Source: a virus | Length of the DNA stretch: 30,705 bases | Reading direction: 5' to 3' (one strand) | Virus record (IMG/VR): IMGVR_UViG_3300020438_000161 | Span: 1 to 30,705 of that record | The notes under the pieces: model-generated | What the model saw: only the letters and a program-made list of their open reading frames with translations | The model's database searches: none | Told to the model about the DNA's origin: nothing | Position numbers and translations under genes: made by a program | In this document: positions 1 through 30,705 of the stretch, one piece after another | Layout of the letters: each line of letters begins with the position of its first letter | Position numbering within the stretch: the stretch's first letter is position 1

Positions 1-96
1 ACTGAAAAAATTAGGTTGTATAATGTAGGCGAAATATCCAAACTTCAAGGCAAAGAATTTTATAAAGCTAAAATAGGAATTGAGGTAAAAATATGA
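1..96 (+). CDS. C-terminal end of an unidentified protein (5' truncated)
   Basis: An open frame runs from the first base for 31 codons and ends in TGA at 94-96. Its stop overlaps the next ATG in the ATGA arrangement seen throughout this window, which is why I treat it as real. The visible tail is basic (about eight lysines) and has no recognisable motif. The start lies outside the window and no function can be given. Confidence 0.6.
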   Translation, partial: TEKIRLYNVGEISKLQGKEFYKAKIGIEVKI

Positions 97-626
97 AGCA
101 AGCAATAGCAATAGCTGCATGTAGCTTATTTTGCTTTACGTCAGGACTGTATCTTGGTGTACAAAAAGCAAATGATCGTGTAGCAGAATTAGGTGAACAA
201 TACAAGAAGACTGATGAAAAAGTCGCAGTGTTTACAGACTTAAACAACCCAAAAACAATACAGAGCTATGTCACACAGTTGAGAAAAATACTAGATGATA
301 TTACATTCCTGGGTAAACTTATAGAATCTGGTCAGATTGCAGATGAAGCATTAGCACAAATGAAAAAAGATATAGATGCAAAATTAAATATAATGGTAAC
401 GATAGATGATTTTGCATCATCAGTTAACTTTACACAAACACGAATGGCACAAATTGGTGTAGACCTTGACGATCTATACGATATTACAGAAGACATAGAT
501 GACAAGGCTGATAAGTCTGATAAGAAGATTAATAAACAATTAGATGTTATTCAAAAAGAACTAGATGAAGTCAAAGATCTTCTTAAAACATTTAATAAAA
601 AGAAATTCTTTCACACACACAAATGA
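93..626 (+). CDS. Membrane-anchored coiled-coil protein, unknown function
   Basis: 177 residues. A single hydrophobic segment at about residues 4-22 follows a short Met-Lys-Gln start, then a charged, mostly helical body. Residues about 120-170 are dense in Asp, Glu and Lys with heptad-like spacing and suggest a coiled coil. The likely topology is one N-terminal anchor with the body on one side of the inner membrane. An Ile-Ala-Ala-Cys at 7-10 resembles a lipobox, but the preceding hydrophobic stretch is too short for a normal lipoprotein signal. The start ATG overlaps the upstream TGA and has GAGG at 82-85. I do not recognise the family. Confidence 0.75.
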   Translation: MKQAIAIAACSLFCFTSGLYLGVQKANDRVAELGEQYKKTDEKVAVFTDLNNPKTIQSYVTQLRKILDDITFLGKLIESGQIADEALAQMKKDIDAKLNIMVTIDDFASSVNFTQTRMAQIGVDLDDLYDITEDIDDKADKSDKKINKQLDVIQKELDEVKDLLKTFNKKKFFHTHK

Positions 627-790
627 GACAAGCAACGTTTAAATCACTATGGGTAGCAGTTAAAGATTTGTTATATACAATATTTAGCAGCTTATATACT
701 GGAGTGTTGGATACTGATGTAAAACTTGACGTAGACTTAAAAGAAGAAGATGTAGAAATGCCAGACCCTGACGAGCACTTGGGAATATAA
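623..790 (+). CDS. Small hypothetical protein, 55 aa
   Basis: A 55-codon frame starts at an ATG overlapping the upstream TGA (ATGA) and ends in TAA one base before the next ATG. The first half (residues about 6-30) is hydrophobic and amphipathic with several aromatic residues. The second half is strongly acidic (Asp/Glu rich). The tight coupling on both sides is the main evidence that it is translated. No family is recognised. Confidence 0.6.
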   Translation: MRQATFKSLWVAVKDLLYTIFSSLYTGVLDTDVKLDVDLKEEDVEMPDPDEHLGI

Positions 791-791
791 C

Positions 792-1412
792 ATGAGTAAA
801 ATAGTAAAAAAAGAAGATGGTGGAATAGTATGCGATCACTTCATTGATGATCCTATAGTAATGTATTCAACAGGTAAACTAGAATACACACAAGAATCTG
901 AAATATTTATTGGTGAAATAAAAGATCCCGAAATGGATAAGCTGCTTATTGAAGATATAGAAGCGCAGGGAGATAGGCAAAATCATGGAAGCAATGTAAA
1001 AGCACAAATGACTCAGTGGTACAGAGGAAAGATACCAGGTTATAGAAAGTTAGCACAGATAGTTTTATCATGTGCTATTGATGCGATGTCACCAAACTTT
1101 GAGAATCCTGTGATGTCTGACATGTGGGGTACAAAATATCTGTCTGGTGAAGAGGCAATACAACATCATCACTATCCTGCTGCACTTTCTTTTTGTTATT
1201 ACATTACAGCGGACAAAGATCATCCAGGAATACATTTTCCAGGTTTCAATAGAAGATATGACATATTTCCTGGAATGTTGATATTATTTCCAGGTTGGGC
1301 ACAACACTTTGTGCCTTCACAAAAATTTAAAAATCCACGATATATCTGTGCTGGAAATATGCATCATAACATTAACAAAGATATGTTGTTTACAGTAGGA
1401 GTTCCAAAATGA
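792..1412 (+). CDS. 2OG-Fe(II) oxygenase-like protein
   Basis: 206 residues. The C-terminal half fits the small 2-oxoglutarate/Fe(II) dioxygenases carried by marine T4-like phages (the 2OG-FeII_Oxy_5 type). A His-rich iron site lies at residues 125-127, followed by the strand LSFCYYI. A Pro-Gly-Met-Leu-Ile-Leu-Phe-Pro-Gly-Trp strand then leads to His172, the expected distal iron ligand, and Arg183 could bind 2-oxoglutarate. Such enzymes hydroxylate or otherwise oxidise protein, nucleic acid or small-molecule substrates; the substrate here is unknown. The usual HxD is not obvious, because the site reads His-His-His, so activity is not certain. The gene overlaps the next ATG at its TGA, which suggests co-translation with the membrane protein downstream. 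Confidence 0.75.
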   Translation: MSKIVKKEDGGIVCDHFIDDPIVMYSTGKLEYTQESEIFIGEIKDPEMDKLLIEDIEAQGDRQNHGSNVKAQMTQWYRGKIPGYRKLAQIVLSCAIDAMSPNFENPVMSDMWGTKYLSGEEAIQHHHYPAALSFCYYITADKDHPGIHFPGFNRRYDIFPGMLILFPGWAQHFVPSQKFKNPRYICAGNMHHNINKDMLFTVGVPK

Positions 1413-1774
1413 ACTTAGAATATAATCTATTCACAAAACTTATAACGTACTTAGTGTTCGGAAACATTATGGCGTGGTACCAATTACAGGGACAGTTTCT
1501 AAGCAATCCATTTTTTAAGCAGCTATTTTCAAAAGATTTAGCTGTTGTAGTTTTAGGCCTTCCGATCGGGTGGCTTTTTTGGAGATCAGCAACACTATCA
1601 TATGAAATTTTTGGTGGAGTTTGGAATGTTAGACTTATTGGATTTGGTGTAGGCACACTTGTATTTGGAATAATGACAATGTTAATTTTAAAAGAGTTGC
1701 CGTCTTGGCATACTGTAATATCAATCGTATTAGCTGCAGCAATTATCATGTTACAGCTGGCAAACATAAAGTAA
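1409..1774 (+). CDS. Four-helix membrane protein, DMT/SMR-like topology
   Basis: 121 residues with four hydrophobic segments at about residues 9-26, 43-60, 71-92 and 98-118. The layout resembles small drug/metabolite-transporter superfamily proteins. In particular, the last two helices are joined by a short Lys-Glu-Leu-Pro-Ser-Trp turn, as in SMR- or DUF486-type proteins. It would sit in the host inner membrane. The ATG overlaps the oxygenase stop (ATGA), so the two are translationally coupled. Transport activity is an inference from topology only; a phage holin-like or membrane-modifying role is not excluded. Confidence 0.65.
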   Translation: MNLEYNLFTKLITYLVFGNIMAWYQLQGQFLSNPFFKQLFSKDLAVVVLGLPIGWLFWRSATLSYEIFGGVWNVRLIGFGVGTLVFGIMTMLILKELPSWHTVISIVLAAAIIMLQLANIK

Positions 1775-1783
1775 GGAGTAGTT

Positions 1784-2071
1784 TTGGAATATAATAAATT
1801 ATCAGGATATGATAAGTTCATACTGTTAACAGAGCAAGCAAGAGGGTTAAGTGCATCTTTAACAACTTATTTAGAATTTCAGAAGGTAGAGAAGATTTTA
1901 GAACTCTGTTCAAGGAGTGATGCTTCTACTATTTACTGGGATGGCAAAGATGTAGAAAAGCCTATTAAGCGAGGCGAAGCAGAAAAAATCATGACAAAAT
2001 TAGAAAAGAATAAATTTGACCGCGGTGTGTTTATTGTAGCTAGACGCATGAATGTTGAATTAAGAGTATGA
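1784..2071 (+). CDS. Hypothetical protein, 95 aa, TTG start
   Basis: This frame begins at TTG. A strong Shine-Dalgarno AAGGAG at 1773-1778 lies about six bases before it, and no in-frame ATG lies nearby, so the TTG start is well supported. The product is a soluble, charged alpha/beta-looking protein with no transmembrane segment. The stop TGA at 2069-2071 sits inside a perfect palindrome (2066-2084), so translation termination and that element overlap. No family is recognised. Confidence 0.7.
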   Translation: MEYNKLSGYDKFILLTEQARGLSASLTTYLEFQKVEKILELCSRSDASTIYWDGKDVEKPIKRGEAEKIMTKLEKNKFDRGVFIVARRMNVELRV

Positions 2072-2084
2072 CAAAATGTCATAC
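2066..2084. repeat. Perfect palindrome, 8-bp arms with 3-base loop
   Basis: GTATGACA (2066-2073), loop AAA, TGTCATAC (2077-2084) form a perfect inverted repeat over the stop codon of the preceding gene. The same core (TGTCAT/ATGACA) recurs as a second palindrome at 2110-2124. It could be a protein-binding operator or a small RNA hairpin. There is no U-tract after it, so a rho-independent terminator is unlikely. Confidence 0.55.
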
Positions 2085-2109
2085 GTCAAAACCAATTAAA
2101 ATAAAAAGG

Positions 2110-2124
2110 ATGTCATTATGACAT
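2110..2124. repeat. Second palindrome with the same TGTCAT/ATGACA core
   Basis: ATGTCAT (2110-2116), one base, ATGACAT (2118-2124) form an inverted repeat whose right arm contains the ATG of a 27-residue open frame. It shares its core with the palindrome at 2066-2084. The centres of the two are about 42 bases apart, roughly four helical turns, a spacing that would suit paired binding of a dimeric regulator. As RNA, the hairpin would cover the start codon. Confidence 0.5.
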
Positions 2125-2201
2125 ACGGAGAGGTTTGGCACACTTTTTTCTCTATACTATATGAGAACGCTAAATGGTTAGGTTCTCAAGTTAGTTCATA
2201 A
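2118..2201 (+). CDS. Micro-ORF, 27 aa, upstream of hsp20
   Basis: ATG at 2118 is preceded by AAAAAGGA (2103-2110), a usable Shine-Dalgarno, and the frame ends in TAA at 2199-2201, 22 bases before the Hsp20 gene. The peptide is short and aromatic-rich with an amphipathic centre. It could be a real micro-protein or a leader whose translation is gated by the palindrome covering its start. Its small size leaves coding status uncertain. Confidence 0.4.
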   Translation: MTYGEVWHTFFSILYENAKWLGSQVSS

Positions 2202-2223
2202 GAATAACATAAGGAGAAAAATA

Positions 2224-2694
2224 ATGAGCTTAGTAAAATACACCAGTTTTCCTGGAATATCAAGAGACAATTTCTTAACACCATTCGATAAACTGTTTGA
2301 CAGTATGTTCGAAGAAACTTACCCTGAAGTGGCACAAACTGTAGGAGTTAATCCATTTTCAGGCGCTGCTTATCCGAAAGTAAATGTATACGAGTACGAT
2401 GACAAAGTTGGTGTTATGGCAGAGATTCCTGGAATAGACAAGAAGAATATCAACATACATGTTGAAGAAGGTGTTCTCACGATTAAAGGGGATAAGCATG
2501 GTTTCGATGAAGACTCGAATGCTACAGTTCTTAGAAGAGAATTAAAACATTCTGCATTCGAAAGAAAGTTTACCCTTGGCGAGTTCCTTGACGGGGACAA
2601 CATAAAAGCTAATTTTAAAGACGGGCTTCTCTCAATCGAGATACCAAAGATTGAGCCAGAGAAACCTAAAAAAACGTCGGTTAAAATAAGCTAG
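2224..2694 (+). CDS. hsp20: Hsp20 small heat-shock protein
   Basis: 156 residues, typical size for the family. An N-terminal arm (about 1-48) is followed by an alpha-crystallin domain at about residues 50-142. Visible hallmarks are the PKVNVYE opening strand, the EIPGIDKKNI segment, and the closing Ala129-Asn-Phe-Lys-Asp-Gly-Leu-Leu strand. The lysine-rich tail ends in a Val-x-Ile motif at 153-155, like the IxI tail used for oligomer assembly. Small heat-shock proteins hold unfolding proteins in a refoldable state without ATP. Hsp20 genes are common in cyanophages and other marine T4-like phages, where they are thought to help protein folding during infection. A strong AAGGAG (2211-2216) precedes the ATG. 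Confidence 0.95.
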   Translation: MSLVKYTSFPGISRDNFLTPFDKLFDSMFEETYPEVAQTVGVNPFSGAAYPKVNVYEYDDKVGVMAEIPGIDKKNINIHVEEGVLTIKGDKHGFDEDSNATVLRRELKHSAFERKFTLGEFLDGDNIKANFKDGLLSIEIPKIEPEKPKKTSVKIS

Positions 2695-2700
2695 GTTACG

Positions 2701-2898
2701 ATGAGCAACCGGATCATCAACGCTGGGGGTGTTATGTACTATGTGAAGGGTACACAAAGCATGGCCAGCGTTGATGTGAAGGGAATCGAATACTGGAAAA
2801 AATGCTGGAGATCAGATCACGTACTTAAGAATCATGATACATATTATTTCTGCAACGAGATACTTATAGCTGAACACCAAGACATCAAGGTGAATTAA
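2701..2898 (+). CDS. Hypothetical protein, 65 aa
   Basis: A soluble 65-residue protein starting six bases after the Hsp20 stop and ending two bases before the next ATG. It is rich in Tyr, Trp and His, with two cysteines at about residues 41 and 57, and lacks transmembrane segments. The Shine-Dalgarno is weak (AGG at 2693-2695), so it may depend on translation of the Hsp20 gene. No family is recognised. Confidence 0.65.
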   Translation: MSNRIINAGGVMYYVKGTQSMASVDVKGIEYWKKCWRSDHVLKNHDTYYFCNEILIAEHQDIKVN

Positions 2899-2900
2899 TC

Positions 2901-3824
2901 ATGGAATTTATAAACTCTAAAATATTTCCTTATATTGTAGCAACTGCTGCTGGTGCTGTAGCATTCAGTGCAGCATTTTTCTCTGTATTCGGATTATCAA
3001 AATTATTTGCCGGCGCACAGACGAGTGTGGTGATCATGGCTGGAAGCCTTGAATTTGCTAAATTAGTAACTGCCTCGTTTCTTTACAGATACTGGAAGAC
3101 GGTACCCGCGTTCTTGAGAACCTATTTACTCGTCGGCACAATTGTTCTTATTATGATAACTTCTGCTGGTATATTTGGCTATCTGTCAAATGCATATCAA
3201 GGAGCTACAACTGGATTCGAAAAGCAATCAACATCACTGATCTTCAAAGAAGACCAATTACAACAGGTGAAGGATGATCAGATTTTTCTAAAACAAGAAA
3301 TGGAAGATGCTATTAAAGAATTGCCAGATAATTACAGAACAGCAAGAAAGAAACTTAGAGAAGATTATCAACCACAGATTAACGAACTAAACGTTAAATC
3401 GCTAGAATTAAAGCAAGAGATAGGTGATCTTAAGATTGCATTGGTTGAAACAGGTGTTGATGTCGGGCCAGCGATTTATTTAGCAAGGGTATTTAACACA
3501 GAAATAGACACAGTTGTAAAATTCTTTATATTCATATTAGTGTTTGTATTTGATCCACTAGCTGTATCACTAGTAATAGCAGCAAGCATGGCATTTGAAT
3601 TAGCAGCTACACCTATTAGGCCGAAAGAAATAATTGATGGAGGTGTTTATGATGATCCAAAACCTAAAAATAAAAAGGGAATGAAATGGTGGGAATTCTA
3701 CAAAGACAAAAGGGAACCAACTCCTGATGTTGAGGAACCTGAAATAATTGAAGAACAAGAACAGCCACCAGTTATTAAGTCAGCACCGGAGAAGGGTGCT
3801 GTGTTTCCAAACGAAAAAAAGTAA
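2901..3824 (+). CDS. Multi-helix membrane protein with central coiled coil
   Basis: 307 residues. Three hydrophobic segments at about residues 10-37, 40-62 and 72-95 are followed by a long charged, helical coiled-coil stretch (about 105-185). A further hydrophobic segment lies at about 203-232, and the cytosolic tail is rich in Pro, Glu and Lys. Proteins with this plan occur in T4-like phages of marine hosts, but I know no assigned function. The size and central coiled coil suggest a scaffold or a sensor of the host membrane rather than a transporter. AAGGTG at about 2887 serves as the ribosome binding site. The promoter-like repeat of the next cluster follows closely. Confidence 0.8.
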   Translation: MEFINSKIFPYIVATAAGAVAFSAAFFSVFGLSKLFAGAQTSVVIMAGSLEFAKLVTASFLYRYWKTVPAFLRTYLLVGTIVLIMITSAGIFGYLSNAYQGATTGFEKQSTSLIFKEDQLQQVKDDQIFLKQEMEDAIKELPDNYRTARKKLREDYQPQINELNVKSLELKQEIGDLKIALVETGVDVGPAIYLARVFNTEIDTVVKFFIFILVFVFDPLAVSLVIAASMAFELAATPIRPKEIIDGGVYDDPKPKNKKGMKWWEFYKDKREPTPDVEEPEIIEEQEQPPVIKSAPEKGAVFPNEKK

Positions 3825-3830
3825 AAATAA

Positions 3831-3875
3831 TCCTTTACTTTTACGCAGAAAATGTTTAGATTAGAGTATCAAATA
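3831..3875 (+). promoter_or_regulatory. Sigma70-like promoter, copy 1 of a repeated 45-base block
   Basis: TTTACT (3834-3839) and TAGATT (3857-3862) are separated by exactly 17 bases. Each matches the sigma70 -35 (TTGACA) or -10 (TATAAT) consensus at four of six positions. The whole block aligns with 7087-7131 at 38 of 45 positions, including an exact 16-base start, TCCTTTACTTTTACGC. Both copies lie in intergenic DNA a few bases before a gene cluster, which points to shared transcription control by host polymerase, possibly with a phage activator. Confidence 0.65.
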
Positions 3876-3889
3876 AAGAGGTTATATTA

Positions 3890-4381
3890 ATGGCAACTAA
3901 AAGAAGAAGAAAAGTTAAAAAGAGAGATTACAATCCAGATCTTGCGCAATCACTAGTTTGGACTATGTGTTCAAATGAAGGATGTGGCATAGAAGAAAAA
4001 GTTCCGGAAGGTGATGGTTTAACATGCTCAACATGCACACAGATGAAAGCAATAAGTTTACTTTCTGAAACAGAAAGAAAAAGTTTATTTGGGTCAGCTC
4101 AAACAAACAAAGGTTTATCCAGACCTAGAGGATGGAGATGGCTTGCAGAATTTGTTGATAGTGACGGCAATGTATTTGTTAAGGGCAAAGAAATGCCAGA
4201 ACTAAAGGGAACACTTCCAGTAACAGATGTTGCAGCAATTAAAGCTAGACAAAAAGCAAATAAAGAAAAACGTAAAATTGCTGATAACAAGAATTTGTTA
4301 AAGATGGCAGCAGAAAAGAAGGAATTGAAAAAAGCAATTGAAGCTCAGAAAGATTTCTTAGATCATAAGGCAGGTAAGTAA
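3890..4381 (+). CDS. Zinc-ribbon protein, unknown function
   Basis: 163 residues. An extremely basic start (many Arg/Lys in the first 13 residues) precedes a likely zinc site made of Cys27, Cys32, Cys46 and Cys49 (Cys-x4-Cys...Cys-x2-Cys). The middle is a tryptophan-containing domain (about 75-115), and the C-terminal third is a long Lys/Glu/Ala helix. The basic start and zinc ribbon suggest nucleic-acid or ribonucleoprotein binding; this is inference. It is the first gene after the promoter-like block at 3831-3875 and has AGAGG at about 3877 as ribosome binding site. Confidence 0.75.
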   Translation: MATKRRRKVKKRDYNPDLAQSLVWTMCSNEGCGIEEKVPEGDGLTCSTCTQMKAISLLSETERKSLFGSAQTNKGLSRPRGWRWLAEFVDSDGNVFVKGKEMPELKGTLPVTDVAAIKARQKANKEKRKIADNKNLLKMAAEKKELKKAIEAQKDFLDHKAGK

Positions 4382-4563
4382 TGGATAGAAAAACACAGTT
4401 AAAGAACCAAAGCGATTTCTCAATCTATGGTGTATTTAGATTTACGGCATATCTCGTATCTTCTATCGCATTGTATATGGGTAACTTTCAAATAGCTGGA
4501 ATAGCATTGGGCTTTGGTGCTACATTAGGTTTCATTCGTAGAATAGCAAGGATATGGGAATAA
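4381..4563 (+). CDS. Small two-helix membrane protein, 60 aa
   Basis: Two hydrophobic segments, at about residues 18-34 and 36-52, follow a charged N-terminus, and the tail is basic. The ATG shares a base with the upstream TAA (TAATG), so translation is coupled. Small two-helix proteins of this kind in phages include holins and membrane effectors. Nothing in the sequence decides which, and no lysis gene is next to it. Confidence 0.65.
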   Translation: MDRKTQLKNQSDFSIYGVFRFTAYLVSSIALYMGNFQIAGIALGFGATLGFIRRIARIWE

Positions 4564-4745
4564 TGACTAAAGCAAAATGGTTAGAAGAAAAAGTTATGTG
4601 TGATGAATGGGGTCGTCCGCCAAGTTTGGCTGATGTTCCTCTAACAATAATGAAAAGAAAAGATGCACTCATCGCACAGGGTGGTGACACAAAATCAATC
4701 AATGAGTTATACAAGGAGGTCATGAAAAATGGCAAAGAAAAGTAA
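4563..4745 (+). CDS. Hypothetical protein, 60 aa
   Basis: I chose the ATG at 4563, which overlaps the upstream TAA, rather than the ATG at 4554. AAGGA at 4549-4553 is properly spaced from 4563 but directly abuts 4554. The protein is soluble with a tryptophan-containing N-terminal helix and a lysine-rich tail. Its last codons overlap the next gene by 17 bases and contain that gene's Shine-Dalgarno. No family is recognised. Confidence 0.6.
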   Translation: MTKAKWLEEKVMCDEWGRPPSLADVPLTIMKRKDALIAQGGDTKSINELYKEVMKNGKEK

Positions 4746-4914
4746 AATAGAATGGAATGGGTATAAAAACTATACCTACTTAGAAGGCAGCGGAAAAGAT
4801 GCAAAGCCTGTAAAATTTTTAGCACGTGATGATGAAGATGCACAGCTTTATATTAATAAGGTTGGAGCAACATCTTGGATGAAACCAACAGACTTAAAAA
4901 AAGTTAGTGCCTAA
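4729..4914 (+). CDS. Hypothetical protein, 61 aa
   Basis: A very strong Shine-Dalgarno AAGGAGG (4713-4719) lies about nine bases before the ATG at 4729. The protein is short and basic at the start, with an aromatic Trp-Asn-Gly-Tyr motif and a likely single alpha/beta domain. The look suggests a small nucleic-acid or protein-binding domain, but I do not recognise the family. The next open frame begins at a GTG inside its last codons. Confidence 0.65.
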   Translation: MAKKSKIEWNGYKNYTYLEGSGKDAKPVKFLARDDEDAQLYINKVGATSWMKPTDLKKVSA

Positions 4915-5044
4915 AAAGAAGGAATACTCCGACGCAGGAAAAGGAGATAAAAGTAGGGTTACTGACAAAGAGAAGTTTGATGAAAACTGGGAAAAGATTT
5001 TTGGCAAAAGACCTAACAGGAGAAAACCATGCTCGAAAATGTAA
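4907..5044 (+). CDS. Small basic protein, 45 aa, GTG start
   Basis: The frame opens at GTG (4907) inside the end of the preceding gene and closes at TAA 5042-5044, inside the next gene. It encodes a highly charged peptide rich in Lys, Asp and Arg with the stretch DAGKGDKSRVTD near residue 9 and one Trp. I believe similar short frames occur in other phages (recollection, not searched). The GTG start has only GTTAG before it, so the start is the weak point. Overlaps at both ends fit the style of this cluster. Confidence 0.5.
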   Translation: MPKKKEYSDAGKGDKSRVTDKEKFDENWEKIFGKRPNRRKPCSKM

Positions 5045-5202
5045 TTAGAAAAGTATTAAAGAAGTATAAAGGCAAGCAGTTGAATTTAGACTCTTCTGCT
5101 GCAATTGAAAACATAACCACAGATCTTATGAAAGCAATAGTAAATGATTGCTACTATTTAAATCTTGGCGACTTCCCAAATAACAAGTATAGAGATGACT
5201 AA
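5029..5202 (+). CDS. Small hypothetical protein, 57 aa
   Basis: ATG at 5029 follows AGGAGA (5018-5023), a good ribosome binding site, and the frame ends in TAA at 5200-5202. The N-terminal third is a basic amphipathic helix, the middle an acidic helix, and the tail is rich in Tyr and Asn. It overlaps both neighbours. No family is recognised. Confidence 0.6.
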   Translation: MLENVIRKVLKKYKGKQLNLDSSAAIENITTDLMKAIVNDCYYLNLGDFPNNKYRDD

Positions 5203-5626
5203 GAAGACTTATAAAGTAAACAGCGATTACAGTGTAGTAAAGTCTGCATATTCTGATATTAGCGGAGAGCTGGTTCAGAAAATGCTTCCTTTTGGATGGG
5301 GCCTTGATAAATACAAAGGACTTAGAAGAAGAGCTGTTTTAAGAATATGGGCTGGATCAAAAATGTATAAGTTTAAAGTAGCAATGTACAGCTCAACTAA
5401 GCAAAAATATTATTTGCATATAGTAAATGCTGAAGATGGCCCGTTTAATTTAAAGTTTTTTAGCACAAGAATATCTGTTATTGATAAGTCTACACATACA
5501 GAGATAACAGAGACTTTAGAGTTCACAACAAAAAATAAGTGGCTTGATAATATTTTAAGTCTATTTATTAACATACATTATACTATTAAGGGAATGAAGT
5601 ATAAGCTGTTCTTTTTGAACAAGTAA
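5195..5626 (+). CDS. Hypothetical beta-rich protein, possibly START/SRPBCC-like
   Basis: I place the start at ATG 5195, just before the upstream stop, giving 143 residues; a longer frame from TTG 5165 has no ribosome binding site. The body is a set of alternating hydrophobic and charged strands, followed by a C-terminal helix rich in Lys and aromatic residues. The pattern of a strand with repeated Thr/Glu, then a long basic helix, recalls SRPBCC (START-like) ligand-binding proteins. The match is weak and I would not assign a ligand. Confidence 0.6.
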   Translation: MTKKTYKVNSDYSVVKSAYSDISGELVQKMLPFGWGLDKYKGLRRRAVLRIWAGSKMYKFKVAMYSSTKQKYYLHIVNAEDGPFNLKFFSTRISVIDKSTHTEITETLEFTTKNKWLDNILSLFINIHYTIKGMKYKLFFLNK

Positions 5627-5638
5627 CGGAGCGATAAA

Positions 5639-5875
5639 ATGAGAAAATCATGGCCAGAAGAAAGAAGTGAAATAGCCATTTGGCTAACAGGTTATCTGTC
5701 TATGTATAAAAAGTGGGTTGATAAGATACTCGATGATGATGATTCAGAAGTAACAAAGACTAAGATACTGACTTTGCTCACTGACTGGATTAAACAATTA
5801 GAAGAAATGAAAATTAACATAATAAAGATGTCAGATAAATTACCTGAACACCAACACAACGATAGTGATATTTAA
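5639..5875 (+). CDS. Hypothetical helical protein, 78 aa
   Basis: A mainly helical acidic protein with four consecutive Asp near residue 32 and a Trp-rich N-terminal half. ACGGAG at 5627-5632 serves as ribosome binding site six bases before the ATG. There is no transmembrane segment and no recognised motif. The next gene begins four bases after its stop. Confidence 0.6.
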   Translation: MRKSWPEERSEIAIWLTGYLSMYKKWVDKILDDDDSEVTKTKILTLLTDWIKQLEEMKINIIKMSDKLPEHQHNDSDI

Positions 5876-5879
5876 TAAT

Positions 5880-6233
5880 ATGAAGTTTAAGAAACACATT
5901 CAAGAAGTCTCCAGCAATACAGGTGGATATTCTGCAGATGCAGGAGAACCTGATACAGGTTGGCTTCCGGGAGGTGATGCAAGAACTCTTGGTTATGGTA
6001 ACGGTAAGCCAGAGCAATGGTTTGACTCATTAGAATATATTCAAGTAGACTTTCCAGTTGCTAGTTATATTTACGGGTCAAAGAAGGCAGATAAAAAACT
6101 CGCATACACAGTCAATAAGTCAGCAGAGATAACAGTCTTGGACAATGACATAAAACAAATTGATAAAGACTTTGCTGAGATTAGAAAAAATCAGGAAGAG
6201 CTTTATAAAGATCTAAAGAGGAATTTAAAATGA
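5880..6233 (+). CDS. Hypothetical protein, 117 aa
   Basis: The frame is open from GTG 5865, but I place the start at ATG 5880, four bases after the upstream stop. The N-terminal half is rich in Gly, Asp and Pro with aromatic residues, and the C-terminal 40 residues form a charged coiled-coil-like helix. No family is recognised. The TGA overlaps the next ATG (ATGA). Confidence 0.6.
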   Translation: MKFKKHIQEVSSNTGGYSADAGEPDTGWLPGGDARTLGYGNGKPEQWFDSLEYIQVDFPVASYIYGSKKADKKLAYTVNKSAEITVLDNDIKQIDKDFAEIRKNQEELYKDLKRNLK

Positions 6234-6433
6234 TTAAGATAGACATAAGCGTAGGTGATACAGTTTTAATGGGTAAATTTAAAAATAAAAAAGTTGTTGT
6301 TAAGTCAATAGGTAAAGATGAGTATGGAATGCCTACAATAAATGGAAGAGGAATAGTAAAATTCCGTCCTACAGAAATGCCAAGAGAACAAAGAGACAAA
6401 GCAATAGACAACATATTAGGCGAAATGGGCTAA
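6230..6433 (+). CDS. Small beta-barrel (KOW/SH3-like) protein, 67 aa
   Basis: The sequence is a run of short beta strands: VGDTVLMGKFKNKKVVVKSI, then a Gly-Met-Pro-x-Ile-Asn-Gly-Arg turn and a Val-Lys-Phe-Arg strand, ending in an acidic helix. The Val-Gly-Asp-x-Val opening and basic strands resemble the small SH3/KOW barrels found in phage and translation proteins. The role is unknown; RNA, DNA or protein binding is possible. The ATG overlaps the upstream TGA and the stop overlaps the next ATG. Confidence 0.6.
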   Translation: MIKIDISVGDTVLMGKFKNKKVVVKSIGKDEYGMPTINGRGIVKFRPTEMPREQRDKAIDNILGEMG

Positions 6434-6684
6434 TGAACAAAGGTTATTTATCACAAAACGAATTTAAGACAGACTTGCCAGTATTAGACTGGGAGTGTCT
6501 TAGACTAGAAATAGAAAATTTTTATCATAATAACAAAAAGCTTTTTGATCAGCTTACACACGGTGAAGACTTAAGTGTTAAAGAAGCAGCACAAGAAGTT
6601 TTCTATAAGTTAATTACAGACTATGCAGAATTTAAGGACAAGCCGGAAGGTACAATGTTAAACTACACAATAGCGGAGGCATAA
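6433..6684 (+). CDS. Hypothetical helical protein, 83 aa
   Basis: A soluble, mostly helical, slightly acidic protein coupled on both sides: its ATG overlaps the upstream TAA, and its TAA overlaps the next ATG. It contains a Trp-Glu-Cys segment near residue 20 and a Tyr/Lys-rich C-terminal half. No family is recognised. Confidence 0.6.
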   Translation: MNKGYLSQNEFKTDLPVLDWECLRLEIENFYHNNKKLFDQLTHGEDLSVKEAAQEVFYKLITDYAEFKDKPEGTMLNYTIAEA

Positions 6685-6926
6685 TGCAGCTTAATTTGCC
6701 ATTTAAATTTAATGAAGAAACAATGAATATTTCTTCTTTGCAATACGAAACTTATCCATATATAGTATCAACTAGTGGAGCAAAGACAATGTCTATTGAA
6801 GAGATTATTATGAGATTAGAAGCAGCATATGAAGAAAAAGATTGGGATGCTGTTGACTTATTATTACAAGACTTGAGAGCTTCGGAAGAAGAAATCGATC
6901 AATGGTCAATGACCTGGGATGACTAA
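6684..6926 (+). CDS. Hypothetical acidic protein, 80 aa
   Basis: The protein is acidic, with a C-terminal helical region dense in Glu and Asp and a Trp-containing tail. Strong acidity is common in small phage proteins that bind host nucleic-acid-binding proteins, but nothing specific supports that here. Start and stop both overlap the neighbouring genes by single-base TAATG junctions. Confidence 0.6.
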   Translation: MQLNLPFKFNEETMNISSLQYETYPYIVSTSGAKTMSIEEIIMRLEAAYEEKDWDAVDLLLQDLRASEEEIDQWSMTWDD

Positions 6927-7060
6927 TGAAAAGGCTACAAAAACCAAAGATGTCTGATTTTCCGATTCCTACAACAAAGATTCACAAGACAAAAAAGAAA
7001 AAATCAAGACAACAAGAGAAAATAGAATTATCTAAAAATTACAATCTTAGTATTGATTAA
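6926..7060 (+). CDS. Small basic protein, 44 aa
   Basis: ATG at 6926 overlaps the upstream TAA and the frame ends in TAA at 7058-7060. The peptide is very basic, with about a dozen lysines and a KTKKKKSR cluster near its middle, and probably has no stable fold alone. Nucleic-acid binding is a reasonable guess. It is the last gene of the cluster; an A-rich gap and the second promoter-like block follow. Confidence 0.5.
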   Translation: MKRLQKPKMSDFPIPTTKIHKTKKKKSRQQEKIELSKNYNLSID

Positions 7061-7086
7061 AAAAAGTTACAAAAAAGCAAAAAAAG

Positions 7087-7131
7087 TCCTTTACTTTTAC
7101 GCAAAAAAGTGTTAGATTTAAGTATTAAATA
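7087..7131 (+). promoter_or_regulatory. Sigma70-like promoter, copy 2 of the repeated 45-base block
   Basis: TTTACT (7090-7095), 17-base spacer, TAGATT (7113-7118) repeat the arrangement at 3831-3875, including the identical opening TCCTTTACTTTTACGC. A-tracts at about 7061-7085 directly upstream would suit an UP element. The block ends just before AGGAG at 7131-7135 and the ATG at 7144, so the transcript would start very close to the ribosome binding site. Confidence 0.65.
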
Positions 7132-7143
7132 GGAGACTATAAT

Positions 7144-7659
7144 ATGCAAAACCTTAGCAAATATCTAATTGGAATAGCGTTCATAACAACTATGAATGGT
7201 TATGTTGCAACTAAGTTTATGAAAGCAAACAAAGACACGTATCACGAACATTACGAGTTTCTTGCAAATCAGAACAAAGAGCTATCTGATAGATTATCAG
7301 AATTTTATCAACACGGAATAAAAGTTGATGTAACAATGTATCAGCCAAATACAATACAATGTGATGACACACCAGATATAACAGCTGATGGCACTAAAAT
7401 AAGGATACATCATGCATCTAGATATAAATTTGTTGCTCTTTCTCGTAACTTACTCGCAAGATGGGGAGGACCTTTTAATTATGGTGATTTTGTATTATTG
7501 AAAGGTACAGATGGAAAAGACGGCGTTTATCAAGTAAGAGATACAATGAATGCAAAGTGGGTTAATGTTGTAGACATATTAGAGTCTGAACATGTCAAAC
7601 CGTATAAATTTACAGACGTAGACATTTTTAAATTAAACTGGACAAAGGAGAATGCATGA
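7144..7659 (+). CDS. Membrane-anchored 3D-domain (double-psi barrel) protein
   Basis: 171 residues. A hydrophobic N-terminal segment (about 7-26) acts as signal anchor, followed by a short helical linker. The 3D domain spans about residues 60-150: a Thr-x-Tyr strand, Cys73, Ala81-Asp82-Gly-Thr, FNYGD ending at Asp115, Asp133-Thr-Met-Asn and Val143-Asp144. These spaced acidic residues define the family, which is related to the catalytic domain of MltA-type lytic transglycosylases and to RlpA barrels. The protein could act on peptidoglycan in the periplasm, from the anchor. It heads the transcription unit that also encodes gp55; the AGGAG at 7131-7135 supports the start. Confidence 0.8.
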   Translation: MQNLSKYLIGIAFITTMNGYVATKFMKANKDTYHEHYEFLANQNKELSDRLSEFYQHGIKVDVTMYQPNTIQCDDTPDITADGTKIRIHHASRYKFVALSRNLLARWGGPFNYGDFVLLKGTDGKDGVYQVRDTMNAKWVNVVDILESEHVKPYKFTDVDIFKLNWTKENA

Positions 7660-8402
7660 GAATAAGTGCAGAACAGATCGAATCAAATTGGTCTGAGTTA
7701 CGTAAAATAATAAATGACACATTTGAAGGTGAGAGATTAGAAAAGATTAATGCACTTCATGATCATTTTGAAGAAAGAATGACACTAGCACCAGCATCTG
7801 GCAGAGCTTATTATCACAATGCTTTTCCAGGTGGTTATGTTGCACATGTCTTAAACATAATGCAATGGGCTCACAAATACTATAATTTATTTAAAGATCA
7901 GGGAATGTTCTTAGACGATATTACAGAAGAATCGGTTACATTTGCTGCAATGTTTCATGATCTTGGCAAGATAGGAAATATGGAAGATGACTATTACGTC
8001 ACAAATACTGACGAATGGCGTGCAAAGAAATTACAAGAGCACTACAACCATAATCCTGCAATTCATTATATGACAGTTACTGATAGAGCTGTTTGGATTC
8101 TAAACCAATTTCAGATTTCAATGACAGAATCAGAGTATATTGGTATGAGGCTTGCAGATGGTTTATATAATGAACAAAACACATCTTACTTTTTTGAAGG
8201 TGCTGAATGGAAGGCAATGAAAACAAACTTACCACACATTGTATCTATGGCTGATATGTCAGCAGCAAGACAAGAGAAAGAAGAATTTATGTTATCTGGT
8301 GAATCTCGTATAGACTTTCCGAAGTATATGAAAGGTGAGACTAAAGAAGAAGAGCTAGTAAAGAATTTAGACACTGACAAATTAAAGGATCTGTTCTCAT
8401 GA
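7656..8402 (+). CDS. HD-domain phosphohydrolase
   Basis: 248 residues. The metal-binding signature of HD phosphohydrolases is visible: His64 in the GGYVAHVLNIM helix, His101-Asp102 in FHDLGKIG, and a likely distal Asp200 in MADMSAAR. HD enzymes remove phosphates from nucleotides or cyclic nucleotides. In a phage, candidates are control of dNTP pools, ppGpp, or a host signalling nucleotide used in defence. The sequence does not show which. The ATG overlaps the TGA of the 3D-domain gene, and the gene lies in the same unit as gp55, so it is likely made in mid infection. Confidence 0.85.
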   Translation: MRISAEQIESNWSELRKIINDTFEGERLEKINALHDHFEERMTLAPASGRAYYHNAFPGGYVAHVLNIMQWAHKYYNLFKDQGMFLDDITEESVTFAAMFHDLGKIGNMEDDYYVTNTDEWRAKKLQEHYNHNPAIHYMTVTDRAVWILNQFQISMTESEYIGMRLADGLYNEQNTSYFFEGAEWKAMKTNLPHIVSMADMSAARQEKEEFMLSGESRIDFPKYMKGETKEEELVKNLDTDKLKDLFS

Positions 8403-8656
8403 TGCTAGAAATAATGTTGTGTACATTTATATTCACTACAATAGTATCAATCTATATAGTAGTTAATTTATATAAGAAATGTGACAAACTAGAACTGTGG
8501 ACGGATGCAACTTATCAAATGATACAGGGCACATTAGCTGACTTTAGAAAAATCGATTCTACAGGTCACTTTGAGTCTGATGATGAGATAGGTGCGATAT
8601 TTGAACAGATGAAAGAAACAATAAACCATTTAGAAAAAATAACAGAGGAAAATTAA
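8399..8656 (+). CDS. Small membrane-anchored protein, 85 aa
   Basis: One hydrophobic segment at about residues 4-24 is followed by an acidic, helical cytosolic part with the motif IDSTGHFESDDEIG near residues 51-64. The topology suggests an N-terminal anchor with the body in the cytosol. I believe this motif is conserved in other T4-like phages (recollection, not searched); its function is unknown to me. The start overlaps the HD-gene stop (ATGATG), with ATG 8399 and ATG 8402 both possible. Confidence 0.65.
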   Translation: MMLEIMLCTFIFTTIVSIYIVVNLYKKCDKLELWTDATYQMIQGTLADFRKIDSTGHFESDDEIGAIFEQMKETINHLEKITEEN

Positions 8657-8659
8657 AAC

Positions 8660-9379
8660 ATGCCACGCAAGAAATCAAAAACAAGAATGTATTTTACAGA
8701 AGAAACCGAAGCAGCAATTGTAGCTTATAATGCAACTGATTCGCATAGAGAAAGAAATATAATTTATAATGAGTCTCTTAGACAGCCTTTTGAAAAATTA
8801 GTTGAAAACATAATCCACACTTTTAAGTTTTATTACTTTGATTATCCTATTGAAAGTGTTAAGCATGATGTTATATCTTTTATGATAACAAGGCTTGACA
8901 AGTATAAGCAAGGAAAAGGCAAGGCATTTAGTTATTTTAGTGTTGTTGTTAAGAACTGGTTGATTTGCCACAATAATAACAATTATAAAAAGATGAAGAC
9001 TCATAACGATGTCTTAGACCTTAAACACAAAGATGTAAAGAATACTTCTTACGATGACAACACAGTTAGATCTCAAGAAGAGAGAGAATTTTTTAAGTCT
9101 GTTATTGATTACTGGGAAGAAAATATTACAAAAGTATTTAAAAAAGAGCGTGATATTAAAATTGCGTGGTCCATTATAGAGCTTATGTCTCGTGTCGATG
9201 CAATTGAAATCTTTAACAAGAAGGCACTGTATATTTTATTAAGGGAAATATCAGGACATAGTACACAACATATTACTAGAGTACTTAATGTTATGAGAAG
9301 CCATTATAAGAACCTCTATACTAAATGGGACAAAGAAGGAGACATTGCACATCCTCCTGTTACAAAACGTACTATTTAG
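8660..9379 (+). CDS. 55: gp55-like late-transcription sigma factor
   Basis: 239 residues, longer than T4 gp55 (185). The conserved core lies at about residues 70-112: a helix ending in KGKAFSYFSVVVKNWLI followed by the Asn-rich HNNNNYKK turn, which is typical of gp55 in T4-like phages. gp55 replaces the host sigma factor and directs RNA polymerase to late promoters, together with the sliding clamp and gp33. The C-terminal 130 residues are basic and helical. The gene sits last in its unit, directly before the first candidate late promoter (9391). The ATG is three bases after the upstream stop. Confidence 0.88.
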   Translation: MPRKKSKTRMYFTEETEAAIVAYNATDSHRERNIIYNESLRQPFEKLVENIIHTFKFYYFDYPIESVKHDVISFMITRLDKYKQGKGKAFSYFSVVVKNWLICHNNNNYKKMKTHNDVLDLKHKDVKNTSYDDNTVRSQEEREFFKSVIDYWEENITKVFKKERDIKIAWSIIELMSRVDAIEIFNKKALYILLREISGHSTQHITRVLNVMRSHYKNLYTKWDKEGDIAHPPVTKRTI

Positions 9380-9390
9380 TAAGTTCTAGT

Positions 9391-9399
9391 ATATTTATA
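9391..9399 (+). promoter_or_regulatory. Candidate late promoter element ATATTTATA
   Basis: The element lies 16 bases before the ATG of the first baseplate-region gene. Near-identical elements precede three more late genes (24875, 26830, 27926). It does not read as the T4 late -10 (TATAAATA) on the + strand, although its reverse complement does. I treat it as a variant late promoter because all copies are upstream of structural genes and point the same way. Confidence 0.5.
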
Positions 9400-9415
9400 G
9401 TCAAAGGACGTTCTA

Positions 9416-9790
9416 ATGTCAGCTGACTATGAAATATTCAAAGGGACAACAGTATCAGATCTATTTAAAAAGATAGACGATAATTCAAAGCGAAATAAGA
9501 TTCAGATAGAGTCACTTATACAGGAAATGATGACATTCATCAAAGATCCTCAAAGTGCACAAACTTTGTTTCCTATGATAAGTGATTTCATGGAAGCAAA
9601 TGTAAGAAATGATGAATTGTTAGTTAAGCTAGCAGCAGTAGTACAAAGAGTTATGCAAACAGAAACAAAATCTGTAGAAAGTGATTTCGGTTTATCTGAC
9701 AAAGAAAAAGAAGATATTATTAGTAAGCTAGAAGAAGCTACTGCTGGTATACAGAAAGAAGTAGACGATATCGCACTTGATATAACATAG
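9416..9790 (+). CDS. Probable structural or baseplate-associated protein, 124 aa
   Basis: A helical, acidic protein without transmembrane segments, first in the late unit and immediately upstream of the gp5 homolog. The last 35 residues form a charged coiled-coil-like helix (EKEDIISKLEEATAGIQKEV). Position and length fit the small genes beside gp5 in marine T4-like phages. Its role in the virion or as an assembly chaperone is an inference from location. Confidence 0.6.
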   Translation: MSADYEIFKGTTVSDLFKKIDDNSKRNKIQIESLIQEMMTFIKDPQSAQTLFPMISDFMEANVRNDELLVKLAAVVQRVMQTETKSVESDFGLSDKEKEDIISKLEEATAGIQKEVDDIALDIT

Positions 9791-9799
9791 AGGATAAAT

Positions 9800-11023
9800 A
9801 TGAGTGATTCTCACGAAACAGTCCTCATCGATAAATTACACAACTCACAAATCAGCATAGATCCAACAAATGATCTTCCTGACGAAAAGCGTGTAAGAGA
9901 AATCGTTGATGCCATTGTTCAAAATGAAAAGATAGTAACAGTTCAATCAATAATTGCTGAAGTTGTTGATGTTGTTATGGATGAAAATGATTTAGATGAT
10001 GACGTAACACCACTTCACATTGGCTGTATAAAAGTAAACACAGGAAATGTACCGTTTCCTATACTCCCTAAAGACGATAGTGGCTGGGTATTTCCATTAG
10101 ACTCTCAAGTAAAATGCTATCCTGTTCCTGGTGAATTAGTTGCCATTATAAATTATGGTGCACAAACATATTATTTTCAGCCGCTTAATATAAGAAATAG
10201 TGTTAACAATAATATAATGCTAGGATCAATGGCAACACAACAAGACGGAAAAGCAACAACAAAAAATATTAATGAATATGTAAAGAATTTTAAAAGACAA
10301 GTTGTAAATAGACCAGTTAAAAATTTTCCTGGAGACTGGGCAGTTAATGGTAGAAATGACCAGTCAATAAGGATAGGAACTGATGTAATTGCAGACACTG
10401 ACAGTATTCCTAGTCCGGACAACGCTGTAATAAAGATGTCAATATCTTCTATAGAAGAAAATTCTAGAAATGCACTTCTACCAAGAAAAGAAAATATCAA
10501 CCTGGATCCTGCTTCTTTATGGATGACTAGAAATGAAACTGTTAAGATTGATATTTCACCGAGTGCAGGTGAAACATTTACACCTTCTGAACTTAAGGGT
10601 TCACAAATAGTAGGTAATTCTGAACGGATTACTTTTAATACTAAGGGTGTGGGTGATAAAGGACAGATTAATTTATTCGCATCAAATACAGCAAATGTAA
10701 TATCAAAAAACAATACGAATCTTGTTGGTAAGAATGTTTTGATAGGTGATGTAGAAGCAAATAATTTACAGCCGGCAGTATTAGGAGATAATTTAGTCAC
10801 TCTGCTTCATCAGCTATTTCAGCAGCTAAATAGTTTTGCAACACAATTATCATCTGCAACAGGTGTAGGTAATATAGGTGGACCAGTTCCTCTACCTGCA
10901 ATTATGGGAGCAGGTGCTGGGATGTCAGGATACGCCGGTACTGCTGGGCAGAAATCAGCACTAGAAAACTTACTATTGAGTAAAAATGTTAAAGTATCAA
11001 AAAGACCCAAAACAGGATTATAA
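9800..11023 (+). CDS. 5: gp5-like baseplate hub / spike protein (no lysozyme domain)
   Basis: 407 residues. An OB-fold-like domain at about residues 50-135 (IGCIKVN...PLDSQVKCYPVPGELVAIINYG) matches the N-terminal domain of gp5 and of VgrG-type spikes, where it seats on the gp27 hub. The middle is beta-rich. The C-terminal part carries short strands (NVLIGDVEANN) and a Leu-Gly-Asp-Asn-Leu-Val helix, as in related phages. T4 gp5 has 575 residues with a central lysozyme; here no lysozyme motif is visible, as is usual in cyanophage gp5. The next gene's ATG overlaps its stop. Confidence 0.8.
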   Translation: MSDSHETVLIDKLHNSQISIDPTNDLPDEKRVREIVDAIVQNEKIVTVQSIIAEVVDVVMDENDLDDDVTPLHIGCIKVNTGNVPFPILPKDDSGWVFPLDSQVKCYPVPGELVAIINYGAQTYYFQPLNIRNSVNNNIMLGSMATQQDGKATTKNINEYVKNFKRQVVNRPVKNFPGDWAVNGRNDQSIRIGTDVIADTDSIPSPDNAVIKMSISSIEENSRNALLPRKENINLDPASLWMTRNETVKIDISPSAGETFTPSELKGSQIVGNSERITFNTKGVGDKGQINLFASNTANVISKNNTNLVGKNVLIGDVEANNLQPAVLGDNLVTLLHQLFQQLNSFATQLSSATGVGNIGGPVPLPAIMGAGAGMSGYAGTAGQKSALENLLLSKNVKVSKRPKTGL

Positions 11024-12489
11024 TGGCACTAGACTGTAACAACATTACATCACTAAAAAGAAATCTCTCACCAGGGGCAACATTATTACTAGGCGATCAG
11101 ATTGTAGATGGTGATGCTATTTTTCAAGGCGGAGAGTCTAGCACTACTGGAGTGAGTGAAGAAGAATTATTACAAAATCAAGCTGCTGCTGAAGTTTATG
11201 ACATCGAGCTTACAACTACCTCAGCTTTCAATACAGGTGATACATTAGGAGCTGGAGATTATATAACAGAAGAAGGTTTTATAGCGGGGCCTAATGGTAT
11301 TGAGGTCATCCACTCTGGATATGGAGGTGATGCAAGAATATTTGCTGAAGGAACTTCATTAGATGTAGGAGATATTGTAGTTAATGGAAAAGTAATAGAT
11401 CCTGATGGTAATATTTTAGATGCTCCTGTCTCTATAGATAGAGAAGGTTACAAGATTGGAGAAGGCGGAGGAATTGTTACACCTGGTGGTGCTGATTCTG
11501 ATGATGCTTATTGCAGTCTTCAAGAGTTGGCAGGAAAGCCACAAAAAGGTGATAGGTTAGATGATCTTGCAGCAAAACTAGATTTTGACGTTAACATTCC
11601 TGGTCTATCTGGTGACTGGTGGGTGAAGATACAGAAAAAGATAAATGCACTTACAATGATGCAGGGGAAGTTTCTTTCAAAGACACAAAACCTAATTACA
11701 CTTATGGAGATGGAGCCTGATAAGGCTTGTGATCTCATACCAGATGTTAACAAGCTAGTTAAGATTATGAACAAGGTCTTAAAGACTATTAGCAAGATTA
11801 ATAAAATTTTAAAGAAAATAAACAAGACAATTAAGAAAATTAAAAAAGTAGTAAAGTTAATTTTAAAACTCATAAAACCTCTAAGAGTAGTACAAGCAAT
11901 CTTGTTTATGATACAGATGATAGAAGGCATTCCAATAATGATTGATGCTGCTGTAAAGAATATGACAATGACACAAAAAGTACTACCACAGTTAATTGCA
12001 CTTTTGCAAAAGATAGTTGCACAGTGCGCAATGAATAGAGGTGCAGAAGCAGGCCTATCTAAAGAGCAGTGTGAAAAGCTTGGTGGTGTTTATGTTGATA
12101 GAGCACTAGGAGATTTAGGTGATGCTGGTTCGCTAGACGGAGCACCTGGTTTGCCTGATCCAAATGCAGACTTAGACAATTTACTAGATGATTTAAATGA
12201 AGGAGATGATGGAGACAATTTATACTTCCCTCCTAATATGGGCCTTAATCCTGGTGATACACTAATTGATGGAATTGCTTTAGGAGATGGAGGAGAAACT
12301 TTACAAGCTCCAGCAACAGTACCAGCAACTGGTAACTGGGTGATGGGAGAAGATGGAGGTGCAGGAGTTTCTGAAAATGGAATACTTAGTGAAGAAGAAA
12401 TTGATGCAATATTAGACTCACAAATTTTAGATCTGTCAGAATGTATGACAGAATTAGATGATATGTTAAAAACAACAAGCTATAGATAA
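11023..12489 (+). CDS. Virion structural protein with cationic helix, 488 aa
   Basis: The N-terminal 170 residues contain short repeated beta units of the kind GDxLxxGDxIxxxGxIxxG; similar units recur at about residues 410-445. Between them, residues about 244-290 form a striking lysine/isoleucine helix, followed by a hydrophobic stretch (about 290-315). The helix could be a trimeric coiled coil or a membrane-active segment. The position right after gp5, with the ATG overlapping its stop, and the mixed layout suggest a tail hub or baseplate component. I cannot name a T4 counterpart. Confidence 0.65.
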   Translation: MALDCNNITSLKRNLSPGATLLLGDQIVDGDAIFQGGESSTTGVSEEELLQNQAAAEVYDIELTTTSAFNTGDTLGAGDYITEEGFIAGPNGIEVIHSGYGGDARIFAEGTSLDVGDIVVNGKVIDPDGNILDAPVSIDREGYKIGEGGGIVTPGGADSDDAYCSLQELAGKPQKGDRLDDLAAKLDFDVNIPGLSGDWWVKIQKKINALTMMQGKFLSKTQNLITLMEMEPDKACDLIPDVNKLVKIMNKVLKTISKINKILKKINKTIKKIKKVVKLILKLIKPLRVVQAILFMIQMIEGIPIMIDAAVKNMTMTQKVLPQLIALLQKIVAQCAMNRGAEAGLSKEQCEKLGGVYVDRALGDLGDAGSLDGAPGLPDPNADLDNLLDDLNEGDDGDNLYFPPNMGLNPGDTLIDGIALGDGGETLQAPATVPATGNWVMGEDGGAGVSENGILSEEEIDAILDSQILDLSECMTELDDMLKTTSYR

Positions 12490-12500
12490 AGGTAAGCAAA

Positions 12501-12914
12501 ATGAATAAAAAACAAATAACGACACTAAAAAAATTGATAAAAGAAATGGTGTCTAAAGAAGTTGCTAAACAAATGCAAATTGTAATATCAGAAATAACAA
12601 ACCCACCAGTAAAGAATACTGTAAGTGAACTCATGGCAGATGAAATTAGTTCAGGGCCAAAGACTAACTTAAATGTAAAAGATCCCGTTCTTAATAAGAT
12701 ATTAAATGAGACAGAAGGCGGAATCGGTGGCGGTCAAGAAGCATATCCAACAATGGGTGGAGGTGCTTATACTTCTGATAGAATGACAGAAGTCGCAGGT
12801 GTTACACCAGCAGGACAACCTACAGGTGCTATGCCAGATTTTATGCAAAAAGCAATGAGTGGTCATTCAGCAAAAGTTGTTAAAGCAATAGAAAAGAAAC
12901 ATGGCTCTAGATAA
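12501..12914 (+). CDS. Probable baseplate or tail accessory protein, 137 aa
   Basis: A basic coiled-coil-like N-terminal helix (about 1-35) is followed by a Gly-, Pro- and Met-rich low-complexity middle (about 70-115) and a short basic C-terminal helix. Similar helix-linker-helix proteins sit between gp5 and gp25 in marine T4-like phages. It overlaps the next gene by 14 bases. The function is unknown. Confidence 0.6.
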   Translation: MNKKQITTLKKLIKEMVSKEVAKQMQIVISEITNPPVKNTVSELMADEISSGPKTNLNVKDPVLNKILNETEGGIGGGQEAYPTMGGGAYTSDRMTEVAGVTPAGQPTGAMPDFMQKAMSGHSAKVVKAIEKKHGSR

Positions 12915-13425
12915 AAAACGATTAGTAAGAAATATTGCAAAGATAGAGAACGATAAGACAGCGAAAAATACGTTTCTCAAGACAAAGCCTAAAATTCAGG
13001 AGATGAAAGAGAACGTAGAAGAAGCTTCAAAGTTGGCCAATGCAATACACGATTATGTCGCCAGAGCAGAAGTTGAACAAGTAGGTGATGGAGGATTTAA
13101 AACTCTCCCTGGAGGAATAAGAATTCCTCAACCTGGCAATAGGAACTCTCTAAAAATAACTCCGCTCATTGAAAAAAATAGTCTTCAATGGATTGCAGAT
13201 GATATACAACAATTGTTAGGAATATTAGCACCGACCATTCAGCAACAAGCTGCTCTAGATAATATGAAACAAGGATTAGAGCTTGGTATTGTGACTACAA
13301 ATGCAGGAATACGATATTTAACTACAAGGAGAAGAGCATCTCAGCTTGGTGGCTCCTTTCAGCCAGTATCAGATAACTTGGCTAAAGAATTAAAAAAGAA
13401 TGCAGGCAAAGGTAGATTAAAATAA
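12901..13425 (+). CDS. Probable structural protein, 174 aa
   Basis: A soluble basic helical protein in the baseplate cluster. It has a Gly/Pro-rich loop (LPGGIRIPQPGN) near residues 68-79, then two helical stretches and a lysine-rich tail. It starts inside the preceding gene, and its stop overlaps the gp25 ATG (TAATG). Location supports a virion or assembly role; no T4 counterpart can be named. Confidence 0.6.
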   Translation: MALDKKRLVRNIAKIENDKTAKNTFLKTKPKIQEMKENVEEASKLANAIHDYVARAEVEQVGDGGFKTLPGGIRIPQPGNRNSLKITPLIEKNSLQWIADDIQQLLGILAPTIQQQAALDNMKQGLELGIVTTNAGIRYLTTRRRASQLGGSFQPVSDNLAKELKKNAGKGRLK

Positions 13426-13859
13426 TGGCAATCGAAGATTACAGAAACGCCTCAGCAAGATCAAGAGATAATGATCCTGATGCTAGGATTGGTTTAACAC
13501 TGCCGATTAGAAGTGGACAAAATGGATTTTTTAAATCCTCTTCTACGTTGTTAGAGCAAACAAAGACTAACTTAAAAAATTTATTGTTAACTGTTAAGGG
13601 TGAGAGATTAGCTCAGCCAGAATTTGGAAGCAATATATTTAATTTATTGTTTGAAAACTTTGAGCCTGGTCTTGAAAAGAAATTAGAAGAAAGCATAAAG
13701 TCAACTGTTGCACACTGGTTGCCACATGTAATTATAAAGACACTTATTATTGATGCTCAAGACGATCAAAATACTGTTGGAATATCTATAGGGTTTGCTG
13801 TTAAGACAGATCCTAATTCTACAGAATCTGTGTCATTGACACTAGCAAGAGGAGGATAA
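13425..13859 (+). CDS. 25: gp25-like baseplate wedge subunit
   Basis: 144 residues (T4 gp25 is 132). The GPW/gp25 fold is recognisable: LEQTKTNLKNLLLTVKGERLAQPEFGSNIFNLLF (in parts at about residues 43-76) is the conserved helix-turn-strand. A long helix follows (EKKLEESIKSTVAHWLP), then two C-terminal strands. In T4, gp25 joins gp6 and gp53 in the wedge and helps start sheath polymerisation. The gene is immediately upstream of gp6, two bases away. Confidence 0.92.
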   Translation: MAIEDYRNASARSRDNDPDARIGLTLPIRSGQNGFFKSSSTLLEQTKTNLKNLLLTVKGERLAQPEFGSNIFNLLFENFEPGLEKKLEESIKSTVAHWLPHVIIKTLIIDAQDDQNTVGISIGFAVKTDPNSTESVSLTLARGG

Positions 13860-13861
13860 GA

Positions 13862-15862
13862 ATGGCTAGCACTAAAATAATGCCAAAACCGGTAAATTAT
13901 CTCAATAAAAACTTTAATAACTTTAAAGCAGATTTAATTGAGTATGCAAAGACATACTTTCCTCAAAGTTATGCAGACTTTAATGAAGCATCTCCTGGAA
14001 TGATGTTTATTGAGATGGCATCTTACGTAGGTGATGTTCTATCATTTTATATAGATGAACAATTTCGTGAATCACTACTTGCCTATGCAGAAGAAAGAAA
14101 AACAGTATTTGATATAGCACAATCTTACGGATACAAACCAACAATAGCAACACCTTCAACTGCAAATTTAGATGTTTATCAGACTGTACCAGCGACAGGA
14201 GCAGGAGATAACGTAGCACCAAATTACAATTATGCTTATACAGTGAAGGCTGGAAGTGTTGTAGAAGCATCGGACTATGGAAAAACATTTAGGACATTAG
14301 ATGATGTAGACTTTAGCCATTCTAGTTCTATGGACCCAACAACATCAGAAATTTATGAAGTAAACAATAACGGTGCACCAACAAAATTTTTACTTAAAAA
14401 ATCTTGCAAAGCTGTAAGTGGTACAATAACAACAGAAAAATTTACATTTACAAATGCAGTTGCTTATGATAAAGTTACTTTAGGACAAAAAGGTGTTTTA
14501 GAAGTTATCAGCGTATTAGATTCTGATAACGGGAAATACTATGAAGTTGAATCACTTGCACAAGATTTAGTATTTGATGATGTAGCAAACACTGCAGAAT
14601 TTGATCCTAATCTTGCAGGATTTAATGAAACTACACCTTACATATTAAAAGTTTTGAGGACACAAAAAAGATTCAAGACAAAAGTTAATACTGATGGTAA
14701 GTTAGAATTGTGTTTTGGTTCAGGAACTTCTTCGCAACCAGATGAAGAGATAATTCCTAATCCCTCCACAGTAGGAAATAATTTTACCAATACAAACTTT
14801 TTAAATAACAATAGTGCATTAGACCCTGCCAACTTTTTAAATACAGCAGTCTATGGTCAAGCACCTGCAAATACAACACTGACTATAAAATATTCTTATG
14901 GTGGCGGTGTTGAGGCAAACGTACCTGCTGGCACAATAACTTCAAAAAGAGGTTTAGAACTATCAATAGCATCTTCAGCATTAGATGCATCAATATTGTC
15001 TGAAACAAAAGATTCTATAGCAGTTACAAATCCTATACCTGCAACAGGTGGAAGAGGAGAAGAATCTTTAACAGAAATAAAAGAAAATACAAAAGCATAT
15101 TTTCAAGCACAAAATAGATCTGTATCAAAAGAAGACTATATTACAAGAGTATATAACTTACCTGCAAAATATGGTAATGTGCAAAAGATTTATATTAATC
15201 AAGATGACCAGCTACAAACTGGCGAAGGAATAATACAAGACGGTATTATCAACATGGAAACATTAGAAAAATTAGGTGGAGAAGTTTCTATTGCAGAATT
15301 ATTAGGTGAAGGTGATAGGGTGCGGAATCCAATGGCACTTAATTTCTACGTACTAGGATATGACAGTGATAAAAAACTAGTCAAGGTAAATGAAGCAACC
15401 AAGAGAAATATTAGGACTTACTTAGGTCCTTACAGAATCTTGACTGATGCTATAAATCTTAAAGATGCATACATGATCAATATATCGGTTAGGTTTGCTA
15501 TCTACGCGAAGAAGGGATACAATAAAAACGAGGTATTATTAAATTGTATTCAAAAAGTAAAAGATCATTTTGATATAGATAAATGGCAAATCAATCAGCC
15601 AATAATTTTACAAGACGTTGCTTATCAAATATCATTGGTAGAGGGTGTTAATAATGTTGTGCCTCCAATTGACAACAATCCAAATAAAGATACAATAATA
15701 ATTCAAAATAAATTTAAAGAAGAATTAGGATATTCAGGGAATGTTTATGACATACAAGCGGCAACTGTTAAAGATATTATCTATCCTTCACTAGATCCTT
15801 CTATTTTTGAAGTACGTCTTCCTGATTCAGATATTATTGGTAAAGTGCTAGGAGATTATTAA
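13862..15862 (+). CDS. 6: gp6-like baseplate wedge subunit (Baseplate_J family)
   Basis: 666 residues, very close to T4 gp6 (660). The N-terminal region shows the conserved pattern of a Pro-Glu/Asp-Phe-Asn-Glu-Ala-Ser-Pro-Gly segment, then a helix (MFIEMASYVGDVLSFYIDEQ) and a Tyr-Gly-Tyr-Lys-Pro turn. The C-terminal third carries the J-like domain: VSKEDYITRVYNLPAKYGNV, and later a strand pair preceding LINISVRF-type sequence. gp6 dimers form the inner ring that links the six wedges. It lies directly after gp25, as in many marine T4-like genomes. Confidence 0.93.
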   Translation: MASTKIMPKPVNYLNKNFNNFKADLIEYAKTYFPQSYADFNEASPGMMFIEMASYVGDVLSFYIDEQFRESLLAYAEERKTVFDIAQSYGYKPTIATPSTANLDVYQTVPATGAGDNVAPNYNYAYTVKAGSVVEASDYGKTFRTLDDVDFSHSSSMDPTTSEIYEVNNNGAPTKFLLKKSCKAVSGTITTEKFTFTNAVAYDKVTLGQKGVLEVISVLDSDNGKYYEVESLAQDLVFDDVANTAEFDPNLAGFNETTPYILKVLRTQKRFKTKVNTDGKLELCFGSGTSSQPDEEIIPNPSTVGNNFTNTNFLNNNSALDPANFLNTAVYGQAPANTTLTIKYSYGGGVEANVPAGTITSKRGLELSIASSALDASILSETKDSIAVTNPIPATGGRGEESLTEIKENTKAYFQAQNRSVSKEDYITRVYNLPAKYGNVQKIYINQDDQLQTGEGIIQDGIINMETLEKLGGEVSIAELLGEGDRVRNPMALNFYVLGYDSDKKLVKVNEATKRNIRTYLGPYRILTDAINLKDAYMINISVRFAIYAKKGYNKNEVLLNCIQKVKDHFDIDKWQINQPIILQDVAYQISLVEGVNNVVPPIDNNPNKDTIIIQNKFKEELGYSGNVYDIQAATVKDIIYPSLDPSIFEVRLPDSDIIGKVLGDY

Positions 15863-16962
15863 TGGCTCATCATTTTATATTTGCAGAAAAAGATACTACA
15901 CTAATTAGAGGCAATGATATTGCTGGAACAGGAAGTGCTAAGAATCTTGGTAAAGACGAGATCTTAGAAGTAGGCAAGAACTTCCAAGAAAATTCTACTG
16001 CATTTAATAGCATTGCAAGATCTCTAGTTTATTTTGATATATCTGAACTATCTTCATCTGTTGTTGATGGCTCTATTGGAACAGATGCTAAATTTTATTT
16101 AAACTTATATGATGCAGGAGCAATTGAGATAGAAGATGATACAGTAATGCATGCTTATGCAGTATCACAAAGCTGGACAGAAGGAACAGGAAAATTTACT
16201 GACTTTCCACAGTCAACAAATGGTGCAAGCTGGAAATATAGAAATGCTAGTACTGCATCTACGTGGGCTTCTGCCAATTCAAGTTTAGGTGGTACATATT
16301 ATGAAGCATCATCTAGCTCTTACACATTTAATAAAAATACAAAGATAGATCCAAGATTTGACGTAACAGAAATTGTCAACGGTTGGATAAGCGGAAGTAT
16401 TAAAGAAAATAGTGGGTTCTTATTAAAGAGAACTGATGGTGAAGAGGTGAGCACTTCTGGATCTGGAATGTTTAAGTTCTTTTCTTCCGATACACATACA
16501 GTATTTCCACCAAAGCTTGAAGTTGTTTGGGATGACGCAACATGGGTGACAGGCTCATTAGATGGCTTGACAGGTACACAGCTGGATAACTTAAAGATTA
16601 CAGTTAAAAATTTAAAGCATGAATACAAAAGAGGAGCGCTAGAAAAAGTTAGAGTTGTTGGTAGAGAGCTATATCCGGCAAAAACATTCTCTACAACATC
16701 TTCTTATTTAGATGTCGCTTATATGCCCAGTGCTTCATCATATTTTTCAATAGTTGATGATAAGACAGCAGACGTTATTATACCCTTCGGAACAGGATCT
16801 AAAATAAGCTGTGATGCTGAGGGCAACTTCTTTAAATTAAGAACTTCTAGTTTACAGCCAGAGAGATTTTATAAGATTCAATTTATGATTGAAAGTGGTT
16901 CAGGTATTAACAAAACTACACAATACATAGATGATGATCATCAGTTTAAAGTTGTAAGATAA
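15862..16962 (+). CDS. DNRLRE-like virion protein
   Basis: 366 residues, beta-rich. The first 230 residues follow the DNRLRE-domain plan: ARSLVYFDIS (about 52-61), the SWTEGTGKFTD loop (about 105-115), a Trp-rich middle, then FDVTEIVNGWISG (about 170-182) and a PPKLEVVW end strand. DNRLRE domains occur in extracellular and phage proteins and may bind carbohydrate. The C-terminal 130 residues form a second beta domain. Its place between gp6 and the giant wedge protein suggests a baseplate periphery or receptor-contact part. I cannot match it to a T4 gene. Confidence 0.7.
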   Translation: MAHHFIFAEKDTTLIRGNDIAGTGSAKNLGKDEILEVGKNFQENSTAFNSIARSLVYFDISELSSSVVDGSIGTDAKFYLNLYDAGAIEIEDDTVMHAYAVSQSWTEGTGKFTDFPQSTNGASWKYRNASTASTWASANSSLGGTYYEASSSSYTFNKNTKIDPRFDVTEIVNGWISGSIKENSGFLLKRTDGEEVSTSGSGMFKFFSSDTHTVFPPKLEVVWDDATWVTGSLDGLTGTQLDNLKITVKNLKHEYKRGALEKVRVVGRELYPAKTFSTTSSYLDVAYMPSASSYFSIVDDKTADVIIPFGTGSKISCDAEGNFFKLRTSSLQPERFYKIQFMIESGSGINKTTQYIDDDHQFKVVR

Positions 16963-17108
16963 TGCCAAATAAAGCAGCAAAAACAAGAAAACAGCAAAGA
17001 GCACGTGTTAATAAACAACTTCAAAAACAAGGAAGGACTGCAAAACAATATAAGAAGTGGCTAGCTAAAGAGCCAAAAAATCAAACACCAGCATACGGAA
17101 GAAGATAA
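16962..17108 (+). CDS. Small very basic protein, 48 aa
   Basis: The ATG overlaps the upstream TAA, and the TAA at 17106-17108 overlaps the next ATG. The peptide is dominated by Lys, Arg and Gln, with a likely single helix (about 5-37), and ends in Tyr-Gly-Arg-Arg. Exact coupling on both sides inside a structural operon is the case for coding. It could be a minor virion or assembly peptide. Confidence 0.55.
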   Translation: MPNKAAKTRKQQRARVNKQLQKQGRTAKQYKKWLAKEPKNQTPAYGRR

Positions 17109-17407
17109 TGCCTTACTCAAAAAAAGAATTAGAAGCTAATGAACACTACACCTCTCTTAAAGAAAGAGACGAACAAAAATATTCTACAGGTTATGGCAGT
17201 GTCCAAGTGCAGTGGACAAATTTAGGCGGACAATATTTTGATTCTTTAAGAAATAGTCAAGGAGTAGTCCAACTATACGAAACAATAGACACAGGAGAAT
17301 CAATGCCAGAGGCACATCAAAGTATGTATGTCGATATTTATAGAAGAAGGTATCGCACAAAAGCAGATACTACAGATATTTTTGATAGAGAATTTAAAGA
17401 GTTATAG
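17108..17407 (+). CDS. Hypothetical structural-operon protein, 99 aa
   Basis: A small charged protein rich in Tyr, Glu and Arg, lacking membrane segments, directly upstream of the giant wedge gene. Residues about 5-26 form a charged helix, and the tail has an Arg-Arg-Arg-Tyr-Arg cluster. It may be a small baseplate subunit, but no family is recognised. Confidence 0.6.
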   Translation: MPYSKKELEANEHYTSLKERDEQKYSTGYGSVQVQWTNLGGQYFDSLRNSQGVVQLYETIDTGESMPEAHQSMYVDIYRRRYRTKADTTDIFDREFKEL

Positions 17408-17415
17408 AGAGCAAA

Positions 17416-20400
17416 ATGGCAATCAAAAAAAAGAAAAAAGGCACAGGCAAAGGATTTAAAAAGAAAAGCGCCGGCTCTAAGCCAATTAAGCTTGGATCTC
17501 CTGGCGGTAAGCTTGGACAGATTTCTGATCCTGTAATAAGTGATTTATCGATAAAGTCAAATGAGGCTGCTTCTATAAACTCACCAAAAATAACAGGTAC
17601 AAGCACAACAGTACAAGCTTCTCAGATGATAGCTTCTGGTGGAGCACCAAGCCCAGCCAGTATTTCTAATACACAGCAAAATGCCTCTGTTCAACCTGCT
17701 CCTCCAGCTGCTAGTCCTGAACCATTAGTCGGTTTAATAGACCAAAAAGCTAATAGGCAAATAGACATACCACAAGACATATACAATCTTGTAAGGCTTC
17801 CAGATGTAAATGACTTCAAGCCTTATAGGGACACTAGCTATTATACACAACTTACAGGCTATGATTACAAAAGTGACAAATGGCCTGATTTATACTTTGG
17901 CGGATCAGATGCTGATATTATTAAAGTTTGTGTTTACGGAAGTGATGGCGGAAAGATTGCTACTGAGTATTTAACAAAAAATAAAATAGATACGTATATT
18001 GCTAGTGCAATTAAAGGTTCTCCAGCTGTTGTTAAAATAGATACAGGAAAAATTTTAAGAGACTTAGGTTATAGAAGAGGAAGGTTTGAAGTAAAATTTG
18101 AATTTATGAGACTTTCTGCAGGTGGTCCATTTCCTGTATTAGTTAACGGAAAAGAAAAGATTTATAGAGGAAACTTTGAACAAGGTGACCAGCAGTATTT
18201 TTATGCATCTTCTGATGATCCTAATTCAGAGACAATAGAAGGTGACAAACTTTATGTAAAAGAAAACAAATACATAATTACAAAAATTTCAGGTGATAGA
18301 ACAGAAGCTATTATTGCTCCTGCCTTTATCGATGACGAACAATATTTAGAAAGCTTTAGACTAGCAGCTTATAATTGTATTAACTGGTTTCCAGAAGATC
18401 CTGCTCCTCCTGCAGTATTTGTAGATCCTGCAACAAACGTAATTTCTTTTAACACACCTGAAAATCTCCCAACAGGATTTATGAATGGCACAATTCGTAT
18501 TGCAAATGCATACTTTATGGGAAAGAGAATTGTAGATGAAGAAAGAGATCAACTAGAATTTGAACCTATAATCGAAACACAGACTTTAAATCCTAACTTT
18601 TTAATTGGTAGAACTCTTGATACAAAGTTTGGTTGGGTCGGTGGAGGGCCGTGGCCAAACGCATCAGCTGTTAATATTTCTGTTGAAGATCCTGTAGAGA
18701 TCGGCGATAAGAGAGCTTTAAGGCTTGATAATGTAATAGATCCAAATCCTTCAGGACAATTTGCTGTTAAGGCAACATTACAAAACACATTAAACTTTGA
18801 ACAAGAGTATTTAAATACTCCTACAGTAGACGGAGGAGCTGCTTCATCAGCAGGAAATCCGAGGTCTATTGGCGCAATTATGCGAACAAATTTAATTATT
18901 AACACATCACCTTATGTTCCAATGCCTATTGTAGTAGAAGGCACACAAATGACTTTTAGTGTCTACGTTAAAGCAGAAGAAGGTGAAAGACTAAGCCTTA
19001 TGGCACATGCAGACCCATGGGCAGATAATGGAACAACAATTTATAGCCCAACAACAGTATCTAATGGCGACTGGCAAAGACTTACATTAACATATACACT
19101 TACAAATACTGCTGGGATAAATAAGCTTTTATTTAGAATTAGATGGGAACCTGGTTATGATGATAGCAACAATTTAAGATGGGATCCTTCAAATCAGTCA
19201 AGTGTTGAACAACATCACGTATCATTTGCAGGAGCACAAGTTGAACTAGGCCCTGAAGCAACAGACTTCCACAGGGTGGGACCTGGCAATGACACTACAA
19301 TTGATGTTGGTACAGAAAATATTATAAAATTCGCAGATCCAGATGGCAAAATTTTAATTGGTGATTTAGCACCAGGCGAAGAGTTTACTCCAAATATGAT
19401 TGGTGGAAAATTAATCGTTAACGATGCACATGCAATACTAGATTTATCAGAAACATTATTAATAAATGAAATTGACAGTGATTCTGTTTTTGAATGGGAC
19501 ATACAACCTTCAGATGGTGCAACAGGAAATCCAAGAACTGGTGGAATGTTATCTAAAGTAAATGCTTACGCTATTGAAAAAATAGATGAGGGTGGCGATC
19601 CTATATTATATCCTATACTAGATGAAGGATTAAATTCACAAGCAATAGAAGTATCAGATCAGTTTGGTATATCAACATTTTCTAGAGGATACAATGCTCT
19701 TTACTGGTCTAGAAAATATGCAGGTACAGCTGATTTTGGTTATCATGCACAATGGGTTGCAGAAAAAGGGATCGATGGTGGTGTTGCTATGTGGTTTCCA
19801 GACTTAAATTATCAAGACTATATTTATGATGATATTGTTGCTGCAAGAATTGAAGCAGGCCCAACAGACAGAAATTTTGAAGTACCTTCAGTTGAAGAGT
19901 TTGCAGATAAAAATAATTACGCTCATAGATTTATGCAAATATCTACTCCTGAAGAAGATGTTGAGAGAATTGGAACAAATTTTAAATCAATAGGTGCATT
20001 AGCATCTTATGGTGTAAGAGTAGGAGATAGGATAAAAGTTAGCTGGATGCAAAAATCAGATCCAATTGACTTTGAAGATGGGGGTAGAAAAGGTGCATGG
20101 GTAACTGTTAATCACTGGGCACAGTCAGAAATATCACCTCCTGACGTACCTGTTATTACAGAAGAAGATAGATTTTATGAAGACGAAGCATTTCACTTAT
20201 ATTACGGTGGTGTACAAGGTGAATTTGGTGCATATGATCCTTATGTAGAATTAGATGGCCTAAGAATAAACTCAGCTCCTAGTTTACCACCAGGGAATAA
20301 TGAAATAGCTATAGAAAACTTTTTAAATCTTTACGCAATAGACAGACCTCAAGCAGAAGGAGCAGGTGGTTATGTCTACAATCAAGAAGGCGAGCTAATA

Positions 20401-23400
20401 GAATCAGAGGCATTTAAATGGTATTGGTTGAGTACTGGTGGATCAAATAATGATGAAAGTTTTAGTGATGATGATATTGAAGACGATCCGTTAGTTGGTA
20501 GGTGGACATGTAAGCGTTTATCTGAAGTTATTTATCCTGGCGATTCTGAAATGGTGTTAAATCAGTACAGAGTAAAAGGTAACATACAAGGAAGATCTGC
20601 TCTACTAGACATTAATGAATATCCAAGTTACGATAGCTTTCCAACAAATAGAAATATTTCATCAGACGGTGTTTACAAATGGAATGGAGAAAGCTGGGTT
20701 TTTGCAACAGATGGTGGACAATTAGACTGGAACTCTGTATTAGAGATAGAAGGTGATGATGCTACACTTTATAAGAGAACTAGAAGGCTAGAAGCATTTA
20801 ATTCTGGTCCGGTTTCTACAGGGCACATTTATTGTAACGAGTTCAATCAGTGGGAACATGCAGCATTTGAATTTGAGATAACAGAATTTTGGGCTTTAGA
20901 AAGACCAGTAATGCTAGATGTTAGAGGACACTATGGATCTTTTGGTAATTTATATGTAGACAAATTAAAAATGGAAGTAATTAAGACTTCTATGGAAAGG
21001 CCTGAGATAACTGAGAATGCAGTACTAGGCCCACTAGAATTTAATATTGTTAATGTAATAGATACTGATAAGATAGAAGTTGATCATAACTATGTTGCTG
21101 CTTCTAGTGAACAGGGTGGATTAACATCTTCGATAGGGAAAAACAAATATTCTACTTTTGATAAAGGATTTGTTATTGATTACATTACACAAGAGCAAGG
21201 ATCAGAAGATATTTTTGCCAGATATGAATCAAAAATTTTAGACGTAATTAATGATCAAGACTCACAAAAACAAATAGTTGTAGAAAAAACATACGAAGAG
21301 TATGGAGAAGAAATTGGTGCTGTAATGTCAGGTGCTGATTCTATCAACGTATTGAGTGCAAACTTTAACGACTATTTTATTAGATATAGAATGAAAGATG
21401 CAGATAATTTGTACACATATCTAATAACAGGCGATGATTCTAAGTCTTTGATAACAAACTTTAAGCCTGTGAATGTTGAAGATTACCCTGGTGCTATAGC
21501 ATATAAATTTATGGCACCGCTCCCACCAGAAATCGCATTATTAGATATGGCTTTTATTGCTGAAGAAGCAACACCTACACTGGTGGAGAAATTTGACCTT
21601 ATACCTTTTATAGAAGAAAAAATTCCACCTACAGTTTTAAGACAGCCAAACTGGGATGATGTTGATAAGCCTATAAGAGACAGGCAAACAAAATATCAAT
21701 CACATACAGATCTTGTTGGTACTAATGTAGATGTAAGAAAACAAATAGAAGATAGAGTTTTAAGTGGAAGTTTAGAGACAGCAAAAATAAATGTTGATTA
21801 TAGTCAGTTTAAAAACTTTTCACACTTTGGATCAGTAGAAAAGAAACTAAATAATTTTAGAAATAAATTATACGCAATAGAAACTTATGCAGCAAACAGT
21901 GCATCATTATTAGGAACAGGAACTTCACAAGGATATTTAGGAAACGCTGCTGGTGAATTAGTAAGCGGATCTTCAGATGATGTATTGAAGTGGGAACAGG
22001 AAGCTAGAAAAGTTATAAACGGATTTGATGAATTTGAAAACTACATGTACAACAAAAGCTCTTCTTACTCATCAGGATCAAACGGTGTTTTTTATGACAA
22101 TGCACTTCCAAAGTATGCAGCTGCTGGTACATTATCAGATCCTTTTATTCCTTACTCTACAACCAGTTCAAGGTTTACAACTTGGTATACTACACAACAA
22201 GCTAGTGCTTCTCTATATGATAGGGGTAATGCAAACAGATTAATTAATTTAATGCCAGAACATATTACATCTGATTATGAAAACGAAGAGTTTTTAAATT
22301 TTATGGATATGATAGGACACCATTATGATATAATATGGACTTACGTAAAGTCACTAACAGATGTACATGATAGATCTGAAGACATTACAAAGGGTATATC
22401 AGCAGGACTTGTAGAGCCTGTTGCGGAATCTTTAGGATTTCCTATGATCGAAGGTCGTGATATGGTTTCACTTCCTCAGTATCATCTAGGTCTTGCAGAA
22501 TCACCAACAGAAAAAGGTGTTTACAATGTAAGGTATACACAGAAATCACAGAAAGATGTTACAAGAGAAATATGGAATAGAATACTAGCAACTATGCCTT
22601 ACATGTTAAAAACAAAAGGGACAAAACAATCCCTAAAGGCATTAATAGCCGCTTATGGAATACCAACATCTATTTTAAGAATACAAGAATATGGTGGACC
22701 TAGACCTCAAGCTGATCAGAATGATTTTGACATAAAACAAAAATTTACAAAAGCACTAGATTTTAATTCAAGTCAATATGTGTCAACATCTTGGAATCAT
22801 GCACAACATACAACACCATTTGCACAATACGCAAGAACAAATGACACAATAGAATTTAGGTTCAAAGCAGCATCTGAAGAAACTATGCAAATAGCAACAA
22901 AAGTTAGTGCTTCAGGTGACAGAATGGCAACAATACAGTTGGTAAACGATGGTGGTGCTGATGGAAGAGGAAAATTAAAATTTGAATTAGAAGGAAAAGA
23001 AGGCGGTGGTAGAATATCACAAAGTATAGAATTGCCTTCACATGCAGTCTATAATGGTGAATTCTGGTCAGCGATGGTTAGAAGAAGAACACACCACTTA
23101 ACATCTTCTATTAGTGGAAGCTGGTATGATATGGCACTTCCTTCTGACTTACACACATCACAAAGTTTTGACTTGTTCTTAGGATATTATGATGCAGGCA
23201 TTGACAAAGTAATTGTTGCAGAGTCAGGAAGCATGACAGTAGAACATGAATTCTTGACAGAGGCATTTGCTAGAACAGGATCTCATCATGCTATACTTGC
23301 AAATCCAACTGACATGTGGCAGTGGGGTGGTTCAACAACAGATGCACATACTGGTAGTTTTGGTAGTCCATTTTCTGGTTCTATGATGGAAGTAAGATAT

Positions 23401-24852
23401 TGGTCTACTCCTCTAAAGGCAGATGCCTGGTTAAATCACGTAGGTGCTCCAAAAGCAGTTAATGGAAATCATGAGAGTTCATCATATTTTGATATGAGTG
23501 CAAGATTTAGTTTTGATGATAATATAAACTTAAATGATTCTCCGAACGGAATAAAAGATTATACATTTACAGATGGACAATTAATTGCTACTGCATCTGG
23601 ATTCCCTGACACAATTAATTTTAGCAGTGTTTCTGATAGACAGAATGCATTTGTACCAAAGATAGGATTTACAAAACAAGCAAATAAACTAAGAATAGAA
23701 GCCAATACACTAAAACAGCCTGATGGAAGTCCTGGACTTTTAAGTCCGACAGAAAGAGTTGAAATAAGCTCTTACGATAATGCTGGTTTAGACTCCAATA
23801 AATTAGGTGTGTTTTTTGCACCTTCTGATGTTATAAATGAAGATATTATGTTATCTTTAGCAGACTTAGACTTTAGCAAATATCTTGGTGATCCTAGAGA
23901 CATGTACAATGACAGATATTCATTTGGTGATTTGGATGGAATATCAGACACTTACTGGAAGAAGTGGACTACAAAACAAGGTTTCTGGGATTACATGAAA
24001 CTTATAAAATACTATGACTTAAGTTTATTTGATCATATAAGAAGGCTATCACCTGCAAGAGCAAGAAAAAATATTGGTATACTGATAGAATCACACATAT
24101 TAGAAAGACCAAAAATACCTGTAGGGGCACCGCCTGTATTTGATGACATTATTAAACGTGCTGAGATCGATGCAAAATATGCAGAACCAACATCTTCTAA
24201 TGATTTCAGAACTGCAGAGGTTAGTATAACACCGGTTCCTGCTACTTCATCTAATGAGTTTAGAACTGCAACAGTTACTGATACAAACTTAAGCAACAGT
24301 ATAACATCTTCAAATGTAGGTGATTATTCTACAATTGCTCTAGGACAAACAGGATCAATAAAAGCATCAAGAGATGAATTTGATACTGCAACTTTTGATT
24401 CTGAACTACGTGGTAATGCTCAATCATTCACACTTAAGAGTTTTGATGTTGATGTTTTACAAACACCTGGATCACCAGAGACAGACTATAGTGGATCACA
24501 AGTTTATTTTGCTGGTGGTGGATCTGACGTATTGTTTGAGATACTACAACCTATGGTCACTGGTTCTAGAATTGCTAGATTTAATCAAGAGAGAGTTTTC
24601 TTTTATGGATCTAATATAAGTGCATCAAAAGATTTACCAAATTCATCATCATTACATCCTACAGATGTTGAATCATTGTTTACAACGCATACAGGCCTAT
24701 CAAATCTTGCATATAATGGATGTAAAAACACTGGATTAAACCAACCGGATGGAACAGACAAGGCAGTTGAAATATTTGATGTCAATCCTTACGCAGTTAC
24801 TGTTGATAAAAACATCGATTCCAACCTGGATGTTGATCTGATAAATGAATAA
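17416..24852 (+). CDS. Giant gp7-like baseplate wedge protein with lectin-like domains
   Basis: 2478 residues, over twice T4 gp7 (1032). Order: lysine-rich start (1-34); Ala/Pro/Ser linker (about 55-105); beta-rich region; CBM-like jelly roll (about 390-617, ending AQVELGPEATDFHRV); jelly-roll-like segments near 855-900 and 1125-1192. A wedge core covers about 1410-1762, with a Tyr-x-Gln-Phe-x-Asn-Phe-x-His-Phe-Gly-Ser segment, a long helix, and GTKQSLKALIAAYGIP, which resembles P2 gpI/T4 gp7 tail protein I. A LamG/concanavalin-like domain follows (about 1777-2038). The tail has three short repeats (about 2255-2335). The tail-I-like signature makes gp7 the best equivalent, and the lectin-like parts suggest glycan contact at the baseplate rim. 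The frame is unbroken. Confidence 0.8.
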   Translation: MAIKKKKKGTGKGFKKKSAGSKPIKLGSPGGKLGQISDPVISDLSIKSNEAASINSPKITGTSTTVQASQMIASGGAPSPASISNTQQNASVQPAPPAASPEPLVGLIDQKANRQIDIPQDIYNLVRLPDVNDFKPYRDTSYYTQLTGYDYKSDKWPDLYFGGSDADIIKVCVYGSDGGKIATEYLTKNKIDTYIASAIKGSPAVVKIDTGKILRDLGYRRGRFEVKFEFMRLSAGGPFPVLVNGKEKIYRGNFEQGDQQYFYASSDDPNSETIEGDKLYVKENKYIITKISGDRTEAIIAPAFIDDEQYLESFRLAAYNCINWFPEDPAPPAVFVDPATNVISFNTPENLPTGFMNGTIRIANAYFMGKRIVDEERDQLEFEPIIETQTLNPNFLIGRTLDTKFGWVGGGPWPNASAVNISVEDPVEIGDKRALRLDNVIDPNPSGQFAVKATLQNTLNFEQEYLNTPTVDGGAASSAGNPRSIGAIMRTNLIINTSPYVPMPIVVEGTQMTFSVYVKAEEGERLSLMAHADPWADNGTTIYSPTTVSNGDWQRLTLTYTLTNTAGINKLLFRIRWEPGYDDSNNLRWDPSNQSSVEQHHVSFAGAQVELGPEATDFHRVGPGNDTTIDVGTENIIKFADPDGKILIGDLAPGEEFTPNMIGGKLIVNDAHAILDLSETLLINEIDSDSVFEWDIQPSDGATGNPRTGGMLSKVNAYAIEKIDEGGDPILYPILDEGLNSQAIEVSDQFGISTFSRGYNALYWSRKYAGTADFGYHAQWVAEKGIDGGVAMWFPDLNYQDYIYDDIVAARIEAGPTDRNFEVPSVEEFADKNNYAHRFMQISTPEEDVERIGTNFKSIGALASYGVRVGDRIKVSWMQKSDPIDFEDGGRKGAWVTVNHWAQSEISPPDVPVITEEDRFYEDEAFHLYYGGVQGEFGAYDPYVELDGLRINSAPSLPPGNNEIAIENFLNLYAIDRPQAEGAGGYVYNQEGELIESEAFKWYWLSTGGSNNDESFSDDDIEDDPLVGRWTCKRLSEVIYPGDSEMVLNQYRVKGNIQGRSALLDINEYPSYDSFPTNRNISSDGVYKWNGESWVFATDGGQLDWNSVLEIEGDDATLYKRTRRLEAFNSGPVSTGHIYCNEFNQWEHAAFEFEITEFWALERPVMLDVRGHYGSFGNLYVDKLKMEVIKTSMERPEITENAVLGPLEFNIVNVIDTDKIEVDHNYVAASSEQGGLTSSIGKNKYSTFDKGFVIDYITQEQGSEDIFARYESKILDVINDQDSQKQIVVEKTYEEYGEEIGAVMSGADSINVLSANFNDYFIRYRMKDADNLYTYLITGDDSKSLITNFKPVNVEDYPGAIAYKFMAPLPPEIALLDMAFIAEEATPTLVEKFDLIPFIEEKIPPTVLRQPNWDDVDKPIRDRQTKYQSHTDLVGTNVDVRKQIEDRVLSGSLETAKINVDYSQFKNFSHFGSVEKKLNNFRNKLYAIETYAANSASLLGTGTSQGYLGNAAGELVSGSSDDVLKWEQEARKVINGFDEFENYMYNKSSSYSSGSNGVFYDNALPKYAAAGTLSDPFIPYSTTSSRFTTWYTTQQASASLYDRGNANRLINLMPEHITSDYENEEFLNFMDMIGHHYDIIWTYVKSLTDVHDRSEDITKGISAGLVEPVAESLGFPMIEGRDMVSLPQYHLGLAESPTEKGVYNVRYTQKSQKDVTREIWNRILATMPYMLKTKGTKQSLKALIAAYGIPTSILRIQEYGGPRPQADQNDFDIKQKFTKALDFNSSQYVSTSWNHAQHTTPFAQYARTNDTIEFRFKAASEETMQIATKVSASGDRMATIQLVNDGGADGRGKLKFELEGKEGGGRISQSIELPSHAVYNGEFWSAMVRRRTHHLTSSISGSWYDMALPSDLHTSQSFDLFLGYYDAGIDKVIVAESGSMTVEHEFLTEAFARTGSHHAILANPTDMWQWGGSTTDAHTGSFGSPFSGSMMEVRYWSTPLKADAWLNHVGAPKAVNGNHESSSYFDMSARFSFDDNINLNDSPNGIKDYTFTDGQLIATASGFPDTINFSSVSDRQNAFVPKIGFTKQANKLRIEANTLKQPDGSPGLLSPTERVEISSYDNAGLDSNKLGVFFAPSDVINEDIMLSLADLDFSKYLGDPRDMYNDRYSFGDLDGISDTYWKKWTTKQGFWDYMKLIKYYDLSLFDHIRRLSPARARKNIGILIESHILERPKIPVGAPPVFDDIIKRAEIDAKYAEPTSSNDFRTAEVSITPVPATSSNEFRTATVTDTNLSNSITSSNVGDYSTIALGQTGSIKASRDEFDTATFDSELRGNAQSFTLKSFDVDVLQTPGSPETDYSGSQVYFAGGGSDVLFEILQPMVTGSRIARFNQERVFFYGSNISASKDLPNSSSLHPTDVESLFTTHTGLSNLAYNGCKNTGLNQPDGTDKAVEIFDVNPYAVTVDKNIDSNLDVDLINE
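24178..24420 (+). repeat. Three degenerate repeats in the tail of the giant wedge gene
   Basis: The coding sequence carries TSSN(D/E)FRTA-V units at residues about 2258-2267 and 2276-2285. A looser third copy (ASRDEFDTATFD) lies near residue 2316. The units recur every 20-40 residues in the C-terminal part of the protein and look like a small internal duplication. Confidence 0.55.
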
Positions 24853-24874
24853 TTAATTAAAAGAAAAGTAAGTG

Positions 24875-24883
24875 ATATTTATT
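24875..24883 (+). promoter_or_regulatory. Candidate late promoter element ATATTTATT
   Basis: The element sits in the 73-base gap after the giant wedge gene, 42 bases before the next ATG. It continues as ATATTTATTCTAAA, shared with the copy at 27926. The ATG also has AGGAG at 24912-24916. The larger distance than at the other copies would give a longer leader. Confidence 0.5.
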
Positions 24884-24925
24884 CTAAATGTTTCTATATT
24901 ACTTTAAAATTAGGAGTTAATAAAC

Positions 24926-25582
24926 ATGGGATACCTTAATAACGCGACAACAGTATTAGACGCAGTCTTAACAAAGAAAGGGCGTGAATTACTAGCTCGT
25001 GGCCAGAACGAATTTCAAATAACAAAATTCGCACTAGCAGATGACGAAGTAGACTATTCATTATGGGATGAAACAAATCCATTAGGAACAGATTACTACG
25101 GATCAGTAATAGAAAATTTGCCATTGCTAGAACCAACTTCAAACGCTAACACTGTTATGAGATATAAGTTAGTTACTAGAGATGTTGGAACTAATAAGAT
25201 GGCTATCATTGATAACTTAGGTGACGGTAACGAGACTGTTGTTTATGGTAATGTTAATGGTGCAGGTAACGGTAGGACAGTAACACCAGAAACCAAAAAC
25301 GTTCAGGGAATACAAGTTGATCCTAACGGTTACTCGTTTACCATACTAAATTCTTCTATTGCATTTTTGACAAGTGATTCTGGCGTTGTACCTAGCGGTA
25401 TAAACTACGAAACTAGTGAACAAAGCATGAGTCAAACTGTTTATGGTTATTCTTGCACTATTAAATCAAAAGCTATTCTAGAATCACAGCACGGTGCTAC
25501 AACATCTGTTATTGTGACTGGTCTAACTTATGGTGCAACTAAAGCTGTAACAGTAACAGTAAATTATTTAGACGAAACTTAA
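24926..25582 (+). CDS. Structural protein with N-terminal conserved domain and C-terminal Ig-like domain
   Basis: 218 residues. The first 84 residues form a conserved domain with DAVLTKKGRELL and ITKFALADDEVDYSL. A paralogous domain opens the next gene. The last 45 residues (TSVIVTGLTYGATKAVTVTV) form an Ig-like or beta-sandwich strand set that reappears in the gene at 26466. Similar proteins lie in the structural regions of marine T4-like phages, probably in the tail or baseplate. The gene is preceded by a candidate late promoter. Confidence 0.7.
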   Translation: MGYLNNATTVLDAVLTKKGRELLARGQNEFQITKFALADDEVDYSLWDETNPLGTDYYGSVIENLPLLEPTSNANTVMRYKLVTRDVGTNKMAIIDNLGDGNETVVYGNVNGAGNGRTVTPETKNVQGIQVDPNGYSFTILNSSIAFLTSDSGVVPSGINYETSEQSMSQTVYGYSCTIKSKAILESQHGATTSVIVTGLTYGATKAVTVTVNYLDET

Positions 25583-25611
25583 TATTCGTCAATTACATAC
25601 AAGGACTTTAA

Positions 25612-26466
25612 ATGGCATTTTTAGATAGATCATCTCTAATAGTAGACGCTGTCCTTACTAATAAGGGCAGAGAAAGATTATCCTCGAATTCATTTGAGAT
25701 AACAAAGTTTGCTTTAGGTGATGATGAAGTTGATTACAGCCTTTATAATGAGGCAAACACTAATGGACCAAACTACTACGGTGTTGCAATAGAAAATATG
25801 CCTATATTAGAGGCAACAACAAAAGCAGATACTGCTCTAAAATTTAAATTGATCACTCTTCCACCAGGAACTGTAGAAACTCCACAAGTTGATTTAGGTA
25901 TTCCAGCTAATGTTTCTATGACAGGTGAAGATGCTACAGTTTTTATTTCACCTAGCACACTTAATATGGGTGGTGAAGAAGAGGAGTACATATTTGAACT
26001 AGCAGATGATCTCCCTATTGAAATAGTAGTTGGACAATTTACTGCTCCTAAAAATGTACAGGATCCTGCAGATGTTGCCTTAGAGGATCCAAATTTAATT
26101 GTACCAGAAGGTTCACTAGGAGTTTTTGGTACTGCTATGCCGGGTGAGAGAGTTGTATTTCAATTAGATGATGTATTTGATGCATCTCCAGGTGATATAC
26201 TTAGAATAAGCGGCAACTACTGGAAGACAAATAACGGTGAGTATCTTATTGAGAGAATTACAGAAGGTGGCAAAGGATACTCAGTTATGGCTAGAGGTAA
26301 ATGGTCAAATAAAGAATACAGAAAATTTAAATACTCTATTTATAGAGGCCTAGTATCAGAAAAATTTAAAGAAGAAATACAGGGAAAACAACAAGGCATA
26401 TTTAACGAACCTAATCCTGAAAAAGAAGTGGGTAAGGGTTTTAACATTAATCCAGGAGGAAAATAA
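25612..26466 (+). CDS. Structural protein, paralog of the preceding gene
   Basis: 284 residues. Residues 1-83 align without significant gaps to the start of the gene at 24926 (shared DAVLT-KGRE, F-ITKFAL-DDEVDYSL and YYG--IEN-P-LE-T). The remaining 200 residues are different: a beta-rich middle and a basic, Gly/Asn-rich tail. AAGGAC (25602-25607) precedes the ATG. Its stop overlaps the start of the next gene, whose C-terminus matches the second domain of the 24926 gene. Confidence 0.7.
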   Translation: MAFLDRSSLIVDAVLTNKGRERLSSNSFEITKFALGDDEVDYSLYNEANTNGPNYYGVAIENMPILEATTKADTALKFKLITLPPGTVETPQVDLGIPANVSMTGEDATVFISPSTLNMGGEEEEYIFELADDLPIEIVVGQFTAPKNVQDPADVALEDPNLIVPEGSLGVFGTAMPGERVVFQLDDVFDASPGDILRISGNYWKTNNGEYLIERITEGGKGYSVMARGKWSNKEYRKFKYSIYRGLVSEKFKEEIQGKQQGIFNEPNPEKEVGKGFNINPGGK

Positions 26467-26822
26467 TGCCAGCAAAAGTAGGATACGGCGGTAAAGGAAT
26501 GAAAGGCGGATTTAAATCAGCAATTTCAAAAAAAGCGCCTGCATCAGCTACAAAAACTGCAATTAAAAAGCAGAAGAAAAAAAGAAAAGCAAGATCGATT
26601 CCAGGTATAGTTAATAAAAAGATTCCTATAATACCAAGTATAAAGCCAACTAAACCACCGGCATTAGGAAAACCAAAAGGTTCACCTGTAACTATAACAG
26701 GAAGGTCAGCGACTTTAGTTTCTAAATTTGTTGATAAAGAACAAATAGTAGATTTGAAAATTACGGGTTTACAATCAGGTGTGACAAAAACAATTAAGGT
26801 CACAGTTTACCCAAAAACTTAG
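26466..26822 (+). CDS. Basic Ig-like-domain protein, 118 aa
   Basis: The first 60 residues are low-complexity, dense in Lys, Gly and Ala, and probably disordered. Residues about 75-118 (RSATLVSKF...KITGLQSGVTKTIKVTVY) match the C-terminal domain of the protein from 24926. The ATG overlaps the upstream TAA. It looks like the second domain of that protein standing as its own gene, with a basic tether. A virion role is likely from context. Confidence 0.65.
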   Translation: MPAKVGYGGKGMKGGFKSAISKKAPASATKTAIKKQKKKRKARSIPGIVNKKIPIIPSIKPTKPPALGKPKGSPVTITGRSATLVSKFVDKEQIVDLKITGLQSGVTKTIKVTVYPKT

Positions 26823-26829
26823 AATAATT

Positions 26830-26838
26830 ATATTTATT
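26830..26838 (+). promoter_or_regulatory. Candidate late promoter element ATATTTATT
   Basis: The element lies 8 bases after the stop of the upstream gene and 21 bases before the next ATG. It is identical to the elements at 24875 and 27926. AGGAG at 26847-26851 follows as ribosome binding site. Confidence 0.55.
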
Positions 26839-26859
26839 ACAGAATAGGAGAGCTAAGAA

Positions 26860-27885
26860 ATGGCACAGCAAGAAGGTATATTTACAACATTCGACGATGA
26901 CGATAAGGTAACTAGTCAGATTAGTATCGTCTCATCCGGCATGTGGTCCGGTGGGGTCGGTACTTTGACTGCATTCCATACGTCATCCACACAAAGTGGA
27001 AGTACAGGACAACACTACTTAGATGTTTATAACGGTATTGTTGGTACTGATGCAACTGCATCGGTTCAATTTTCTGTAGCATTTGGCCATTACGCTGGTT
27101 CTGGTTCAAAAGTAGGAGATGCAGATTACGCAGCATCAAAAGCAGTTTATAGACAGTTTAGAAATCTCTTACTACCACAAAATGAAGAGTTCTTTAACAT
27201 AACAGGTGCAAGTGGTAATGCAACACAGTCATTAGCTATAGCAACTGTTTCAATGAATAGATCACGTCTTAAAGAAAAGATGGATCCAGGTAACTGGGAG
27301 TTACGTGTTTCTGGTTCTGACGGAAAGACTTATAAGCTTATTGATGATAGTGGTGCTACAAGCGATCCTACAGTCAAGAAGACAACAAGAGAATTCAATG
27401 TTATATCTGGTTCTATAGAATCTGGTACTGCTGTATCACCTTCAGGTGAGGTTAAGTATTATGGAAAATTCTATCCGGAGTCTGGCATTGTTATTGCAGA
27501 CATAGCAACACTAGGTGGAGCTACTACTTTTGCTGGGTATAATATAACATCAACATCTGTTGATCGTAATAATACACAAAGACTTTATCAAGGAATCAGT
27601 GGATCTGGATACTTTGCTTCAAGGCGCGAAGAATCAATAAGATCTACGCATTACTTCTGTAGAGTAAAACACAGCATGTACAATCACTCTCAGAATCCTA
27701 CGTACTTCACTGCTTCAACGAACGAACTTACAGTTCCTTCTTTTAGGACAGATCCGCAATCATATATTACAACAGTTGGTTTATACAATGATGCTAATGA
27801 GCTATTAGCTGTAGCAAAACTTTCTAGACCAATTTTAAAATCTACTAGTAGAGAGGCACTAATTAAAGTAAGATTAGACTTCTAA
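26860..27885 (+). CDS. Structural protein, paralog A (341 aa)
   Basis: A beta-rich Ser/Thr/Gly-rich protein without membrane segments. Its C-terminal 40 residues (ITTVGLYNDANELLAVAKLS...KVRLDF) match the end of the gene at 27951. This terminal motif occurs in structural proteins of marine T4-like phages and probably marks a shared assembly or packing interface. It has its own candidate late promoter, so it may be made in high amounts. No T4 counterpart can be named. Confidence 0.75.
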   Translation: MAQQEGIFTTFDDDDKVTSQISIVSSGMWSGGVGTLTAFHTSSTQSGSTGQHYLDVYNGIVGTDATASVQFSVAFGHYAGSGSKVGDADYAASKAVYRQFRNLLLPQNEEFFNITGASGNATQSLAIATVSMNRSRLKEKMDPGNWELRVSGSDGKTYKLIDDSGATSDPTVKKTTREFNVISGSIESGTAVSPSGEVKYYGKFYPESGIVIADIATLGGATTFAGYNITSTSVDRNNTQRLYQGISGSGYFASRREESIRSTHYFCRVKHSMYNHSQNPTYFTASTNELTVPSFRTDPQSYITTVGLYNDANELLAVAKLSRPILKSTSREALIKVRLDF

Positions 27886-27925
27886 GCTTTATTGCTTAAA
27901 CTAGGACAGTTTTAATTGTTGTAAA

Positions 27926-27934
27926 ATATTTATT
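27926..27934 (+). promoter_or_regulatory. Candidate late promoter element ATATTTATT
   Basis: The element lies 16 bases before the ATG at 27951. It shares the longer form ATATTTATTCTAAA with 24875. It is the only obvious signal in the 65-base gap between the two paralogous genes. Confidence 0.55.
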
Positions 27935-27950
27935 CTAAACAAGGATACGT

Positions 27951-29072
27951 ATGTTTACGCCAATCAGAAAAGAAGACAAGCAGGTAACACCTTACACAAT
28001 TCATAAAGAGTTTACTGTACAGAATTATGCTGGCATTAATACTGCTACTGATTTGGGTATTTTCCAAGCAGAAGCCATAACAGGTAGTTTACAAGGTTTT
28101 GCATCTAATGGAAGACCTGCATTTGAAACTAGTTCTGCACAGGTTAATACATTTGTAAGTGGTGGCAATACTTTTAATGTTTATAAAACACCGTTATATG
28201 AACAAATAAAACATAATTTTTTTGAATTTGCAAATCCTAATAATAGAGTTTCCTCACAGCCTCAGCCACAAAATGTATTAGATATATATTGTAGGCCGTG
28301 GGGACACCCTAAATCACATGAGACTGGTTCATTAACAACATTAAGTTTTGATGAAAAATCATACCATTGGCAAACACTAGGATTAAGAAAAATTTATAAT
28401 AAAGCAAATGTTGTAAGTATCCCACAAAATTTATTTGGCGAAGGAATTAGATCGGGTTCTATTGAAATAACAGACTATTCTTCTGGTGATGCTTTGACTA
28501 TAGTTGATGACGGCTATGGAAACTTGTATGACCAAGCATATGAAACAGAGTTTAATAACGGAAGACCAACAGCTGACGGCTCAGGTTCAGCATTAGGTGT
28601 GGTTTCTTATGAGTACGGCCTAGTAATGCTTTCAACAACTTCAAGTTATTATGAAGGAATTGCTAGCGGATCAGGTGCAACTGGCTGGAAATTAAAGTGG
28701 GAATCAACAAAAACTGTATATGAGCATGAATATCAGTGTATAATTCCTTCAGAAAAATATAATGCGTCAACAAATATAAGCACAACTTTTCAGAGGAGTG
28801 GAAGCATAACTATACCTTCATCGTCTGTCTCTAGTCTAGATTTATTAAGACAAGTAATGCCACCTGCAGAATCACAGTATAGTACAGGAAGTTCTATAAA
28901 TGCTGCGACTACTACAGAAGGATTTGTAACACATTCATTTTTTGCACCTTATATTACAACAGTCGGATTGTATAACGATGCAGGAGACTTATTAGCAGTA
29001 GCAAAAACTTCAAGAGCGATTAGAAATGACCCTGAGATAGCTATGTCATTTGTTGTGCGATTTGATATTTAA
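27951..29072 (+). CDS. Structural protein, paralog B (373 aa)
   Basis: A beta-rich Ser/Gly/Thr-rich protein. The end repeats the ITTVGLYNDAGDLLAVAK-SR-I motif found in the gene at 26860, and both proteins have a Trp/His-containing middle, so they are distant paralogs. An aromatic, Pro-rich segment at about residues 95-140 (CRPWGHPKSHE) is specific to this copy. Likely a virion protein. AAGGA at 27941-27945 is the ribosome binding site. Confidence 0.75.
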   Translation: MFTPIRKEDKQVTPYTIHKEFTVQNYAGINTATDLGIFQAEAITGSLQGFASNGRPAFETSSAQVNTFVSGGNTFNVYKTPLYEQIKHNFFEFANPNNRVSSQPQPQNVLDIYCRPWGHPKSHETGSLTTLSFDEKSYHWQTLGLRKIYNKANVVSIPQNLFGEGIRSGSIEITDYSSGDALTIVDDGYGNLYDQAYETEFNNGRPTADGSGSALGVVSYEYGLVMLSTTSSYYEGIASGSGATGWKLKWESTKTVYEHEYQCIIPSEKYNASTNISTTFQRSGSITIPSSSVSSLDLLRQVMPPAESQYSTGSSINAATTTEGFVTHSFFAPYITTVGLYNDAGDLLAVAKTSRAIRNDPEIAMSFVVRFDI

Positions 29073-29073
29073 T
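29065..29073 (+). promoter_or_regulatory. Weak late-promoter-like element ATATTTAAT
   Basis: This differs from the element at the other late genes at one of nine positions and overlaps the stop codon of the upstream gene. It stands 17 bases before the ATG of the cysteine-rich peptide, the same spacing as at 9391 and 27926. A similar string at 5870 inside the small-gene cluster shows that single matches of this quality occur by chance. Confidence 0.3.
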
Positions 29074-29090
29074 ATAAACGGAGAACCGCA

Positions 29091-29153
29091 ATGTGTAATT
29101 GTAAAGATTGTAAATGTGAAGAATCTTGTGAATGTAAATGTTGTGTGTGTTAA
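29091..29153 (+). CDS. Metallothionein-like cysteine-rich micro-protein, 20 aa
   Basis: A 20-codon frame ending in TAA (29151-29153). Nine of twenty residues are Cys (2, 4, 7, 9, 13, 15, 17, 18, 20), in Cys-x-Cys, Cys-x2-Cys and Cys-Cys spacings; the rest are mainly Lys, Glu, Asp and Asn. This is the make-up of small metal-thiolate proteins such as metallothioneins. A good Shine-Dalgarno CGGAGAA (29079-29085) precedes the ATG, and a late-promoter-like element is upstream. Metal binding (Zn, Cu, Cd) or redox buffering is inferred from composition only. It is far too short for routine gene finders, and there is a small chance that it is not translated. Confidence 0.6.
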   Translation: MCNCKDCKCEESCECKCCVC

Positions 29154-29172
29154 GTAAGATAGGAGAAAACAG

Positions 29173-30471
29173 ATGTTGAAGAAAATTATAATAGGCTTAT
29201 TGTTAACCTCATCTTTGTTTAGTCAGATAAGTGATAATAACTTTTTTGTAAACTTTTTTAAGTATTCAACAGCTTATGCGAGTTTTAGTTTAAATGCACC
29301 AAGACACCAAGACGATAGATTTGCTATTGTTGGTGGTTTGTCTACAGGCGACCTAGTATTTGAAAGGTCTGAAAGAGAGTTGAAACCTGACTTTCAAAAA
29401 TCATTTGGTATTAGGAAAATTGGTAGATTTAAATATGAACCCAAAAGAGGTGTTAGGAATGCAGGAAAAGGTGGAGAGTGGTATGATGGATCAGAACAAA
29501 ATGCTAATGAAAGTGCTACATTTGGACCGGTTAAAGGTTGGGAATTTTTAGTTAAATGGTCAGAAGGTAGACAGTGGGGCAATGAATACTTAAATCAAGA
29601 ATATTGGTTAAGGTATGTTGGCTCATGGTATGTTGCTAAAGTAGCTTGGACTGAGTTAGGCTTAGAAGAAATAAATTACGGTTCTGCAGACTTTAGGTTA
29701 AAAGCAAATGCTATTGATAATAAATTTAGTTTTAGCGCAGGTGTAAAACACAGACAGCATCCCGTATATGGATTTGATGCTGCAATTTTAGACACTACTT
29801 GGTATAGAGGACAATGGTGGAACTTTGCTGAAGATGCATTTGGAATAGATGATAATATGTGGTTTGATCCAACAATGCAAGATGAAGATGGGAACTGGTT
29901 AAAGCAACAACTATACGAATATGACCCTATTACAGGTGAGTTAAAAGAAATTGAAGGCGCTGGACCATTTTGGAATGAAGGTGGTGAGTATTGGGGACAC
30001 GATTGGTTATGGAGAGATGCTGATGGCCGGATCTTCGCATATACAGATAGAGAATATTTCCTGTATCATTTCCCTGGTATGTTGGAAAAATACATCGATG
30101 GGAAAAAGAAAGATCTTGGATTTCAGCGAGAAACTTCTATAGTTTTAGGAGCTGACTTTTATCATTATTCCGATAATTGGTGGTTGCATGCTTGGGGTAA
30201 TTGGATGCCGTATCATTATGGACACGACTTATATTCTTACCATAATGCAGATGCTTATGCTGAGCACAAAGAAGATAAAAAGAAGCCACACGAATTTATG
30301 TTTATGGAACCAATGTGGATGCAATGGCATGATTACGATTTTGGTGCGATATTTGGTGTTAAGATAAAGGACAATCTTGGAGTTTTCGCAGAAGGCAAAT
30401 ATTTATATTATTGGGAACGTCCTGCTTATGATATTAAGTTGGGCATAAATTATCAGTGGATGGGATTTTAA
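29173..30471 (+). CDS. Secreted, probable outer-membrane beta-barrel protein
   Basis: 432 residues. A Sec signal peptide is clear: Lys-Lys start, hydrophobic core at about residues 5-16, and a likely cleavage between Ser17 and Gln18. The mature part is extraordinarily rich in Trp and Tyr with alternating strand patterns, and the last residues end in a terminal Phe (YQWMGF), the hallmark of outer-membrane beta-barrels recognised by BamA. The likely role is an envelope protein made in the infected cell, for example a modified porin, or a superinfection-exclusion or lysis-related factor. AGGAG (29161-29165) precedes the ATG. No family is recognised. Confidence 0.75.
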   Translation: MLKKIIIGLLLTSSLFSQISDNNFFVNFFKYSTAYASFSLNAPRHQDDRFAIVGGLSTGDLVFERSERELKPDFQKSFGIRKIGRFKYEPKRGVRNAGKGGEWYDGSEQNANESATFGPVKGWEFLVKWSEGRQWGNEYLNQEYWLRYVGSWYVAKVAWTELGLEEINYGSADFRLKANAIDNKFSFSAGVKHRQHPVYGFDAAILDTTWYRGQWWNFAEDAFGIDDNMWFDPTMQDEDGNWLKQQLYEYDPITGELKEIEGAGPFWNEGGEYWGHDWLWRDADGRIFAYTDREYFLYHFPGMLEKYIDGKKKDLGFQRETSIVLGADFYHYSDNWWLHAWGNWMPYHYGHDLYSYHNADAYAEHKEDKKKPHEFMFMEPMWMQWHDYDFGAIFGVKIKDNLGVFAEGKYLYYWERPAYDIKLGINYQWMGF

Positions 30472-30472
30472 A

Positions 30473-30705
30473 ATGAGAAGGTTAGTATTATTATTAAGTG
30501 CTGCTATGTTTTTACACTTTAGTTGTGAAGACAGTAGAGTAGAAGAGAAACTAGAAGAAAACATTGAGATGTGGGTAAATGGTTCAGAGTTTAATGTTCG
30601 TGAGTATTATGAAAGTATTACTACATACGGAGCTGCTGTTACACAAGAAGACGGATCTATAAAAAAGATATTTGTATTGCACTTTCAAAGAGAAGACGGA
30701 AGAGT
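30473..30705 (+). CDS. Probable lipoprotein, 3' truncated by window end
   Basis: ATG at 30473, two bases after the preceding stop; 77 codons are visible before the window ends. The N-terminus is a short lipoprotein-type signal: Arg-Arg, a hydrophobic core, then Cys18 followed by Glu-Asp-Ser. The -3 to -1 residues (His-Phe-Ser) depart from the usual Leu-Ala-Gly, so lipidation is probable rather than certain. It likely acts with the outer-membrane-like protein directly upstream. Confidence 0.6.
   Translation, partial: MRRLVLLLSAAMFLHFSCEDSRVEEKLEENIEMWVNGSEFNVREYYESITTYGAAVTQEDGSIKKIFVLHFQREDGR

Follow-up and report, generated by a model that had tools for sequence, protein, structure and literature searches.

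A cysteine-rich micro-gene in a phage structural region and a class of predicted metallothionein-like micropeptides in several phage lineages

Gene organization at the locus

The stretch of DNA analysed here (the window), which comes from a marine phage, comprises 30,705 nucleotides, positions 1 to 30,705 of the IMG/VR virus record IMGVR_UViG_3300020438_000161. Between two longer genes on the same strand it carries a very short open reading frame at positions 29091-29153 of the plus strand, which starts with ATG, encodes the peptide MCNCKDCKCEESCECKCCVC and ends with TAA. Nine of the 20 residues are cysteines (positions 2, 4, 7, 9, 13, 15, 17, 18 and 20), and the peptide contains neither histidine nor a hydrophobic stretch. 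The features of the region are as follows.

27951-29072, plus strand: upstream neighbour, predicted protein of 373 aa
29073-29157, plus strand: accessory cassette, roughly 80 nt (approximate extent), missing from the same gene boundary in the related loci L002 and L042
29080-29083, plus strand: Shine-Dalgarno-like GGAG, ending 7 nt 5' of the micro-ORF ATG (from the sequence)
29091-29153, plus strand: cysteine-rich micro-ORF (from the translation, the chance estimate and relatives with a similar peptide at the same place)
29162-29165, plus strand: Shine-Dalgarno-like GGAG of the 432-aa gene, also present in L002, which lacks the micro-ORF
29173-30471, plus strand: downstream neighbour of 432 aa with a signal-peptide-like start, probable outer-membrane protein

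Because the gene at 13862-15862 has matches among the baseplate wedge PHROGs, the window represents a tailed-phage structural region. The original prediction had placed the micro-ORF between a virion protein gene and an envelope protein gene. Its location between two genes is correct, whereas the basis for the labels "virion" and "envelope" is position together with the signal-peptide-like N-terminus; neither the 373-aa nor the 432-aa protein matched a Pfam or PHROGs family. As the 432-aa gene has its own GGAG, its translation can start without help from the micro-ORF.

The 373-aa gene is a paralogue of the gene at 26860-27885, as indicated by the clustering of the two in one family in relatives (c0) and by a stretch of 76% identical DNA. 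At its 3' end, positions 28940-29007 form a 68-bp stretch that is 79% identical to part of a gene of Flavobacterium phage immuto, and the same stretch also matches the window's own gene 26860-27885. Elsewhere the window carries a putative 2OG-Fe(II) oxygenase gene (792-1412, E = 1.7e-6), an HSP20 chaperone gene (2224-2694, E = 2.6e-21) and, inside the structural region, a single ORF of 2478 aa (17416-24852).

Coding potential and expression signals of the micro-ORF

The translation bears out the earlier description of nine cysteines in 20 residues with Cys-x-Cys and Cys-x2-Cys spacings, and the proposed ribosome binding site is present as the GGAG listed above. A late-promoter-like element had also been proposed. 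The candidate found, TATAAACG at position 29073, matches TATAAATA in six of eight positions, and 438 such sites with two mismatches to TATAAATA occur on the same strand of the window; this frequency is at chance level, and the promoter was dropped.

Chance occurrence was estimated for ATG-initiated ORFs of 10-40 aa with at least 7 cysteines and at least 35% cysteine on both strands of the window. The micro-ORF was the only ORF passing this filter, and when the window was resampled 150 times under a second-order Markov model, no such ORF appeared. A further viral contig contains the same DNA (L001/L004; 99.96% identity over 7.9 kb), which rules out an artefact of a single assembly. Judged from the sequence, we regard it as a real coding micro-gene whose product is presumably translated.

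The same locus in related phages

We collected 46 viral loci (group A, the window's lineage) by means of the 432-aa gene alone, cysteine content not being a criterion. A cysteine-rich micro-ORF lies directly beside that gene in 11 of them, as compared with 0.6 ORFs expected by chance in the whole set on both strands at a looser threshold (at least 4 cysteines, at least 30%). It is located 5' of the 432-aa gene in L004, L013 (MCECENCNCDCCCK), L037 (MCTCENCNCDCCCK), L025, L026 and L027/L028, and 3' of it in L018/L019 (MCKLKCDCCDCCDCCNC), L020 and L023. A GGAG is found upstream of nearly all 11 micro-ORFs; in L025 the micro-ORF instead overlaps the stop codon of the preceding gene. The same motif precedes most relatives from the neighbour-anchored sets, in which a Shine-Dalgarno sequence was no criterion.

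Most group A loci lack the micro-ORF. Among them is L002, the nearest to the window in sequence (88% identical in nucleotides over 6.3 kb and 93% in protein for the 373-aa gene), in which the flanking genes are 20 nt apart, as against 100 nt in the window; L042 likewise has no micro-ORF at the same gene boundary. From these absences, a clean one in L002, we conclude that the micro-gene is an accessory cassette, about 80 nt long, subject to rapid gain and loss. The prediction of a coding micro-gene at this locus holds. The original prediction had also been staked on conservation of the cysteine positions in related phages, and this conservation was seen in both the neighbour-anchored and the pattern-collected relatives.

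A class of cysteine-rich micropeptides in viral contigs

Three DNA patterns were searched in the viral collection: GGAG followed by a frame of the MCxCxxCxC type (pattern 1), GGAG followed by one of the MCxCCxC type (pattern 2), and MCxCxxCxCxPCxC with no Shine-Dalgarno sequence required (pattern 3). They matched 45, 44 and 70 stretches, respectively, nearly all of which are complete micro-ORFs. The patterns fix the first cysteine codons, and conservation at these codons is therefore partly built in; the neighbour-anchored sets are free of this effect. As the loci are redundant, relatedness was handled by counting distinct sequences. Applied to bacterial and archaeal genomes (257 Gb), pattern 1 gave four matches, two of them trivial (MCECYDC and MCDC) and two real (L098 and L099), the latter with phage-like contexts and neighbours common to the viral loci. 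The class appears to be nearly restricted to viruses. It is important to mention that eight isolate phages with related neighbouring genes (the pelagiphages HTVC304P and HTVC031P, and CRP-804, Melnitz-3, S-H38, S-SBP1, C48C1 and YIMV22061) have no micro-ORF in the regions examined, and seven of them have no pattern match anywhere in the genome.

About 80 distinct peptides were collected, further examples being MCKCKDCKCNPCRCK and MCKCCKCCTCTCPECN. They are 12-39 aa long (median 16) and contain about 39% Cys and 15% Lys, followed by Asn, Glu and Asp. Their cysteines are spaced as CxC (272 cases), CxxC (129) or CC (42), the spacers consist of Lys, Asp, Glu and Asn, and hydrophobic residues and histidine are almost absent. 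Richness in CxC and CxxC, polar spacers and few hydrophobic residues are what is expected of a metal-thiolate peptide.

By gene neighbourhood, at least five genomic contexts can be distinguished in several phage lineages (T4-like, T7-like and others). Besides group A these are loci beside a 289-aa outer-membrane-like gene (group B), loci with a T7-like terminase (group C), loci related to the T4-like cyanophage gene order (group F), and loci beside a gene common to pelagiphage and cyanophage podoviruses (group G); further contexts are D, L105 and a set of T4-like phages that carry a nuclease gene. When the neighbouring gene was used as the anchor, the micro-ORF was found at the same place in all 11 group B loci; in group F it occurs in 14 of 63 loci, which form a closely related clade. 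On this sequence evidence, the class is a set of unannotated accessory cysteine-rich micro-genes in several unrelated phage lineages. The original prediction had called a dedicated metal-thiolate peptide in a phage unusual; such a peptide is plausible here, and it is one of a large class.

One group B contig, L077, encodes beside the outer-membrane-like gene an 877-aa protein (10365-12995) with a weak match to a Secretion system C-terminal sorting domain (E = 0.0045, below the cut-off), and its host may belong to the Bacteroidetes/FCB group.

Linkage to iscU and iscA

All 49 distinct frames with the CxCx2CxCxPCxC arrangement stop at 14-24 aa. Twenty-two of these peptides abut iscU, in many cases by overlapping its stop codon; counted up to a distance of 400 nt from iscU, the number is 26. 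In group C and its relatives, the micro-ORF overlaps the stop codon of the phage iscU or lies directly 3' of it, the distance between stop and start ranging from an overlap to about 11 nt or less. The junction in L227 reads ...AAATATGTGTAA, in which ATGTGT is the start of the micro-ORF. An iscU gene whose 3' end overlaps or abuts the micro-ORF in another frame is found at the following loci.

L052, 1443-1860
L227, 745-1170
L231, L234, L235 and L240

Such iscU-abutting micro-ORFs occur in phages with two different terminases, and iscU and micro-ORF are apparently translationally coupled. The order can also be reversed: in L079 the micro-ORF is 5' of iscU with an overlap of 1 nt, and in L105 (3577-4359) the order is micro-ORF (MCKCCKCCNCTCCE), IscU and IscA, with Pfam matches to NifU_N (1e-37) and Fe-S_biosyn (1e-13). 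In L357 (546-919), which has no IscU there, the micro-ORF abuts an IscA-like gene. Both large group F genomes (at least 137 kb) contain iscU and iscA, not adjoining the micro-ORF, and the T4-like contigs L264, L267, L281 and L244 carry a version of 27-36 residues about 1 kb upstream of iscU.

The linkage is strong but, judging from these contigs, not universal. Among the iscU matches listed in viral contigs, most lack a micro-ORF. No IscU or IscA was found in group A and B records, some of them longer than 80 kb (including records of 95-131 kb), nor in the 30.7-kb window, and the iscU clue therefore cannot be extended to the window's lineage.

Phage iscU and A-type carrier genes are known auxiliary genes of marine phages (PMC5332604); such genes are the genomic partners of many of the micropeptides, and the iscU and iron-sulfur passages of that paper name no cysteine-rich micro-ORF beside them.

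Selection at the cysteine codons

The iscU-anchored set comprised at least 80 loci, in which micro-ORFs were picked by a content of at least 4 cysteines and at least 25%. Nine loci among the iscU matches listed share an ungapped core of 15-18 codons, C-x-C-x2-C-x-C-x-P-C-x-C. In its six cysteine columns we counted 46 synonymous and no amino-acid-changing pairwise differences, a zero that is conditional on the cysteine-rich choice; the column-for-column match and the proline codons were not selected for. The invariant proline is encoded by CCA, CCT and CCG, and over the whole core pS is 0.75 vs a pN of 0.21. A similar picture was obtained for the pattern-collected groups A14, B20, F and G, in which the spacers vary and the cysteine codons change synonymously, one cysteine being lost in G. 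The micropeptides thus appear to be under selection at the amino-acid level, as seen in the relatives rather than in the window's near-identical copies.

Comparison with known families

Neither MCNCKDCKCEESCECKCCVC nor its longer relatives gave a significant Pfam match, the best being one relative to Metallothio_Euk (E = 6.2). The micropeptides matched no NCBIfam or PHROGs profile and no PDB sequence significantly; one relative aligned to a fish metallothionein with E = 8. A tblastn search of the peptide against annotated phages returned no match, and with the complexity filter on none was expected.

By function, a metallothionein binds several d10 metal ions in thiolate clusters. Bacterial metallothioneins of the SmtA/PmtA type (BmtA family) are 55-79 aa long with 8-10 cysteines (PMC8636135) and form a histidine-containing zinc-finger fold (PMC10612145). 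The phage peptides resemble them in being cysteine-rich with CxC motifs, and the window peptide, with nine cysteines in 20 residues, has the dense CxC/CxxC arrays of the Metallothio_Pro/SmtA type. They differ in their median length of 16 aa, in the near absence of histidine and in the lack of a match to the family profile; at 20 aa and with no histidine, the window peptide has neither the size nor the fold of SmtA. SmtA contains C-x-C-x-P-C-x-C, a stretch that also forms the core of the phage subclass linked to iscU. The copper metallothionein of Neurospora crassa has about 25 aa, 7 cysteines, Gly/Ser spacers and no secondary structure. Compared by description only, it is similar in being very small and CxC-based, and different in being eukaryotic and in having Gly/Ser spacers in place of the Lys/Asp/Glu/Asn-rich ones of the phage peptides.

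In the literature searched, no phage metallothionein or cysteine-rich phage micropeptide was found, and metal and cysteine go unmentioned in a review of small phage proteins. If they bind metal, the micropeptides would rank with the smallest known proteins of metallothionein-like kind and would be, as far as we know, the first such class in phages. The micro-genes, as a rule of 12-28 codons, are too short for the cut-offs that ordinary gene callers apply and are unmatched in the family libraries used.

Proposed function and alternative explanations

On balance we favour the reading in which the window peptide is a minimal metallothionein-like buffer or carrier of metal thiolates, most likely metallothionein-like in action yet outside the known metallothionein families. 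The micro-gene would be expressed from the late gene cluster, and the peptide, which has no signal sequence, would stay in the cytoplasm. There its clustered CxC, CxxC and CC thiolates may bind soft or borderline ions such as Zn, Cu(I) or Fe(II) during infection and buffer them or pass them on; both metal binding and a buffering role are deduced from composition and spacing. In the lineages with iscU/iscA coupling, the metal (or sulfur) handled would probably be tied to iron-sulfur cluster assembly. For the supply of metal to a virion protein, one of the roles initially put forward, we found no evidence.

A wider proposal, which we offer tentatively, is that several lineages independently keep phage-specific minimal thiolate peptides that serve iron-sulfur cluster assembly in infected cells by carrying metal or sulfur or by guarding the process, with translational coupling to iscU or iscA in some of them; these would be a hitherto undescribed kind of iron-sulfur accessory factor. 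That many unrelated phages encode the peptides, often beside iron-sulfur assembly genes, suggests that very small metallothionein-like peptides serve phages in handling metal or sulfur within infected cells. The coupling suggests a testable route by which infecting phages could secure their balance of iron, sulfur or metal. To our knowledge, phage iscU comes without a phage-encoded iron or sulfur donor, which is otherwise puzzling; the micropeptide would give it a use.

A considerably less probable, still serious special case is that the peptide is a dedicated carrier of Fe(II) or sulfane sulfur (persulfide) to IscU/IscA, be it that of the phage or of the host, or protects the scaffold against poisoning by Cu or Zn. 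The close junctions with iscU in phages with two different terminases, the 26 of 49 distinct peptides within 400 nt of it, the reversed order in L079 and L105, the IscA partner in L357 and the non-adjacent iscU and iscA of the two large group F genomes all argue for such a role. Against it, groups A, B, D and G have no iscU nearby, most iscU loci among the matches listed lack the peptide, and the linkage could stem from a common accessory-gene site. Adjacency to iscU or iscA is a property of other lineages and is absent at the window, for which this reading is weaker.

That the peptides serve as a thiol redox buffer or a cysteine store rather than as metal binders seems unlikely to us: the same composition would suit this role, and a thioredoxin-like gene (weak Pfam match) lies in the same late cluster in group A, but the strict CxC/CxxC spacing and the invariant proline of one subclass exceed its needs.

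Mycobacterial cysteine-rich uORFs have been speculated to act by cysteine attenuation, as cis leaders of genes of cysteine metabolism (PMC4633059). The phage micro-ORFs are likewise tiny and dense in cysteine codons and sometimes lie directly 5' of another gene, so that ribosome stalling at the clustered codons might control the next gene. We consider such a leader very improbable. The micro-ORFs keep no constant position upstream of one gene, being located before or after the same 432-aa gene, mostly after iscU, and followed by varied genes; the 432-aa gene has its own Shine-Dalgarno sequence; and the cysteine positions and the proline are conserved at the amino-acid level. An attenuator or terminator is also disfavoured, as the search for a terminator or alternative hairpin between the ORF and the next gene gave 0 terminators and no significant fold (z -1.5).

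A chance ORF or TGT-repeat low-complexity DNA, which the shortness and low complexity of the frame might suggest, has a negligible probability and is refuted by conservation, the micro-ORFs being far above chance expectation, uniform in length, recurrently preceded by a Shine-Dalgarno sequence and changed synonymously at conserved cysteines.

As a minor observation, in the T4-like contigs L244, L264, L265, L267 and L281 the cysteine-rich peptide of 27-36 residues is encoded upstream of iscU and next to an SNase-type nuclease gene, with an oxygenase-like gene ahead of the peptide gene in L264 and L267. The same SNase neighbourhood also occurs in L056 and in L098, a MAG contig.
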